From assembly GCF_031198435.1 (NCBI RefSeq), contig NZ_CP133548.1, forward strand, positions 1,054,001 through 1,118,000: a DNA stretch of 64,000 nucleotides. Direction: 5' to 3'. The position numbers and the translations under genes are program-made. Below the pieces are notes generated by a model. It was given only the letters and a program-made list of their open reading frames with translations. It made no database searches and was not told the origin of the DNA. Below are positions 1-64,000 of the stretch, one piece after another; within the stretch, counting starts at the first letter, position 1; each line of letters starts with the position of its first letter. This stretch comes from Pleionea litopenaei (GTDB taxonomy: Bacteria > Pseudomonadota > Gammaproteobacteria > Enterobacterales > Kangiellaceae).

Positions 1-2
1 TA

Positions 3-857
3 TTAGAGAGCATTTACCCAGATGTGGCAGTATCGAATGTTATGTTTACTAAAGATGCAACCCAATTTGATGCCATTTATCAATCTAGATTAGAGCCTCA
101 AATTCGACAAACTAACCGATTTTTAAGTCAGATTCTTTTCTCGCGAGAGGCAACGGTGCGTTCGTTCTTAACGCTACCATTATTGCGAAATAATTTAATC
201 ATTGGCAGTTATCACCTTGGCAGTGTTAATCAACAGCGCTTCACGCCAGAGATGTCGACAGACTTTTATGCGCACTTCGCGCAAATTGTATCCATTTGTC
301 TTGAGAATACAGCGAACACAGAACACCTAAAACACTTGAGTCTAATTGATCCTCTCACCAAAACCAAAAATCGACGCTGTCTTTATCAGTCTCTCGAAAA
401 AGAATTAGCAAGAGCCGATCGAAACATGTTACCCCTGTCGTGTTTGTTTATCGACATCGATCACTTTAAACGTATCAATGACCAATATGGCCACACCATT
501 GGCGATAGAGTTCTTGAGCACATTGCTCAAATCATACAGCCTAATTTGCGAGCAACGGATCTCTTGGCTCGATTTGGCGGAGAAGAATTTACGGCAGTGT
601 TGCCTAACTGCGACGAGCATGTCGCTGAAAAAATATCTGAGCGAATTCGTCATATGATTGGTAATCAAGTATTTTCTTCAAATGATGAAACTAAATTTAA
701 TATTACCTGCTCTATCGGAATCACCACATGGAATCCTGCGAGACACACAGGTAGCAAAGAATCATTAGTTGATTCTATCATTCGTATCGCCGATGATGCT
801 CTCTATGAGGCTAAGTCAGCTGGACGAAATCGCTGCGTATGGAAAGCCTTTCATTAA
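3..857 (+). CDS. DUF484-GGDEF diguanylate cyclase, 5' partial
   Basis: The frame is open to the left edge, so the true start lies outside the window; the GTG at 24 is only the first internal candidate. The N-terminal part (to about residue 105) resembles a GAF-like DUF484 sensor domain. The C-terminal part is a GGDEF domain with an intact GGEEF active site near base 578. An RATD motif sits exactly five residues before GGEEF, matching the RxxD product-inhibition site. It should make cyclic di-GMP from two GTP, with feedback control. No membrane segment is visible, so it is probably cytoplasmic. The domain call is strong; the signal it senses is unknown. Confidence 0.9.
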   Translation, partial: LESIYPDVAVSNVMFTKDATQFDAIYQSRLEPQIRQTNRFLSQILFSREATVRSFLTLPLLRNNLIIGSYHLGSVNQQRFTPEMSTDFYAHFAQIVSICLENTANTEHLKHLSLIDPLTKTKNRRCLYQSLEKELARADRNMLPLSCLFIDIDHFKRINDQYGHTIGDRVLEHIAQIIQPNLRATDLLARFGGEEFTAVLPNCDEHVAEKISERIRHMIGNQVFSSNDETKFNITCSIGITTWNPARHTGSKESLVDSIIRIADDALYEAKSAGRNRCVWKAFH

Positions 858-876
858 ACAGATGGGCATTGAATTT

Positions 877-1989
877 TTAATTCAACCGCTTCCATCCTCT
901 TAATAATTTCGAAAATACAGCGTGATTGCTCGATTGCCCACGAAAATCATGTCTAAACGCGTAGCTATTTCTAAGGCCAGAAAAACCTTCCGAAAGGTTA
1001 TCAGTCTTTAGCATTTTTAGCGCCATTGAATCTGCTTCAATATTATAACTGGTTAACAGCCACTGATTGATATCTGTGATAAATTCATCTTCTAATAACT
1101 GTTGATCAGTTAACTCACCTTTAAAATTAAGCTGACCGAAATCGTCCTTTAATTTAAAGTGCCTAGACAGTTGATTAATGACTGAAGCACTAGCGTTCAA
1201 CTTTCCTTCTAAACTATAGCCAGCAATATGACTTGTCCCTAACAATAAATTGCTGAGTAAATTAGACGAAATATTAGGCTCATCAGGCCAGACATCCAGA
1301 ACGCATTGCCCTCCCCGCATGACCCATTCACTAATAGCGGCCTCAGTAAAAACATTACCGCGAGAACTATTGATAATCAGTTTGCCGGCTAATGAATAAT
1401 TCTGAATTAGATTTGAGTTGAACATCTGATAAGTTGGAAAGAGGCCATGCTGGGTGAGCGGTACATGAAAAGTAATAATATTCGCTGCCTCTATCAGTCG
1501 TTCAAGAGAAAATACTTGGTTAATACCAATGAGATCCTTCTTAAATGGGTCAAAAACCACCACGGAGGCACCGAGATCCGTTAATGTTTGATGAAGACGA
1601 CGTCCAACTTCACCGAAACCAACAATGCCGACCGCCGTATTTTGAAACATAAAATTCTTTTTTAAGTTCCAATACGCGATTGCGCTTAATACGTACTGAA
1701 CGACAGCCATTGCATTACATCCAGGAGCATTTGACCAATGTATTCCCGTGTTGTGTAGATATTCTGTATCAATGTGATCAATGCCTATGGTGGCAGATCC
1801 GACAAACTCGATAGAAGTCCCTTCAACTAACTCTCGATTAACTTGAGTAATCGAGCGAACAATCAACGCTTGGTGATTTTGACAGAGCTCCGATGAAATT
1901 TTATCGCCAGGTACGGAAGTCACTGCTACTTCTGGTGGCATTAATTCATTAAGAAAAGGGATCGCATTGTCAACTAACACTCGAATCAT
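877..1989 (-). CDS. pdxB: Erythronate-4-phosphate dehydrogenase
   Basis: This enzyme oxidises 4-phospho-D-erythronate in DXP-dependent pyridoxal phosphate synthesis. The protein is about 370 residues, the usual PdxB size. It begins MIRVLVDNAIPF, carries a Rossmann motif GIVGFGEVG at about residues 121-129, the SSRG segment around the catalytic arginine, and the HIAGYSLEGK segment with the catalytic histidine. A longer frame reaches 2028, but family alignment favours the ATG at 1989. It converges on the GGDEF gene with about 20 bp between stops and is divergent from folE. Confidence 0.93.
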   Translation of the reverse strand: MIRVLVDNAIPFLNELMPPEVAVTSVPGDKISSELCQNHQALIVRSITQVNRELVEGTSIEFVGSATIGIDHIDTEYLHNTGIHWSNAPGCNAMAVVQYVLSAIAYWNLKKNFMFQNTAVGIVGFGEVGRRLHQTLTDLGASVVVFDPFKKDLIGINQVFSLERLIEAANIITFHVPLTQHGLFPTYQMFNSNLIQNYSLAGKLIINSSRGNVFTEAAISEWVMRGGQCVLDVWPDEPNISSNLLSNLLLGTSHIAGYSLEGKLNASASVINQLSRHFKLKDDFGQLNFKGELTDQQLLEDEFITDINQWLLTSYNIEADSMALKMLKTDNLSEGFSGLRNSYAFRHDFRGQSSNHAVFSKLLRGWKRLN

Positions 1990-2132
1990 GATGGGTTTCT
2001 CAATAAAAAAGCTACGGTAAGTTACCAAATACCAACCATCTTCAGCTAAAATAGCAAATTGGACTCTAGATTAAAGTAATTGTAAACTTTTTAAACTCGC
2101 TAAATAACCCCTCTTAGCTTCAAAGGTAAACT

Positions 2133-2687
2133 ATGAGTGATGAACTGGAACAATACTATCGAAAGATTCTCCTCGGTCTTGGTGAAGATCCGAGTAGAGA
2201 TGGATTAAAAGACACACCTCTGCGTGCCGCTAAAGCCATGTCTTTTCTCACCAAAGGTTATCATGAAGATCTTGAAACCGTCGTCAATAATGCGATTTTT
2301 GAAAGCGACAATGATGAAATGGTGATTGTCAAAGAGATTGAACTCTACTCTCTTTGTGAGCACCATCTTTTACCTTTTATTGGCAAATGTCATGTTGCTT
2401 ACATACCCACGGGAAAAGTCATCGGATTATCAAAGATTGCTCGAATCGTAGACATGTTTGCGCGACGACTACAAATTCAAGAAAACTTAACTAAGCAGAT
2501 TGCCGATGCGGTACAGTCAGTTACACAAGCCGCAGGGGTTGGTGTCATCGTTGAGGCAAAACATATGTGCATGATGATGCGAGGCGTGCAAAAACAAAAC
2601 TCCACAATGACAACATCAGTCATGCTGGGACAGTTTAGAAAATCTAATGCAACGAGAACCGAGTTTTTGAAATTAGTAAGAGGTTAG
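2133..2687 (+). CDS. folE: GTP cyclohydrolase I
   Basis: It converts GTP to 7,8-dihydroneopterin triphosphate, the entry to folate and (through other enzymes) queuosine synthesis. The 184-residue protein is full length for the short bacterial form. The zinc ligands are visible as C75 and H78 (in CEHH) and C146 (in HMCMMMRG), with the same 71-residue spacing as in the E. coli enzyme. The segment [21 protein letters not shown] is typical of the family core. An AAAGGT ribosome site lies 7 bases before the ATG. mnmC follows after only 10 bp, so the two may be cotranscribed. Confidence 0.96.
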
Positions 2688-2697
2688 TAACGACCAA

Positions 2698-4725
2698 ATG
2701 ACCATCAATTCAAAAATAATGTCTCATGCTGATATTGAGTGGCAAGACGGCCTACCCTATTCAAAGCAATTCCAAGACATTTATTTTTCTCGACAAGATG
2801 GTCTCGAAGAAACTCACTATACTTTTATAGAAGGAAATCACCTTAAAGAAAGGTGGAGTCTTTCAAACAGTTCTGATTTTCGTATTTTAGAAGTAGGGTT
2901 TGGAACAGGACTAAACTGTCTTTCGACCATTGATCATTGGCAGTCTTTTAATAAAGACAGTTGGCTTCATTATCACTCTATCGAAAAGTTTCCATTAAAA
3001 CGAGACGATCTTTTACGCGCATTAAGCTTTTGGCCATCCTTAAAGAACTTAATGGAAACCCTCATAAGCCAATACCCGATGCCTTTATACGGCGTTACCG
3101 AAATCATCTTTCCAGACCATCGAGCAACATTGTACCTACACTTTATGGATGTTATTGAAGCCTGTGATCACTTAATTCTTGAAAATCAGCAGTTCAATAG
3201 TTTTTACTTGGATGGGTTTGCACCGTCTAAAAACCCTGATACTTGGAGTGAAGTGCTGTTTAAAAAAATAGCACAACTGTCAGCAACAGACGCTCACTTT
3301 GCCACTTTCAGCGCAGCAGGCTATGTTCGTCGTGGATTGCAAAAATATGGTTTCAAAGTTAACAAACGTTCAGGCTTCGGTACTAAGCGTGAAATGCTTA
3401 TTGGCAGTATAAAGACCCCTAAAGTTGACTGTGAATCAGTCTCAATGAACACTACAAAGCCATGGTTTCAGCGTCCAGAATCAATCGCAGAAGAAGCTAG
3501 GATTGCCGTTATAGGCAGTGGCATTGCTGGAGCAACAACCGCCTTAATGCTAGCGAATGACGGTTATCAAGTTGAAGTTTTTGAGTCAAAAAATGAAATC
3601 GCTGCTGGCGGTTCAGGAAGTGCATCCGGTATTTTTTATCCATTTTTAACCAAAGACTTCAATGATCAGAGCCTTCTTTTTTTTCATGCTTACCAAAAGT
3701 TAATTCACTGGCTAGATCGATTAGAACTCGCTGAATATACAAAGAACATAGGTGTATTAAAGTTACATAAAGATGCGCAATTCAATACTCAACTCTTTAA
3801 CCAACTGGGGGATTCAAACGACTTTGATTCTTGGTTAAGACAGTGGCCGGAGGCATCCTCAAGTGGACTCACTTATCCACTGCTTAAACAGGGTATTTTA
3901 TTCCCTCGGTCAGGTTACGTCGATCTAAAAAGACTGTGCGAGAAGCTGCTTGACCATCCAAAAATAGAGGTACGCCTAAACTCGCGAGTAGAACGATTGG
4001 ATGACTTTTCACACGGTTGGAAGCTTGAAGTCAATAATGATGTCGAAAACTTCGATGCCGTGGTTATTTGTAATGCATACTCAGCCCATGAACTATTACC
4101 TAAAAGTTTTTTACCCGGGAACAAAGTTCGTGGTCAGACTGCAAAATTATCCATACCAAAGGACTTCCCCAAGCCGCCGTATATCCTTTGCGAGTCAAAC
4201 TATTGCATCCCAATGGAAGACTCTCTATACGTCGGAGCGACATTTGAACTGAATAATCATAATGAAAACTTTGATGCTAAAAGCCATCAAGAGCTTGTTG
4301 AAAACCTTAATGTTCTTTTTGAAGATGCTACATTTTCAGTTGAACAAGCAGAGCCAGGAAGAGTCGGATTTCGGCATTGCTCGGTTGATCGCCTTCCTTA
4401 TGTTGGCCCCCTACCGAAATTTGAGCAAACACTTTTAGACTATCAACATCTTTGGAAAGGTAACCAACGGGTTAAACATCCATCCGCTCAATACTGGCCG
4501 GCTCTTTATGTCAATATTGCGCACGGGGCGAGAGGAATAACAACCAGCTTTTTGGCCGCAGAGCTCGTGCTCAATTATATCAATGGTGATAGCTTTGCGG
4601 TTTCCCCGTCGATTCGTGAACAATTACATCCCTCACGACCACTCATTCGAGAATTAAGAAAACCCAAAAATCAACGGTTACCGTTTTTTCAAGAAATGCC
4701 ATCAATGTCTGAACACGGCTCATGA
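2698..4725 (+). CDS. mnmC: Bifunctional tRNA mnm5s2U biosynthesis protein
   Basis: MnmC completes 5-methylaminomethyl-2-thiouridine at the wobble base of tRNAs. Its C-terminal FAD domain removes the carboxymethyl group and its N-terminal domain methylates the amine with SAM. The 675-residue protein shows both: a methyltransferase half (about 1-240, motif EVGFGTGLN and YLDGFAPSKNP) and an FAD half opening with AVIGSGIAGATTA near residue 270 and ending in HGARGITTS. The ATG at 2698 is used; a second in-frame ATG at 2719 is possible. It follows folE by 10 bp. Family assignment is secure. Confidence 0.95.
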   Translation: MTINSKIMSHADIEWQDGLPYSKQFQDIYFSRQDGLEETHYTFIEGNHLKERWSLSNSSDFRILEVGFGTGLNCLSTIDHWQSFNKDSWLHYHSIEKFPLKRDDLLRALSFWPSLKNLMETLISQYPMPLYGVTEIIFPDHRATLYLHFMDVIEACDHLILENQQFNSFYLDGFAPSKNPDTWSEVLFKKIAQLSATDAHFATFSAAGYVRRGLQKYGFKVNKRSGFGTKREMLIGSIKTPKVDCESVSMNTTKPWFQRPESIAEEARIAVIGSGIAGATTALMLANDGYQVEVFESKNEIAAGGSGSASGIFYPFLTKDFNDQSLLFFHAYQKLIHWLDRLELAEYTKNIGVLKLHKDAQFNTQLFNQLGDSNDFDSWLRQWPEASSSGLTYPLLKQGILFPRSGYVDLKRLCEKLLDHPKIEVRLNSRVERLDDFSHGWKLEVNNDVENFDAVVICNAYSAHELLPKSFLPGNKVRGQTAKLSIPKDFPKPPYILCESNYCIPMEDSLYVGATFELNNHNENFDAKSHQELVENLNVLFEDATFSVEQAEPGRVGFRHCSVDRLPYVGPLPKFEQTLLDYQHLWKGNQRVKHPSAQYWPALYVNIAHGARGITTSFLAAELVLNYINGDSFAVSPSIREQLHPSRPLIRELRKPKNQRLPFFQEMPSMSEHGS

Positions 4726-4740
4726 GCCTAGGGGTAGATT

Positions 4741-5043
4741 TCAATCGGTTATCTGATCAAGTGAATATATCAGAACTTTAGTTCTCGGGTACGGCAATGT
4801 ACTCAAGTCTGCTTGCGCACTGTTTAAAAATGAAACCGGATCTGAAATCAACTGTAAAGATGCATTCATCTCATCGGAAAACGATTGAGTTTCCAAAAAC
4901 TCATACTTCATTCGTTCTAATACGACCGCTTTTTCTACGGCAATATTCTGTGAGTAATTTTTCAAAGAATCGATATTAGTTAAATCTGATGCCATTGCCA
5001 ATTTTGTTACACAACAAAGTATTCCAATAATTAAGTATTTCAT
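4741..5043 (-). CDS. Small exported protein of unknown function
   Basis: The 100-residue product is not recognised. It begins with a clear Sec signal (MKYLIIGILCCVTKLAMASD; predicted cleavage after AMA), followed by about 80 mostly helical, charged residues with no cysteines and no obvious motif, so a periplasmic location is likely. A GAGG ribosome site lies a few bases before the ATG. It converges on mnmC with 15 bp between stops. The intact signal and ribosome site support a real gene. Confidence 0.6.
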   Translation of the reverse strand: MKYLIIGILCCVTKLAMASDLTNIDSLKNYSQNIAVEKAVVLERMKYEFLETQSFSDEMNASLQLISDPVSFLNSAQADLSTLPYPRTKVLIYSLDQITD

Positions 5044-5084
5044 GATCGCCTCACACGCTCTGGTCCGTACCCCAATATAGTCGT

Positions 5085-5356
5085 ATGAAACTAAGAAAAA
5101 GTGTGCGTCAATCTGTTGCAGAGCGTGACCAAAATGCCTGTATGAAACACTTTGTTAAACTCTTATTAACCCGAAGCCAAAAAAGCTCGGTAGTTATCAG
5201 ACAAAAAAACTCAATGGCTTCGAAGGAATCGTTGACTTGCTTATCTATCAACGCCTAACGGCTGCACGCTTTGCTGCTCTTATCACTAAGATTGAGAGTT
5301 ATCTCTCGGCATTGAATAAACAAAAAAATAGCGGTCTTAAATGGGGTAATAAATAA
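5085..5356 (+). pseudogene. Candidate small gene in two frames (frameshifted)
   Basis: A 57-codon frame runs 5085-5258 (MKLRKSVRQSVAERD...). An overlapping frame in the -1 register runs on to the stop at 5354-5356 and reads like protein (LNGFEGIVDLLIYQRLTAAR..., then a basic tail). The two overlap across A-runs, including an in-frame A AAA AAC heptamer at 5203-5209, so either an indel or programmed -1 frameshifting could join them. The second frame stops 13 bp before a strong terminator. No good ribosome site precedes 5085. The family is not recognised and the frame join is inferred. Confidence 0.35.
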
Positions 5357-5363
5357 GGACAAT

Positions 5364-5392
5364 AAAAAAGGCAGCCGCTGGCTGCCTTTTTT
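5364..5392 (+). terminator. Rho-independent terminator
   Basis: Stem GGCAGCC / GGCTGCC with a GCT loop, extended by A-tract/T-tract pairing on both sides. It is strong and structurally bidirectional. It follows the stop at 5354-5356, which is the main reason to think something upstream is or was transcribed. Confidence 0.85.
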
Positions 5393-5859
5393 ATGAGAGA
5401 TTATCTCTTCCTCGCTATTCCTTTACTAATTCCGTCTAGTTCCAGTCTTCCCTAAATTCCTATCTCATCAAGCGCTGTTCGTCCGTGCCATTTTCCTTGC
5501 TGACTCCCCGTCAGATTCCTTGTCAACACTCTTCTCCAAGTCCCTGTCGACAAGTGAAAGTCTACGCTAGTCATCAAAACCTGCAAGTGACAAAGACTTG
5601 TTTAAATTCACATTAAGGGTGATAACTGATTCACTATTCTATATTTTATGTATATATTTCAATAACATAAATTTTACGTTAGACTTCTCGTCTAATTCCC
5701 TTACGGTATTTAGTAGTAATATCGCACATCCTTGTGAGATATCTCTCACATAGAAAAGGGACTTTTTCGCACAAACGCAAGCTTCTAACCCTTTGGATTA
5801 ATTCAAAAAGAGATTAACTCTGCTGTCTATACGCAGAAAGCGCTTTGATAAGGAAAAAT
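5393..5859. other. Gene-free spacer with phased TTCC tract and small inverted repeat
   Basis: No convincing coding frame. From 5408 to 5460, TTCC recurs at 5408, 5418, 5430, 5440, 5448 and 5457, close to helical periodicity, and the strand stays pyrimidine-rich to about 5550. An inverted repeat TGTGAGA / TCTCACA (5733-5739 and 5744-5750, loop TATC) lies about 110 bp before the next gene and could be an operator. The promoter of the gene at 5860 must lie here but no clear -35/-10 pair was assigned. Confidence 0.5.
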
Positions 5860-6963
5860 ATGGCCTCACGGCATCGAGTTTTAGTTCTTAGCGCCTACCA
5901 CGCTCAAAGCCATGACTACTGGGCTAAAGCGCTGATGAAGGGGTTAACTGAGATTGACTTTACCCTGCTGACACTACCTCCCCGTCATTTTGCCTGGCGA
6001 ACACGAGGAAATAGCCTCAGCTGGGGCCTAGGGGACTACCCTGAGCTCGATCAAGAGTACGACACTATCTTAGCAACGTCGATGGTTGATATATGCGCCT
6101 TAAGAGGTTTTCGTCCGAAATTAAGCCGCGCTCGGTTAATTGTTTATTTTCATGAAAACCAATTTGCTTATCCAGCGTCTTCTGCTCAATATAAAGATAT
6201 CAACATCCCTTTGACCTCTATTTATTCCGCATTGTGTGCCGATCAGGTGATATTCAACTCCAATTTCAATCGCTCAACATTCTTAGCTGGCTCAGAGCAA
6301 CTACTCAAAAAAATGCCCGACCAAGTGCCTAAAGGCATCCTTCATCATCTCGAATCTGTCTCACAGGTCATTCCCGTTCCTTTGCAATACGAGCAAACAC
6401 AGGCATTGCATTATAATTCCGGTGAAAAGATCCACCTGGTCTGGAATCATCGCTGGGAACACGATAAGAACCCAGAAGTCTTATTTAAGGCTCTCTCACG
6501 ATTAAAAGCATCCAATATTCCTATTAACTGCTCGATTGTCGGCCAGTCTTTTCGTCATTCTCCGAGGGTGTTCCAAGAGGAGTACTCCAAATTTCAAGAT
6601 ATTATTCAACATTTTGGTTTTTTAGACACCGACGATTACTCTAGTCTTCTTAGCGAAGCGAACGTCGTCATATCAACCGCTTGGCATGATTTTCAAGGCT
6701 TATCGATGCAACAAGCCATGGCGCACGGCTGCATCCCTATTGCGCCCAATCGTATGGCCTACCCTGAATATGTTCCGGATGAATTGCTCTATAACTGCAC
6801 GCCTCAAGAGGATCAAGTTGACTACGAAGCCGATCAATTAGCCCAAAAGGTCATCTCCCTGTTTCATAGAGGCTTTCACCTAGATAACAATCCTATCGCT
6901 GAATACTGTTGGCCTAACTTAGAATCACAGTACTCAAAATTATTTAATCTACACAGACTTTAG
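5860..6963 (+). CDS. QTMAN-like (DUF3524/GTDC1) glycosyltransferase
   Basis: The N-terminus (VLVLSAYHAQSHDYWAKALMKG ... TLPPRHFAWRTRGNSLSWG) matches the DUF3524 family. That family includes animal tRNA-queuosine alpha-mannosyltransferase. The C-terminal half is a GT4-type GT-B domain, seen in HRWEHDKNP and in HDFQGLSMQQAMAHGCIPIAPNRMAYPEY. It probably transfers a sugar from a nucleotide donor; tRNA queuosine is the obvious candidate acceptor but the bacterial substrate is not shown here. The ATG at 5860 is preferred over a TTG at 5845 because AAGG precedes it by 7 bases. It stands alone. Confidence 0.8.
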   Translation: MASRHRVLVLSAYHAQSHDYWAKALMKGLTEIDFTLLTLPPRHFAWRTRGNSLSWGLGDYPELDQEYDTILATSMVDICALRGFRPKLSRARLIVYFHENQFAYPASSAQYKDINIPLTSIYSALCADQVIFNSNFNRSTFLAGSEQLLKKMPDQVPKGILHHLESVSQVIPVPLQYEQTQALHYNSGEKIHLVWNHRWEHDKNPEVLFKALSRLKASNIPINCSIVGQSFRHSPRVFQEEYSKFQDIIQHFGFLDTDDYSSLLSEANVVISTAWHDFQGLSMQQAMAHGCIPIAPNRMAYPEYVPDELLYNCTPQEDQVDYEADQLAQKVISLFHRGFHLDNNPIAEYCWPNLESQYSKLFNLHRL

Positions 6964-7087
6964 CGGCTTAAATTTGTAATCTGGGCTGTTTTTAAACAGA
7001 GTTGTCGGTTTACATTGCAAAATCAAATGAGCCAATGATAAATTGCATGTTTATCAAGAAGGTTTGAATTAAGCCAAGCGAACATTG

Positions 7088-7240
7088 TTTAATCAAGTTC
7101 TGGGTTTAATCAAGTTCTGGGTTTAATCAAGCTCTGGGTTTAATCAAGTTCTGGGTTTAATCAAGTTCTGGGTTTAATCAAGTTCTGGGTTTAATCAAGT
7201 TCTGGGTTTAATCAAGTTCTGGGTTTAATCATATTCTGGT
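7088..7240. repeat. Tandem array, 9 copies of a 17-bp unit
   Basis: The unit TTTAATCAAGTTCTGGG is repeated head to tail without spacers. Copies start at 7088, 7105, 7122, 7139, 7156, 7173, 7190, 7207 and 7224. Copy 3 has one substitution (GCTCT) and the last copy is degenerate (CATATTCTGGT). The unit length is not a multiple of 3 and there is no open frame through it. It ends 29 bp before the ATG at 7270. The near identity of the copies suggests recent expansion by slippage. Confidence 0.97.
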
Positions 7241-7269
7241 TACTTAAATAAAAATTTAAAAGAAAAATT

Positions 7270-7920
7270 ATGAAGCATAACTTGAGTTTTCGTTTACATA
7301 TCTTAGCCCTTGCTTTTTGTTGTGGCTTTTCAATCATGACAGTAGAGTTACTCGGCGGCAAAATAATGGCGCCTTACTTCGGAGGGAGCATTTATGTCTG
7401 GGGGAGTATCATAACGGTATTCATGCTAGCACTTTCGATAGGCTATTTGCTTGGAGGTCGCTGGTCGATCAACCAACCAAACACAAGAAAATATGGCAGT
7501 CTATTTATTTTTTCAGCGCTTCTTTTACTACCCATGATTTTTTTCGGTGATGCGATCATGAATGTGATATTCGCGCATGTTGAAGACCCTAGATTTGGTA
7601 GTTTGCTTGGAGCCAGCGGACTCTTTCTATTACCTACCATCGCTATGGGAATGATCGCCCCTTACTCAGTTCGATTACTTGTCCTTTCTACTGAGCACAG
7701 TGGTCAAACGGCCGGTTTTCTGTATTTCGTCTCAACCATAGGTAGTGCTCTTGGCACGATTATGACCTCTTTCTACTTGGTACTCTTTTTTGAAATTAAC
7801 ACGATTTTGTGGGTTGTATTCTTTACCTTCTTAATATGCGGTGGATCGATTGCTTTTCGCTCAGAATCGACAGATGAACTAGAGATAACAGACTCAAATG
7901 CATCACACGCAACCAGCTAG
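7270..7920 (+). CDS. Membrane half of MFS/spermidine-synthase family protein
   Basis: The 216-residue protein has about six membrane segments (near residues 8-30, 41-63, 75-100, 109-138, 147-173, 175-196). It carries the conserved opening SIMTVELLGGKIMAPYFGGSIYVWGS of the fused MFS/spermidine-synthase family. In most relatives this region is joined to a SpeE-like domain; here it stops after a short polar tail and the SpeE-like domain is the next gene, 17 bp downstream. The pair is probably translated together. The substrate is unknown for this family; polyamine synthesis should not be assumed. Confidence 0.8.
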   Translation: MKHNLSFRLHILALAFCCGFSIMTVELLGGKIMAPYFGGSIYVWGSIITVFMLALSIGYLLGGRWSINQPNTRKYGSLFIFSALLLLPMIFFGDAIMNVIFAHVEDPRFGSLLGASGLFLLPTIAMGMIAPYSVRLLVLSTEHSGQTAGFLYFVSTIGSALGTIMTSFYLVLFFEINTILWVVFFTFLICGGSIAFRSESTDELEITDSNASHATS

Positions 7921-7937
7921 CAAGGGAATAGCCAACA

Positions 7938-8834
7938 ATGAAAGCCACTTTACTTCTAACACTTGCATTTCTTAGCGTCTCTATTTTTGGTGCAGAAACG
8001 ATACATACTGAGAAGTCCTTGTACCGAAATATAAGTATCACTAAAGAAGGCTCTAATTTATGCATGGTTTTTGAGACACGTAAGGAAAATCCCCCTTATC
8101 AAACCTGTCGTGATGAAAAACACCCTAAACACCTGGTATTTTCTTACACTCGGTTGATCATGTCCGGTTTAATTTATCAGCCCAAACCAGAAAGTATTTT
8201 AGTGGTCGGTCTCGGCGGTGGCACATTACCGATGACATTGGCCGAGTTACTTCCAAATGCCACAATTACATCGGTAGAGATTGATCCGGCTGTTATTAGG
8301 CTTGCCAAACACTATTTTGATTACCAAGAAAGCGAAAAAGTAAAAACCATAGAACGCGATGCGCGTTTATTCGTAAAACGACAGGGAATAAAAAAGCAAA
8401 CCTATGACTGGGTGATTCTCGATGCATTCAACGGTGACTATATACCGGAACACTTGATGACTCAGGAATTTTTACAAGAAGTTAAAGCCGTACTTAGCCC
8501 CAATGGAATCGTCACCGCAAATACATTTAGCGAAAGTAAACTGTATGCTTATGAGTCAGCCACTTACCAGTCGGTTTTTGGAACCTTTTACAATCTAAAA
8601 CGGAAGCATACTGGAAATCGAATCGTATTAGCGACAGCAAATGGTTCGCTAAAAGAGTTAGAAGAAATTGAAAACAATGCTGATGCCTTGTCGGATGCAT
8701 TGCAAGTTTACGGCGTCAATACTCAGTGGATTTACAACCGTTTTTCAACTGAGCAAGATTGGAACGACGATCAAGAAGTTTTAACGGATCAATACTCGCC
8801 TGCTAATTTACTAAAATTTGATCGCGAAGACTGA
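7938..8834 (+). CDS. SpeE-like domain protein with N-terminal signal or anchor
   Basis: Residues from about 75 form a spermidine-synthase-like SAM fold: VVGLGGGTLPMTL, then VEIDPAVIRLA, then WVILDAFNGDYIPEHL. The first 20 residues (MKATLLLTLAFLSVSIFGAE) look like a Sec signal or a single anchor. With the six-helix partner at 7270 it reconstructs the fused family protein split in two. If the hydrophobic stretch is a seventh helix the domain may still work beside the membrane partner; if it is cleaved, the fold would be periplasmic, where SAM is not expected. The substrate is unknown. Confidence 0.8.
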   Translation: MKATLLLTLAFLSVSIFGAETIHTEKSLYRNISITKEGSNLCMVFETRKENPPYQTCRDEKHPKHLVFSYTRLIMSGLIYQPKPESILVVGLGGGTLPMTLAELLPNATITSVEIDPAVIRLAKHYFDYQESEKVKTIERDARLFVKRQGIKKQTYDWVILDAFNGDYIPEHLMTQEFLQEVKAVLSPNGIVTANTFSESKLYAYESATYQSVFGTFYNLKRKHTGNRIVLATANGSLKELEEIENNADALSDALQVYGVNTQWIYNRFSTEQDWNDDQEVLTDQYSPANLLKFDRED

Positions 8835-8845
8835 GTTCGCGATCA
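8821..8845 (+). terminator. Hairpin at end of the SpeE-like gene
   Basis: Perfect 9-bp stem GATCGCGAA / TTCGCGATC with a 7-base loop. Its left arm overlaps the last codons and the stop lies in the loop. Only three T follow, so termination may be weak or may need another factor. Confidence 0.5.
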
Positions 8846-8879
8846 TTTGGTATTACGTTGATACAAAAGTTAGACTAAT

Positions 8880-10040
8880 TTATCGTAACGCTTGATCAAT
8901 ATCTCTCATCAAATCTTCAGGATCTTCTATACCAACAGACAAACGTACCAGAGCGTCAGTAATGCCCAATTGATTACGAGTTTTTTCTGGAACCGAGGCA
9001 TGCGTCATTATCGCTGGATGGTTAACCAAGCTTTCTACGCCTCCCAAGCTTTCAGCCAAAGCAAATATTTTCAAGTTTTCCATAAAAGAACGGGCTTTCT
9101 TTAAGCCGCCTTTGACCTGAACTGAAATCATCCCACCCCAGCCTTTCATTTGTGTCGTTGCTAATTCATGCTGCGGATGAGAAGTAAGCCCAGGATAAAA
9201 AACACGTTCGATTTGCGGATGTGCTTCAAGCCAATTAGCTATTCTTAAACCGCTTTCATTGTGCCTTTCCATTCGTAGCGCAAGAGTCTTTAGCCCTCTT
9301 AATGCTAAATATGAGTCAAAAGGTCCTTGTACGGCTCCCGCTGAATTTTGTAAAAATGCCATTTGTTCCGCTAATTCAGCGTTATCCCCAACCACTGCCA
9401 AACCGCCGACCATATCAGAATGCCCATTGATGTACTTAGTTGCCGAGTGCATAACCAGATCGAAACCAAAGTTTAGTGGTTGCTGATTGTAAGGTGTAGC
9501 GAATGTATTATCTGCGACCGCTATTAACTTATGTTTTTTAGCAAACTCAGCAATCTTTTTTAAGTCAACAACTTTTAGCATCGGGTTGGTTGGCGTTTCA
9601 ACCCAAATCATTTTTGTATTCGGCTTTAACGCACTCTCTAAATTAGATAAGTCACTTAAATCAACAAATGAAAAATCGAGATTAGCGGTACGCTTTCGAA
9701 CTTTATCAAACAGGCGAAACGTTCCACCATAAAGATCGTCCATCGCTATAACATGATCACCTGCGTCTAATAACTCTAGTATGGTCGCCGTTGCAGCCAT
9801 ACCCGATGCGAAAGCAAAACCTCGACTGCCATTCTCAAGATCGGCAACACATCGCTCATAAGCAAATCGAGTTGGGTTTTGTGTTCTTGAATATTCAAAC
9901 CCCGTATGTTCACCCGGGCTTCGTTGAACATAGGTAGATGTTTGGTAGATTGGAGGCATAACTGCGCCAGTCGTCGGATCTGGCGCCTGCCCCGCATGAA
10001 TAACACGGGTGTCAAAACTTAAATCTTTATGATCGGACAT
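8880..10040 (-). CDS. Cystathionine gamma-lyase/synthase (PLP-dependent)
   Basis: A Cys/Met metabolism PLP enzyme of normal length (386 residues from the ATG at 10040). Visible features are FASGMAATATILELL, the YGGTFRLF segment, VADNTFATPYNQQPL, and the PLP lysine in HSATKYINGHSDMVGG. It lies 33 bp downstream of a cystathionine beta-synthase gene on the same strand. This makes cystathionine gamma-lyase (cysteine and 2-oxobutyrate from cystathionine) more likely than the forward MetB reaction. Sequence alone does not settle lyase against synthase. A longer frame reaches 10067; the ATG at 10040 (MSDHKDLSF) fits the family better. Confidence 0.85.
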   Translation of the reverse strand: MSDHKDLSFDTRVIHAGQAPDPTTGAVMPPIYQTSTYVQRSPGEHTGFEYSRTQNPTRFAYERCVADLENGSRGFAFASGMAATATILELLDAGDHVIAMDDLYGGTFRLFDKVRKRTANLDFSFVDLSDLSNLESALKPNTKMIWVETPTNPMLKVVDLKKIAEFAKKHKLIAVADNTFATPYNQQPLNFGFDLVMHSATKYINGHSDMVGGLAVVGDNAELAEQMAFLQNSAGAVQGPFDSYLALRGLKTLALRMERHNESGLRIANWLEAHPQIERVFYPGLTSHPQHELATTQMKGWGGMISVQVKGGLKKARSFMENLKIFALAESLGGVESLVNHPAIMTHASVPEKTRNQLGITDALVRLSVGIEDPEDLMRDIDQALR

Positions 10041-10073
10041 AACGTTAACTCTCGTAATTAATTTCAATAATTC

Positions 10074-11039
10074 TTAAATGTATTGGTTTTGCTTCATCCA
10101 GTCGTCATTGTACATTTTTGATAGATATCGATTTCCGGTATCACACGCCAAGGTAACGACTCGCTTCTTCTCTGTCTGCTCACGACAGTACTGAAGAGCC
10201 GCAGCAATCAAAGTGCCGCTAGAAGAACCACACATCACCCCTTCTTTCAATAAAATGTCTCTCGCAACCGACAGTGCTTCTTTATCGCTTACGGTGTAGG
10301 CCTTATCAAGCAAGCTCATATCACAGATGTCAGGAATAAAGTCTTCGCCAATTCCTTCGACCACCCAGCTTCCAGCTTCCGTCATTTCACCGGTTTCATG
10401 GTAGTGGGTAAGAACCGATCCTTCCGGGTCAGCTAAGACCATTTCGACCTTTGGGTTTTGTTGTTTTAAATACCGTCCAACGCCAGTTAATGTTCCGCCA
10501 GAACCAACGCCACAAACGAAAGCGTCGACTTGTCCATTCAAATCACGCCAAATTTCAGGGCCAGTAGTCTCAAAGTGCGCTTGCCAGTTAGCGTCATTAG
10601 AAAACTGGTTGATATAAAAAGCGCCTTCTTCTTTGGCAATTCGCTCTGCCACTTCTTGATAATACTCAGGATGGCCTTTTACCACATCTGAACGCGTGCG
10701 AATCACATCCGCGCCCATCGCACGAACGTTGTACTCTTTTTCCATACTCATTTTATCTGGCATGACGATGATTAATCGATAACCCTTTTGCGCAGCGACC
10801 AAAGCCAGACCCAAGCCGGTGTTTCCTGCCGTTGCCTCAACGAGCGTGTCTCCGGGCTTAATCTTGCCTGCTTTTTCGGCCGTTTCAATCATTTTTAAAG
10901 CAATGCGATCTTTAATCGAGTTTCCAGGATTCATCAGCTCAAGCTTTAAATACAACTCGCAAGGACCAGTGTCTAGATGGCTGACTCGAACCAACGGAGT
11001 ATTTCCGATCATTTCCAAAACGTTTTGATAAACCTTCAT
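10074..11039 (-). CDS. Cystathionine beta-synthase, catalytic core only
   Basis: A fold-type II PLP enzyme of 321 residues. The PLP lysine is in NPGNSIKDRIALKM, the phosphate loop is GVGSGGTLTGVG, and the CBS-type signatures VVEGIGEDFIPDI and TGNRYLSKMYNDDWM separate it from cysteine synthases. It should condense homocysteine with serine (or O-acetylserine) to cystathionine. It lacks heme and Bateman regulatory regions, as in many bacterial forms. With the gamma-lyase gene just downstream it forms a reverse transsulfuration unit that makes cysteine from methionine sulfur. Confidence 0.88.
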   Translation of the reverse strand: MKVYQNVLEMIGNTPLVRVSHLDTGPCELYLKLELMNPGNSIKDRIALKMIETAEKAGKIKPGDTLVEATAGNTGLGLALVAAQKGYRLIIVMPDKMSMEKEYNVRAMGADVIRTRSDVVKGHPEYYQEVAERIAKEEGAFYINQFSNDANWQAHFETTGPEIWRDLNGQVDAFVCGVGSGGTLTGVGRYLKQQNPKVEMVLADPEGSVLTHYHETGEMTEAGSWVVEGIGEDFIPDICDMSLLDKAYTVSDKEALSVARDILLKEGVMCGSSSGTLIAAALQYCREQTEKKRVVTLACDTGNRYLSKMYNDDWMKQNQYI

Positions 11040-11169
11040 AGCAACTCTTTATTAACTGGCTAAAAACGCCGACAATTTAACATATTGGAGAAAAGAACAC
11101 ATTCTTCAATTCGAACTGGGTTTAAAATACGTTAAAATTTAGGAAATTTTGTAGAGTGAATGGACGAAT

Positions 11170-11907
11170 ATGCGATCTATGCGGCAATTATTATTACTAA
11201 GCAGTTCAAGAGAAGGACAAAGCGGTTACCTCGAAACAGCACAACTGCAAATTAAGGCCTTTTTAAAGGAGTGTGATTTCAGTTCAAACGACGAAATTCT
11301 CTTTATTCCCTTCGCAGGGGTCAGCATCGACTATGATCAATACCACGATATGGTCCAACAAGCCCTGCAAGCCAGTGACATAAAAGTTACCGCACTTCAC
11401 CACAGCGAAGATCCTGCAACAGCCATCAAGAAGGCCAAAGCAATCATGGTCGGTGGAGGAAACACATTTCACTTACTCCATCAACTTTACCAGTTTGAAT
11501 TATTAGGTTTAATTCGTGATGCTGTGATTGCGGGCGTTCCCTATATTGGTTGGAGCGCCGGATCAAATATTGCGGCTCCAAATATTAAAACGACGAACGA
11601 TATGCCGATTGTTCAACCTCCCTCTTTCCATGCGTTACATCTAGTACCTTTCCAAATCAATCCACACTATATAGATCAACATCCGCCTGGATTTAATGGT
11701 GAAACTCGCGAACAACGGATCAATGAGTTTTTGCTGGTTAACCCTGACTCTAAAGTCGTCGGCTTGCCAGAAGGCTCTGCACTGAAAATATTCGATAACC
11801 GTGTCGAGCTACTAGGCAACCATCAAGCCTTTATTTTTGCTGACGGTAAAAAAGACGCTCTCGATGTCAGCCAACTCGAAAAAATGCTTAAGGAATCTCT
11901 GGACTAG
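11170..11907 (+). CDS. pepE: Dipeptidase E (alpha-aspartyl dipeptidase)
   Basis: A peptidase S51 family protein of 245 residues, close to the usual length. The nucleophilic serine is in IGWSAGSNIA and the oxyanion region in VGGGNTFHLLHQL. The conserved INPHYIDQHPPGFNGETREQRI and GLPEGSAL segments are present. It hydrolyses dipeptides with N-terminal aspartate in the cytoplasm. The ATG at 11170 is used; the ATG at 11179 is also possible. Its 3' end overlaps the convergent gene at 11888 by 20 bp. Confidence 0.92.
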   Translation: MRSMRQLLLLSSSREGQSGYLETAQLQIKAFLKECDFSSNDEILFIPFAGVSIDYDQYHDMVQQALQASDIKVTALHHSEDPATAIKKAKAIMVGGGNTFHLLHQLYQFELLGLIRDAVIAGVPYIGWSAGSNIAAPNIKTTNDMPIVQPPSFHALHLVPFQINPHYIDQHPPGFNGETREQRINEFLLVNPDSKVVGLPEGSALKIFDNRVELLGNHQAFIFADGKKDALDVSQLEKMLKESLD

Positions 11908-13159
11908 TCACATACCTAGACGATTCTTGCTGAGTGCTAAGCTTCTTTTGCTCGCTCACAAGCCATAGGTCATTTGACAGCTCGGAGCGCGCCAGAGCGG
12001 GTTCTCCGAGAGCTATGGCTAATTGCTCAACATCCGATCGAAGCTCGACAACTTGAAGCTCATTAAATAGATCATTTCGACTCGCTCGGATATAAACCAT
12101 ATCCGAAATGATTTGCTGCAAATAAACCGGAGTCGCCTGTTGTTGATTAACAGCAAGAGCGCGGCTTGATAGATCCGTCTTCAATTGCTCTCTCACCGCA
12201 ATTAATTGGTCATAAATCGCCTCTTCTCTGTCGGAAAGAGGATGTTTCAGCTTTCTTAGCAAAATATCAGTGTACTTGACGGCAAGTTTATCTTGGCTCC
12301 AATCGGCCCACTTCTCCCAGCGCGCACTCGGTTTCATATGTCTTAAAGTATCAGCAACGAGTAAATGCACAAGCGTCGGCATGTCAGTCATTGAATCCAG
12401 TCTTAGGGAGCGGATAGCTGGTTGCAAGTAGGTTAAAAATTCAGACGAGTAATGCAGCGCGTCACCATCAAAAAACTCTTGCCGCCGCATCCGAATTTGT
12501 TGTTGCAAAGCCTTAGTTGTTGGTATTTTTTGTGATCGCGCTAATACAGCAAACAAATCAGCATATACCTCTCCTAGTACGCCACCATAGGTTTCAAAAC
12601 AATGTCCAACTTCATGCCACAGAACCATTTCTTGGTAGTCACGCTCTAGGTTCTGAAATGGATGGTAGTTATAGCGAGTGAGCTGATTGAACACTCCACC
12701 ATGAGCCACTAACTCTTGATATCCCTCTCCGACCGAAACAACACAAGGTAGATTTAAGTTATCGGGCTGCTTAACTGAAAAACCTAAGTGTGACGATGAA
12801 TATATTAAGCCTTGCTGATAACGACGCCACCAATCATCAGTCGACTTTTCGACAGGTAGTATAAAGGTGTGTAGAAGTTTCTCACGCGCTTCTAATGCTT
12901 GCTGTTGATGAGGGGATAAAACAACGATCGGACGATTAAATTGCTCGGAAATATTGATTGAATCAACGGACAGTTGATTCGTCGATAAAAAATACTGCTG
13001 CCAAGTTTTTGAGGTTTTCTGATGTAATTCACCGGAGGGTCTTTGTTGGTTTTCAATGACTATTTCGACAGACTTGGAAGTTAGCTCACTAGACACAGTT
13101 ATTGAAGAAGAAGCGCTCGCAAGCAAGGCACCAATGATTTGATTGACCATTCTCTTCAT
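11888..13159 (-). CDS. Exported HEXXH putative metalloprotease
   Basis: Not assigned to a named family. A short hydrophobic start suggests export. The central region has a zincin motif, LWHEVGHCFE, followed by GEVYADLFAVLA about 10 residues later. That E or D could supply the third zinc ligand, as in gluzincins. The remainder is helical and charged. ATG codons at 13159 and 13150 both follow purine-rich sequence; the frame opens with TTG at 13165. It may cut proteins or peptides in the periplasm, but a HEXXH motif alone does not prove activity. The tail overlaps pepE by 20 bp. Confidence 0.65.
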   Translation of the reverse strand: MKRMVNQIIGALLASASSSITVSSELTSKSVEIVIENQQRPSGELHQKTSKTWQQYFLSTNQLSVDSINISEQFNRPIVVLSPHQQQALEAREKLLHTFILPVEKSTDDWWRRYQQGLIYSSSHLGFSVKQPDNLNLPCVVSVGEGYQELVAHGGVFNQLTRYNYHPFQNLERDYQEMVLWHEVGHCFETYGGVLGEVYADLFAVLARSQKIPTTKALQQQIRMRRQEFFDGDALHYSSEFLTYLQPAIRSLRLDSMTDMPTLVHLLVADTLRHMKPSARWEKWADWSQDKLAVKYTDILLRKLKHPLSDREEAIYDQLIAVREQLKTDLSSRALAVNQQQATPVYLQQIISDMVYIRASRNDLFNELQVVELRSDVEQLAIALGEPALARSELSNDLWLVSEQKKLSTQQESSRYVTSPEIP

Positions 13160-13217
13160 TTTCAAATTCCCCTATCTACTACTGCTATCGATACTCCAAA
13201 GGTAAGAGGAAACCTCA

Positions 13218-13304
13218 ATTCAACACACTACAGCTATTTCAACCCACCACAGGTATTTCAACCCACCACGGGTATTTCAACCCGCCAAAGGTATTTCAAC
13301 AAAG
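13218..13304. repeat. Tandem array, 19-bp unit, about 3.7 copies plus a degenerate one
   Basis: Unit TATTTCAACCCACCACAGG, with copies at 13235, 13254 and 13273 and a truncated one at 13292. A degenerate copy precedes them from about 13218. Substitutions are few. It lies just upstream of the exported HEXXH gene, which reads away on the minus strand, so the array sits in or near its promoter region. Confidence 0.9.
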
Positions 13305-13800
13305 TTCTCTGCGACCAAGTGACGGTGTGAAAGATTGAAAGAATAAAAGGCTACACCATCGATTCATTAGCTCGATTCATCTGACTCCGATTCATCTGAC
13401 TCCGGTTCATCTGACTCCGGTTCACTCAACTAGGCTCTCGTTTAGTCAACCGCTCGTATAGTCATCTCAACAAGCGCAAAGCTCTCACAATCTTAAGTTT
13501 AGATAGCATTGAAATAGTCGCCAAGCGCTTTGGGAGCAAAGACAGGTTGTCATTGAGTTGTAATAAATACGATTTCTTTTTCAAATCAAAGAGATAGTAT
13601 GGGTAATTAGCAATATCGGCATCAAAACTGTCACAAAAGCTTCACACCGAAGACTTAACTTTGACTATTTTTTATGCTCTAAAAATTAATCTTTGATTGA
13701 AAAGGATCAGGGAATATTCTGTTCGAGTCTCATATTGACGATGAAGAATCCCTGTATGCAATAGACGAATTTCTTAACTAAGAACGAACTCGAGCATTAT
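13305..13800. other. Gene-free spacer around the tandem arrays
   Basis: Apart from the 15-bp array, no coding frame with a family match or ribosome site is visible. The sequence is AT-rich with no strong hairpin or T-run terminator. The promoter for the minus-strand HEXXH gene may extend into its left part. Confidence 0.5.
13361..13430. repeat. Tandem array, 15-bp unit, 3 full copies with partial flanks
   Basis: Unit GATTCATCTGACTCC at 13374, 13389 and 13404 (the third with GG for GA), with partial copies on both sides (GATTCATTAGCTC before, GGTTCACTCAAC after). Its sequence is unrelated to the 19-bp array 57 bp away. Confidence 0.9.
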
Positions 13801-13870
13801 GATGAATATTCGTGCGCTGGGATGGATATTCGTGCACTGGGATGGATATTCGTGCACTGGGATGGATAAT
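13801..13870. repeat. Tandem array, 20-bp unit, about 3.5 copies
   Basis: Unit GATGGATATTCGTGCACTGG at 13821 and 13841, a variant copy (GATGAATATTCGTGCGCTGG) at 13801 and a partial copy from 13861. It lies downstream of the minus-strand cheY stop, so it would be in the 3' region of that transcript. Confidence 0.93.
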
Positions 13871-13945
13871 CAAGCTCAGCTTATACAAACAGTTGATGAC
13901 CCATGCGGAACGCATAAGCTACATCACTAAAAATCCAACTCTATC

Positions 13946-14326
13946 TCAAGCTCCTACGGTATTTCGGTTTAAAATTTTGTCGAGTTTTTCTTTTAGAGTG
14001 GTGGCATTAAACGGCTTAACGATGTATCCATTGACGCCCGCTTGAGCGGCTTGAACAATCTGCTCCTTGCGCGACTCTGCCGTTACCATTAACACCGGTA
14101 GGTCGTCAAAACCGTACTGTTTACGAATTTCGACCAACAACTCGATGCCCGTCATGTTTGGCATATTCCAATCAGTGATGACAAAGTCAATGTTACCCGA
14201 CTTCAAAAGGTTCAATGCTTGCTTGCCGTCTTCGGCCTCAACAACGTTGTCATACCCAACATCACGGAGCAAGTTTTTGATAATACGGCGCATGGTTGAA
14301 AAATCATCAACGACAAGGAACTTCAT
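13946..14326 (-). CDS. cheY: CheY-type single-domain response regulator
   Basis: A 126-residue receiver domain and nothing else. All switch residues are present: D7 and D8, the phosphoacceptor D52 in TDWNMPNM, T82 and K104. It resembles chemotaxis CheY closely. It has no output domain, so it should signal by binding (for CheY, to the flagellar switch). No chemotaxis or flagellar genes are in the window, so the gene is either isolated or a CheY-like adaptor of another histidine kinase. Confidence 0.88.
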
Positions 14327-14502
14327 GAAATACTAATCTCGGTTAAATTTTATCGCTATTTTAAACTGAATTGTCGCAGAAACAAGAGCTGAAACCAACC
14401 GTTTCAGAAACTCCTGTCACAGGGCTCAAAATAACATTAAATACTGCCAAATTGAGTCAATTTTTGCTATCTTAGCGTCTGTTTACTAACGCCGAAAAAA
14501 TC

Positions 14503-15270
14503 ATGACTTCTGAATCAACTAAGCCTGGACCAGGCAAGCCTAAAGATAGTGGACGCGATAATATTTTCACCGCTCCCGGCACTACTTCACCCTTTCGCTT
14601 TGACGAGCAGGTTGCTGCGGTGTTTCCTGATATGATTCAGCGGTCGGTTCCAGGGTACAGCTTTATCATCTCTGGAATTGCTGGTTTAGCGCAAAAATTT
14701 ATACAACCCAATACGCAAGCTTATGATCTTGGTTGCAGCCTTGGAGCTGCAGCTCTCGCCATGAGTCGTGGAAGCCAACACACAAATATACCAATTATCG
14801 GCATCGATAATTCTTCAGCCATGGTTGAGCGTTGCCGCCTGTTCATTGAAGGCTATCGCCACAAAAACCCCATTCAGATCCATTGTCAAAATATTCAAGA
14901 AACCACCATTTCACAAGCTTCGATGGTCGTCTTAAACTTTACCTTACAATTCATTGAACAAAGTGAACGCCAAGCGATTATTGAACATATCTATGACGGA
15001 CTGGAACCGGGAGGCGCTTTGATTTTGTCTGAAAAAATTGTTGCTTCAGATCCCGCTGTCAATGAACTGCTCATTAAGTTACATCATGACTTCAAACGAG
15101 CTAATGGCTACAGTGATTTAGAAATTAGCCAAAAACGAACGGCTCTAGAAAATGTGCTGGTACCAGAAACCTTAGAAACCCATCATCTAAGATTAAAAAA
15201 TGCCGGGTTCAAAGTGAGTGAAGTATGGCATCAACAATTTAATTTCTGCTCGATACTGGCGATAAAATAA
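14503..15270 (+). CDS. cmoA: Carboxy-S-adenosyl-L-methionine synthase
   Basis: CmoA turns SAM and prephenate into carboxy-SAM, used by CmoB for wobble uridine modification. The 255-residue protein has the SAM motif YDLGCSLGAAALAMSRG (about residues 76-92), IGIDNSSAMVERCR, and the family-specific segment LNFTLQFI. The N-terminus reads DNIFTAPGTTSPFRFDEQVAAVFPDMIQRSVPGY, typical of CmoA. cmoB follows 9 bp later, so the pair is an operon as in most gammaproteobacteria. Confidence 0.96.
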   Translation: MTSESTKPGPGKPKDSGRDNIFTAPGTTSPFRFDEQVAAVFPDMIQRSVPGYSFIISGIAGLAQKFIQPNTQAYDLGCSLGAAALAMSRGSQHTNIPIIGIDNSSAMVERCRLFIEGYRHKNPIQIHCQNIQETTISQASMVVLNFTLQFIEQSERQAIIEHIYDGLEPGGALILSEKIVASDPAVNELLIKLHHDFKRANGYSDLEISQKRTALENVLVPETLETHHLRLKNAGFKVSEVWHQQFNFCSILAIK

Positions 15271-15279
15271 GTAACCTCT

Positions 15280-16254
15280 ATGATCAACCTCGATGAACTT
15301 TTCCAAGACTTAGCGTCAACTCGGTTACATTTTTGGACAAACGATCTCCGCTCAGCCCTAGAACGACGCTTTGAAGATTATACGCACGGTGAATTAAACG
15401 AGTGGCTCGAACTACAACAAGAATTACCCGAAATTACACCGAGTAAATTCGACTTTAACGGCTCCGTATCGATCGGCCAAGTATCAGATTGTAGCGACGT
15501 AGAACGAAGCTTACTCAAAAAGCTGTTAATGCCGCTGCACCCTTGGCGAAAAGGTCCTTTCAATTTGTTCGGATTAAACATTGATACTGAGTGGCGATCG
15601 GACTGGAAATGGGATCGACTGAAACCCCATATTTCACCTCTCGAAAATCGTTTAGTCCTCGATGTTGGATGTGGCAATGGCTATCATTGCTGGCGAATGC
15701 ATGGCGCTGGCGCTCGCTTGGTTATAGGTATTGATCCATCGCAAAAGTTTCTCATGCAATTCCAATCCATCAAACATTATGCCGGGCAACGGCCCGTGCA
15801 CTTGCTTCCGGTCGGTGTCGAGTACATGCCAGAAGATATGGGTAAACAAGGCTTCGATACGGTTTTTTCTATGGGTGTTTTATATCACCGAAAATCACCC
15901 ATTGAGCATATTCAACACCTGAAGCGCTTACTAAGGCCTGGCGGAGAAATCGTATTAGAGACATTGGTCGTCGATGGCGACAAAGACACCGTGTTCGTTC
16001 CATCAGGTCGTTATGCGCAAATGCGCAACGTGTGGTTTTTACCTTCGGCCCTTGCTTTGGAGCATTGGCTGACAAGATGCGGGTTTAAAAATGTACGAAC
16101 GGTCGACCTCAACCGAACCTCTCTCGATGAGCAGCGAGCAACCGAGTGGATGACCTTCCACTCACTTGCCGACTACATGGATCCAAATGATCCTCTCAAA
16201 ACCGTCGAAGGACATCCTGGCCCAACACGAGCCATCGTCGTCGCGGAGGCTTAG
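15280..16254 (+). CDS. cmoB: tRNA U34 carboxymethyltransferase
   Basis: CmoB transfers the carboxymethyl group of carboxy-SAM to 5-hydroxyuridine-34, giving cmo5U in tRNAs reading four-fold codons. The 324-residue length is normal. Family segments seen are PWRKGPFNLFGLNIDTEWRSDWKWDR, the SAM motif VLDVGCGNGYHCWRM, VFSMGVLYHRKSPIEHI and the C-terminal EWMTFHSLADYMDPND. It follows cmoA by 9 bp. Confidence 0.96.
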   Translation: MINLDELFQDLASTRLHFWTNDLRSALERRFEDYTHGELNEWLELQQELPEITPSKFDFNGSVSIGQVSDCSDVERSLLKKLLMPLHPWRKGPFNLFGLNIDTEWRSDWKWDRLKPHISPLENRLVLDVGCGNGYHCWRMHGAGARLVIGIDPSQKFLMQFQSIKHYAGQRPVHLLPVGVEYMPEDMGKQGFDTVFSMGVLYHRKSPIEHIQHLKRLLRPGGEIVLETLVVDGDKDTVFVPSGRYAQMRNVWFLPSALALEHWLTRCGFKNVRTVDLNRTSLDEQRATEWMTFHSLADYMDPNDPLKTVEGHPGPTRAIVVAEA

Positions 16255-16341
16255 CGTGATCGCCACAGATGCCATAGCAAGTCGGTGTTTAATTCAATCT
16301 AAAGTATCCTCTCTCTTACTACACGCAATCGGGCGCCAGTT

Positions 16342-17016
16342 TTGATCTCTCTATCACTTGATAGATTCATTCATTATCTTGATGACGACTTGGTGGTGAT
16401 CAACAAACCGGCGGGCATGCCCAGTGTTCCAGGCAAGAATCCTCATTTTCCTCACAATCTCTATCATTGGTTACAGAATGAAATGCCGCCGATTTATGTT
16501 GTCCATCGACTCGACACCAATACCTCAGGATTGATTGTCTTTGCACGTACGCGGCGCGCCCAGTCACTAATTAGCCAGCAGTTTCAAAACCGCCACATCA
16601 ATAAAACTTACTTTGCTCTCGTGCAGGGTCGACCAAAGCAAAACTACATTGAAGTGCATTATCCGATTGCCAGTGATTGGCCTCGTCGGCCACTCCAAAA
16701 GCTAGATTGGAACACAGGAAAACCGTGTCTCACCCAATTAATCGTGGCAGAAAACCGCGAAAACCATACATTAGTAGAACTTCATCCAATCACTGGACGC
16801 TCACATCAACTCCGTATTCATTGTGCATTACTGGGGCTTCCCATTGTTGGCTGTGAACTTTACGCGACGCCGGATCCTGGAGCTTTCGGTCGTTTCATTC
16901 CCCCCCTTCAAGTGTCGGATAAGCAGCTACACTTACATGCTGCCAAACTGGAAATTACTCAACCAACGACGGCTGAGCGCTTAATCTTTGAAGCGACAGC
17001 CGAGTTTATGAAGTAA
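16342..17016 (+). CDS. rluA: RluA-family pseudouridine synthase
   Basis: A 224-residue single-domain synthase with the catalytic aspartate in VVHRLDTNTSG and the conserved LHPITGRSHQLRIHCALLG segment. The order of motifs (SVPGKN, IASDWPRRPLQK, NTGKPCLTQ) parallels E. coli RluA, which modifies 23S rRNA U746 and tRNA U32, so that role is likely. There is no S4 domain. No ATG precedes the core; the frame is closed by a stop at 16300, so the TTG at 16342 is the best start. This makes expression level uncertain. Confidence 0.78.
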   Translation: MISLSLDRFIHYLDDDLVVINKPAGMPSVPGKNPHFPHNLYHWLQNEMPPIYVVHRLDTNTSGLIVFARTRRAQSLISQQFQNRHINKTYFALVQGRPKQNYIEVHYPIASDWPRRPLQKLDWNTGKPCLTQLIVAENRENHTLVELHPITGRSHQLRIHCALLGLPIVGCELYATPDPGAFGRFIPPLQVSDKQLHLHAAKLEITQPTTAERLIFEATAEFMK

Positions 17017-17041
17017 ATTAATTAGGAGTGAAGTAACCCCA

Positions 17042-17902
17042 ATGGAACTTAACGAACTATTTATTTCACCGACCGTATTGCATGAACTTTGCCTTCAAGA
17101 CAAGGCCCCTTTTATATTCGACTGCCGTTTCTCCCTAGCGGTCGCCAACCGACCGGCAAAGTCTCGCGAGTTCTATGAAGAAAGTCACTGGCCAGGCGCG
17201 CGCTATTTACATTTAGAAGAAGATCTCAGCGCTCCACTGTTCGAGAAAAGTAGTCGTCATCCATGGCCCAGTCAAAATCAGGTTGAGCACTTGGCAACTC
17301 GATTAAATCTTACCAAAGACAGCCGCTTAGTCTTTTACGATGATGGGAAATATGCATTTGCTGGTCGAGCTTGGCTAATTTTTAAACTCGCAGGCTTTCA
17401 CAGAAGTCGAATACTCTGGGGTGGGTTTAATCCAAACTTACCCAGGTCTAGTGCAAGTGAGCCAGAATTAATTGAACCAGAATCAATTGAGCCAGAATCG
17501 TTCTTGACCAGCAACGACCCTTTAAGTGCAACCCCCGTCCCAATCCGTTTAATTGATCGAACAAGGTTAGCAACAGCACAATCAACACTGATCGATGCGC
17601 GGGAAGCTATACGGTATCGAGGCGAATCCGAGCCAATAGACCCTGTGGCGGGCACCATCAAAGGAGCCGTAAACTTCCCATGGCTAGACAGTTTTGATGA
17701 AAACGGGGCGTTTCGTCCGGTGGTTTGGCATCAACAACGCTGGCAATCGACGGCTCAAAACCCTCCTCCTATTCACTTTTGTGGCTCAGGCGTTACAGCG
17801 ATAGTGAATTTGCTGTCGGCATTGCTGGCTGACTCGCACGAACTTTTACTCTATCCGGGAGGCTGGAGTGAATACCTACATTTCATCCCTCTTTCCGATT
17901 AG
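17042..17902 (+). CDS. 3-mercaptopyruvate/thiosulfate sulfurtransferase
   Basis: Two rhodanese domains in 286 residues. The first (about 1-135) is catalytically silent. The second carries the active cysteine in HFCGSGVTAIVN; the CGSGVTA loop is the form associated with 3-mercaptopyruvate (SseA type) rather than thiosulfate. The linker near residue 140 has a short ELIEPESIEPES duplication that looks like local repeat expansion. It starts 25 bp after the pseudouridine synthase stop. Confidence 0.85.
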   Translation: MELNELFISPTVLHELCLQDKAPFIFDCRFSLAVANRPAKSREFYEESHWPGARYLHLEEDLSAPLFEKSSRHPWPSQNQVEHLATRLNLTKDSRLVFYDDGKYAFAGRAWLIFKLAGFHRSRILWGGFNPNLPRSSASEPELIEPESIEPESFLTSNDPLSATPVPIRLIDRTRLATAQSTLIDAREAIRYRGESEPIDPVAGTIKGAVNFPWLDSFDENGAFRPVVWHQQRWQSTAQNPPPIHFCGSGVTAIVNLLSALLADSHELLLYPGGWSEYLHFIPLSD

Positions 17903-18141
17903 TAACGACGAAAGTCGAATTTGCTTGAGATAAACACTGATTACGAGATAAAAACGAGAACTAAGTCGTTATTTATACTTGAAAATTTGGTTATATTGCC
18001 GATAATTGATGAGAGGTTCGTCAAATCAAATAAGGCGCTAAATGGATTGCCAAGCTAATTTCTCCAGACTCGGCTAGAGTCATCGTTGAGATGAAAGGTT
18101 GACGAAGTATATGAACCACTGTTTGGCATAGGCTAAGAAGC

Positions 18142-19434
18142 ATGCACTTAAAGACACAACAAATCTCCGTTTCTAACCTAGAGATAGGAATGTATGTTTC
18201 TCGCCTAGATGTACCCTGGGTTAAGACCCCTTTCCCCATTCAAGGTTTCTACGTTACCAAGCAAGACGAAATCAATCTGTTAGCTCAGTACTGCAACCAT
18301 GTGTATATCGATACCATCTTAAGTAAGATGGATGGCAGTGCTATTAAGCATTCTAAGCCCGCGGTTGGACCGAAAGGAACCCTTGATCCAAAAACTGAAA
18401 AGCTAATGAATGAAAAGGCTCGAATGAAGTCTCGAGCTGAAAACTACCAAGTTACGACACCAATTAAAAAAGAACTAAAAACCGCTGAAAAGATTTATAA
18501 CAACGTTACTGCAACGGTTTCAAACGCGATGTCTCTGATCGAAAGCGGCGAGCCTATTCAAATAAATCAAGTTGAGAAATCCATTCGTAAGATGGTCGAC
18601 TCAGTGATTCGAAATCCGGATGCGCTCATCTGGATGTGTCGGATACGGCAAGAAAATGCCCATTTATTCGAAAGCTCAATTCGCGCCTCTGTATGGGGGC
18701 TAGTCTTTGCGCGACATCTTGGCTTATCGAGAAAAGACCTTAATGATGTGGGTGCAGCGCTCATACTCTCTTCAATCGGAAAATCTAAGCTACCTCGAGA
18801 GTTACACATAGGTGAACTAGAAGAAAGTGAACAAGAAGCTTACAAACAACATATTGAAAAAACCCTTGAAGAGCTTGAATACATGGGTGCCGTCAATGGG
18901 CAAATTAAATTCATAATCAGTAATTATTGTGAACGAAATAATGGTTCAGGTTATCCTCGAGGACTTATTGGCAATCGAATCCCTTTCTTAGCTCGAATAG
19001 CCGGACTGGCCGACTATTACGAACAGATGATTAATCCACGCCCGGGCGTTGAGGCACTCACTCCAGTAGAAGCCGTCGCCGATCTCTACCACAACCGAGG
19101 AATTTTATTCCAACGAGAAATCATCGAAGCCTACATTCAAGCCATAGGGATCTACCCAACGGGTAGCTTAGTCGAACTTTCTGATCATTCGATCGGCATT
19201 GTACTCGAGCAAAAAGAAAAAGCGCGTTTACGACCCAAAGTTGCTCTGGTAAGAAATAACTATGGCATTGACTTGGAGCAATCCAAAATTATTGATTTGT
19301 CTGAAACGCCCAGCGACGAAAATGGCGCTCCTTTAGAGGTTCTGCAAAGTTTGCCTTCGTCGGCCATTGAGGTAAACACCGATATTCTGACGGACAAACT
19401 ATTCGGATTTAAGTGGTTTGGAATGGCCTCTTAG
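18142..19434 (+). CDS. DUF3391/HD-GYP protein with degenerate active site
   Basis: The N-terminal DUF3391 region (about 1-60) is followed by a charged linker and an HD-GYP domain (about 160-350). The fold signatures GRHLGL-like FARHLGLS and NGSGYPRGLIGNRIPFLARIAGLADYYE are intact. The metal ligands are not: the first histidine is replaced (FESSIRASVWG), the HD pair reads SS in LILSSIGKSKLP (about 207-218), and the usual HHE before GSGYP is NYCE. Loss of these ligands predicts no cyclic di-GMP hydrolysis. It may be a sensor or scaffold. It stands alone, with 239 bp of spacer upstream. Confidence 0.85.
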   Translation: MHLKTQQISVSNLEIGMYVSRLDVPWVKTPFPIQGFYVTKQDEINLLAQYCNHVYIDTILSKMDGSAIKHSKPAVGPKGTLDPKTEKLMNEKARMKSRAENYQVTTPIKKELKTAEKIYNNVTATVSNAMSLIESGEPIQINQVEKSIRKMVDSVIRNPDALIWMCRIRQENAHLFESSIRASVWGLVFARHLGLSRKDLNDVGAALILSSIGKSKLPRELHIGELEESEQEAYKQHIEKTLEELEYMGAVNGQIKFIISNYCERNNGSGYPRGLIGNRIPFLARIAGLADYYEQMINPRPGVEALTPVEAVADLYHNRGILFQREIIEAYIQAIGIYPTGSLVELSDHSIGIVLEQKEKARLRPKVALVRNNYGIDLEQSKIIDLSETPSDENGAPLEVLQSLPSSAIEVNTDILTDKLFGFKWFGMAS

Positions 19435-19442
19435 CCGGCGCT

Positions 19443-20147
19443 TTAGCTCTTCGCTTCAAATCGATACAGCGGCTGTCCACTTTCTTGATACTTCTTCTCA
19501 AATAAGGTCATGTTTTCGGTCGCTCGAAACTCCATTAAATCTCCTGTGTTCGAAGTTAACGCTTGCCAAGCGATGGCAAATTCCTCCACATAAGTACGCC
19601 AATTACTCCGCACTTCTATTTGCTCACTCAATTGCTTTAGCACAGGGAACACCGGATGCCCATGCCATCGGCGCTTTAAATGCTCCGACTTTGGCCACGG
19701 ATTTGGATAGAAAATGCAGTGCCGGTAAAACTTAATGTCATGTTGTACAAACAGACGCCATAGATCTTCACAATTGGCCCTAACCAACACGACTTGCTCG
19801 TTTTTTGACGCCTGTTTAGACAGTCGTTTCGCAGACTGATCAATCCCAATAACTCTCCGCTCAGGGAAGCGCTCGGCAAGTTTAAAGCTGCTCATTCCGG
19901 TTCCACAACAGGAGTCTAAAATGGGTAGTTCTTCATCATCTTGTATAATCGACAAGATATTAACAAAAGCTTCTTTGTTATGGTTTTGTATAGGTTTTAA
20001 ATAGTGATTATTCACATATTTTTCAACAAGATAAAGAAGATCGCCATGAACACCTTCTTGATCTGAAGTGATTTCTCTAGAATTTTTTTCCACAAAAGCT
20101 CCAAGTTGTATAAGCGCTCGTAAATGCAAGTCAGGTTTCTTAAACAA
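19443..20147 (-). CDS. TrmB-like SAM-dependent methyltransferase
   Basis: The C-terminal two thirds resemble tRNA guanine-N7 methyltransferases: LDSCCGTGMSSFKLAERFPERRVIGIDQS is the SAM site and FYPNPWPKSEHLKRRWHGHPVFP parallels the TrmB FPDPWPKxRHHKRR motif, with Asn in place of the second-position Asp. A longer N-terminal extension than canonical TrmB is present. This looks like a divergent paralogue group; the substrate could be tRNA but is not proven. The only available start is the TTG at 20147, 12 bp from the divergent ATG at 20160, leaving no room for two separate promoters between them. Confidence 0.7.
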   Translation of the reverse strand: MFKKPDLHLRALIQLGAFVEKNSREITSDQEGVHGDLLYLVEKYVNNHYLKPIQNHNKEAFVNILSIIQDDEELPILDSCCGTGMSSFKLAERFPERRVIGIDQSAKRLSKQASKNEQVVLVRANCEDLWRLFVQHDIKFYRHCIFYPNPWPKSEHLKRRWHGHPVFPVLKQLSEQIEVRSNWRTYVEEFAIAWQALTSNTGDLMEFRATENMTLFEKKYQESGQPLYRFEAKS

Positions 20148-20159
20148 AGGGAAAAAATC

Positions 20160-21548
20160 ATGAACAAGCCAATCAAGAATCTCTCGCGCTTCCTTTTAAT
20201 GGCATCGAGTCTTTTTATGTTGCAAGCGTGCGACATTTTCGACGACGACAATGATAACGCAACCGAAACACCGACACCAATGGCCAAAGTCCAAGTGCTC
20301 CATACCTCGCCGGACGCCCCTATGGTAGACGTTTATGCTGGAGGCTCTCTTCTGTTAGAAGATTTTGACTATGCAACGGCAAGTGAGCGCCTTGATGTTC
20401 CTGCGGGCACTTTAAACGTCGATGTGCAAGGCATTCTTCCAGACGGCACGACTCCGAGCGTTATCGGGCCGGTCGACTTAACATTAAGTGAAGATCTCTT
20501 GTACAGCGTTTTAGCCATCGACTCTGTGAGCGACATAGATGCGCTAGTCGTTACTCGATCAACGACGGCCGTCAGTAGCGGCAACTTTCGAGCTCAAGTC
20601 GTCCACGCTGCACCTGATGCTCCAATGGTCGATGTCTATGTGACTGCACCCGGTGCAGATTTAGCCACTGAAGCAGCTCTGGGTACTTTTGAATTTCAAG
20701 GATCACTCGGCCCCGTTGAAGCCCCAGCAGGTGATTATCAGGTTCGCGTGACTCTCGCAGGGGATCCAGCAACGGTGGTTTTTGACTCAGGCACCATCGC
20801 TCTTACAGACGGCATGGATCTGACGATCGCAGCAATTGAGAACACACTAACCGGAGATGCTCCCATCAATTTACTCGTTGCGACGGCTTCTGGTTCATTA
20901 GTCATTCAAGACAGCGCTGCGCCAGCCGATTTGAGGGTCGTACATGCCTCACCGAACGCTCCAGCAGTTGATGTGATTGTAAACGACGGTCAAACCCCAT
21001 TAGTGTCGAACCTTGCTTACCCAGATGCGACCGGGTTCGTTAGCGTTGATCCGGCTACCTACAACGTGAAAGTAGCGGCAACAGGCACCACCACCCCGGT
21101 AATCAATGCTGACTTAACACTAGAGCAAGGAGCAACTTACAGCGTTCTCGCCGTTAATGACCTGGATTCAATTGAAGCGTTAGTTCTAAATAGTGACCGA
21201 CGTCGTGTTGCAACGGAGACCAAAATACAGGTCATTCATGGCGCTCCATCCGCTGGAACCGTCGACATTTATGTCACCGCTCAAGGAGCCGACATAACTA
21301 ACTTAGACCCTGCAATCAGTGGTTTTGAATTCAAGGCGACCACCGATGGCTTCCTCTCTCTTCCCGCCGGAGATTACGATATTACGGTAACGGCGACAGG
21401 CACCAAAACCACCGCAATTGGACCATTATCGGTAACCTTATCGGCGAGTGGGCTCTACACCGTTATTGCAAGAGATGCAGCACGGCCTAATGAAGGTGAT
21501 GCAGCAACGCCATTTGGTGTGATCCTTTTAGATGATTTCGGCGTATAA
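20160..21548 (+). CDS. DUF4397-repeat lipoprotein
   Basis: A lipoprotein signal ends in LFMLQAC (Cys at about residue 24), followed by an acidic DDDNDN linker. Four beta-rich repeats follow, each opening with a (V/I)xVxHxxPxAPxVDVY-type motif (near residues 46, 150, 262 and 356), as in DUF4397. The frame opens upstream at 20124, but the ATG at 20160 with an AAGGGA ribosome site gives the signal peptide. It is probably surface or periplasm-facing. It ends 87 bp before the ECF sigma gene and may be one of its neighbours by function. No enzymatic motif is seen. Confidence 0.85.
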   Translation: MNKPIKNLSRFLLMASSLFMLQACDIFDDDNDNATETPTPMAKVQVLHTSPDAPMVDVYAGGSLLLEDFDYATASERLDVPAGTLNVDVQGILPDGTTPSVIGPVDLTLSEDLLYSVLAIDSVSDIDALVVTRSTTAVSSGNFRAQVVHAAPDAPMVDVYVTAPGADLATEAALGTFEFQGSLGPVEAPAGDYQVRVTLAGDPATVVFDSGTIALTDGMDLTIAAIENTLTGDAPINLLVATASGSLVIQDSAAPADLRVVHASPNAPAVDVIVNDGQTPLVSNLAYPDATGFVSVDPATYNVKVAATGTTTPVINADLTLEQGATYSVLAVNDLDSIEALVLNSDRRRVATETKIQVIHGAPSAGTVDIYVTAQGADITNLDPAISGFEFKATTDGFLSLPAGDYDITVTATGTKTTAIGPLSVTLSASGLYTVIARDAARPNEGDAATPFGVILLDDFGV

Positions 21549-21569
21549 CCTACCAGGCAATTAAAAACT

Positions 21570-21599
21570 TTCCTGAGATCGAAAGACCGGTCTCAGGAA
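21570..21599. terminator. Long inverted repeat between lipoprotein and sigma genes
   Basis: Perfect 9-bp arms TTCCTGAGA and TCTCAGGAA around a 12-base loop. On the plus strand no T-run follows; on the minus strand a T-rich stretch does. It may be a weak terminator after the lipoprotein gene or a control site 36 bp before the sigma factor ATG. Confidence 0.45.
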
Positions 21600-21635
21600 T
21601 CCTTGGTAAAACAACGATTTACATGTGGCTTAAAT

Positions 21636-22256
21636 ATGTCTAATGTAGTAGCAATCAATCACTTTCGAAGCAGAGACCTCGGATTGAAAGCATCCAAACA
21701 GGAAACATCTCCCCAGCAGCAAAATGATTTCTGGATCAGCTGCCTTATCGATGTTGCTAAGAATGGCAATCAGATGGCCTTTCAACGCTTGTTTCAACAC
21801 TTTGCTCCAAAAATTAAAACATTTCTTCTGAAACAAGGCCTTAATGTGCAAGAGGCTGAAGAGCTGATGCAAGAAACCTTCATCAGTGTCTGGCGCTACG
21901 CAGACTACTTTGAAGCGAACAAAGGTCAGGTTTCAACTTGGATCTACACCATTGCTCGAAATAAAAAGCTCGATTACTTTCGCAAGTCGAATCGCCAAGT
22001 AACGACTACAGAAATGATTTCAGAAGACATCGCAGTAGAGTCTGGCAATCAGTTCTCCACGGTCATTGGCGATGAAATTAAAGACTTCTTACCACAGCTA
22101 CCACCAGAACAAGTGGAGGTTATTACTAAAGTCTACTTCGAAGAATTGAGCCATCAAAAGGCGGCGGATGCCCTAAACATAACGCTAGGTACCGTAAAAG
22201 GTCGAATTCGCAGCGCAATCAACAACTTGAACAAACTTATGAGAGGTGATCAATGA
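21636..22256 (+). CDS. ECF sigma factor, RpoE-ChrR type
   Basis: The sigma-2 region (AFQRLFQHFAPKIKTFLLKQG, AEELMQETFISVWRYADYF, STWIYTIARNKKLDYFRKSNR) and sigma-4 region (LPPEQVEVITKVYFEELSHQKAADALNITLGTVKGRIRSAINNL) are complete. It is paired by an ATGA overlap with a ChrR-type anti-sigma gene, which places it with ECF11-like factors that answer singlet oxygen and related oxidants. The ATG at 21636 is preferred; a TTG at 21603 opens the frame earlier, and neither has a strong ribosome site. The likely targets include the operon at 27.3-35.8 kb. Confidence 0.88.
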   Translation: MSNVVAINHFRSRDLGLKASKQETSPQQQNDFWISCLIDVAKNGNQMAFQRLFQHFAPKIKTFLLKQGLNVQEAEELMQETFISVWRYADYFEANKGQVSTWIYTIARNKKLDYFRKSNRQVTTTEMISEDIAVESGNQFSTVIGDEIKDFLPQLPPEQVEVITKVYFEELSHQKAADALNITLGTVKGRIRSAINNLNKLMRGDQ

Positions 22257-22882
22257 GTTGTAATCATCACCCAAATTCAGAAACACTATTGCAGTATTCT
22301 GCGGGTCGCATCAGTGGTTTAAGCCGTTTAATGGTGAAACTGCACTGTAAAGTCTGTGAGCATTGCCAACATGCCGTCGATCAATTCGAGCAACTTGGTG
22401 GACAAGCTTTAGAATCAATGCCTGACACTCCCGTCAGCAGCGATGCTTTTGCCAATATTATGAGTCGAATTCATGCTGAGCCAACCATTAGTCAACCACG
22501 TGATAATGACTATTCCGCTCTGATAGAACGCATTCTCACCCGCGGTAGCAATGATAAACTCAACTGGCATTGGCGCACCAAGCGCTTCGCTGAAATCTTA
22601 CTGCCCATATCTGACGATGGTCACGAGGCAAAACTGATTTATTTCAAAAAAGGTATGAAAGTCCCACAACATACTCACCGAGATAAAGAGTACACCCTCG
22701 TACTTAAAGGCTCCTTTGCCGATGACACGGGTGAATATAAACGCGGTGACTATGTCTGTAAAAGTGCGCTTGATGAGCATGCACCCATTGCAACAAGCGA
22801 TTGCATTTGCTTGGCAATCACCACTCAACCGCTTAAGTTCACCGGCACGTTTGGGCCAGTGTTGAACTGGTTTTTAAACTAA
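22253..22882 (+). CDS. chrR: ChrR-type zinc-binding anti-sigma factor
   Basis: The N-terminal anti-sigma domain has the zinc motif H-x3-C-x2-C in LHCKVCEHC plus an upstream histidine cluster (SCNHHP). The C-terminal part is a cupin with QHTHRDKEYTLVLKGSFADDTGEYKRGDYV. This two-domain layout is that of ChrR, which holds its ECF sigma inactive and releases it on singlet oxygen. The start codon overlaps the sigma stop (ATGA), implying coupled translation and balanced amounts of the pair. Confidence 0.9.
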   Translation: MSCNHHPNSETLLQYSAGRISGLSRLMVKLHCKVCEHCQHAVDQFEQLGGQALESMPDTPVSSDAFANIMSRIHAEPTISQPRDNDYSALIERILTRGSNDKLNWHWRTKRFAEILLPISDDGHEAKLIYFKKGMKVPQHTHRDKEYTLVLKGSFADDTGEYKRGDYVCKSALDEHAPIATSDCICLAITTQPLKFTGTFGPVLNWFLN

Positions 22883-22924
22883 CCTCTTCCCTCATAGCGC
22901 AGGGTCTGGTGTAATAAGCCAACC

Positions 22925-23770
22925 TTGCGCAACCGAGTCTTGCAATTGAAACACAGCACTATTCTGGTCTTCATCTTAATTCTTCTAAGTGGCTGCCAGT
23001 CTTCACCCAACACAAATCAAAGCGTCACAGCGGGTAAACTTTCCCCTCCACCGCACCTCTACTCGCCAGCGATCATTCAAGTTTTTGGTGCGCGGACCAA
23101 AGGCGCTAAACAAGCGTTGGCCATTCATACCTGGATCAGTACCAAAAGAGCTAACGCAAAAGAGTACACCAGCTACGAGATCATTGGATGGCGTTTACGT
23201 CGAGGCCCAACCGCCCTCGTTGTTCGCCAAGGTAATCCCGATCGTGATTGGTGGGGAAGCCAACCACAGCTGCTCCTAGATAAACGCGGAGAACAGGTTG
23301 AAGAGCTCATCAATAAAATTGAACAGGCAGTAGCAGACTACCCCTACAAAACGGAGTATCATGCGTGGCCTGGCCCCAATAGTAATACCTTTACCGCGTT
23401 TATTGCTCGTGCCGTTCCGGAATTAAAACTGGATCTGCCTTCAACCGCAATCGGCAAAGATTATCGCGACGTAGCCGATGTTGTCGGAATGTCTCCTAGT
23501 GGACAAGGCGTGCAATTTAGTCTTTGGGGTCTACTCGGCGTTACTGCTGGAATACAAGAAGGGCTTGAGTTAAATATTTTAGGACTTAACTTTGAGTTAG
23601 ATGTTTTCGACTTAGCACTTGAATTACCCGGAGTTGGTCGGTTAGGGTTCAGCGAAACCGATGAACAGGAGGTTATTGCTGAAAATCAGCGTTTATTAGA
23701 TGAAGAAAAGGCGATTGCCAATAAAAACAAAAAGTCCGAAGAGCCTATCGCTACTCCTCCTGACGATTAA
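22925..23770 (+). CDS. DUF3750 lipoprotein
   Basis: A lipoprotein signal ends in LILLSGC. The body contains the family motif [12 protein letters not shown] (about residues 145-156) and a preceding [18 protein letters not shown] segment typical of DUF3750 proteins. The C-terminus is a charged, Lys/Glu-rich tail that looks disordered. The function is unknown. The frame opens with TTG codons only (22925, 22940, 22946), so the exact start is uncertain. It follows chrR by 42 bp on the same strand and may be in the same transcript. Confidence 0.78.
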
Positions 23771-23913
23771 CCATAAGCACCCCCGCCTTACTGAAGTTAA
23801 CGCTCAATAGAACGAGGTTAGGCTCATTCAAGTTTGCTGTATCGCCTAGTATTTTCTGGTATTATCGCGCCTTGATTTGGCACAGAATTCAACTTAACTC
23901 ACAGGCAAACCTC

Positions 23914-25020
23914 ATGAGTATTGCAGACACTGTTTTAGCGGTAAATGATGACCTACCGATCCGAACTAATCGTCCAGTACACAGCGGTAAAGTCCGCTCC
24001 GTTTATTGGCTATCCGAAAACGATAGTGCACGATTGATCAAAGAGAAAGGTTATGACGTTGCTCCAGATGCGCCATTAGCCATCATGGTAATCAGCGACC
24101 GTATTTCAGCTTTTGATTGTATCTGGCATGGTGAAGGTGGACTCAACGGAGTCCCCGGTAAAGGTGCTGCATTAAATGCCATCAGCAATCATTGGTTCAG
24201 TTTATTTAAAGATCAGGGGCTTGCCGATAGCCACATACTTGATATTCCACATCCCTTTGTTTGGATTGTTCAAAAAGCTAAGCCAATTTATATCGAAGCC
24301 ATTTGTCGGCAATACATCACCGGTTCTATGTGGCGAGCGTACGAAAAAGGTGAACGCGAATTCTGTGGAATTCAACTCCCTGATGGCTTACAAAAAGATC
24401 AAAAGTTACCCGAACTACTTATGACTCCTTCAACAAAAGGTATTTTGAAGGGTATTCCAGGGGTGCCAGAAGCCGACGACGTGAACATTTCTCGTCAAAA
24501 TATCCTAGATAACTACGCCGCTTTCCAATTTAGTCGTGAGGGTGACGTCGAGCTTTATGAGAAATTATTAAAAGAAGGATTTCAGGTTATCAGTCAAGCA
24601 CTCGAAAATATCGATCAGGTGTTCGTTGATACGAAATTTGAATTTGGATATGTTAATGACGCGAGCGGTAATGAAAAATTAATTTATATGGATGAAGTTG
24701 GAACGCCAGACTCATCTCGTATTTGGGACGGGCCTTCTTATCGAGAAGGTAAAATTGTTGAAAACTCAAAAGAAGACTTTCGGCAATTACTGTTAAATCA
24801 CTTTAGTGATCCGGATATTTTATTGAATAAAGATCGAATGGATGAACGAAAAGCATTAGCTGAAAACAATGCGTTACCAGAAAGTGTGCTTATGGCAGTA
24901 TCAAAAACCTATATTAACATTGCAGAAAAAATCATCGGCAAACCTTTAACGTTATCCGAGAATCCTAAAGCTGAAATTATTCAGGTGTTAAGAGAGCAAT
25001 ATGACTTAATCAATGATTAA
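23914..25020 (+). CDS. purC: SAICAR synthase, long form
   Basis: This enzyme joins aspartate to CAIR in purine synthesis. The 368-residue form is the long version found in vibrios and relatives, not the short E. coli one. Visible motifs are [10 protein letters not shown], the substrate segment [49 protein letters not shown], and [18 protein letters not shown]. The frame opens at 23872, but the ATG at 23914 follows a CAGG site and matches family length. A strong terminator follows. Confidence 0.95.
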
Positions 25021-25028
25021 GTTTTAAT

Positions 25029-25056
25029 AAAAAAGGCTGCTATGCAGCCTTTTTTG
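25029..25056 (+). terminator. Terminator after purC
   Basis: Stem GGCTGC / GCAGCC with TAT loop, flanked by an A-run and a six-T run, 14 bp after the purC stop. Confidence 0.92.
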
Positions 25057-25101
25057 TTCAGCTCGCGTAGTGTACCTAACCGATACACCACTCAAGAATA
25101 C

Positions 25102-25575
25102 TTACTTCTGAGGTTTTAATTTTTCCCATAACACGTCAAAGTTCTCAATACGGTAAATGTTCGTATCATTAACATTTAACTGCCTTGCAAAACCACTGTC
25201 AGATATCTCCCAATTTTCAGCTTTACCTGAGTATAGGATATCTAGACGATATTCAAAGTTAGGCATCATTTTCACACGAATCAATTGTCGCTTGTGCAAC
25301 GCCTCAAACACGCTTTGAACTTGGCTAGAAGAGAGAACCGTGTTGCGCTTGTCAGGACTCCTTATCGAATAAACTGTCATTGCAGATTTTTGCACCGGTC
25401 CTGGTGATTTAACATTCTTTCCTGAGCCACTGCTCTCGGTCACTTGTGGGGTATTAAGTTGTTCATCTTTGCAACTCGCTGTTAACGAGACAGTGACTCC
25501 CATCACCATGAGAGCAAAAACTCTGCAACCCCAATGAATCGTGTTTACCAACTTTCGCTTGTTAATCACCACCAC
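25102..25575 (-). CDS. Putative lipoprotein of unknown function
   Basis: The 157-residue product is not recognised. A hydrophobic stretch ending in SLTASC suggests a lipoprotein cut before Cys at about residue 35, after a basic start longer than usual. A Ser/Gly/Pro-rich linker leads to a domain of about 95 residues with mixed beta and helix (VFEALHKRQLIRVKMMPNFEYRLDIL, then SDSGFARQLNVNDTNIYRIENFDVLWEKLK). It converges on the purC terminator and has the AbgT gene upstream on the same strand, 42 bp away. Confidence 0.65.
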   Translation of the reverse strand: MVVINKRKLVNTIHWGCRVFALMVMGVTVSLTASCKDEQLNTPQVTESSGSGKNVKSPGPVQKSAMTVYSIRSPDKRNTVLSSSQVQSVFEALHKRQLIRVKMMPNFEYRLDILYSGKAENWEISDSGFARQLNVNDTNIYRIENFDVLWEKLKPQK

Positions 25576-25617
25576 CCCTCCTTCAATTATCCGATAATGC
25601 TTAAATGCAATTACGAT

Positions 25618-27159
25618 CTAAGCTGGGTATCCATAACTTGCTTGCAACCCGAGTGGAATACCAAGCCACCAGTAAAGCATTAAGAACAAAGTCCAACCGA
25701 TCAAGAGCGCAATACTGTAGGGTAACATTATTGAAATAAGCGTTCCGATTCCAACTGACTTCACATAACGCTGGCAATACACAACAACTAATGGAAAATA
25801 AGGCATTAGTGGCGTAATGATATTGGTGGTTGAGTCGCCCACGCGATAAGCTGCTTGAGTCAAATCAGGGGAAATACCCAGCTGCATTAGCATCGGTACA
25901 AATATAGGCGCCAATAATCCCCATTTTGCAGAGCTAGAACCTACAAACAGATTCACTATGCCGGTTAGTATAATTATACCAACAATGGTCACGCCACTTG
26001 GTAATGAAGCAGACTTAAGTACCTCTGCGCCTTCAATTGCCATTAGAGCGCCAATATTTGACTTATAAAATGCATCAATAAATAAGGCACAGAAGAATGC
26101 CATGACGATATAGTAAGCCATGGAATTCATCGACTTAGACATGGCATTAATGACATCTCTTGAGCTTTTAAACTGCCCAGAAAGAAAGCCGTATACGGTG
26201 CCAGGAATAACAAATAACAAAAATATTAAGGGGACTATCGATTGCATTAATGGTGCAGTAAAACGAGTTAGATCGCCCTCTGGTGAACGTAACGGAGAAT
26301 CTGAGTAACTCGCCGCCCAGAACAACATGCCCAACCCAGCAATCATAACCGCAGCCGCGATCCAAAAACTCTGTCGATCCTTTTGCGTTAAATCATCGAA
26401 ACTTGGTAGTTTGTCATCTTCAGCCGTCTCAACAGGCGTTGACTTTAGTCTCGGTTCAATTATTTTATCGGTAATGTACCAGCCTACTAACACGATAAAT
26501 AGGCTCGACGCAGAAGTAAAAAACCAATTGTTTAAAGGATTGATCTGAATATCTGACTGAATAATTTGAGCACCACTTTGAGTAAAGCTTTGCAATAACG
26601 GATCAATTCCCGATGGAATAAAGTTAGCACCAAACCCTCCCGACACTCCGGCAAAAGCCGCTGCAATTCCCGCAACTGGATGACGACCCATTGCATAAAA
26701 GATAATGCCAGCTAACGGAATAACTAATACGTACCCAGCATCGGTTGCGGTGTGACTCACGATGGCAATAAGAATGATCGACGGCGTAAGCAAAGCTTGA
26801 GGGGTGACTCTAAGCATCAGCTTTAAACCAGTATTAATGAATCCAGAGTGTTCAGCGACACCAACACCCAGCATAGCTACCAACACAACTCCTAAAGGTG
26901 CAAAGCCAGTAAAGGTTTTGACCATACCAGAGAGAAAACTCGCCATTGAGTCTCCAGATAAGAGGTTGTTAATCACGATCGCCTTACCGGTTCTCGGATC
27001 GATGGCAGAAAAGTCTATGGTAGAAAACCAGAATGACAGCCCCCAGATGATTACCATAGCAATTAAAAAGATCATTGCAGGATCTGGAAGCTTATTTCCT
27101 ATTCGCTCAATCGTATTGAGCGCACGCATAATTAAGCTGGTTTGCGTTGCTTGAGTCAT
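25618..27159 (-). CDS. AbgT-family transporter
   Basis: A 513-residue inner membrane protein with about 11-13 segments. The family signatures PLGVVLVAMLGVGVAEHSGF, SHTATDAGYVLVIPLAG, GGFGANFIPSGIDPLL and the late FVGSSSAKWGLLAPIFVPM are present. AbgT-type proteins import p-aminobenzoyl-glutamate (AbgT) or export sulfonamides (MtrF); the sequence does not tell which. It has no adjacent abgAB peptidase genes, which weakens a catabolic import role. Confidence 0.9.
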   Translation of the reverse strand: MTQATQTSLIMRALNTIERIGNKLPDPAMIFLIAMVIIWGLSFWFSTIDFSAIDPRTGKAIVINNLLSGDSMASFLSGMVKTFTGFAPLGVVLVAMLGVGVAEHSGFINTGLKLMLRVTPQALLTPSIILIAIVSHTATDAGYVLVIPLAGIIFYAMGRHPVAGIAAAFAGVSGGFGANFIPSGIDPLLQSFTQSGAQIIQSDIQINPLNNWFFTSASSLFIVLVGWYITDKIIEPRLKSTPVETAEDDKLPSFDDLTQKDRQSFWIAAAVMIAGLGMLFWAASYSDSPLRSPEGDLTRFTAPLMQSIVPLIFLLFVIPGTVYGFLSGQFKSSRDVINAMSKSMNSMAYYIVMAFFCALFIDAFYKSNIGALMAIEGAEVLKSASLPSGVTIVGIIILTGIVNLFVGSSSAKWGLLAPIFVPMLMQLGISPDLTQAAYRVGDSTTNIITPLMPYFPLVVVYCQRYVKSVGIGTLISIMLPYSIALLIGWTLFLMLYWWLGIPLGLQASYGYPA

Positions 27160-27266
27160 TGGACATCCCTTACTTTTATTCTTTTACCCGCAAAGATGCC
27201 AGTGCCCTTCAAGATTTGCAAGTTTAATTAAGATTTCTAGAAGCTAACGGCTTATTAATGCGGGAC

Positions 27267-27857
27267 TTATTGCTTTTGTATGAATAAGGTTACTTGCCCA
27301 ACTTCAATTCCGAATTTAGTGACCGACGCTTTGTTGATGACACTGCGCTCATCAAGCAAATACATCCAGTCATTAAAGGTAAGTTGATACTCTGTATCGT
27401 CGACGGGTAGCAAAAGATCATATGACCAATTGAGTGCGAAGCCTTCTACTTCACCTATGGCTTCCCCTACCACATCTGACGCGGTGCCGCGATAGCGCCC
27501 TTCGGACAGCTTTTCAAGGTACCATATTCTTTTTTGTTTCTCTCCATCATCGTAAATAAAGTCTTCATCAAGCACTCCCTTAGATCCTTGCCAACTCCCC
27601 TCCATATCTACCTTGAATCGACGAGTAACTTTTCCACTCCGATCTTGAAATGTACCCCATGCGATCAGCTTACCCTCGAAAAATTCTTCTAATTTAAAAG
27701 CTGGTTGCGACGCCTGATAATCTTCTATCGATACGGCACATCCCGTCAAGAACCCGGCTAAAACAGACATTACACAAATGCGAAAAAAACATTTAGTTTT
27801 TGAAGCATTTCCTTTGAACGAACCTTTTTCTTTAAATCGAAACAGTTTTCTTAACAT
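27267..27857 (-). CDS. DUF3833 lipoprotein (last gene of oxidative-stress operon)
   Basis: A lipoprotein signal ends in LAGFLTGC after a long basic start. The body carries DUF3833 features: LEEFFEGKLIAWGTFQDRSGKVTRRFKVDMEGSWQG and the late LNWSYDLLLPVDDTEYQLTFNDWMYLLDE. The fold is probably lipocalin-like beta barrel, but the ligand is unknown. The start codon directly follows the upstream stop (TAAATG) with an AGGAG ribosome site. It is the tenth gene in the operon starting at 35760. Confidence 0.85.
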   Translation of the reverse strand: MLRKLFRFKEKGSFKGNASKTKCFFRICVMSVLAGFLTGCAVSIEDYQASQPAFKLEEFFEGKLIAWGTFQDRSGKVTRRFKVDMEGSWQGSKGVLDEDFIYDDGEKQKRIWYLEKLSEGRYRGTASDVVGEAIGEVEGFALNWSYDLLLPVDDTEYQLTFNDWMYLLDERSVINKASVTKFGIEVGQVTLFIQKQ

Positions 27858-28376
27858 TTACCCTCTCCTTGAGAGTTGAAGCAAGTCGCGACGTAAGCTT
27901 TTTGCCGAGGTATCTTCAGCTAACCAAATAGCCAAAAAACAGGGGGCGAAATTCTGATCGTGAAGCGTTCCGATTTCTTTTTGATTATGTAGAAACGTAG
28001 CTGATCCATTTTCTGCAACTTTTAGGGTTAACTGATCGCCCTGTGACAGGTTCGGCCAAATATTTTCGAGCAGCTTTACCCAATCCTGCCGCGATTGACA
28101 CAAATCCGTTTTTGAAATGGCTAAGTTATTCCATTCATCCACCGTTGTTTCAATCAGTTCATCACGTTCGATATCAATATCGTATATAATTTTGAATTCA
28201 AGTGGGCGGACTTGATAAGCAGGCTTACTGTTCTCTGGTGTAAAACGGAGATAAGCGTCATAGACTTTAATTCCCCACCATCGATAAGTCGCCGACGATG
28301 AACGTTCCTCGCCTTGAATCGCAGCAACTTTTGACACACTGAAGACAAGCAAGCTAAGCATCAATAGTTTCAACAT
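27858..28376 (-). CDS. Chalcone isomerase-like exported protein
   Basis: About 172 residues with a signal peptide (MLKLLMLSLLVFSVSKVAA). The body has the chalcone-isomerase-like pattern RWWGIKVYDAYLRF, FKIIYDIDIERDELIETTVDEW and a late FLAIWLAEDTSAKSLRRDLL. Such bacterial proteins lack known flavonoid substrates; a lipid or fatty acid ligand is a reasonable guess. The ATG at 28376 is preferred over 28391 because GGGAG, inside the longer reading, forms its ribosome site. It sits one base after the upstream stop. Confidence 0.82.
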   Translation of the reverse strand: MLKLLMLSLLVFSVSKVAAIQGEERSSSATYRWWGIKVYDAYLRFTPENSKPAYQVRPLEFKIIYDIDIERDELIETTVDEWNNLAISKTDLCQSRQDWVKLLENIWPNLSQGDQLTLKVAENGSATFLHNQKEIGTLHDQNFAPCFLAIWLAEDTSAKSLRRDLLQLSRRG

Positions 28377-28377
28377 T

Positions 28378-28911
28378 CTAGTCTCCCACATGCTTAAGTA
28401 TCACTCGGTTATTTGGCTGAGTTCTGTGCAAAAACCCAAATAAGCTCATGGCCAGTCCCCAAGCTATTGCAATGATAAAATAGTCAGTAGAATCTCTTAC
28501 GGTGAATGCATCAAACTGTACACCGCCCCAGTAAGCGACAGGACCAATAACCACGCCGCCTAGAAACGATAAGACCTTACTATTCATCATCCAACTTAAA
28601 CTGACCGACAAAGTACTAGCGAACAGAAACCACAATAAACACAGCCACATGGGTAAAATGGTCAATGATGACGAGAATTCATAGACGCCTAAATAAGTAA
28701 GAATTGTGTCCATAGAAATCCCCGCTACGGCGATTTGCACGGTCAATGCCATGCGTACTTTACTCCAAGGTTCGGCTAAATATAGCCAAACCAATAGTGC
28801 AGCCACTATAAAAACAGCATAGCTATTGTGAAGAAACGCACAGGCCAACCAGCCCACCTGAAAAGCAATGTAATTATTTAAAAGTTTTGACGGCTTGAAA
28901 CGATGGTGCAC
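28378..28911 (-). CDS. DUF2878 membrane protein
   Basis: A 177-residue inner membrane protein with about five segments and the DUF2878 signatures (MDTILTYLGVYEF, then VIGPVAYWGGVQF). The function is unknown; the family occurs almost only beside Cfa-like, DUF1365 and FAD-oxidoreductase genes, as here. It lies 3 bp after the Cfa-like gene and 1 bp before the next start. Confidence 0.85.
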   Translation of the reverse strand: MHHRFKPSKLLNNYIAFQVGWLACAFLHNSYAVFIVAALLVWLYLAEPWSKVRMALTVQIAVAGISMDTILTYLGVYEFSSSLTILPMWLCLLWFLFASTLSVSLSWMMNSKVLSFLGGVVIGPVAYWGGVQFDAFTVRDSTDYFIIAIAWGLAMSLFGFLHRTQPNNRVILKHVGD

Positions 28912-28914
28912 CTG

Positions 28915-30153
28915 TCACTCCTTGCGAAATACAAAATGAGCGACATCGATGCGATCTTGCCAAAAGCCTCCCTCACAATAGTGAAAGTAGAAATTCCACA
29001 TTCGGCGAAATCTTTCATCGTAACCAAACTGCCGTATTTCACTCCACTCGTTATTAAAGCGAGCCCTCCAATCAGCTAAGGTTCTAGCATAATCGTATCC
29101 AAATGAGAAAAATGACGTACTTTTTAAACGCGTGTGTTGCTGTGTAATTGACTCAATGATTTCGCGACTTGGCAGTGCTCCGCCAGGAAAGATATATTTT
29201 TGAATAAAGTCTTCTCCGCGTCGATATTGGTCGTAGCGAGCGTGATCAATAAGTATTGACTGAATAAGCAGTTTGCCCTTTTCTTTTAATAGTGAATCAC
29301 AAATTTGAAAATAACTCTGAAAATATTCATGCCCAACGGCTTCGATCATCTCAATTGAAACAATTTTGTCGTAGCTGCCAGTTAAGTCTCGATAGTCCTT
29401 TTTTAGCAATGTAATTTTATCACCTAAGCCCTTCTCTTTTACTAAAGCTTCTGTGTAAGCAAATTGCTCTTCCGACAAGGTTGTCGTTGTCACTTTGCAT
29501 CCATATTTTTCTGCCGCATAAACAGCCAAACCACCCCAACCAGTCCCAATTTCTAATAAATGATCCGAGGCACAAAGATCGAGTGATTCGCAAATTACTT
29601 TCAACTTGTTCAGTGACGCTTCATGCAACGATGCGTTCTCGCTAGGGTAAATGGCTGCCGAATACAACATCGTTGGATCTAAAAACCGCGAATAAAGCTC
29701 GTTACCTAAATCGTAGTGCGCTTCAATATTTGCCTTAGCCTTGCTTTTAGTGTTTCTTTTAAGCCAAGACAACAATGGTCGTATTGGACGTTTGACCCAT
29801 TCCACCAAAGCTTCGATCCTATCGATTACCGCGAGGTTAGCTGAAAAAAGCTCAATCACAGAGGTCACATCAGTTGAAGTCCACCACCCTTCTATGTAGG
29901 CCTCTCCAGCACCAATGGAGCCACCGCTAACAAGCTTTGAATAAAACCGTTCATCGTTTACTTCGATCTCTGCAACAATTTCAGACGACCCACCAAAACG
30001 GTACTCCTGACCACGCTCTCGCAACGTTAGCTGCCCGACCTTGAGCTGTTGCATGAAAGCAAAAACCATGCGTTTTGCGAGCAGTCTTGAAACCAAACTG
30101 GGTTGCGTCGATGTATTTTTTAATTTATGAGTTATCAATCGGCTATTACTCAC
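28915..30153 (-). CDS. Cyclopropane-fatty-acid synthase-like methyltransferase
   Basis: A 412-residue class I methyltransferase of the Cfa family. It has the SAM site LLEIGTGWGGLAVYAAEKYG, the lipid-site region (NIEAHYDLGNELYSRFLDPTMLYS), SIEMIEAVGHEYF and QKYIFPGGALPS. The substrate is presumably an unsaturated acyl chain of membrane phospholipid. The product could be a cyclopropane, methyl-branched or, as proposed for related genes in Rhodobacter, a methylated precursor of furan fatty acids. It overlaps the DUF1365 gene by 8 bp. Confidence 0.88.
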   Translation of the reverse strand: MSNSRLITHKLKNTSTQPSLVSRLLAKRMVFAFMQQLKVGQLTLRERGQEYRFGGSSEIVAEIEVNDERFYSKLVSGGSIGAGEAYIEGWWTSTDVTSVIELFSANLAVIDRIEALVEWVKRPIRPLLSWLKRNTKSKAKANIEAHYDLGNELYSRFLDPTMLYSAAIYPSENASLHEASLNKLKVICESLDLCASDHLLEIGTGWGGLAVYAAEKYGCKVTTTTLSEEQFAYTEALVKEKGLGDKITLLKKDYRDLTGSYDKIVSIEMIEAVGHEYFQSYFQICDSLLKEKGKLLIQSILIDHARYDQYRRGEDFIQKYIFPGGALPSREIIESITQQHTRLKSTSFFSFGYDYARTLADWRARFNNEWSEIRQFGYDERFRRMWNFYFHYCEGGFWQDRIDVAHFVFRKE

Positions 30154-30970
30154 CAGTCTTCTCCATCTTAGATTTTGGGTGACTATAAAAGGGTATACGC
30201 TTGATGAACAACTTCAGAGCCTGCCAATAAATACCCACCACTGTTTTTAGGCTCAACATCGGCTGCTTCGCAATTGCTCTATAAAAACTGTCGGAGTTCA
30301 GAGGTTCACGTTGGTAGTGAAAATTTGCGGTAAATACAACAGCGGCACTACGAGTTAGAGCAAGATTCAAACTCACTCGTTTATCGCTAAAAGCGCACTG
30401 CCAATGATAATTCATGTTTAAATCATTAAAGGGTGATACATGAAATTTCTTTTCATCTTCCCAAGTTGCATTATCATCTTTAGGGATCGCATAGCTGTAA
30501 ATATGTCGTTCATTCCAAGGCGTATTACTCACTTCAGCCATGACATAAAGCAAGCGATTATTACAAATAAAGTAGTACACTGAGATTGGGTTAAAGACAC
30601 AGTTTAAAAAGCGCCATTGACTCAACATTAAAACCTCGACTGAAGGATCCTTGTGGCTAAGACAGTTTATATCCTCATCACTCGGATGCTTTAAATGAGC
30701 GAGACAGACCCTTAACGCTCTAGAATACAGATCCTCTCCATCAATTTGAAATTGTGAAAGGTAGTCCACATCGTGAAAGGAATAGATGTTAAAGCCATTG
30801 TAGCTAACTAAAGGAGAAAGGTTGGCAATTTCACTTCTATGTCGTAAATTGATCATAGGCATGTGCATCTTGTACTTAAAAGCATGCTTTTTCGGAGAAA
30901 AACGTTTATGAAAAACTTCTCCATGGCACATTGAATGCTCAGAAAACGACTTAAAGGATTTCAATGTCAA
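30146..30970 (-). CDS. DUF1365 protein
   Basis: A 274-residue protein with the family motifs (GEVFHKRFSPKKHAFKYKMHMPMINL at the start, then QWRFLNCVFNPISVYYFIC, MAEVSNTPWNERHIYSY and FHVSPFNDLNMNYHW). DUF1365 proteins have no assigned chemistry and nearly always sit between an FAD oxidoreductase and a Cfa-like gene, implying a shared lipid-modifying pathway. It overlaps both neighbours, by 20 and 8 bp. Confidence 0.88.
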   Translation of the reverse strand: MTLKSFKSFSEHSMCHGEVFHKRFSPKKHAFKYKMHMPMINLRHRSEIANLSPLVSYNGFNIYSFHDVDYLSQFQIDGEDLYSRALRVCLAHLKHPSDEDINCLSHKDPSVEVLMLSQWRFLNCVFNPISVYYFICNNRLLYVMAEVSNTPWNERHIYSYAIPKDDNATWEDEKKFHVSPFNDLNMNYHWQCAFSDKRVSLNLALTRSAAVVFTANFHYQREPLNSDSFYRAIAKQPMLSLKTVVGIYWQALKLFIKRIPFYSHPKSKMEKTGE

Positions 30971-32225
30971 CTCCTAGAGCTTTCACAACATCAAGCCCAC
31001 TTCGTACGCCATCTTCATGAAAACCCGCATACCAATAGGCCCCACAGAACCATAGATTATCCTTCCCATTGATTGTGTTTCTTTGGGCTTGAGCTTCCAA
31101 TGTTCCCTTATCGTAAACAGGATGAGCATACTGATATTGACCAAGAATTTTCTCTTCCGCAATTGCATTAGTGTCGTTAAGAGTCACTATAAATTGCGTC
31201 TGACAATTCAATCGCTGCAAGATATTCATACTATAAGACAGCGTCGCTGTTTCCGTCTGACCTGAGCGAATTTTATAATTCCAACTTGACCAAGTTGACC
31301 GTAAAGTCGGAAGTAGAGACTGGTCAGTGTGCAAAACCACTTCATTATTGCTGTAGGAAATTTTACTTAGAATATCTCGAGCGTCAGACTTTTGCTCAGG
31401 TAAAAGAGCCATTGCTTCATCCGAATGGCAAGCAAATATCACGTGTTCAAATTCACACTCTTCACCATTATCCAGTCTAATCAGCCAACTATTAGACATA
31501 TTATCTTCAGCTGGAATAACCGATTGAATTTTTGATGTACACCTTACTGTAAAAGACGATTGTTCAAGCAAAGCTTTGACATAACTTTTGGACCCATTTC
31601 TTATTACTGACCATTGAGGTCTATCTTCAATGTTTAATAGGCCATGATTTTTAAAAAAGCGGATAAAGTACAACGCTGGAAATTCATACATCTTGGCCAA
31701 GCCACTTGACCAAATAGCGGCACCCATTGGAATGATGTACTGTTCAACGAAGCGTTGCGACATATTAAGTTCCTTGACATATTCTCCCAACGTTAAATCT
31801 TCAGGTAGCTCACCTTGCTCTAAACGTTCCTTCGATATTTTATTGAACTTAACGATATCTTTGATGAACCGCCAATGTTTTAAGCTAAACCAATTCTTCT
31901 TTTGTGCAAACATCGTCGCCAAAGAGGTTCCACTGTACTCCAACCCGCTATTTTCACAGCTTACAGAAAAACCCATATCTGTCGCTAACGAATCAACACC
32001 TAACGAATTCAATAGTCGAATGAAATTTGGATACGTCCAGTCATTAAAGACGATAAACCCCGTATCAATATCAAACTCGCCCTCAGCGACCGAGACGGTT
32101 TTTGTCGCGGTATGCCCCCCCACATAGTCATTCTTTTCAAAAACAGTAACGTCGAAATCATTTTGCAGATAATGCGCACACGTTAAACCAGAAATACCAC
32201 TTCCTATCACAGCGATTTTTTTCAT
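30951..32225 (-). CDS. FAD-dependent NAD(P)/amine-oxidase-like oxidoreductase
   Basis: The first residues form an FAD site (KIAVIGSGISGLTCAHYL, then VFEKNDYVGGHTATKTV). The substrate domain has FIVFNDWTYPNFIRLLNSLGVDS and the C-terminal WFCGAYWYAGFHEDGVRSGLDVV seals the FAD. The family is often called a flavin-containing amine oxidoreductase but probably acts on lipids (desaturation or saturation of acyl chains) together with the Cfa-like gene. It shares one base with the SDR gene and overlaps DUF1365 by 20 bp. Confidence 0.88.
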   Translation of the reverse strand: MKKIAVIGSGISGLTCAHYLQNDFDVTVFEKNDYVGGHTATKTVSVAEGEFDIDTGFIVFNDWTYPNFIRLLNSLGVDSLATDMGFSVSCENSGLEYSGTSLATMFAQKKNWFSLKHWRFIKDIVKFNKISKERLEQGELPEDLTLGEYVKELNMSQRFVEQYIIPMGAAIWSSGLAKMYEFPALYFIRFFKNHGLLNIEDRPQWSVIRNGSKSYVKALLEQSSFTVRCTSKIQSVIPAEDNMSNSWLIRLDNGEECEFEHVIFACHSDEAMALLPEQKSDARDILSKISYSNNEVVLHTDQSLLPTLRSTWSSWNYKIRSGQTETATLSYSMNILQRLNCQTQFIVTLNDTNAIAEEKILGQYQYAHPVYDKGTLEAQAQRNTINGKDNLWFCGAYWYAGFHEDGVRSGLDVVKALGVDIEIL

Positions 32226-32968
32226 TATTCTCTCACCAATTTTGAGCCGATTTTGTATTGAAGTGCATCAGGTAGCATCCCTAATAGTTTGAGCATAAAA
32301 ATAAAAAACCACGGAAAGTCATTCTTTCTACGCCCCTTTATAATTGAACTGTACATCGTACTTGCAGCTTTATCTGCAGTCAGCTTCATCGGCATAGAAA
32401 AATCATTCTTGTCAGTTAATGGTGTTTCAACAAAACCAGGATGAGCTATAGTAAAAACAATTTCTGGATAGCTTAACCGAAGAGTCCGAAAAAAGTAGCT
32501 CAGAGCTGCTTTCGAAGCTCCGTACGCTTCTGCTCTCGGCAACGGGAAAAAATACGCTGAGCTACTGGTAACAACGAAACTTGAGAGCTGTGTCCGCCAG
32601 CTTTTTAACAGGACCTTAGCGCCTATTACATTGGCGAAAAAGTTAACTTCGAAAACTCGACGAACCAGTTCCTCGTCAATGTCTCCCTTATCCATATATT
32701 CGCAAGTACCTGCATTCAGAATAATGATTGATGGAATTTTTCCGATACTCTCAACCTCTTTAACGATCTCAGACCAACTGTCTTTTTTGGTTATATCGAA
32801 GTTTAAGCCTACAAAGTTTGCCTGCTTACTTTGCAATTCCTTTAATTTCTCCACGCTCCTCGCGATACCAAGAACACAATATCCCTCTTGAATAAACTTA
32901 CTAACTAGGCTCTCTCCGATTCCTGAGGTAGCTCCGGTTATTAGAACGACTTTATTCTTCTGAGTCAT
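32225..32968 (-). CDS. Short-chain dehydrogenase/reductase
   Basis: A classical SDR of 247 residues: cofactor motif ITGATSGIGESL (about 10-21), ILNAGT, and the catalytic Ser-Tyr-Lys in SSSAYFFPLPRAEAYGASKAA. The substrate is unknown; its fixed place in this operon suggests a carbonyl produced by lipid oxidation or an acyl intermediate. It overlaps the NTF2-like gene by 4 bp (ATGA type). Confidence 0.9.
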   Translation of the reverse strand: MTQKNKVVLITGATSGIGESLVSKFIQEGYCVLGIARSVEKLKELQSKQANFVGLNFDITKKDSWSEIVKEVESIGKIPSIIILNAGTCEYMDKGDIDEELVRRVFEVNFFANVIGAKVLLKSWRTQLSSFVVTSSSAYFFPLPRAEAYGASKAALSYFFRTLRLSYPEIVFTIAHPGFVETPLTDKNDFSMPMKLTADKAASTMYSSIIKGRRKNDFPWFFIFMLKLLGMLPDALQYKIGSKLVRE

Positions 32969-33423
32969 TTTGCTATGCGCCTTTTAATCGCTCTTGTTAC
33001 ACCGCCGTACAGGGGAATATTTTCGTAGATCATTGCTCCTAAATCATAAAAGTCGCAGTGATAATGAATTTTTTTCTCAAAACATATCTTTGTAGCACCC
33101 GGAATAGTTACCCATTCACCGCGATTCAACCGTGGATGGATAAAGGACAATGACCAGTCTAGAAAGGCAGTTGATTGATTATCGACAACGTCAAGCACGG
33201 TGATTTGATATTGATGCAGATTCTTGTACATCGTCTCCATATAACGGTAGACATTTTCAAAACCGCTGATTCGATGCACTGGGTCAATAAATTCAATGTC
33301 TTCGGCGTATATATCGTGCAATATCTCGAGGTTATTTGCACTTAACGACTGATAAACTTGAATGAATCTATCGACAATATTGTCTTGTGAAAAAACAGTT
33401 GCTGCGTCTACCAATTTAGTCAT
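32965..33423 (-). CDS. NTF2-like (SnoaL-type) protein
   Basis: A small cone-shaped NTF2-like domain of about 152 residues with DIYAEDIEFIDPVHRISGFENVYRYMETMYKNL and a later DFYDLGAMIYENIPLYGGVTRAIKRR. Such proteins are ligand binders or minor enzymes; the ligand here is unknown. The ATG at 33423 overlaps the photolyase stop by 8 bp and gives better coupling than the longer frame to 33456. Confidence 0.82.
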   Translation of the reverse strand: MTKLVDAATVFSQDNIVDRFIQVYQSLSANNLEILHDIYAEDIEFIDPVHRISGFENVYRYMETMYKNLHQYQITVLDVVDNQSTAFLDWSLSFIHPRLNRGEWVTIPGATKICFEKKIHYHCDFYDLGAMIYENIPLYGGVTRAIKRRIAK

Positions 33424-34819
33424 CCTCAGACTCCTTAGCCACCTTAAATTGTTCAATGGCTTTCTTGCGGCTATCTTTAATGTCTACCATGCAGCTTGGA
33501 TAGTTCGGTAAAGGCTTTTGCTCGAACTGATGAATCGCTTTAGAAGGTAAAGACTGCAAAGGCTCTATCCACTTACGAATAAACTCGGCGTCCGGATCAA
33601 AGCGTTCGGCTTGTGAGACTGGATTAAATACGCGAAAATAAGGCGCAGCATCCGTTCCAATGGAGGCACTCCATTGCCACCCACCATTGTTTGAGGCATA
33701 GTCAAAGTCGTACAAGTGTTGCGCAAAGAAACGTTCTCCCCACCGCCAATCAATCCAAAGGTTTTTACAGAGAAAACTCGCTACAACCATACGTAGTCGA
33801 TTGTGCATCCAACCCGTCGTTAAAAGCTGTCTCATTGCTGAGTCAACAATCGGCACTCCAGTGCTACCTGCGCACCACTTTTCGAAATCGTCTTCAGAAC
33901 GATTCCAATGTATTTTTTTATCGACAGGAAGGAACCCTTGTCCTCGCGCTACATAAGGAAAGTGCCACATAACTGAACGATAGAAATCTCTCCAGATTAA
34001 CTCTTTGATCCAAGTTTTAGCGCCCTCCCCTCTTTTCGCTCTCGCAAATTCATAGCACCGTCGAATGGATACACTGCCAATCGCTAATGCGGGTGAAATT
34101 TGAGATGTACCGGGAATTGCAGGAAAGTCACGGTCCTTCTTGTAATCAATAATCGAGTCATCAACAAAGTCAGCCAACTGTTTATGTACATTATTCTCTG
34201 AAATATCTGGACAAAATTTCGCTGTTGGCTTTACCTCATCAAGATCACTATTAGAAACCGTTTGAAAGGCATTTAGATTTTCCTTCGCACGTGCAGTCGG
34301 CATTGACAATGGGTGAATTGGCGACTTATCCATTGCTTCATAGACGGCTTTGGAGAAAGGCGTGAAAACTTTAAATGGTGTACCCTGCTTACTCAATACA
34401 TCCCATGGCGCAACTAAGGAATCCGCGACATACCGATGACAGTTTGTTTTGTTCGACAACACCTGACAGGCCTGCTTGTCCCTTTGTCGCTCGTTGTAGG
34501 CGTATTCAATATTTAAATGCAGGTCTGTAATCGCTAAGTCGTCGATAACTTGAGACAACCTATCAATCGAGCTGGCAAAATCGTCACTGGTAAGTATGAT
34601 CAGTTTTATATTTAGTTGTTCAAGTGATTGAGATAAGTTAGAAAGCGCCTTCTGAATCAAGTACTGTTGATTGCGACCTACATCATGCGCAGCAAACTGC
34701 TTCGCACAATAAAAATAAATTGCGACGACTGCATCGTCTTTACTTGCACACGCATGACTAAGAGCTGGATGATCGTCTACTCGAAGATCGTTTCGAAACC
34801 AAACTAAATGCCGTTTCAT
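33416..34819 (-). CDS. phrB: Deoxyribodipyrimidine photolyase
   Basis: A 467-residue class I CPD photolyase. The antenna domain starts HLVWFRNDLRVDDHPAL. The FAD domain has IWRDFYRSVMWHFPYV, DSAMRQLLTTGWMHNRLRM and DYASNNGGWQWSASIGTDAAPYFRVFNP. It splits cyclobutane pyrimidine dimers using blue light. It shares one base with the DUF523/DUF1722 stop and sits in the operon predicted to be controlled by the ECF/ChrR system, matching the light-stress theme. Confidence 0.95.
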   Translation of the reverse strand: MKRHLVWFRNDLRVDDHPALSHACASKDDAVVAIYFYCAKQFAAHDVGRNQQYLIQKALSNLSQSLEQLNIKLIILTSDDFASSIDRLSQVIDDLAITDLHLNIEYAYNERQRDKQACQVLSNKTNCHRYVADSLVAPWDVLSKQGTPFKVFTPFSKAVYEAMDKSPIHPLSMPTARAKENLNAFQTVSNSDLDEVKPTAKFCPDISENNVHKQLADFVDDSIIDYKKDRDFPAIPGTSQISPALAIGSVSIRRCYEFARAKRGEGAKTWIKELIWRDFYRSVMWHFPYVARGQGFLPVDKKIHWNRSEDDFEKWCAGSTGVPIVDSAMRQLLTTGWMHNRLRMVVASFLCKNLWIDWRWGERFFAQHLYDFDYASNNGGWQWSASIGTDAAPYFRVFNPVSQAERFDPDAEFIRKWIEPLQSLPSKAIHQFEQKPLPNYPSCMVDIKDSRKKAIEQFKVAKESEDD

Positions 34820-35760
34820 TATTGAACCACCACTCTTATCGCTAGCTCTTTTGGGTAAGGATGAAGAAAACTCTGCTGCTCTACATAAGGATCTTTATGA
34901 TGAGCAAAATGATGCTTTAGTAAAGTTAATGGAGACATAAGAGGCAAAACGCCTTGCCGGTACTCCAGAATCACTTGAGCTAACTCTTGGCGATCTTGAC
35001 TACTCAAGTTGTGCTTTAAATAGCCTTGTAAATGCATCAACACATTTGTATTGTTTTTGCGAGTCGCTACCTTCTTGAATCCATTCATTAAATGCTCAAT
35101 GTAACGACTGCTTTCTGCTTCAATATTTTTAGCATTAATTTTTGCAACTAATGGACCTAAGAATCGGTAGGTTTTCTGGCAATGGGACAATAAACTAAGT
35201 TTGTGTCGTGCATGAAACTTTTGAATTAAGGCGGGCGTTAAACCTTGCTCAACCAACTGCTTCCACTCATGATAAATAAACACCCGCTTTATAAAACTGT
35301 CTCTCAGTAACGGATCATTCAAGCGACCGTCTTCCTCGACTGGCAGATTTGGCTGAAGTTGTTTAACTTTGGCTGCAAATATCCCAACACCATCTCTCTG
35401 AGCGTGTCCTTTGGAGTTATAAACTTTTACCCTCTCTATACCGCAACTAGGGGAGCCTTTACAAAAGATATACCCGGCCATATTAGCAAGCCTGTCGGCA
35501 TTGATATCAGCGTAAGAAGCAAGCTCATCTGTAAAATCCTGGCTTTCATCGTGACCAAACACTGCTCGAGGGTTCTCGGCGGAGCCGACCAATCGAAGTG
35601 TTCTACGAGGTGTACCCATTCCGATCCCAACCTCGGGGCACAACGGCTCAAACGTAAAGAACTGTGCCAACGATTCGGTACAAAAACGGCTGTGCTTGTG
35701 TCCGCCGTCGAAGCGCACCGGTGCGCCCAATAAACAATGACTAATTCCTACTCTGATCAT
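34819..35760 (-). CDS. DUF523/DUF1722 fusion protein
   Basis: Residues 1-150 are DUF523 with conserved cysteines (SHCLLGAPVRFDG, PLCPEVGIGMGTPR, FCKGSPSCGIERVKVY). The rest is DUF1722 (YHEWKQLVEQGLTPALIQKFHARHKLSLLSHCQKTYRFLGPLV, then HLQGYLKHNLSSQDRQEL). The E. coli relative YbgA lies beside phr, as this gene does. The function is unknown; the cysteines could hold a metal or cluster. It is the first gene of the ten-gene operon. Confidence 0.87.
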   Translation of the reverse strand: MIRVGISHCLLGAPVRFDGGHKHSRFCTESLAQFFTFEPLCPEVGIGMGTPRRTLRLVGSAENPRAVFGHDESQDFTDELASYADINADRLANMAGYIFCKGSPSCGIERVKVYNSKGHAQRDGVGIFAAKVKQLQPNLPVEEDGRLNDPLLRDSFIKRVFIYHEWKQLVEQGLTPALIQKFHARHKLSLLSHCQKTYRFLGPLVAKINAKNIEAESSRYIEHLMNGFKKVATRKNNTNVLMHLQGYLKHNLSSQDRQELAQVILEYRQGVLPLMSPLTLLKHHFAHHKDPYVEQQSFLHPYPKELAIRVVVQ

Positions 35761-35809
35761 ACCCTTTCCTCAACGATTCCTTTGCTTATACGACTATTAA
35801 ACAATATTA

Positions 35810-35826
35810 GATTCTTTAAAAGAATC
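35810..35826. promoter_or_regulatory. 17-bp palindrome upstream of the photolyase operon
   Basis: GATTCTTT and AAAGAATC are perfect inverted arms around one base, 50 bp before the operon's first ATG. On the minus strand it overlaps a possible -35 region (TTGATT, then TATTGT 16 bp later). It could be an operator or part of the promoter. No good match to a TGATCC-type ECF11 -35 element was found. Confidence 0.4.
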
Positions 35827-35924
35827 AAATACCTACAAAATCTCAAAAGATTAATTTTTGATCAGTTGCGAAAGGGAACCAGAGTGATATGCTTACCTGA
35901 GGAATTAAGCACTTAAGCGATCAT

Positions 35925-36536
35925 ATGAAAGCAATTTATCTCTCTCTTTTTACTTTATTACTGATGGCTTTTCATGGGTCGATAGCCGCCAATGAAGCTA
36001 TCGAAAGTATTCAGACGACTCAGTGGTCGATAGGAATCGGTTATCACCACTTCGATAAACAATCAGCCATTGACGAGTGCGTCGACGATGAGGCATCTAG
36101 GCTAACGCTGCAGTATGGAGAGCAAGATGGTCGATTGATCTTTAACTTTGGTATGTCGAGTTACCTTTTAAAAGACTATTGTCAATTTGATGTCGTGGTA
36201 GTTGATGGTTGGGGCTACCGGTACCGTGATCGCTCGTATGCCAGTAACATCGGAATCTTTGGTGAGCTCGGCTACAGCTTCCCTATTACTCCGCGGAAAA
36301 CTCACTTCAACCTGCTAACCGGTATCGAAAAATCATGGTCTGAAAGGGAAATTGGAGGATGCTACAACTGCTACTCTGAAAATATCGATATCGAGGGTGT
36401 GTTCTACGTTAAACCAGAACTGGTCTTCTATACCGAGCAAGACTTTTTGATCGCCCTCAGTTACCAGTATTTTCCTAACAATGAGGTTAAAGGCGGGTTT
36501 AGCATCAATTTTGGAATGCGCACAAACATGTTCTAG
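35925..36536 (+). CDS. Outer membrane beta-barrel protein, unrecognised
   Basis: A 203-residue protein with a Sec signal (cleavage near SIAA) and alternating beta strands. It ends in the aromatic FGMRTNMF, as in outer-membrane barrels. Four cysteines (two in DECVDD and DYCQF, two in GGCYNCY) could form disulfides. The likely form is an eight-stranded barrel. No family is recognised. It is divergent from the photolyase operon. Confidence 0.68.
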   Translation: MKAIYLSLFTLLLMAFHGSIAANEAIESIQTTQWSIGIGYHHFDKQSAIDECVDDEASRLTLQYGEQDGRLIFNFGMSSYLLKDYCQFDVVVVDGWGYRYRDRSYASNIGIFGELGYSFPITPRKTHFNLLTGIEKSWSEREIGGCYNCYSENIDIEGVFYVKPELVFYTEQDFLIALSYQYFPNNEVKGGFSINFGMRTNMF

Positions 36537-36568
36537 ACAGCTTGACGATATCGTCAAAGCTGTCTTTC
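36535..36568. terminator. Terminator shared by convergent genes
   Basis: A long stem (GACAGC, a bulged position, TTGACGAT/ATCGTCAA, then GCTGTC) starts at the barrel gene stop and is followed by a short T-run. It lies between convergent genes and could serve the plus strand best. Confidence 0.7.
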
Positions 36569-36599
36569 CAAAACCTGCGCAATCGCCTTTCAGTTAAAG

Positions 36600-38333
36600 T
36601 TATTGCTTAGCGATCCATTGTTCAATTTGCTGCTCTAATATTGCAAGTGTCACTGGGCCATAAGACAAGATTTCATCATGGAATGCGCGAATATCAAACT
36701 TGTCACCCAATCGTTTCTCTGCCCTTTGCCGTAGCTCAACAATTTTAATTTCCCCCATCTTGTACGAGAGCGCTTGTCCTGGCCAAGCAATGTAACGGTC
36801 AATCTCGGTTCTTACATTGTGTTTAGACAATGCGGTATTATCTTCCATGAAAGTGATGGCCTTTTGTCGGCTCCATCCTTTCGCATGCATGCCTGTGTCG
36901 ACTACTAGTCGAATCGCCCGCCACATTTCATAGCTAAGTCTACCAAACTGGCTATAAGGATCTTGATAAAAGCCCGCCTCTATCCCAAGCTTCTCGCAGT
37001 ACAAAGCCCACCCCTCTCCATAGGCTGATATGTATGACTGACGACGAAAAGTCGGTAATTGATCTTGCTCTTTGGTCAAAGCTATTTGTAAATGGTGCCC
37101 AGGTACCGCTTCATGCAAGGTTAATGCCTCTAAAACGTAAAGAGGACGCTTATCAAGCGCGTAGGTGTTCACCCAATACAGCCCCGGGCGATGAGAATCT
37201 AATGGAGCACCAACGTAACGACCAGTGGTATACCTAGGTGCAATTGAGGCTGGTACCGGCTCTACTCCATAAGGTTGACGAGGTAAACGGCCAAAATACT
37301 TAGGTAATACAGCATCCGCTTTCTTCGCTATATACGCGGCTTCTTTCAACAACTCTTCAGGGGTTGATGCATAAAATCTTGGATCACTTCTTAGAAACTC
37401 AATAAACTCAGCAAAACTACCGTCAAAACCACTTGATTTAATGACCTCTAACATCTCAGCTTTAATTCGAGAAACTTCTTTTAAGCCTATTTGATGAATG
37501 TCTTCTGCGCTCAAATCTAACGTTGTGTAATAACGAATTTGTTGCTTGTAATATTGATCGCCACCGGGAATGTCGGTAATTGCTATGCTTTCGCGAGCAT
37601 GTGGCAAGTAGTCTTTTTCTAAAAATGCGACAAAACGTTTAATCGACGGTATAACTTTTTCGATAATTACTTTACGACCTCTTTGCTGCGCTTGTCGCAA
37701 CTTTGATTTAGACAGCGATGGATTTATTTGTCGCAAAGGCTGATACATCGGATGTTCCTCAGCTTTATCGCTGATTAAAACCATTAAGGGCTTTTCGAAG
37801 TCCGCTAAAACGACTTTCGGTAACATCTGATTTTTACTAACCGCTAACTTTAAATTATTTTCCCATTGTTCAAAATAGCTTGGAATTGCTTCTAGTTTCT
37901 CCAAATAGAACGTAACCTCTTCGACTTTGTTCAGTTGAGTAATCTCTCCCAGCCTTAATAACTCGAAATAGAAGCCGGTATCACCGTACATAGGAAAGAG
38001 ATAAGACTGAGAGTCAACCTCTGCAATTTGCGACTCAACAAAGAACCGCAACATCGCTAAATTGATTTTCGCTGCCTCTGTTTGACGTTGGGCTTCAAAG
38101 TGAGCAATGTCCTCTAACAACGTCGCATAAAAGTCTCTACGCTGTTGGTAGGCAGCTGGGGAATTATCAAAAAATCCACCTCGTCGCATTTCCGATGAAG
38201 GATGATCATGTCGAGGGTATTGATCTCTTTCAAAACTCGCGTACTGCTCGAACAATTCTTCTAGGCCATTTGCTTGGGCAAATAAACAGGGTACCCAAAA
38301 AATGAGAGTAAATAACAGAAGGGACTTTCTCAT
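36600..38333 (-). CDS. DUF885 exported zinc peptidase-like protein
   Basis: About 577 residues after a Sec signal (MRKSLLLFTLIFWVPCLFAQA). The DUF885 zinc motif is LTLHEAVPGHHLQIAL and the later glutamate ligand region is ISAYGEGWALYCEKLG; both are intact. It probably hydrolyses peptides in the periplasm. The ATG at 38333 gives the signal peptide; the frame opens at 38399 and would overlap the divergent gene. A GGATC purine stretch precedes the chosen ATG. Confidence 0.88.
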   Translation of the reverse strand: MRKSLLLFTLIFWVPCLFAQANGLEELFEQYASFERDQYPRHDHPSSEMRRGGFFDNSPAAYQQRRDFYATLLEDIAHFEAQRQTEAAKINLAMLRFFVESQIAEVDSQSYLFPMYGDTGFYFELLRLGEITQLNKVEEVTFYLEKLEAIPSYFEQWENNLKLAVSKNQMLPKVVLADFEKPLMVLISDKAEEHPMYQPLRQINPSLSKSKLRQAQQRGRKVIIEKVIPSIKRFVAFLEKDYLPHARESIAITDIPGGDQYYKQQIRYYTTLDLSAEDIHQIGLKEVSRIKAEMLEVIKSSGFDGSFAEFIEFLRSDPRFYASTPEELLKEAAYIAKKADAVLPKYFGRLPRQPYGVEPVPASIAPRYTTGRYVGAPLDSHRPGLYWVNTYALDKRPLYVLEALTLHEAVPGHHLQIALTKEQDQLPTFRRQSYISAYGEGWALYCEKLGIEAGFYQDPYSQFGRLSYEMWRAIRLVVDTGMHAKGWSRQKAITFMEDNTALSKHNVRTEIDRYIAWPGQALSYKMGEIKIVELRQRAEKRLGDKFDIRAFHDEILSYGPVTLAILEQQIEQWIAKQ

Positions 38334-38399
38334 AAGCTGATCCAAATTTATAATAGCGGTGGTCCCCATTTTAAATTGAGTAGTAGAGTCGTCAAGCAA

Positions 38400-39158
38400 A
38401 TGTTATCTCCTTCGCAAGTCAATGATTTTCATCAACAAGGTTATTTGTTGTTACGCGACTTTATACCCAAAGACATTTGGCAACCTGCGTTAGAAATTGC
38501 TAAACAGCACTTAGTCGAACGTGTTAAACCATTTGAGTTAGAATCTGAACTCCAATACCCCGGAGCCCCCTCTCCAGAGCAGGATCCCGAAAGAGTGATA
38601 CGCCGTCTACTGCAAGCGGCAGACAGAGATCAGTCCTTCTATCAATGCGCAACCCATTCAAATGTTGTTTCAGCAATAGAACAACTATTAAATAATTCTG
38701 CCTTATTAGTTCGAGCACATCATAACTGCATCATGACAAAGCAGCCTGCGTTTAGTAGCGACAGTTGGTGGCATCAAGATATTCGATACTGGAAGTACAG
38801 CAAAGGCAATTTGATTTCAGCTTGGTTTGCATTAGGAGCAGAAAGTTCCGATAACGGGGGTTTAATGGTCATTCCAGGTAGCCACAAAGAAGTATTTAGT
38901 GCTGAGCAGTTCGATAGTAAGAGCTTCTTTAGACAAGATATTAAACAGAACCAAACGATTCTAAAGCAAAAAGTTCATTTGAACTTAGACGCGGGTGACT
39001 TATTGTTGTTTCATTGCAGACTATTGCACGCAGCGACTCGGAACTATACTGAAGCAACCAAACTGGCCGCTGTATTCACTTACCGAGAGGAGTATGATTG
39101 CCCAGTCCCTAACTCCCGCTCAGCATCGCTGCCGGATGTTCGATTAGACAGCGAGTAA
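38400..39158 (+). CDS. Phytanoyl-CoA dioxygenase (PhyH) family protein
   Basis: An Fe(II)/2-oxoglutarate oxygenase of about 252 residues. The iron ligands are H and D in WWHQDIRYW and the distal H in LLLFHCRLLHAATRN, with an Arg-like 2-oxoglutarate contact expected in the following strand. The substrate is unknown; PhyH members hydroxylate many small molecules. The ATG at 38400 replaces a TTG at 38376. It overlaps the small minus-strand frame at 39080 by about 79 bp. Confidence 0.82.
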   Translation: MLSPSQVNDFHQQGYLLLRDFIPKDIWQPALEIAKQHLVERVKPFELESELQYPGAPSPEQDPERVIRRLLQAADRDQSFYQCATHSNVVSAIEQLLNNSALLVRAHHNCIMTKQPAFSSDSWWHQDIRYWKYSKGNLISAWFALGAESSDNGGLMVIPGSHKEVFSAEQFDSKSFFRQDIKQNQTILKQKVHLNLDAGDLLLFHCRLLHAATRNYTEATKLAAVFTYREEYDCPVPNSRSASLPDVRLDSE

Positions 39159-39334
39159 CCTTTTTCAATGGTCTTCTCGTGATCACCTTCATGTTCGTTT
39201 TTGGAGACTCGAGTGTTCTCATCTGAAAATGACGGAGTAACCTCTAAGATTTCGAGAGACTCCAAGGGTTGGCTTTCAAACAATCGCAACCAACTGGGCA
39301 ACCAACCCTTTTTTTGCTTTGATCCTTCTGACAT
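39080..39334 (-). CDS. Possible small acidic protein downstream of cysK
   Basis: An 84-codon frame beginning MSEGSKQKKGWLPSWLRLF and ending in a charged, Ser-rich tail. It starts 18 bp after the cysK stop on the same strand, but its 3' third overlaps the PhyH gene and no clear ribosome site precedes it. No family is recognised. It may be a real small protein or a chance frame. Confidence 0.35.
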   Translation of the reverse strand: MSEGSKQKKGWLPSWLRLFESQPLESLEILEVTPSFSDENTRVSKNEHEGDHEKTIEKGYSLSNRTSGSDAERELGTGQSYSSR

Positions 39335-39352
39335 TAGCTCAAAACCAAAGCC

Positions 39353-40315
39353 TTAACCGACGCCTAATGAATCAAGCCATTCATCATCAGAGTCTTCTGT
39401 TATGTCTTCGAAAAGGAAGGTACTTAAGTAGCGTTCCCCCGTATCAGGCAGCATGGCTAAAATGGTGCTTCCCGCCGGCGCCTGTTCAGCTACTTTTAGC
39501 GCGGTTGCTAGTGTACCACCAGCGGAGATGCCTACGAAAATACCCTCTTCTCGTGCTAAACGAAGTGACGTATCTCGCGCCACCTCATCATCAACCGGTA
39601 TCACTTGATCGATGATTTCTCGATTCATTACCGCCGGAATAAAGTCTGGAGTCCAACCTTGGATTTTATGCGGCTTCCATTCGTTTCCTGCTAAAAGCGC
39701 TGCACCAGATGGCTCAGTACCGATCACTTGAATATCCGGTCGAGCGACTTTTAATACCTCTCCGACGCCTGTAATTGTGCCACCAGTACCATAACCACTC
39801 ACAAAGTAATCGAGAGAGTGCCCTGCAAAATCACGCAGTATCTCAGCTGCCGTCGTATTTCGGTGGTATGCAGGATTCGCTTGATTTTCAAACTGTCGAG
39901 CCAAGAACCAGCCATTTTGTTCAGCTAAGTGCTCTGCTCGTTTAACCATGCCAGTCGCCTTTTCAGCGGCAGGTGTCAAAATTACCTTTGCGCCCAAAGC
40001 CTTCATCAGCTTACGACGCTCAACAGAAAACGTTTCGACCATTGTAGCGACAAAGGGATAGCCTTTAGCCGCACACACCATCGCTAGGGCAATGCCTGTA
40101 TTTCCAGAGGTTGCTTCGATAACTGTCTGCCCTGGCTTCAACACGCCGCGGCGTTCAGCGTCTTCAATAATGGCAATTGCCAGTCGATCTTTTACTGAAG
40201 CCATCGGATTAAAAGATTCTACTTTTACATAAAGGTCGACGTGCGCAGGAGCCAGTCGTTGTAACTTAACGACAGGTGTGTTCCCAATAGTGTCTAAAAT
40301 TGAATCGTATCGCAT
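39353..40315 (-). CDS. cysK: Cysteine synthase (O-acetylserine sulfhydrylase)
   Basis: A PLP enzyme that makes cysteine from O-acetylserine and sulfide. The PLP lysine is in NPMASVKDRLAIAI, the substrate loop is EATSGNTGIALAM, the phosphate site is GYGTGGTITGVGE and the late motif is DTGERYLSTFLF. At 320 residues, with GWTPDFIPAVM and GIFVGISAGGTLA, it fits CysK better than CysM. A tail of about 15 acidic residues is longer than usual. A GGAGA site precedes the ATG. It is divergent from cysB. Confidence 0.85.
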   Translation of the reverse strand: MRYDSILDTIGNTPVVKLQRLAPAHVDLYVKVESFNPMASVKDRLAIAIIEDAERRGVLKPGQTVIEATSGNTGIALAMVCAAKGYPFVATMVETFSVERRKLMKALGAKVILTPAAEKATGMVKRAEHLAEQNGWFLARQFENQANPAYHRNTTAAEILRDFAGHSLDYFVSGYGTGGTITGVGEVLKVARPDIQVIGTEPSGAALLAGNEWKPHKIQGWTPDFIPAVMNREIIDQVIPVDDEVARDTSLRLAREEGIFVGISAGGTLATALKVAEQAPAGSTILAMLPDTGERYLSTFLFEDITEDSDDEWLDSLGVG

Positions 40316-40329
40316 GAAACTTCTCCATC

Positions 40330-40354
40330 TAACCGTAAGAATAACTAACGGTTA
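40330..40354. promoter_or_regulatory. Inverted repeat in the cysK leader
   Basis: Arms TAACCGT and ACGGTTA with an 11-base gap, 15 bp before the cysK start. It may be a leader hairpin near the ribosome site or a protein site. Confidence 0.35.
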
Positions 40355-40439
40355 TATTCTATAAACTGAGTGATTAATGATATACCGCCACTTTAAGTAT
40401 TGCTTGGGTAGATAAGAAATAAAGGTTGGTACTGATACA

Positions 40440-40454
40440 ATAACTTTTTGTTAT
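40440..40454. promoter_or_regulatory. Candidate CysB site upstream of cysK
   Basis: ATAAC-TTTTT-GTTAT inverted repeat about 125 bp upstream of cysK. CysB sites are AT-rich with similar half-sites, and cysK is a classic CysB target, so this is a plausible but unproven operator. Confidence 0.3.
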
Positions 40455-40664
40455 GTTCTCATTGGTTAATTATTGACTTATGCCTTTTGGTCATGTAGAA
40501 ATAGCATATAAGCTTTTCAGACATAAAGACTGCTAGACGTCCAAAAGAGCCGAAGCAGAATTTAAGCTAAAAAAACGCTGTACATTAACGTATATGATAT
40601 GGTTATAATAATCTCAGATACAATTTGAGATACACTTGAGATAAGAAAGCATTATTTCATTACG

Positions 40665-40695
40665 ATAACCAAAGAATTTATTGAAATAACCAAAG
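40665..40695. promoter_or_regulatory. Helically phased direct repeat upstream of cysB
   Basis: ATAACCAAAG occurs at 40665-40674 and 40686-40695, 21 bp apart (two helical turns). Such spacing suggests two protein contacts on one DNA face, possibly for CysB autoregulation of the leader transcript beginning nearby. Confidence 0.3.
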
Positions 40696-40716
40696 TCATC
40701 GAGAAGATTTGAAGCT

Positions 40717-40797
40717 ATGCACAAAATGACCGCTCTCTTTATTAAAACCAAGCCCGTGTATGCATGGACATGTATTACGGCCGAGCGGCATTTGTAA
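40717..40797 (+). CDS. Candidate 26-codon leader peptide before cysB
   Basis: A short frame MHKMTALFIKTKPVYAWTCI... ends 20 bp before a strong terminator and contains one cysteine codon. The arrangement leader ORF, terminator, structural gene is that of an attenuator. The ribosome site is poor (GAAG 3 bases before the ATG, GAGAAG further up). No homologue is recognised. Confidence 0.3.
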   Translation: MHKMTALFIKTKPVYAWTCITAERHL

Positions 40798-40816
40798 GAG
40801 CACAACACTTAAACTA

Positions 40817-40852
40817 CAAAGCCGCCAAGCCTCAAGCAAAGCGGCTTTTTTA
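40817..40852 (+). terminator. Terminator or attenuator upstream of cysB
   Basis: Stem AAAGCCGC / GCGGCTTT with a 15-base loop followed by T6-A-T6. It lies 140 bp before the cysB ATG on the same strand with no known complete gene before it, so it should limit transcription into cysB from upstream promoters. Confidence 0.75.
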
Positions 40853-40884
40853 TTTTTTACGCAACCAAAAAACTGGAGAAAACT

Positions 40885-40989
40885 ATGAAACTCACTACTG
40901 TCACTAAACCACACGCCCCAATTTGTACTTTTGCAACCATGGTAATTGGCCAGTCCAGACCACCTTTGCAGAATCAAATAGGGAGATAA
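40885..40989 (+). CDS. 34-codon upstream ORF coupled to cysB
   Basis: It begins after an excellent ribosome site (GGAG, 7 bases before the ATG) and reads MKLTTVTKPHAPICTF.... Its stop lies 3 bp before the cysB ATG and overlaps the AGGGAG site of cysB, so translation of the two should be coupled. No family is recognised. Confidence 0.45.
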   Translation: MKLTTVTKPHAPICTFATMVIGQSRPPLQNQIGR

Positions 40990-40992
40990 AAA

Positions 40993-42006
40993 ATGAAATT
41001 ACAACAACTTCGTTACTTATTGGCCATCGCTGAAAATGGATTGAATATTACTGCAGCCTCCGAGAAATTGTATACCTCTCAGCCAGGCGTCAGTAAACAG
41101 CTAAAATTGCTTGAAGAAGAACTAGGCCTTCGCTTATTTTCTCGAAATGGGAAAAGTCTCGACGGCATTACTTATGCTGGAAACCTAGTGTTAGAAAAAG
41201 CCGCCAATATTATGCATGAAGTAGAGAACATCAAACAGCTGGCGCATGAGTTACAAAATGAACAAGAAGGTTCATTATCGATCGGCACTACCCATACTCA
41301 GGCGCGATATGTACTTCCCGACATTTTACAGGAGTTCCGTAAACGATACCCAGATGTGAAATTAAACTTGCATCAAGGTACTTCTGAACAAATTTCCGAA
41401 ATGATGCGAAACGGTTTGATTGACTTTGCCATTGCTAGCAGCAGCGGTGCTAAAAACAGCGATACCGTATCTCTCCCCTGCTACCACTGGGATCGAGCGA
41501 TACTAATGCCCAAAGATCACCCATTAACGAAGTTGGACGATATTGAACTGAAAGACCTTATTCAGTATCCGATTATTACTTATGTGTTTAATCAAAACGG
41601 ACATTCATCATTCCGAGATACATTTGCTCGAGAAGGCTTGAGTCCGAATATCGCAATCACTGCAAGAGACGCCGACGTTATCAAAACCTATGTTCGTAAA
41701 GGCTTAGGCATCGGTATTGCAGCTAGCATGGCCTATGATCCTGAGACTGACGATGATTTGGTTGCGGTCAGTACTCATGACATATTACCCTCATGCACAA
41801 CCTGGGTTGGATTTCGCGAAGAGCAATATATTCGTAGCTATATGTATGACTTTATCGAGATGCTTTCTCCACATCTTGATCGCTCAACGGTCAACACAGC
41901 AGTGAACGAGTATCGAAGAACAGGTCATATCAATTCGATTGATCAAAATCGATTGCCCTACAAGTTGATTCAACGACCACAAAGCAAAGATCAAATTGCT
42001 GCATGA
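40993..42006 (+). CDS. cysB: Cysteine regulon activator CysB (LysR family)
   Basis: A 337-residue LysR-type regulator with the CysB N-terminus MKLQQLRYLLAIAE, a winged helix motif (AASEKLYTSQPGVSKQLKLLEEELG) and the inducer-domain hallmark TTHTQARYVLPDIL. It senses N-acetylserine or O-acetylserine and activates sulfate assimilation and cysteine genes. The neighbouring divergent cysK is a likely target. Translation appears linked to a 34-codon upstream ORF, and a terminator precedes it. Confidence 0.94.
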   Translation: MKLQQLRYLLAIAENGLNITAASEKLYTSQPGVSKQLKLLEEELGLRLFSRNGKSLDGITYAGNLVLEKAANIMHEVENIKQLAHELQNEQEGSLSIGTTHTQARYVLPDILQEFRKRYPDVKLNLHQGTSEQISEMMRNGLIDFAIASSSGAKNSDTVSLPCYHWDRAILMPKDHPLTKLDDIELKDLIQYPIITYVFNQNGHSSFRDTFAREGLSPNIAITARDADVIKTYVRKGLGIGIAASMAYDPETDDDLVAVSTHDILPSCTTWVGFREEQYIRSYMYDFIEMLSPHLDRSTVNTAVNEYRRTGHINSIDQNRLPYKLIQRPQSKDQIAA

Positions 42007-42028
42007 AAGTCTAGTGAGTCCCTCAATT

Positions 42029-42056
42029 AAAAAAGGCCGCTTAGCGGCCTTTTTTA
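42029..42056 (+). terminator. Terminator after cysB
   Basis: Stem GGCCGC / GCGGCC with TTA loop, flanked by A5 and T7, 22 bp after the cysB stop. It can also end transcription from the convergent hsp20 gene. Confidence 0.92.
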
Positions 42057-42076
42057 TCTCGTAACTTTTGCTTGTT

Positions 42077-42514
42077 CTAGCTGTTGTTAATTGAAATTTT
42101 CTTAACTAACTCTTCCTGCGGTGTTTGACGCGTCAGTTTAATTTTTAATAATCCATGCTCTAGGCCAGCACTGCTCACTTCTACATGGTCTGCTAACCTA
42201 AAATGACGCTCAAATGCTCGAGTAGCAATACCGCGATAGAGGAATTGAACACCTTCTTCCGCTTCTTTCTCCGCAATTTTACCAGCGACCGTCAAAGTAT
42301 CTTTCTTGACACTGATTTCTAAATCGTCTTCAGTAAATCCAGCAACGGCCATCGTTATGATGTACTCATTGTCACCAGACTTTTCAATGTTATAGGGAGG
42401 ATACCCATTACCGCTGGTATCTTCACGTTGAAACACGTTTTCAAATAAATCATTGAAGCGATCGAATCCAACAGATTGACGAAATAAAGGGGTTAAATTG
42501 AATCGAGTAGTCAT
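42077..42514 (-). CDS. ibpA: Small heat-shock protein, IbpA type
   Basis: A 145-residue Hsp20 chaperone that holds unfolding proteins in soluble aggregates. The alpha-crystallin domain spans about residues 35-130, with YPPYNIEKSGDNEYIITMAVAGF, the YRGIATRAFERHFRLADHV segment and the GLEHGLLKIKL strand. A short tail contains KKISI, the IxI-type assembly motif. It has a sigma-32 type promoter and a leader hairpin that may act as a thermometer (separate entries). Confidence 0.94.
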   Translation of the reverse strand: MTTRFNLTPLFRQSVGFDRFNDLFENVFQREDTSGNGYPPYNIEKSGDNEYIITMAVAGFTEDDLEISVKKDTLTVAGKIAEKEAEEGVQFLYRGIATRAFERHFRLADHVEVSSAGLEHGLLKIKLTRQTPQEELVKKISINNS

Positions 42515-42520
42515 AAAAAT

Positions 42521-42537
42521 CTCCTAATATATAGCAA
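42521..42537 (-). promoter_or_regulatory. ROSE-like RNA thermometer hairpin of hsp20
   Basis: On the mRNA, UUGCU-AUAUAUU-AGGAG ends 6 bases before the AUG. UUGCU facing the AGGAG ribosome site is the hallmark of the last hairpin of ROSE thermometers, which contains a G-G mismatch and melts on heating. A larger hairpin (stems TTTATGTC/GACATAAA and CCTGC/GCAGG, about 42550-42595) lies further upstream, as in multi-hairpin ROSE leaders. Confidence 0.6.
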
Positions 42538-42636
42538 GATAAGTTTTAAATTCATCGCTTTATGTCCTGCTCATGCTTCTGCAGGCTAAGACATAAAAGC
42601 TTCAGAGCGACCCTAATCAGGCATCGCTTGACTACT

Positions 42637-42665
42637 AATATGGGATTCCCAAAACCTTTTTCAAG
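42637..42665 (-). promoter_or_regulatory. Sigma-32 heat-shock promoter of hsp20
   Basis: On the minus strand, CTTGAAA (42659-42665) is followed after 13-14 bp by TCCCATATT (to 42637). This agrees closely with the sigma-32 consensus CTTGAAA and CCCCATNT. It gives a leader of about 115 bases before the hsp20 ATG. Confidence 0.75.
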
Positions 42666-42676
42666 TCCCGAAAAAT

Positions 42677-42705
42677 AAAAAAGTCGATAAAATATCGACT
42701 TTTTT
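42677..42705. terminator. Terminator between the KamA-like gene and hsp20 promoter
   Basis: Stem GTCGATA / TATCGAC with an AAA loop, A6 before and T6 after, so it works in both directions. It ends the KamA-like transcript on the minus strand 27 bp after its stop. Confidence 0.9.
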
Positions 42706-42731
42706 GTAACCAATGCAAAGAAGCGACTTAA

Positions 42732-44066
42732 CTAGTCTTCAAAGAAAAACTTCTCTTCTCCCAAAGCAGGTTCTAAATGATCCAACCAAGTAGCGTCAGG
42801 ATTGTACTTTGCAAAAAATGGTCGTTGGATCCAGTCGGCATCGCGTCCTTGAATAAAACGCAAAGCGAACACTTTCTCCCCATTAATCTCGGTGACACCT
42901 TGAACTTCTACTTTACCCGGAGACGCACTCATTGACGGGCCGCGAGCCGTTCTGCAGACGCCCGAAACTTGCTGTTGCGCATCACGATAAATATTCCAAG
43001 CTTTTTCTAATTTAACCTCAAAATAGTGATGTGCGCCCGTGTCTCTCTCAACAAACATATAGTATGGAATAATGCCTTGCGACACTTGCAGCTGCCACAT
43101 TTTCGCCCATACATTAGGATCGTCGTTAATACCTTTTAGTAGCGGACCTTGACTACGGATCTCTGCTCCCGTTGCACGGATTCGCTGTATCGCCACTTTA
43201 GAAATATCCGTGGTAAGTTCTTTCCAGTGGTTATAATGAGCCATAATCGCTACGTGCTTACCAGCATCAACACACTTTTGTAACAGTTCAATTAGCTCAT
43301 CTGCGTCATCATCCGTCACAAAACGATAAGGCCAAAAAGTTAACGCCTTAGTTCCAATTCGAATGGTTTTAATATGATCCAGCTCTGGTTCTAACATTGC
43401 TTCTAAATAAGACTTTAACGCTTTGGTTTTCATAACCATAGGATCACCGCCAGTAAACAAGATGTCGGTAACTTCTTTGTGTTCAGATAAATAACCAACG
43501 AGCTGGGCAACTTCTTTAGAGGCAAACTTTAGATCTTTGTCTCCGACAAACTGTGCCCATCGGAAACAAAAGGTGCAATAAGAGTGACAGGTTTGCCCCT
43601 GTGTCGGAAAGAACAGCACTGTCTGTCGGTATTTATGTTGAATCCCTTCGACTGGCTCACCATTGAAAGTAGGTACATTTAGTTCCATTTGTCCGGCAGG
43701 ATGAGGGTTAAGTCCTTCACGGATACGTTCAATGTGTTCTTTCATTAAAGCTTTGTCGCCATCGTCGTAGGCTTGCTCCAACGCTTTAAAATCGTCTTCA
43801 CTTAACATTGCCTTTTGAGGAAACGTTAGACGGAAGATGGCGCAATTTTCCCAGTCGTTCCAATCAATCAATTCATTCACTACGTATTCATTTACGCGAA
43901 AAGGAAACACAAGAGCAGCAACTTCTACGCCTTTACGAGCTTCATCGGGCAATGCCATGAACTGAGGAATTTTCGCTAATTGACGTTGGGTAAACACGGT
44001 CAACTTAGGCGCCTCAGTTAAATCAATCGGATAGATATCTTCTGAAAATTTAACAGCTTTATTCAT
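42732..44066 (-). CDS. KamA-family radical SAM protein (aminomutase-like)
   Basis: A 444-residue protein with the radical SAM motif CHSYCTFC, followed by the FRWAQFVG segment of the lysine 2,3-aminomutase family. A GGDP motif (DILFTGGDPMVM) is also present. A lysine in SASPGKVEVQG may hold PLP as in KamA. It is longer than EpmB and lacks its usual N-terminus, so elongation factor P modification is unlikely to be its job. Lysine or glutamate mutation is possible but unproven. It stands alone, with its own terminator. Confidence 0.8.
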   Translation of the reverse strand: MNKAVKFSEDIYPIDLTEAPKLTVFTQRQLAKIPQFMALPDEARKGVEVAALVFPFRVNEYVVNELIDWNDWENCAIFRLTFPQKAMLSEDDFKALEQAYDDGDKALMKEHIERIREGLNPHPAGQMELNVPTFNGEPVEGIQHKYRQTVLFFPTQGQTCHSYCTFCFRWAQFVGDKDLKFASKEVAQLVGYLSEHKEVTDILFTGGDPMVMKTKALKSYLEAMLEPELDHIKTIRIGTKALTFWPYRFVTDDDADELIELLQKCVDAGKHVAIMAHYNHWKELTTDISKVAIQRIRATGAEIRSQGPLLKGINDDPNVWAKMWQLQVSQGIIPYYMFVERDTGAHHYFEVKLEKAWNIYRDAQQQVSGVCRTARGPSMSASPGKVEVQGVTEINGEKVFALRFIQGRDADWIQRPFFAKYNPDATWLDHLEPALGEEKFFFED

Positions 44067-44324
44067 AGATAAAGAGACCTTTTATTTATTAAAAGAATAT
44101 TCCCCAAGACACGCTAACTCATTGGTTTAGCGCGAAAAACAGCGCGGCACGCTCATTGAAATTATCAAAAATTTGGGAATATGATAAAAATCTAGCCGAA
44201 GGATCCTAACGAATTATGTGACTGGTTTCAAATTTGTACATGAAATAACCAACCAATTTGGCTGGATTAGCCAGGCTTATCGCGATACCATGGCGCGGTA
44301 TTTCAATCTATCCAGTTGTTTTCA

Positions 44325-45845
44325 ATGAAGAATATCCTCCTTACGACACTTAATGCGAAATTTATCCATGCTAGCCTTGGATTACGCTACCTCTACGCCA
44401 ATATGGCAGAGCTACAACCACAGTGTGAAATGGTTGAATACACGATTAAAACTCGGCCGATTGATATCGTTGAGTCTTTACTAATGCAAGAGCCCAAAAT
44501 CATCGGGTTCGGTGTTTACATTTGGAACATAGAAGAAACACAGCAAGTCGTCGCTCAGTTAAAAGTTCTACGTCCCGACTTAATCATCATCCTTGGCGGA
44601 CCTGAAGTAAGTTACGAAACCGAACAACATCCAATATTCAAGCATTGTGATTACGTGATTACTGGCGCTGCAGACTTAAGCTTTCCACAACTGTGCAGAG
44701 ATATTTTGAATCAACGCAAACCGGTAGAGAAAATTATTCGCTCAAAAGCTCTAAAATTGGCGGATATTCAATTTCCTTACTCCTATTACACACAAGAAGA
44801 TTTAGCTCATCGCTTAATCTATGTAGAAGCTTCTCGAGGATGTCCGTTTAAATGTGAGTTCTGTTTGTCTGCATTAGACAAAACCAGTTATCCATTTGAG
44901 CTAGAATCTTTTCTAGAACAAATGCAGCGACTTTACGATAAAGGCGCAAGACATTTTAAATTTGTAGACCGAACGTTTAATTTAAAGGTCAAAACCACGC
45001 TAACTATTTTAGATTTTTTCTTAGCTCGAATGAGTGATGATCTTTTTTTACATTTTGAGGTTATTCCAGATCACCTACCCGATGCACTAAAAGAAAAGCT
45101 CAAATTATTCCCTGCCGGTAGTCTGCAGTTTGAAGTTGGCATACAAACCTTTAATCCAGACGTACAATCTTTGATCAGTCGCAAACAAAATAATGAAAAA
45201 TCAAAAGCCAATTTGCAATGGTTACGCCACAACACAACCGCTCATATTCATGCCGATTTAATATTCGGCTTACCCGGCGAAACGATTGACAGTTTTGAAG
45301 ACAGTTTCAATCAGCTCTATCAATGCGAGCCACATGAGATTCAAATGGGTATCTTAAAGCGTTTAAAAGGCAGTCCCATCATTAGGCATACAGAAGAGTT
45401 CGAATTACGCTTCAATCCATTACCGCCCTATAACATTCTGACCACGAGTACAGTGGACTTTATGACCATGCAAAGAATGAATCGCTTTGCTCGTTATTGG
45501 GATATGATTGGTAATTCTGGGCGCTTCAGTGCGACACTTCCTGTTTTACTTGGTAACAACCCTTTTGCGCGTTTTTTAAAGTTAGCCGACTGGCTATTTG
45601 AAAAAACCCAACAGACTCATCAAATTAATTTAAAACGACTTTTCGAACTGTTGCTAGGTTGCGACGAGATTTTCCCAGAACTTGATTTCGAACATTATCG
45701 ACCTTTATTAGAGCAAGATTATGTAAAAACGAAACTCAAAGGTAGGTTGCAAACTGAGCGGTTAACAGAACAACGTCATACGCAGCATAAACGTTCTATA
45801 CGTCAACAACGACACTTAGCGGAAAAAGGAACCAACGCACCATGA
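44325..45845 (+). CDS. B12-binding radical SAM protein, DUF4080 type
   Basis: A cobalamin-binding fold at the N-terminus (NILLTTLNAKFIHASLGLRYLYANM, IILGGPEVSYE) precedes a radical SAM core with RGCPFKCEFCLSALDK. A C-terminal DUF4080 region includes the GLPGETIDSFEDSF motif. The B12 base-off histidine is not evident, so cobalamin use is uncertain. Substrate unknown. The ATG at 44325 (MKNILLTTLN) fits better than the TTG at 44316. The stop overlaps the next start (ATGA). Confidence 0.85.
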   Translation: MKNILLTTLNAKFIHASLGLRYLYANMAELQPQCEMVEYTIKTRPIDIVESLLMQEPKIIGFGVYIWNIEETQQVVAQLKVLRPDLIIILGGPEVSYETEQHPIFKHCDYVITGAADLSFPQLCRDILNQRKPVEKIIRSKALKLADIQFPYSYYTQEDLAHRLIYVEASRGCPFKCEFCLSALDKTSYPFELESFLEQMQRLYDKGARHFKFVDRTFNLKVKTTLTILDFFLARMSDDLFLHFEVIPDHLPDALKEKLKLFPAGSLQFEVGIQTFNPDVQSLISRKQNNEKSKANLQWLRHNTTAHIHADLIFGLPGETIDSFEDSFNQLYQCEPHEIQMGILKRLKGSPIIRHTEEFELRFNPLPPYNILTTSTVDFMTMQRMNRFARYWDMIGNSGRFSATLPVLLGNNPFARFLKLADWLFEKTQQTHQINLKRLFELLLGCDEIFPELDFEHYRPLLEQDYVKTKLKGRLQTERLTEQRHTQHKRSIRQQRHLAEKGTNAP

Positions 45846-47314
45846 CTATCGACTCCATTGCTTTTAATGCAATGATTTATCTGGCATTTGCATTTGCGGT
45901 GTTACTCACTCTTTTGGTAGTAGTAGCTATCGTCCTTTATATCATAGACATAACACAAACTCGCCACACCATAAGACGAAACTACCCGCTTATAGGTCGG
46001 TTCCGCTATTGGTTTGAACACCTCGGAGAGTTCTTTAGGCAGTACTTTTTTGCAATGGATCGAGAAGAACTACCCTTTAACAGAAGCGAACGAAGCTGGG
46101 TTTATCGCGCAGCGAAAAACGAAAACCGAACAATCGCGTTTGGCTCAACTAGAGATTTAACCGAGCCTGGCACCATCATTTTTATGAATTCAGCATTCCC
46201 AACTCTCGAAGAAGATGCAACAGAAGCTACGCCACTTCTTATCGGACCTTATTGTCAATCGCCCTACACCGCAAAGCGATTTTTTAATGTTTCAGGAATG
46301 AGCTATGGCGCCTTATCGAAACCAGCTATAACGGCTCTGTCAAAAGGCGCGAAAGAAGCTGGTTGCTGGTTGAATACAGGAGAAGGTGGATTATCTGAAC
46401 ATCACCTTGCTGGCGGCTGTGACATTGTGATGCAGATCGGAACCGCGAAATACGGTGTTCGCAATGAAGAAGGACACTTAAGCGATGAAAAACTCAAGGA
46501 AGTCGCAGCAATCGATCAGGTAAAAATGTTTGAGCTAAAGCTGTCTCAGGGCGCTAAACCCGGAAAAGGAGGCATTTTACCCGCTGAAAAAGTAACCTCT
46601 GAAATTGCTAAAATTCGAGGCATTGCAGAAGGGAAAGCGTCAATATCGCCCAATGCTCACCCAGAAATCAAAAGCCCCGATGACTTGCTCGATATGATCA
46701 ACCATATTCGCGACGTAACGGGTAAGCCGGTTGGATTTAAAGCGGTTCTTGGTGACTTAACTTGGGTTGTTCAACTGTTTGAGTCGATTAATCAGCGTGG
46801 CATTGAGTCAGCTCCTGATTTCATTACACTTGACAGTGCTGACGGTGGTACTGGTGCTGCTCCGCAACCGCTAATGGACTACATGGGTTTAACCATCCGA
46901 GAAAGTTTACCTTGGTTAGTAAAAACGCTCACCGAATTTGGATTAAGAGACCGTATTAAAGTAATCACCTCTGGAAAAATGATTACCCCCTCTCGAGTCG
47001 CTTGGGCGTTATGCATCGGCGCAGACTTTGTTGTTTCGGCTCGTGGATTTATGTTTTCACTCGGTTGTATTCAAGCTTTACAGTGCAACAAAAATACTTG
47101 CCCAACCGGCATAACCACTCACAATAAAAAGCTACAAAAAGGTCTCAATGTTTTAGAAAAGGCTAAGCGTGTGGCGAGCTATCATCGATACATTGAATAC
47201 GATGTGGGAATGATTGCTCATTCTTGCGGTGTCAGTGACCCTCGAAAGTTGACACACAAACACATTCGCATTGTTCAAGACAATGGAACCTCTTTGCCGG
47301 TTGATGAGCTTTAA
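45842..47314 (+). CDS. Membrane-anchored FMN-binding glutamate synthase-like protein
   Basis: An N-terminal membrane helix (about 10-36) is followed by a GltB-type FMN barrel: NVSGMSYGALSKPAITALSKGAKEAG, TGEGGLSEHHL, SADGGTGAAPQPLMDYMG and RGFMFSLGCIQALQCNKNTCPTGITTHN. The last motif holds cysteines that bind the 3Fe-4S cluster in glutamate synthase. It lacks the glutaminase domain, so it is not a standard GOGAT. Its partner and substrate are unknown. Its start overlaps the DUF4080 gene, suggesting a joint function. Confidence 0.85.
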   Translation: MTIDSIAFNAMIYLAFAFAVLLTLLVVVAIVLYIIDITQTRHTIRRNYPLIGRFRYWFEHLGEFFRQYFFAMDREELPFNRSERSWVYRAAKNENRTIAFGSTRDLTEPGTIIFMNSAFPTLEEDATEATPLLIGPYCQSPYTAKRFFNVSGMSYGALSKPAITALSKGAKEAGCWLNTGEGGLSEHHLAGGCDIVMQIGTAKYGVRNEEGHLSDEKLKEVAAIDQVKMFELKLSQGAKPGKGGILPAEKVTSEIAKIRGIAEGKASISPNAHPEIKSPDDLLDMINHIRDVTGKPVGFKAVLGDLTWVVQLFESINQRGIESAPDFITLDSADGGTGAAPQPLMDYMGLTIRESLPWLVKTLTEFGLRDRIKVITSGKMITPSRVAWALCIGADFVVSARGFMFSLGCIQALQCNKNTCPTGITTHNKKLQKGLNVLEKAKRVASYHRYIEYDVGMIAHSCGVSDPRKLTHKHIRIVQDNGTSLPVDEL

Positions 47315-47374
47315 TATCGGACATTCGACGCTGTAGACGTTAACTAAGCAACAGCGAGCTTCAGACTCGACACT

Positions 47375-47965
47375 TTAGTCGGTTTCTAGAGCAAGCTTAT
47401 CTAGGTTTTTGACTTTATAGCCTCTGGTGAATAATTTTTCTATAATTTCGATGGCTTTCGAGTCATCGACTTTTAATTCAAAAATCATATCTTTGCCAGT
47501 ACCTGAAATCTGTCCGTTCCGATCATACAAGTTAAAGAATTGCTCTGAAGCTTGACGGTTATAGCTTTGTAAAACCTGTTTAATTGCGCCTTCGTGTTGC
47601 CCTGGAAGTAAGACCTTTTTAATCGCACCCGCAAGTTCAGGATGAGGCGTAGCTGAGAAGTCGCTGGGCGCTAAAAACTTTTCTTTTGGCAACGTACTGT
47701 TCCAAATGGGAAGTGGGCAACTAACCTTTTTCCCATAGCTCTCACACTGAATATATTCACCCGTTGGTAAGCTCAGAACAAACCAACGTCGCTCTCCGGA
47801 TGACTGAATCACATGCTGCCAAGCAGTTTGAATCAACTGGCGATGCTCGTCAGCATTTAATGGATTCAACGTTAGTAGCGCACAGGCAAAGAGTAAGCCG
47901 GCAAAAGACCATTTACTGCGACGGAACCCTTCTCTACACTTGCTTGACACTTGACGTTCAATCAC
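47375..47965 (-). CDS. Exported protein of unknown function
   Basis: A 196-residue product with a basic start and a hydrophobic segment (SFAGLLFACALLTLNPLNADE) that looks like a Sec signal. The remainder includes paired cysteines (QCESYGKKVSCPLP) that may form a disulfide and an apparently helical C-terminus. No family is recognised. It lies 20 bp downstream of the glutaredoxin gene on the same strand. Confidence 0.6.
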   Translation of the reverse strand: MIERQVSSKCREGFRRSKWSFAGLLFACALLTLNPLNADEHRQLIQTAWQHVIQSSGERRWFVLSLPTGEYIQCESYGKKVSCPLPIWNSTLPKEKFLAPSDFSATPHPELAGAIKKVLLPGQHEGAIKQVLQSYNRQASEQFFNLYDRNGQISGTGKDMIFELKVDDSKAIEIIEKLFTRGYKVKNLDKLALETD

Positions 47966-47985
47966 GATGGCAGCTCCAACTCTAA

Positions 47986-48228
47986 TTATTGTTGTTTTAA
48001 GTATTGAATGATATCCATGCTTTCATACAACCAATTAACACTTCCTTCATCGACGGTCTTTAAGCAAGGTACTTGAGTTTTTCCACCACCCGCCATTAGC
48101 TCGTTACGGAAATCCATATTTTCCATAATATTTCTTAATTCAACTTTAACGGATAAATTAGAAAGTTCAGCAAGGACCATTTGACAATAAGGACACGATG
48201 GAAAATAAAACAATTCATAGGTTTTCAT
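47986..48228 (-). CDS. Glutaredoxin-like thiol protein
   Basis: An 80-residue thioredoxin-fold domain with the redox motif CPYC in FYFPSCPYCQMVL and the cis-proline region TQVPCLKT. It resembles monomeric glutaredoxins or the N-terminal domain of glutathione transferases. It probably reduces disulfides with glutathione in the cytoplasm. The following gene encodes an exported protein with two cysteines, an interesting but unproven link. Confidence 0.85.
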   Translation of the reverse strand: MKTYELFYFPSCPYCQMVLAELSNLSVKVELRNIMENMDFRNELMAGGGKTQVPCLKTVDEGSVNWLYESMDIIQYLKQQ

Positions 48229-48322
48229 ATTCAGATATCTTCTAGTTAAATTTTTCAGTGATCTTGCTAGCTTTACATCGACATGTCAATCACCTAGAAA
48301 GCCTGATTTCACACGAGTTAAG

Positions 48323-48853
48323 CTACTGTATTAACTCTACCTCTGAGAGCAATAATTCGCCGGACTGCCAAGCCAAAAACTGTGCCGAAGAGACATAAAA
48401 TAGTTGCCCACGAGTGTCTGGCCGACCTTTTAATATGAAATCTTTAATTCGTTTATTTTTCCGATGTCGCCGAGCCAGTTGCACTAAAGAATCGGATTGT
48501 TTGTGCACTAACACCCAGTGGGTTTCAGGAACCGAGAAATTACCGGTAACTTTGGCCTCCCCTCCCAGCCGCGTCACCCAACGCCTCCAATGCGGGCCAT
48601 GCCCTGTCTCATTATGAAGCTCAAAGGCCAACGCATGAGCCACTTCATGGACGAGAGTGTCAATAACGACCGAAAGACTGTTAAGCTGAATGTGATAATG
48701 ACTGATTGCGATACGCTTCTTCAGTGGATAACAAACCCCTGCTCGGCGTTTTGCATGATCGCGGGTGAGCCGCCAACTTTGTAGTACAGAGTAATCTCTT
48801 TGTAGCTCATTGAACTTTTCTTGAACAGCACTAAAACTCAAGGCAACACTCAC
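48323..48853 (-). CDS. SprT-family zinc metalloprotease domain protein
   Basis: The SprT signature is VIDTLVHEVAHALAFELHNETGHGPHWRRWVTRLGG, with the zinc histidines in HEVAH and a later GHGPHW. The C-terminus is basic. The start is uncertain. The frame continues upstream to an ATG at 48958, but the added residues (rich in Cys and hydrophobics) do not look like SprT. The GTG at 48853 is offered as a more likely start, without a clear ribosome site. Confidence 0.75.
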   Translation of the reverse strand: MSVALSFSAVQEKFNELQRDYSVLQSWRLTRDHAKRRAGVCYPLKKRIAISHYHIQLNSLSVVIDTLVHEVAHALAFELHNETGHGPHWRRWVTRLGGEAKVTGNFSVPETHWVLVHKQSDSLVQLARRHRKNKRIKDFILKGRPDTRGQLFYVSSAQFLAWQSGELLLSEVELIQ

Positions 48854-49000
48854 TATAGAAAACAATAGGGCGCAGTTTAGGCATTCTGTTGGTTTGGCGC
48901 AACACTGATGGTTTAGTGCAAAAATGATGCACCTTGAAATACACCCTTCCCAAAACATTCAAGGTTACCCATTATTCGGGAAGTCTCTATTTGGAATACT

Positions 49001-49599
49001 CTTCATTCGGGGCACTCACTCGTCGGGATTATTCGTCCCATCCTTGGGACTCACCCTTCCTTCGTCAGGGCCAACGTATTCACGTTGTTCAAAAGTGCTC
49101 CCGGCACTTTTGTCGAACCTAAGGGTTCAAATCTTATCCGCTCTCGCAAATAAAAAAGCCCCTTTATAAGGGGCTTTATTCTATTCATTCTAACCTTACG
49201 CTAACTTTCCGTTCTTCCTTCAGTGCATCTCACCAATCGGGATTATTCGTCCCATCCATGGGACTCACCCTTCCTTCGTCAGGGCCAACGTATTCACGTT
49301 GTTCAAAAGTGCTCCCGGCACTTTTGTCGAACCTAAGGGTTCAAATCTTATCCGCTCTCGCAAATAAAAAAGCCCCTTTATAAGGGGCTTTTTTCTATTC
49401 ATTCTAACCTTACGCTAACTTTCCGTTCTTCCTTCAGTGCATCTCACCAATCGGGATTATTCGTCCCATCCATGGGACTCACCCTTCCTTCGTCAGGGCC
49501 AACGTATTCACGTTGTTCAAAAGTGCTCCCGGCACTTTTGTCGAACCTAAGGGTTCAAATCTTATCCGCTCTCGCAAATAAAAAAGCCCCTTTATAAGG
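49001..49599. repeat. tRNA-Ser-associated 214-bp repeats, left block (units 1-3)
   Basis: Units begin (at CGGGATTATTCG) at 49024, 49238 and 49452, 214 bp apart. Each carries, in order: a GGGA/TCCC arm pair, hairpin CAACGT/ACGTTG, hairpin CAAAAGTGC/GCACTTTTG, hairpin GAACC/GGTTC and a terminator-like AAAAAAGCCCC/GGGGCTTT. Unit 1 has the variant front TTCGGGGCACTCACTCGT; units 2-3 have CATCTCACC, which equals the first bases of tRNA-Ser in reverse. Unit 3 is interrupted in its terminator by the IS. Confidence 0.96.
49590..49599. repeat. Left target-site duplication of the IS4-type element
   Basis: CTTTATAAGG, repeated at 51031-51040. Without the element the two halves restore a normal repeat-unit terminator. 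Confidence 0.93.
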
Positions 49600-49608
49600 C
49601 AACGTAGT

Positions 49609-50946
49609 TCACTTAAGCGGAGCTGCCTTGCGATTAACAGGATATCGGGTCTTTGATATTTTTACCGCCCTAGGCCGATTAGGCTTAGGGCGTTTGTCTA
49701 TAAAAAGGATAGACAAGTCGCCACGCAGACTTTTCAGACGCTTTGGCGTATTACCCGGAGACACCGCTTTACTCATCACTTTTAGTTGACTCGCAATGAA
49801 CTGACAAGCGTACTTAAAACTGATTTCGTTGGGCATTCGACCATGCTCTACTGCTGCTTGGCTGGCTTCTCGTCTCACCAAGTTATAACCAAGTAATAGC
49901 CCCCATAACTCTTGATAGACAAGCTCGACCGTCTTACTTCTCAACACCAAAGCATTGTGTTGCATCGAACTTTTTATGTCTCGATACCCCAATTCAATTT
50001 CCCATCTTTCGTGATAAAGCTCGGCGACGGATTTTGCATCGTAGTCTTCCCTAGACAGGGACGTAAACACGGTTTTCTGCTTACCCGCAACTTGATAGGT
50101 GACTGCTCTGACTTTCCATTTCTCAGGTAGGTTAGGATTCTTCTTGCGTGCCTGTGGAGAGACTTTCATTTCAACCAGCATGTCATCGCTCTCTTTCTCA
50201 TCCAGAAGTGTGTATTTCACCCCTTTCTTTGCAGGTAACAACCAATGTCTGTTCGAGCCACTATTTTGGAGAGAAAGCAGTAAGTCTGCGCCATAAAACC
50301 CCTTATCTAATAAGGTTACAGAGTTATCAGGTAGGGAGTTAATAAAGGGCATAGCAAGGGCAATTTCTCCACGACGATATGGGCTTATGGCTGCATCCAC
50401 AATAACATGGGAGCGAACATTCATCATGGTGACCACCCTTAATACCGGATGAGGTGTCTGCCTGTCACTAGATGTATTACCTGAACCAAAATGTTCTCTT
50501 AGTTCCGGTGTATCAGCGGTCCGAAAAAGAGCACCATCAACAGCAAAGACTTGTAAACCTTGCCAAGTATCTTCAGGGTAACGTTCTAGACCCCAAGTGT
50601 GACCACATTGCCTAAACAGCCATTCCGGAGCGGCTTTACCAAGACGTTGTCTTGCTTGCGTTAGAGCACTTTTTGCTAACAACTCCTCATCAGCCAGTCC
50701 TTCTGCACAGACATTCATTCGCCGGGCTACTTCTGCAATAGGCTCATTGCGGAAGAACGCCATCCCGACAATGAGCCAAAGAACCATATCACTAGGTAAA
50801 CGACGTCGGCGAATAGTCGCTTTATCGGAAAGTGTTGCCGCTTTGGCAATCCACTCATCAGGAATATGCTCAGAGAAAGTGGTTAACTGAGCGACATCAA
50901 CGGGACTTTCTTCAAGAAAGTCGGCAAAACAGTTTTGGATAGACAT
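49609..50946 (-). CDS. IS4-family transposase
   Basis: A 445-residue DDE transposase. The acidic residues are in VFAVDGALFRT, TLLDKGFYGADLL and the IS4 signature YHERWEIELGYRDIK (the Y-x2-R-x3-E-x6-K pattern). The frame is intact and ends 9 bp inside the left tip. It cuts and pastes the element using the flanking inverted repeats. A hairpin with a T-run sits just before its start codon. Confidence 0.95.
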   Translation of the reverse strand: MSIQNCFADFLEESPVDVAQLTTFSEHIPDEWIAKAATLSDKATIRRRRLPSDMVLWLIVGMAFFRNEPIAEVARRMNVCAEGLADEELLAKSALTQARQRLGKAAPEWLFRQCGHTWGLERYPEDTWQGLQVFAVDGALFRTADTPELREHFGSGNTSSDRQTPHPVLRVVTMMNVRSHVIVDAAISPYRRGEIALAMPFINSLPDNSVTLLDKGFYGADLLLSLQNSGSNRHWLLPAKKGVKYTLLDEKESDDMLVEMKVSPQARKKNPNLPEKWKVRAVTYQVAGKQKTVFTSLSREDYDAKSVAELYHERWEIELGYRDIKSSMQHNALVLRSKTVELVYQELWGLLLGYNLVRREASQAAVEHGRMPNEISFKYACQFIASQLKVMSKAVSPGNTPKRLKSLRGDLSILFIDKRPKPNRPRAVKISKTRYPVNRKAAPLK

Positions 50947-50948
50947 AA

Positions 50949-50981
50949 AAAAATCGGAAACCTATAAACAGGTTTCCGATT
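50949..50981 (-). terminator. Stem-loop guarding the transposase start
   Basis: A perfect 12-bp stem (AATCGGAAACCT / AGGTTTCCGATT, loop of 6) is followed on the minus strand by a T7 run and then by the transposase ATG. It should stop read-through from outside promoters. A second hairpin GGATCGG/CCGATCC lies at 50996-51013. Confidence 0.8.
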
Positions 50982-51030
50982 GTCTCTCATCAGAAGGATC
51001 GGTCAACCGATCCTTATCTGATCTACATTG

Positions 51031-51690
51031 CTTTATAAGGGGCTTTTTTCTATTCATTCTAACCTTACGCTAACTTTCCGTTCTTCCTTCAGTGCATCTC
51101 ACCAATCGGGATTATTCGTCCCATCCATGGGACTCACCCTTCCTTCGTCAGGGCCAACGTATTCACGTTGTTCAAAAGTGCTCCCGGCACTTTTGTCGAA
51201 CCTAAGGGTTCAAATCTTATCCGCTCTCGCAAATAAAAAAGCCCCTTAATAAGGGGCTTTATTTATTCATTCTAACCTAACGCTGACTTCCCGTTCTTCA
51301 TTCGGGGCACTCACTCGTCGGGATTATTCGTCCCATCCTTGGGACTCACCCTTCCTTCGTCAGGGCCAACGTATTCACGTTGTTCAAAAGTGCTCCCGGC
51401 ACTTTTGTCGAACCTAAGGGTTCAAATCTTATCCGCTCTCGCAAATAAAAAAGCCCCTTTATAAGGGGCTTTATTCTATTCATTCTAATCTTACGCTAAC
51501 TTTCCGTTCTTCCTTCAGTGCATCTCACCAATCGGGATTATTCGTCCCATCCATGGGACTCACCCTTCCTTCGTCAGGGCCAACGTATTCACGTTGTTCA
51601 AAAGTGCTCCCGGCACTTTTGTCGAACCTAAGGGTTCAAATCTTATCCGCTCTCGCAAATAAAAAAGCCCCTTGATAAGGGGCTTTATTT
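51031..51690. repeat. tRNA-Ser-associated 214-bp repeats, right block (units 4-6)
   Basis: Unit starts are 51107, 51319 and 51533 (212-214 bp). With the IS and one target copy removed, unit 3 to unit 4 is also exactly 214 bp. Unit 5 has the variant front seen in unit 1; units 4 and 6 carry CATCTCACC. The block ends in a terminator directly downstream of tRNA-Ser. Near identity of units suggests ongoing gene conversion or recent amplification. Confidence 0.96.
51664..51690 (-). terminator. Terminator directly after tRNA-Ser
   Basis: AAAGCCCCTTATCAAGGGGCTTT with an A-run on the far side forms a T-run on the minus strand. It is the sixth copy of the repeat-unit terminator and probably the main stop for the tRNA transcript. 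Confidence 0.8.
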
Positions 51691-51693
51691 ATT

Positions 51694-51784
51694 TGGCGGT
51701 GAGAGAGGGATTCGAACCCTCGATACGCTATTAACGTATACACGCTTTCCAGGCGTGCGCCTTCAACCACTCGGCCATCTCACC
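51694..51784 (-). tRNA. tRNA-Ser (anticodon GGA)
   Basis: Read on the minus strand: acceptor GGTGAGA pairs with TCTCACC, the D arm is GGCCGAGTGGTTGAAGGC, and the anticodon stem CACGC/GCGTG holds loop CTGGAAA (GGA). A long variable arm and GGGTTCGAATCCC T-arm follow; G73 and an encoded CCA end it at 51694. It decodes UCC and UCU. The class II variable arm confirms serine. Confidence 0.97.
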
Positions 51785-51828
51785 AAATTTTCGTGCAGTC
51801 TATAACCGCCTACCGCGCGAGGGCCGTA

Positions 51829-51857
51829 ACTATAGGCAATTACAGACCTTTTGACAA
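51829..51857 (-). promoter_or_regulatory. Sigma-70 promoter of tRNA-Ser
   Basis: On the minus strand, TTGTCA (51852-51857), a 17-bp spacer and TATAGT (51829-51834), followed by a GC-rich stretch (GGCCCTCGCGCGG) typical of stringently controlled stable RNA promoters. The leader is about 38 bases. Confidence 0.75.
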
Positions 51858-51972
51858 TCCTTTAGCAATTCTAATCAGAGAATTTTCTAAAATTTACTTG
51901 GCTACAGCGCTCATTTAGCTAAACTAACAACAACCATCGAATCCAACAACAGCAAAAATTAAAGGTAATTTC

Positions 51973-53103
51973 GTGGATATTAAATTATTGCTTCGTCTAA
52001 TGGCTGAGCGCTCAGCATCTGACCTGTTTTTTAGTACTGGCGCGCCTCCTCATATGAAAATTGAGGGAGTTGCTACTCCTATGGGGCAAGGACCTCTGCC
52101 TCCAGGGGCAATTAAGGACATCGCTTATAAGTTAATGGATGAGCAACAAATAAGAGAGTTTGAAGAAGAATGGGAACTCAACTTCGCGATATCTGTTGAA
52201 GACATTGGTCGTTTTCGCGTCAATGTTTTCATGCAGCGTGGCGAAGTTGGTATGGTTATGCGCCATATCAAATCAGACATTCCTTCATTAGAACAATTGA
52301 ATCTCCCTGACCCGCTAAAAGAGTTGGTGATGGGGCGCAGTGGCCTCGTGCTGGTGTGCGGGCCGACGGGCTCAGGTAAGTCTACATCATTGGCGGCAAT
52401 GATCGACTATCGAAACAACCGTGACACGAGTCATATCTTGACGATTGAAGATCCAATTGAGTTTTTGCACCCTCATAAAATGTCAATCATCGATCAACGT
52501 GAAATTGGTGTTGATACCAAGAATTACCACAATGCCCTCAAAAATGCGATGCGGGAAGCCCCCGATGTCATACTCATAGGCGAGATTCGAGATCAAGAAG
52601 CAATGGAATACGCCCTCTCCTACGCTCAAACCGGTCACCTTTGTCTCGCGACCATTCACGGAAACAATTCAAAGCAAGTGCTTGAGCGAATTCGCAACCT
52701 GTTTCCTGCTGATATGCGTGGCAATGTCATGAAAGAGTTGTCGAGCGTATTAAATGGTATCGTTTCACAACGCTTAGTTAGAAGTACGTCTGGCCAACGC
52801 ATCGCCGCTCATGAAATCTTAATGAAAGCACCCGATTTGGTTGAGATTATACAAAAAGGAACCCTTGAAGACTTGCGTAAAGCTATTGAGAACCATCAAA
52901 AAGACGGCATGATGACTTTCGATCAATGCTTGTTCAAACTCTACAAACAAAAGCTAATAACACGCGACGATGCCTTACACTTTGCAGAGTCGAAAACAGA
53001 TTTGAACTTAAAAATGCGTCTTGCAGAATCAGGCAGAGCGACAGCACCGACAGCAAAGAAAAAGCCAGGTGGGGATGGTCCTAGTTTCAAAACCAAATTG
53101 TAA
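51973..53103 (+). CDS. pilU: Type IV pilus retraction ATPase PilU
   Basis: A secretion ATPase of 376 residues with Walker A GPTGSGKST, the Asp box LTIEDPIEFLHPHK, Walker B VILIGEIRD and the His box GHLCLATIHGNN. The N-terminus (LLRLMAERSASDLFFSTGAPPHMKIEG) and the longer C-terminal tail match PilU rather than PilT. It helps PilT pull back type IV pili. The start is GTG with AAAGGT upstream. No pilT lies beside it in the window. Confidence 0.92.
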   Translation: MDIKLLLRLMAERSASDLFFSTGAPPHMKIEGVATPMGQGPLPPGAIKDIAYKLMDEQQIREFEEEWELNFAISVEDIGRFRVNVFMQRGEVGMVMRHIKSDIPSLEQLNLPDPLKELVMGRSGLVLVCGPTGSGKSTSLAAMIDYRNNRDTSHILTIEDPIEFLHPHKMSIIDQREIGVDTKNYHNALKNAMREAPDVILIGEIRDQEAMEYALSYAQTGHLCLATIHGNNSKQVLERIRNLFPADMRGNVMKELSSVLNGIVSQRLVRSTSGQRIAAHEILMKAPDLVEIIQKGTLEDLRKAIENHQKDGMMTFDQCLFKLYKQKLITRDDALHFAESKTDLNLKMRLAESGRATAPTAKKKPGGDGPSFKTKL

Positions 53104-53115
53104 TATCAACAATGT

Positions 53116-53144
53116 AAAAAAAGCCGGCTTTGCCGGCTTTTTTT
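53116..53144 (+). terminator. Terminator after pilU
   Basis: Stem GCCGGC / GCCGGC with TTT loop, A7 before and T7 after, 12 bp past the pilU stop. It is bidirectional and also ends the convergent gene. Confidence 0.93.
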
Positions 53145-53160
53145 ATTGCTGTCCGAACAA

Positions 53161-53988
53161 TTATTTCGTTGCAGGCTTAACAAACTTTAAAGTCATGCGA
53201 TCGCTTTCACCAATCGCCATATATTTTTCTTTATCGGTGTCTCCGAGACGTAGACTCGGTGGTAAAGTCCAAACCCCTTTTGGGTGTTGCGCATTATCTT
53301 TTGGGTTGGCATTAATTTCCGACGCCTCAACCAATTTGAAACCCGCTTTTTCCGCCATTTTAATCACCAAGCTTTGCTTCATGTAGCCAGACCTGATTTG
53401 CTCTTGCTGATCCATTGCTTCGGGCAATCTATGTTCTACCACACCCAATACACCACCAGGTTTAAGTGCTTTAAAGAAACTAGCAAAGGCCTTTTCAGTC
53501 CCTTCTTGTCCACTCCCGGCATACCAGTTATGAACATTTCTAAAGGTCAACACCATATCGGCGCTGTTTGGTTCTGCGATATCAAGCTTTGACGGCGGAG
53601 CAAAAACCGTCAAGGCTATTGAGCCATATACATCCGCTTTCTCAATGAAGTTTTGTTTAAATTTAGCTAAACCCTTTTGGTAGTAAGGCACACTAGACTC
53701 AGGATCAAAGTGCGCAGCGACCAATTTGCCCGAGTCTTTTAAAGCTGGCGCTAAAATTTGTGTATACCAGCCACCACCCGGAGATATTTCAACAACGGTC
53801 ATGGAAGGCTTAAAGCCAAAAAACTCTAACGTTTCTTTAGGATGACGAAATTGATCTCGTTGTTTAGCGGCTTCGCTGCGATGTTCACCATTAATCGCAT
53901 TAGTTAAGTTATCGCTTGCATAAGCTTGCGGAAAAGTGAGACTTAAGGCCATTAGCCCAGCTATCGACAGCGGTATTAATTTCTTCAT
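53161..53988 (-). CDS. Exported methyltransferase-like protein
   Basis: A Sec signal (MKKLIPLSIAGLMALSLTFPQAYAS) precedes a class I SAM-type fold of the COG4798-like group: VVEISPGGGWYTQILAPAL, VAAHFDPES, DMVLTFRNVHNWYAGSG and LKPGGVLGVVEHR. Export is odd for a SAM enzyme because SAM is cytoplasmic, so it may bind another ligand or be imported SAM-dependent. The function is unknown. It lies 19 bp downstream of nadA. Confidence 0.8.
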   Translation of the reverse strand: MKKLIPLSIAGLMALSLTFPQAYASDNLTNAINGEHRSEAAKQRDQFRHPKETLEFFGFKPSMTVVEISPGGGWYTQILAPALKDSGKLVAAHFDPESSVPYYQKGLAKFKQNFIEKADVYGSIALTVFAPPSKLDIAEPNSADMVLTFRNVHNWYAGSGQEGTEKAFASFFKALKPGGVLGVVEHRLPEAMDQQEQIRSGYMKQSLVIKMAEKAGFKLVEASEINANPKDNAQHPKGVWTLPPSLRLGDTDKEKYMAIGESDRMTLKFVKPATK

Positions 53989-54007
53989 TTTATTTTCCTT
54001 TAGTCAG

Positions 54008-55051
54008 TTAGCGATTAACAAAATCTACCATTTTTTTCAGTGGAATTAAGGCTTTTTCTGCAACCGTCGGATCAACATGAATCTCCACATCATTACGTTC
54101 AAAAATTGTTGCTAGATTTTCCAAAACGTTCATTTTCATCCAAGGACAATGCGCGCAACTCCTACAGGTCGCGCCTTCTCCTGCCGTTGGGGCAATAATC
54201 AGCGTTTTATTCGGCGCTGCTTGTTGCATTTTAAAGAAAATACCTTTATCCGTTGCGACAATTAATTTTTCTTGCTCTAGCGATTGAGCTGCTTTGATTA
54301 GTTGCGACGTTGAGCCGACGACATCCGCTAATTGAATAACGTCTTTAGGCGATTCTGGATGCACCAACACAGCCGCGTCTGGATGCTGTTGCATTGTTTG
54401 TTTGAGTGCCTGAGTTTTAAATTCATCATGAACAATACAGTGGCCTTGCCATAAAATCATATCAGCACCGGTCTTTTGCTGAATATAATGACCCAAATGT
54501 CGATCAGGACCCCAAATAATTTTCTCGCCTCGCTTATCCAGATAATCAATGACATCCAGCGCAATAGAACTGGTAATCACCCAATCAGCACGCGCTTTCA
54601 CAGCCGCAGAAGTATTGGCATAGACAACCACGGTGCGGTCAGGAAATTGATCACAAAAATCTGAGAACTCTTTTTCTGGACATCCGAGATCGAGGGAGCA
54701 GGTCGCCTCCAAAGTCGGCATGATGACGCGCTTCTCAGGACTTAAAATTTTTGCAGTTTCTCCCATGAACTTAACGCCAGCAATAATTAATGTATCAGCT
54801 GAGTGCTTTGCGCCAAATTTCGCCATTTCTAAAGAGTCACCGACAAAACCACCAGTCGCCTCAGCTAACGCTTGAATTTCGGGGTCAGTGTAGTAATGGG
54901 CAATCAATACAGCATTGTGTTCCAGCAAAAGGCGCTTGATTAGCTCTTGATAATGCGACTGCTCGCTTTTTGATAGCTTTCTAGGAGGAAGAGGTAAAGG
55001 AACATCTACTTCAATGTGGGGCGGAACAATCACGCCTGCATTCGCGTTCAT
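54008..55051 (-). CDS. nadA: Quinolinate synthase A
   Basis: NadA condenses iminoaspartate with dihydroxyacetone phosphate to quinolinate for NAD. The 347-residue length is normal. The cluster cysteines lie in [10 protein letters not shown], in the HCIVHDEF region and in [13 protein letters not shown]. Further motifs are [27 protein letters not shown] and [12 protein letters not shown]. The enzyme needs its oxygen-sensitive 4Fe-4S cluster. No nadB or nadC is beside it. Confidence 0.95.
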
Positions 55052-55124
55052 AATTTGAGAAATCTCAGTAGCTCTAAAGTTCGAGTATTATACCGATTAT
55101 CGTCGAGAATTGTGATACCCAAAT

Positions 55125-55150
55125 AAAAACCCCGCTATAGGCGGGGTTGA
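55125..55150 (-). terminator. Terminator after rmf
   Basis: AACCCCGC / GCGGGGTT around a five-base loop, followed on the minus strand by TTTTTATT. It lies about 63 bp past the rmf stop. Confidence 0.85.
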
Positions 55151-55212
55151 GTGACCGATTGTGCCACTTGAGATCACGCTGACGCGTTTAAATTTAATTT
55201 GATGGGGTAAAT

Positions 55213-55386
55213 TTAGCCGAAGAGTCCGCTGTTTACATCTGCTTTTGCTTCACGCCAACCGCCGAGCCACTGCTCTTTAGCTTCGAGAGTTCCGTAAGGA
55301 CAGTTGTCTCTTGGTTTTCCTCCTAGTCCAGCTTGGTATCCACGAGAATGAGCTCTTTCAAGACGATCACGCTTTTGTCTTTTCAT
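55213..55386 (-). CDS. rmf: Ribosome modulation factor
   Basis: A 57-residue protein starting MKRQKRDRLERAHSRGYQAG, with CPYGTLEAKEQWLGGWREA, nearly the E. coli RMF pattern. RMF binds 70S ribosomes in stationary phase and starts their pairing into 100S dimers, preserving them. The ATG follows a GGGGAAG ribosome site. It is monocistronic with its own terminator; stringent control is likely from the family, but no promoter was assigned here. Confidence 0.93.
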   Translation of the reverse strand: MKRQKRDRLERAHSRGYQAGLGGKPRDNCPYGTLEAKEQWLGGWREAKADVNSGLFG

Positions 55387-56070
55387 AGATGGGCTTCCCC
55401 TCTTGTCGTTTTGGTTTAAGCAGTTCCTTAATGGATTGTGGCAATAACTGCGATTTCAAGTCTGAAATCAAATCTCCCCTGTGCTTTTTATCTTTCAACT
55501 CCCAAAGCAATGAGCAGTAAGTTACAACCAGCACCATACCCACTCTTCCCCTTCACAATACCCGGATGCCAATTTCCTGGTTGCAAAGAACAAAATGGTA
55601 TGGCATTCAACCCACAAGGTGGTGCGGATGTAAGGTCAAATCTGGCCCAGCTTATGCAAAAGGCTCGTTCAACCCACACAATCTGGAGCGATCACAAACC
55701 TCACATCCACATATACATTGAACTTAGAAGTTATTGACAACAAATTCCAATAAAAATTCGCTATAAATTATGCTATTTCTAATAAGAAAAGCCTCTCCTT
55801 AACTCAACAGGACAAAATTCAACCAACCTATCCCTCTGTTTTTATTCGACTTTTAAATTTTAACCTTGCTTTTTACAAGTTTCCGTTAACTTGTGGATAA
55901 AACGACTGGTTTTTGCAGCCTTTTAACTCACTAGCAGACTAAAATTAAGCGTAATCAAGAAGATAGACCAACTAAAAAAATTTAACGACTGAACAATTAC
56001 TTCCTGATAAAAAATTTCTAAAAGCGATGACGATTCATTCAATTTGCTCATACCAAACAGATCCGACCTC
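55387..56070. other. Gene-free spacer between rmf and liuR
   Basis: About 680 bp without a convincing gene. A 99-codon frame at 55438-55737 opens with GTG, has no ribosome site and matches nothing recognised; the opposite strand also has an open frame (55488-55679), so this may be a decayed repeat or gene remnant. From about 55740 the sequence is very AT-rich. Confidence 0.5.
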
Positions 56071-56102
56071 CCATAACCTTTACGTTAACGTAAAGGTTAT
56101 GG
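56071..56102. promoter_or_regulatory. LiuR operator: perfect 32-bp palindrome
   Basis: The half-site CCATAACCTTTACGTT is followed by its exact reverse complement, centred at 56086/56087. The core TTTACGTTAACGTAAA agrees with the LiuR-type motif of branched-chain amino acid regulons. It lies 35 bp before liuR. A poor -35 (TTTACG at 56079) and AT-rich -10 (about 56104) would be 19 bp apart, the spacing MerR-family activators and repressors use. Confidence 0.8.
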
Positions 56103-56136
56103 CAAAATAATCGAATGATATCTGTCGAGAAGATTA

Positions 56137-56538
56137 ATGAAAGAACCTGAGTCTGCGCCAACCTATTCGATCAGTGATTTAGCAAAAGAGTTTGCCATTA
56201 CGACTCGCTCCATTCGTCACTATGAAGAATATGGCTTGATCGCACCAGAACGTCGCGGCACCTATCGCGTATACAGTGCAAAGAACCGCACCCGATTACA
56301 GTTGATTTTGCGCGGCAAGCGGATTGGATTTTCGCTCGCAGAAATCAAAGAGATAATTGATTTATATCAGTTCCCTCACGGTGAAGAGAAACAAACAGAG
56401 TTTCTACTCGCCAAAATTGAGTTACGACGCCAGCAACTTCAACAACAACTATCCGATATTGAATCGATGCTGAGCGAAATTGATGATCTTGAACAAAGAA
56501 TCAGTGCAAAACGCCCTAACCCATCAAGCTCATCGTAA
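56137..56538 (+). CDS. liuR: MerR-family regulator LiuR
   Basis: A 133-residue MerR-type protein: the winged helix starts [37 protein letters not shown], followed by the [18 protein letters not shown] helix and a dimerisation coiled coil to about residue 120. There is no long effector domain or metal cysteine set, as in LiuR. It controls the leucine/isovalerate genes that follow, probably through the 32-bp palindrome just upstream, and so regulates itself too. Confidence 0.9.
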
Positions 56539-56576
56539 AAATTAAACAACACAGTACAGACAAAGAGGACACCCCA

Positions 56577-57737
56577 ATGTTTTCAAGCTTAAATTTCGAC
56601 CTTGGTGAAACAGCCGATATGATCCGTGAAAGCGTTCGCGGGTTTACCGAAAAGGAAATCGCTCCTATTGCTGCCAAAGTTGACGAAGAGAATGCCTTTC
56701 CGAATGAACTCTGGCCAAAGCTAGGTGAACTGGGGTTGCTCGGCATGACAGTATCAGAAGAATACGGAGGCTCTGGCTTAGGTTATCTCGAGCATGCGGT
56801 AGCAATGGAAGAGATTTCACGCGGCTCTGCTTCTATCGGTTTGTCCTACGGAGCTCATTCAAACCTATGTCTAAACCAATTGGATAAAAACGGTACCCAT
56901 GAACAGAAAGCCAAATACCTCCCCAAGTTATGTACGGGTGAGCACATTGGTGCCTTAGCGATGAGCGAGCCCGGTGCCGGCTCAGATGTGGTTAGCATGA
57001 AGTTAAAAGCCGAGAAAGATGGCAGTGACTACATCTTAAACGGAAATAAAATGTGGATCACCAACGGTCCCGATGCCGATGTACTTATTGTTTACGCTAA
57101 AACCGATGCGTCCGCAGGTTCGAAAGGCATCACTGCATTCATTATTGAAAAGGGATTTGCTGGGTTTTCAACGGCTCAAAAGCTCGATAAATTAGGCATG
57201 CGAGGTTCAAATACTTGCGAGCTAGTTTTTGAAGACTGTCGAGTTCCAGAAGCCAATATATTAGGCGGATTAAACCAAGGTGTGAAAGTACTGATGAGCG
57301 GCCTTGATTATGAACGTCTCGTATTGTCTGCTGGTCCACTAGGAATAATGCAAGCCTGTATGGACATAGTCGTACCTTATATTCACGAGCGCAAACAATT
57401 CGGACAATCCATCGGTGAATTCCAATTGGTGCAGGGAAAAGTCGCAGATATGTACACAACGATGAATGCGAGTAGAGCCTATGTGTATGCTGTCGCTAAA
57501 GCATGCGATCGCGGTGAAACAACCCGTAAAGATGCTGCAGGAGTGATCTTATACGCTGCAGAGAAAGCCACTCAAATGGCCCTCGATGCGATTCAATTAT
57601 TAGGTGGCAATGGCTACATTAATGAATACCCTACCGGTCGCTTATTGCGAGATGCAAAACTGTACGAAATTGGTGCTGGAACTTCTGAAATTCGTCGCAT
57701 GTTAATTGGCCGAGAATTATTTAAAGAAACCCGCTAA
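56577..57737 (+). CDS. liuA: Isovaleryl-CoA dehydrogenase
   Basis: An FAD acyl-CoA dehydrogenase of 386 residues. The catalytic glutamate is in [15 protein letters not shown], the position used by isovaleryl-CoA dehydrogenases. The position used by short-chain enzymes reads Gly ([11 protein letters not shown]), which supports this assignment. It oxidises isovaleryl-CoA to 3-methylcrotonyl-CoA, the third step of leucine degradation. It starts 38 bp after liuR. Confidence 0.93.
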
Positions 57738-57990
57738 GCTTGTGGCAGATTTTTAAGACTTCGAGGGAACTCATCGCAATTTGAAATTCACATGTTCATT
57801 CGCAATGAGCTCCTTCTAAAGTCCGATATGCTGCATCGCACTAATTTGATACATTTAAGATTCGAAAAATCGCCAGAATGGGTCTGATGATGACTATCTG
57901 GCAATAAAAATACTCTGAGAGCACTCGCCTGCTTTCTTACAAATTGAAACTTCGCAGCCAATGGCTGCCGATAAATGAAAGGACAATATT

Positions 57991-59175
57991 ATGAGCACAA
58001 ATGATCCAATCGTTATTGTTGGCTTAGCACGTACCCCAATGGGTGGATTTATGGGCAGTCTGTCTGAAGTTAAGTCGACCGACTTAGGAGCCAATGCCAT
58101 TGCCGCAGCGGTTGCACGCGCTCAACTCAAGCCTAACGATGTGCAAGAAGTCATCATGGGTTGTGTACTGCCTGCTGGCGTTGGGCAAGCACCTGCTAGA
58201 CAAGCAGCGTTAGGCGCCGGCCTTCCAAAATCAACCGGATGCACCACTGTTAACAAAGTATGTGGTAGCGGAATGAAAACCATCATGCTGGCGCACGATT
58301 TATTAAAAGCAGGCACCAACGAAGTGATGGTTGCAGGTGGAATGGAAAGTATGACCAATGCTCCATACATGCTCGATAAAGCTCGAACTGGCTATCGTTT
58401 TGGACATGGCAAAGTAATCGATCATATGGCATTTGATGGACTAGAAGACGCTTACGAAGGGCAAGCAATGGGTGTTTACGCCGAAGCAACTGTTGAAAAA
58501 TATGGGTTCACTCGCGAGCAGCAAGATGAGTTTGCAATAACCTCTCTTAAACGTGCTCAAAAAGCCATCGAAGAAGGCGCCTTCAAAGCAGAAATTTCAG
58601 CGGTAACCATTCAAAGCCGCAAAGGTGACATTGTTGTCGATACTGATGAACAACCACTAAAAGCTCGATTAGACAAAATTCCACAACTTCGTCCAGCTTT
58701 CAAAAAAGATGGAACCGTTACCGCAGCCAATGCGAGCTCAATTTCTGACGGCGCAGCAGCTGTTGTTATGATGCGACAATCTGAAGCAGAAAAACGGGGC
58801 TTAACGATCATTGCAAAAATCGTGGGTCATACAACTCATGCGCGTGAGCCTCAAGAATTCACGACGGCTCCCGTTGGCGCAATGCAATCACTGTTCGAAA
58901 AAACAGGCTGGACAAAAGACGACGTCGATTTATTTGAAATCAACGAAGCATTTGCCGTGGTAACTATGGCCGCGATAAAAGATCTGGAGTTAGATCATGA
59001 TCGTGTTAATGTTCACGGTGGCGCTTGCGCTCTTGGACATCCGATCGGTTGTTCTGGCACTCGAATTGTTGTGACCTTAATTGAAGCCTTAAAACGCTAC
59101 AATAAAACTCGTGGCGTCGCATCTTTATGCATCGGTGGCGGCGAAGCGACAGCATTAGCAATCGAACTTGTGTAA
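57991..59175 (+). CDS. Acetyl-CoA acetyltransferase (thiolase)
   Basis: A 394-residue degradative or biosynthetic thiolase with the nucleophilic cysteine in VNKVCGSGMKTIM, the histidine in GGACALGHPIGCSGTR and the second cysteine in CIGGGEATALAIE. In a liu operon it should split acetoacetyl-CoA, the product of HMG-CoA lyase and CoA transfer, to acetyl-CoA. A gap of 253 bp separates it from liuA, containing a small hairpin (GCAGCC-AAT-GGCTGC at 57954-57968), so it may have its own promoter. Confidence 0.9.
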   Translation: MSTNDPIVIVGLARTPMGGFMGSLSEVKSTDLGANAIAAAVARAQLKPNDVQEVIMGCVLPAGVGQAPARQAALGAGLPKSTGCTTVNKVCGSGMKTIMLAHDLLKAGTNEVMVAGGMESMTNAPYMLDKARTGYRFGHGKVIDHMAFDGLEDAYEGQAMGVYAEATVEKYGFTREQQDEFAITSLKRAQKAIEEGAFKAEISAVTIQSRKGDIVVDTDEQPLKARLDKIPQLRPAFKKDGTVTAANASSISDGAAAVVMMRQSEAEKRGLTIIAKIVGHTTHAREPQEFTTAPVGAMQSLFEKTGWTKDDVDLFEINEAFAVVTMAAIKDLELDHDRVNVHGGACALGHPIGCSGTRIVVTLIEALKRYNKTRGVASLCIGGGEATALAIELV

Positions 59176-59181
59176 TCCCCA

Positions 59182-59215
59182 AAAGCGCCGATTTATTTTT
59201 TAAGGTCGGCGCTTT
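59182..59215 (+). terminator. Hairpin after the thiolase gene
   Basis: A 10-bp stem AAAGCGCCGA / TCGGCGCTTT with a 14-base loop, 7 bp after the thiolase stop. Only three T follow, so it may be a partial terminator or an mRNA-stabilising structure inside the operon. Confidence 0.6.
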
Positions 59216-59285
59216 CTATTACTCACAACATTGCAAGTAATTAACCAATTTAAGTTAACCGATTTAAGAGATAGGTCTACTCTTT

Positions 59286-60422
59286 ATGATGCTTACTGAA
59301 GAACAAAATATGATTCGAGACGCCGCGCGTCAGTATGTGAATGAAATCATTAAACCTAACGCTTTGGAATGGGATAGAAATAAAACCTTTCCTGCTGAAG
59401 CGCTTAAAGGTCTGGCTGAGCTTGGCTTTTATGGCATGCTTATTCCAGAAGAATACAATGGATGTGACATTGGTTACACGTCTGCCGCTATTGTATTAGA
59501 AGAGATCGCCGCAGGCGATGCAGCATGTTCAACAATAATAAGCGTCACCAACTCGGTTGGGAGTATGCCGATTTATCAATTCGGTAATGAGCAACAAAAA
59601 GAAGCGTTTTTAAAACCACTCGCAGCAGGTGAATATCTGGGTGCTTTTTGTTTAACCGAACCGCACGCAGGAAGTGATGCATCCGATCTCAGAACAAAAG
59701 CAGTTAAAGATGGTAATGATTATGTCATTAACGGCGTAAAGCAATACATCACTTCAGGTAAGCATGCCGATATCGCCATTGTCTTTGCTGTGACCGATCC
59801 AAGTGCAGGCAAAAAAGGTATTAGCGCGTTTATTGTTCCAACAAAAACGCCTGGATATATCGTTGCCAAAGTGGAAGATAAAATGGGACAACACGCGTCC
59901 GACACCTGCCAAATCATTTTCGAAGATTGTCGCATTCCTCAAGAAAACCTACTCGGAAAAGAAGGCGAAGGTTATAAAATTGCACTGAGTAATCTCGAGG
60001 GTGGAAGAATTGGAATTGCAGCGCAATGTGTCGGTACAGCAAGAGCCGCTTTAGAAGCCGCAAACGAATTTGCAAAAGACCGAGAGGCTTTCGGTAAACC
60101 AATTAATAAACACCAGGCGATTGCTTTTAAACTCGCCGATATGGCCACTCAAGTTGAAGCTGCAAGACAAATGGTTATGCATGCTGCTCAATTAAAAGAT
60201 GCAAAACTCCCCTGTTTAAAAGAAGCGTCCATGGCCAAATTATTTGCTTCAGAAGTGGCCGAAAAAGTTTGCTCTGAAGCGATTCAAATTCATGGTGGAT
60301 ATGGCTACTTGTGTGACTTTCCGGTTGAAAAGTATTACCGCGATGCTCGCGTGATGCAAATTTATGAAGGGACCAGCGAAGTACAGAAATTAGTAATAAG
60401 CCGCTCACTCGAAAACGAATAA
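59286..60422 (+). CDS. Acyl-CoA dehydrogenase (short/branched-chain type)
   Basis: An FAD enzyme of 378 residues with [16 protein letters not shown] and a catalytic glutamate in [14 protein letters not shown], the position of short-chain and short/branched-chain enzymes. The likely substrate is 2-methylbutyryl-CoA, isobutyryl-CoA or butyryl-CoA from isoleucine, valine or fatty acids. It lies within the liu cluster, 46 bp before liuB. ATG codons at 59286 and 59289 are both possible. Confidence 0.88.
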
Positions 60423-60468
60423 CACTCCGTTTTCGAATTAACTCTATTTTATTGAACGGATCAAAGTC

Positions 60469-62076
60469 ATGACGATTATACAAAGCAAAATCAATAGTCG
60501 CAGCGCAGAGTTTAAGGCAAACGCCGAGCAAATGACCTCGTTAGTCGACGACTTACGCGACAAGATGGCAGTCATTGCTCAAGGCGGTGGCGAAGAAAGA
60601 AATCAAAAGCATATTTCACGCGGAAAACTTCTTCCTCGAGATCGCGTAAGAAAACTTCTCGATGTTGGCTCTCCTTTCCTCGAACTCTCACAGCTTGCTG
60701 CTTATGACATGTATGACAATCAAGTGCCGTCAGCAGGAATTATAACCGGTATCGGTCGAGTGAATGGCGTCGAGTGTATGATTGTTGCCAATGACGCTAC
60801 CGTTAAAGGCGGAACCTATTTTCCGGAGACGATAAAGAAGCACTTGCGAGCGCAAGAAGTCGCTGAACAAAACCATTTGCCCTGCATCTACTTAGTTGAC
60901 TCGGGAGGCGCTAACCTTCCACAACAAGATCAAGTATTTCCAGACCGAGATCATTTCGGAAGAATTTTCTTCAATCAAGCCAATATGTCAGCAAAAGGCA
61001 TTCCACAAATTGCAGTGGTTATGGGAAGTTGCACTGCTGGAGGCGCGTATGTCCCCGCCATGGCCGATGAAAGCATCATCGTTAAAGAACAAGGTACCAT
61101 TTTTCTTGGAGGACCTCCTCTAGTCAAAGCAGCCACGGGCGAAGTCGTCACTGCAGAAGAACTTGGCGGCGCTGACGTCCACTGTAAGACATCAGGTGTG
61201 ACCGATCATTATGCCGAAAACGATGAGCATGCATTACTCATCTGTCGTCGAGTCGTAGCAAACTTAAACCATCAAAAACAAGCACAATGGGCCGTTGCAG
61301 CTCCCAAAGAGCCCAAATATGCAAAAGAAGAAATCTACGGTGTCGTTCCTAAAGATACTCGTCAACCGTATGACATTCGAGAAATCATCGCCCGAGTCGT
61401 CGATAATTCAGAGTTGGATGAATTCAAACCTTTGTACGGCACCACTTTGGTTTGTGGTTTTGCCAAAATTTGGGGTTATCCGGTTGGAATTATTGCTAAC
61501 AACGGCATTTTATTTAGCGAATCTGCTCTGAAAGGTGCGCACTTCATTGAACTGTGTTGCCAACGAAATATTCCTCTCGTATTTTTACAAAACATCACTG
61601 GCTTTATGGTTGGTAAAAAATACGAAAATTCAGGGATTGCGAAAAATGGCGCAAAAATGGTTACCGCGGTTGCCTGCGCAAAAGTTCCTAAATTTACCGT
61701 TATTGTTGGTGGCAGTTTTGGCGCTGGAAACTACGGTATGTGCGGAAGAGCATACAGTCCTAAATTTTTATGGATGTGGCCAAATGCACGAATTTCCGTA
61801 ATGGGTGGTGAGCAGGCTGCAAATGTTTTAGCGCAAGTAAAACGTGATAATTTCGAACGCAATGGTGTTGAATGGTCGGCAGAAGATGAAGCTGAGTTTA
61901 AAGCGCCCATTCAAGACATGTATGAAACCCAAGGTCACCCCTACTATGCTAGCGCGAGACTTTGGGATGATGGAATTATTGATCCCGCCGACACGCGAAT
62001 GGTCTTAGGTTTAGGACTTTCTCTATCTCTCAATGCTCCACAACAAGATACGCAATTTGGCGTATTTAGAATGTAA
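60469..62076 (+). CDS. liuB: 3-methylcrotonyl-CoA carboxylase, carboxyltransferase subunit
   Basis: A 535-residue acyl-CoA carboxyltransferase with [22 protein letters not shown] at the start, [38 protein letters not shown], and [31 protein letters not shown]. It moves CO2 from biotin on LiuD to 3-methylcrotonyl-CoA, giving 3-methylglutaconyl-CoA. It lies 46 bp after the dehydrogenase and 30 bp before liuC. Confidence 0.94.
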
Positions 62077-62106
62077 CATTTTGAGCGAAATAAACTGGAG
62101 AACAGA

Positions 62107-62910
62107 ATGAGCGACAATAAAACATTAAAGCTAGAAGTGACCCCAGACGGTGCCGGCATCATAACGATGAACCGCCCCGACGTTCATAATGCTTTTGATG
62201 ATCAACTGATAAAAGATCTGACGCGTGCACTGCAAAAATTACAAAACCATGCCGCAACGCGGGTCATCGTTTTAAAGGCCGAGGGAAAAAGTTTCTCCGC
62301 CGGAGCAGATTTAAACTGGATGAGAAGAATGGCCGATTACTCATGGTCAGAAAACTATCAAGACTCTCTTGCCCTTGCGACATTAATGCAAACACTGCAT
62401 CAGTTAAAAAAGCCGACCATTGCTCTTGTTCAAGGGGCGGCATTTGGCGGTGGCGTTGGATTGGTTGCTGCGTGCGACATCGTATTGGCAAGCGAAAAAG
62501 CAAAATTTTGTTTGTCGGAAGTTAAGCTGGGATTAATCCCTGCCGTTATTAGTCCGTATGTCATTAAAGCCATTGGCAGTCGACAGGCCAATCGCTACTT
62601 TATTTCTGCCGAAGTCTTTACTGCAACGACCGCTCAAAACATTGGATTGGTGCACGAAGTATTTGAAGCTGAAAGTTTCGAATCTTCAAGCCAAGCGTTT
62701 CTTGCTGACTTACTAAAAAATGGTCCGGAAGCAATACAAGCGGCTAAAAATTTAATTAGCTTTGTCGATGAGCATCCATTAAACGAAGAATTAATTCGAG
62801 AAACTGCACAGAAAATCTCTGATATTCGAGCTTCTGCAGAGGGTAAAGAAGGCGTCAGTGCCTTTTTAGAAAAACGAAGCCCAAACTGGCAAGCTAAGAA
62901 GGACGCATAA
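62107..62910 (+). CDS. liuC: Methylglutaconyl-CoA hydratase
   Basis: A crotonase-fold enzyme of 267 residues with the oxyanion loops [12 protein letters not shown] and [16 protein letters not shown] and the segment [19 protein letters not shown]. It hydrates 3-methylglutaconyl-CoA to HMG-CoA. liuD starts 2 bp after its stop, so translation is probably coupled. Confidence 0.92.
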
Positions 62911-62912
62911 TA

Positions 62913-64000
62913 ATGTTTGAGAAAATTCTTATAGCAAATCGCGGCGAAATTGCTTGTCGTATTATTAAAACCGCTCGCAAGCTGGGCGTAAAAACCGTTG
63001 CGGTTTATTCCGATGCCGATGCTAATGCACAGCATGTAAAGCTGGCCGACGAAGCTTACCGAGTTGGAACTGCAGCAGCGAAAGACAGTTATTTAAAAGC
63101 CGATTCCATTATTAACGTGGCTAAGAAAAGTGGCGCTCAAGCCATTCACCCTGGCTACGGCTTCTTGTCTGAAAATACGCATTTTGCCAACGCCTGCGCC
63201 GACCACGAAATAGCGTTTATTGGCCCCCCTGCTTCTGCGATTGATGCAATGGGCTCAAAGAGTGCGGCCAAGGAAATCATGCAAAAAGCGAAGGTTCCTC
63301 TTGTTCCTGGGTACCACGGCGATAATCAAGACCCTGACTATTTAAGCACGCAAGCCTTTGCTATTGGTTACCCTGTGTTAATCAAAGCAACCGCTGGCGG
63401 TGGTGGCAAAGGCATGCGTATTGTCGAGAAAAAAGAAGATTTTATTTCTGCCCTAGACTCTTGCAAACGTGAAGCCTTATCGTCATTCGGAAACGATGAA
63501 GTCTTGATTGAGAAATATTTAACGAAACCCCGCCATGTTGAAATACAAGTTTTTGCCGATAGCCATGGCAATGCCGTACACCTTTTCGAACGCGACTGCT
63601 CAGTACAACGACGTCACCAAAAAGTCATTGAAGAAGCACCAGCTCCGGGAATGACTGAAGAACTGCGAGAAAAAATGGGTGAAGTGGCAATTCAGGCTGC
63701 AAAAGCGATTGGGTATCAAGGCGCTGGTACTGTTGAGTTTCTTCTCGATGAAGATGGTTCTTTCTTTTTTATGGAAATGAATACTCGTCTTCAAGTAGAG
63801 CACCCGGTGACTGAAATGATTACAGGACAAGATCTGGTGGAGTGGCAGCTTCGTGTTGCCTACGGCGAAACCCTACCTGCCAACCAAAAAGACTTGTCTA
63901 TTCATGGCCATGCATTCGAAGCGCGAATTTACGCAGAAGATCCTGATAATGATTTTCTTCCCGCAACAGGAGCCTTGCATCACTTAAGAACGCCAGAAGA
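62913..64000 (+). CDS. liuD: 3-methylcrotonyl-CoA carboxylase, biotin subunit, 3' partial
   Basis: The frame starts [18 protein letters not shown] and runs off the right edge after about 362 residues. Seen here is the biotin carboxylase part: ATP-grasp loop [14 protein letters not shown], the [30 protein letters not shown] segment and [27 protein letters not shown]. The biotin carrier domain lies outside. It charges biotin with bicarbonate using ATP for LiuB. HMG-CoA lyase (liuE) is not in the window and may follow. Confidence 0.94.

Follow-up and report, generated by a model that had tools for sequence, protein, structure and literature searches.

Six tandem homologues of the E. coli tRNA-linked repeats behind a tRNA-Ser gene of Pleionea litopenaei, with GGA loops that may bind CsrA

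We found that the six near-identical repeats behind the tRNA-Ser(GGA) gene of Pleionea litopenaei are homologues of the tRNA-linked repeats (TLRs) of E. coli. The array, located in a window of 64,000 nucleotides (the whole stretch of DNA that was analysed, from contig NZ_CP133548.1), is a real observation; its kinship with the TLRs and its nature as a structured RNA are strongly supported, and its function is what we infer. Taken as a whole, the reading that the six TLR homologues are expressed by read-through and act as growth-coupled ligands of CsrA is one towards which we lean, if slightly. The TLR family is known so far only from Enterobacteriales and is present in Rfam only as RtT; no report of TLRs from other groups was found in a literature search that covered journals without subscription. 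To our knowledge, the TLRs, described in 1978, have no accepted function yet.

All six units are located on the minus strand directly 3' of the tRNA-Ser(GGA) gene (51694..51784, minus strand; ARAGORN; Rfam RF00005, 63 bits), i.e., on the same strand as the tRNA. The units have a length of 212-214 bp and lie where the first-pass annotation had placed them, at 49024, 49238, 49452, 51107, 51319, and 51533, with start spacings of 214, 214, 1655, 212, and 214; their near-identity, which it had also claimed, amounts to 98-100% in the structured cores and 94-100% over whole units. No further copy of the exact unit sequence was found in the 4.42-Mb genome. Unit 6, the nearest to the tRNA, starts 45 nt past the tRNA 3' end. 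In transcript order, each unit consists of a terminator hairpin, a 118-nt structured core, the hexamer AATCCC, and a variable tail. Hence, the chain of hairpins with a terminator-like stem described previously is right in its fold and wrong in its order, because on the minus strand the terminator hairpin opens the unit instead of closing it. Both strands of a unit fold far better than shuffled sequences (z -5.6 and -5.7), in line with the folding claimed for them.

The six-helix core, P1-H2-H3-H4-H5-H6, occupies 51531..51648 in unit 6 (also seen in the MFE fold), 51317..51434 in unit 5, 51105..51222 in unit 4, 49450..49567 in unit 3, 49236..49353 in unit 2, and 49022..49139 in unit 1 at the distal end of the array, all on the minus strand. 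The covariance model R2, built from sequences of the window family only and from none of E. coli, scores units 1 and 5 at 96.6 bits and the other four at 95.4 bits, values to be read with the window sequences being among its seeds. The terminator scan located the first intrinsic terminator at 51664..51686, just 3' of the tRNA end, and the terminator hairpins of unit 5 (51450..51472), unit 4 (51238..51260), unit 2 (49366..49394, also by repeat comparison), and unit 1 (49155..49177), again on the minus strand; the region contains 22 terminator-like sites against 3.2 expected. On the 5' side of the tRNA, the promoter-like TTGTCA-17-TATAGT (51829..51857, minus strand; 10/12 in the consensus scan) is a candidate for driving the tRNA and the read-through, although promoter-like sites overall are not above chance. 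Two antisense ORFs (..LPSSGPTYSRCSKVLPALLSNLRVQILSALANKKAP) of 81 and 73 aa cross the units on the plus strand (48924-49169 and 51028-51249) and are probably spurious; we did not take them as genes because they share their sequence with the structured RNA, whose stems change by compensation and not codon by codon. Database entries for similar short hypothetical proteins may stem from TLRs that were translated by mistake.

The parallel with the repeats downstream of the E. coli tyrT gene (rtT), drawn in the first-pass annotation, proved to be correct and to reflect homology, as R2 without E. coli seeds finds rtT, rrB, and rrF. The E. coli loci were searched singly, and the RrB/RrF type gave the best-scoring matches, with rrF at 66.5 bits and rrB at 64.4 bits (E 1e-20), followed by four rtT-type units at 53-57 bits; the matches in the lysT and argQ regions were weak (15-22 bits) and were not relied on. 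Both the fold and a sequence core are therefore shared with the E. coli TLRs, and we regard the homology of the array units with them as practically certain. The spacer between tyrT and tyrV and the three rtT units 3' of tyrV follow the same plan as the relatives of the window. The E. coli TLRs themselves were reportedly described by Egan & Landy 1978 and Rudd 1999. The Rfam model of RtT (RF00391) did not match the array, even with E values of up to 5 allowed; it scores E. coli rtT at 133-138 bits, did not detect rrB, and, among the loci tested, found only the rtT-type units of E. coli. At permissive thresholds, Rfam yielded only chance matches below the gathering cutoffs, such as Trp_leader on a terminator.

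The architecture common to the loci is a terminator, the 5' strand of P1, H2 (GAACC..GGUUC), GAC, H3, H4, H5 (CCC..GGG), and H6, after which GAGUAAUCC leads into a copy of the 3' tail of the host tRNA and then into the next terminator. At the loci of relatives, H3 has the consensus AAAAUUGY-CNGGA-RCAAUUUU and H6 has an AGGA loop. The structured RNA suspected earlier is strongly supported by covariation across related genomes. Among 123 distinct sequences, all 33 of the 33 pairs of the six-helix fold covary; 93.2% of the cells are paired, compared with 71.2% after shuffling and 33-47% with the partner column slid, the double changes number 836 against 240, and the covariation score is 0.532 against 0.160 for shuffles, all in an alignment fitted to the model, which inflates covariation somewhat. 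A largely independent set, drawn from further orders and one further class, shows 95.2% paired cells and a score of 0.490 against 0.153. P1 alone scores 0.414 against 0.156; its 3' strand is the copy of the tRNA tail, and its 5' strand tracks the tail of whichever tRNA stands upstream. Behind the same tRNA-Val in a congener, the H3 stem changed from ACUGU/ACAGU to ACGGU/ACCGU. In addition, G-U pairs outnumber A-C pairs by 72:36, as expected for an RNA of the minus strand, a bias that comes in part from the covariance-model alignment. A palindrome acting only as DNA is disfavoured by the covariation of P1 with the tail and by the excess of G-U over A-C, and the element has very probably been selected as RNA.

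The conserved part of this RNA lies in two of its loops. With the sequences clustered at 85% identity and the expectation taken from shuffled loop letters, GGA is present in the H3 loop of 65 of the 78 sequences (15 expected) and in the H6 loop of 61 (20 expected), and is not enriched in the loops of H2 (4/78) or H5 (5/78); the class-level matches have it in 22/28 (H3) and 24/28 (H6). These GGA loops are kept while the H3 and H6 stems change freely, and the commonest H6 loop, CAGGAUG, contains the ARGGA core of the CsrA type. All six units in the window carry GGA in H3 (CGGGA) and in H6 (AUGGAU, or AAGGAU in units 1 and 5), as a CsrA-binding RNA should; in unit 6, the two hairpins are AAAAGUGC-CGGGA-GCACUUUU (51600..51620, minus strand) and GUCCC-AUGGAU-GGGAC (51544..51559, minus strand), both read from the sequence and the alignment. 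A bulk enrichment of GGA in the array was not observed (39 against 42 in shuffles), and only the placement in loops is unusual.

E. coli rtT has no GGA loops, and E. coli RrB has the same two as the window. RrB, the TLR studied experimentally, is a read-through transcript that binds CsrA directly in vitro with an apparent Kd of ~100 nM, and the binding is lost when three loop GGAs are changed (PMC8144298). The mechanism that we favour for the window elements is a growth-coupled RNA that would bind CsrA, as RrB does with loops of this kind. The genome has one csrA; a genome-wide search gave no match to CsrB (RF00018) and none to RsmZ (RF00166) above the cutoff of 44, with one 22-bit match outside the array. 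Among 314 high-quality genomes of the class, cross-tabulated by hand, CsrA was found in 132 of the 138 with TLRs and in 148 of the 176 without (Fisher P 0.0009), which is the predicted direction but is confounded by genome reduction and incomplete MAGs and may reflect genome size. A loss of GGA in genomes lacking CsrA was not seen; 11/13 and 10/13 keep it, most of these genomes being incomplete MAGs. One genome that is rated 100% complete (G412; TLR at G412:C45:4227-4335, L238) has both GGA loops and no CsrA Pfam match. Because the loops are kept in genomes where CsrA was not found, including this one, and because the association is confounded, the proposal that CsrA is the ligand of the window elements falls, in our analysis, a little short of probable. 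As a separate observation, TLRs stand less than ~1 kb 3' of csrA at G725:C22, G532:C23, G625:C16, G698:C13, G645:C2, and G648:C57, probably because csrA lies beside a tRNA-Ser/tRNA-Arg cluster; such a position would let CsrA meet TLR RNA in its own operon.

The same loops, with the same read-through logic, might instead be read by another partner, such as the anti-Shine-Dalgarno end of 16S rRNA, Hfq partners, or a different GGA-reading protein. The AGGA motif does resemble a Shine-Dalgarno sequence, RrB is also enriched on Hfq (PMC8144298), the deletion of RrA/B/F in E. coli has only modest effects (PMC8144298) with only mild CsrA phenotypes, and the loops of G412 are conserved where CsrA was not found. 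Against this, the direct binding of RrB to CsrA depends on the loop GGAs, and no other partner is supported in the present analysis, so that we consider a non-CsrA partner rather unlikely.

TLRs of the window type occur behind stable RNA genes far beyond P. litopenaei. A first DNA search in related genomes returned mostly short matches, chiefly of H3 (~30-45 nt), located ~70 nt behind tRNA-Val, -Glu, -Ser, -Tyr, and tmRNA. The covariance model R1, built from 14 seeds, found the elements in the own genome behind tRNA-Ser(GGA), tRNA-Ser(TGA), tRNA-Val, and 5S rRNA and in an array that has been displaced, with a weak match behind tRNA-Arg; it found them in 34 of the 40 genomes of the family and in 160 of the 395 of the order. 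R2 extended them to 163 of the 369 class genomes (~44%; 128 of the 272 genera) and to 92 of the 398 phylum genomes; these extend to a family from another class (f225), whose loci (L178, L180, and L181) again show the tRNA linkage. First units typically start 20-70 nt past the end of the tRNA, tmRNA, or 5S gene (20-68 nt past tRNA ends), the upstream RNAs being tRNA-Ser, Val, Glu, Tyr, Arg, Lys, Gln, Asp, Pro, tmRNA, and 5S. Tandem arrays, here with six units, occur elsewhere with three units behind E. coli tyrV and seven in L096. A search of the named genomes with the unbiased core pattern gave 48 matches in 43 contigs. For 43 of these matches, the preceding sequence was long enough to score: a tRNA or tmRNA precedes 29 of them on the same strand at no more than 100 nt, another 4 are later units or are found 259 nt past a tRNA, and 4 stand at a copy of a tRNA tail without an ARAGORN call. 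By hand count, 37/43 are thus linked to a tRNA or tmRNA; the class search added 19 loci, and each of them closely follows a tRNA. Copies at random sites, named at the outset as evidence against a tRNA-linked element, were therefore mostly not what we found, although some genomes do carry dispersed copies: mosaic copies of this kind were seen in G036, G063, and G002, and family f15 has them in one of its genera. In these mosaics (L135-L143 in G036, G063, and G002; L043), TLR cores form inverted pairs in intergenic regions away from tRNAs, and a single Kangiella genome has as many as 41 model matches. The mosaics resemble MITE-type elements into which TLR cores have been taken up.

Such inverted pairs, together with the occurrence behind many different RNAs and a tail duplication resembling the duplication of att sites, would suit selfish or mobile DNA, in which small non-autonomous palindromes insert at the 3' ends of stable RNA genes, the tail copy is att-like, and no host function exists. 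We consider this quite improbable. Insertion alone does not explain why the P1 5' strand and the tail covary across tRNA types; the elements are retained vertically, with H3 changing in a compensatory manner behind the tRNA-Val shared with the congener; GGA is conserved in two loops only; and no integrase is present in the neighbourhood of the array.

TLRs usually end in a copy of the 3' tail of the upstream gene, up to 20 nt long behind tRNAs. In the window, this copy is broken: only AATCCC remains, 6 of 18-19 nt, and the remainder is replaced, in unit 6 by a segment with TTGGTGAGATG (tail at 51477..51536, minus strand); since the 18-19-nt tail is lacking, we call the array a variant TLR. The tails at tRNA-Ser(TGA), tRNA-Val, and 5S in the same genome are interrupted as well, and those of congeners at tRNA-Ser(TGA) and tRNA-Val are intact or nearly so, e.g., a 20-nt copy at tRNA-Ser(TGA) of P. 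mediterranea (L050); E. coli also has the full tail. The inserts in the own-genome tails (window 51477-51536; L039, L041, and L040) are unrelated, mostly AT-rich, and begin a few bases past AATCC. At the 5S rRNA-linked TLRs L040, L233, and L076, the tail is a copy of the 5S 3' end (28 nt in L076), and the tail rule thus holds for 5S rRNA outside Enterobacteriaceae. A role in transcription or processing only, in which extra terminators and 3'-end processing signals shield or insulate the tRNA gene without any trans-acting RNA, is the least probable reading by our estimate: each unit does have a strong intrinsic terminator and Stenum et al. proposed the tail copy as an RNase E signal, but the H3/H6 covariation and the GGA loops are left unexplained, and with its tail copy interrupted the array has nonetheless kept its fold, so the processing role proposed for E. 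coli cannot apply unchanged here.

The first-pass annotation had instead pointed to the 5' end of the tRNA. The array has the motif CATCTCACC at exactly four positions (49226, 49440, 51095, and 51521) and the tRNA has it once, as claimed, and the longer 11-nt match TTGGTGAGATG is rarer than chance (0.3% of shuffles); units 1 and 5 lack it, and the match is a single event multiplied by duplication, peripheral and not a feature of the TLR family. The idea of a tRNA decoy acting through the 5' end was abandoned, as the motif is local to four window units and is not conserved in other TLRs, the tRNA-derived part of which is the 3' tail.

The 1655-nt step in the array is due to an insertion sequence (IS) of 1431 bp (49600..51030, minus strand; from sequence and flanks), which splits the terminator between units 3 and 4. 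The IS contains a transposase ORF of 445 aa (49609-50946, minus strand; ORF list) and is flanked by the 10-bp target-site duplication CTTTATAAGG (left 49590..49599, right 51031-51040; flank comparison). Removal of the IS and one copy of the duplication restores the 214-nt spacing, and the array was therefore once one continuous block. Units are near-identical within one locus while loci differ, and the same tRNA-Ser locus of Pleionea mediterranea (G002) carries three diverged TLR units, two of them decaying, in agreement with the suspected tandem amplification beside the tRNA, locus by locus. The neighbours shared at that locus, named by sequence recognition, are PilT (88.8% identical), a glutaredoxin-like protein (64%), and a SprT-like protein (38%). 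The array was thus inherited with the locus, with changes in copy number; duplication between near-identical units produced these changes, and the IS split the array later. The IS itself has three identical copies in the genome (the others at G000:C1:3696464-3697895 and 3718605-3720036). Its targets are two terminator hairpins linked to TLRs, namely CTTTATAAGG in the window and CACCTTTCGGTG behind tmRNA, and a site within CCGCTATAGTGCGG; together, they suggest a preference for palindromic targets. At G000:C1:3696464-3720036 (L229-L231, L237), two IS copies in direct orientation have hybrid flanks, suggesting that a circle of ~21 kb integrated by IS-IS recombination and separated the tmRNA gene (ssrA) from its own TLR array, now ~22 kb away.

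Beyond the observed homology, fold, position, GGA conservation, and array history, we propose how the array would be transcribed, processed, and bound by CsrA and what its physiological role may be. On the tRNA strand, each unit presents a terminator and then the conserved six-helix RNA; its closing helix, P1, takes the beginning of the tRNA 3'-tail copy as its pairing partner and encloses H2 to H6. The units would be transcribed only when polymerase reads through the terminator behind tRNA-Ser, and their level should therefore follow the transcription of stable RNA, i.e., the growth rate. The GGA loops of H3 and H6 would most likely bind CsrA, as those of RrB do in vitro, and each unit would act as a weak, short-lived, growth-coupled CsrA ligand. 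It counts against this mechanism that every unit has its own terminator, so that long transcripts of the array should be rare. The broader proposal, that one RNA family on tRNA, tmRNA, and 5S genes across Gammaproteobacteria and at least one further class is a general growth-rate-coupled CsrA ligand with its number of modules tuned by tandem duplication, is tentative.

The finding of a single covarying fold, with GGA conserved in two of its loops, behind stable RNAs of many kinds turns a curiosity of E. coli into a widespread RNA family, and our covariance model is supplied where Rfam has only the narrow RtT entry. If CsrA binds TLRs across species, post-transcriptional control might be coupled to how fast tRNA and rRNA are made. 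Compared with known systems, the E. coli TLRs of the rtT type (RF00391) stand, like the window elements, behind a tRNA on the same strand in tandem units with the order P1-H2-H4-H5-H6, and the GAG-UAAUCC junction into the tRNA tail is common to E. coli TLRs and the window. However, H3 is a long hairpin with a GGA loop in the window and short in rtT, and the tail is AATCCC of an 18-19-nt copy in the window and a full copy in E. coli TLRs. RrA/RrB/RrF of E. coli share with the window the H3 loop CGGGA, the H6 GGA loop at the same positions, and the dual-terminator arrangement, but they are single copies behind 5S rRNA with an intact tail, whereas the window has six copies behind tRNA-Ser. CsrB/CsrC/RsmY/RsmZ (RF00018, RF00166) likewise present multiple GGA hairpin loops; in contrast to them, the window elements are linked to stable RNA genes and are built on one fixed six-helix module.
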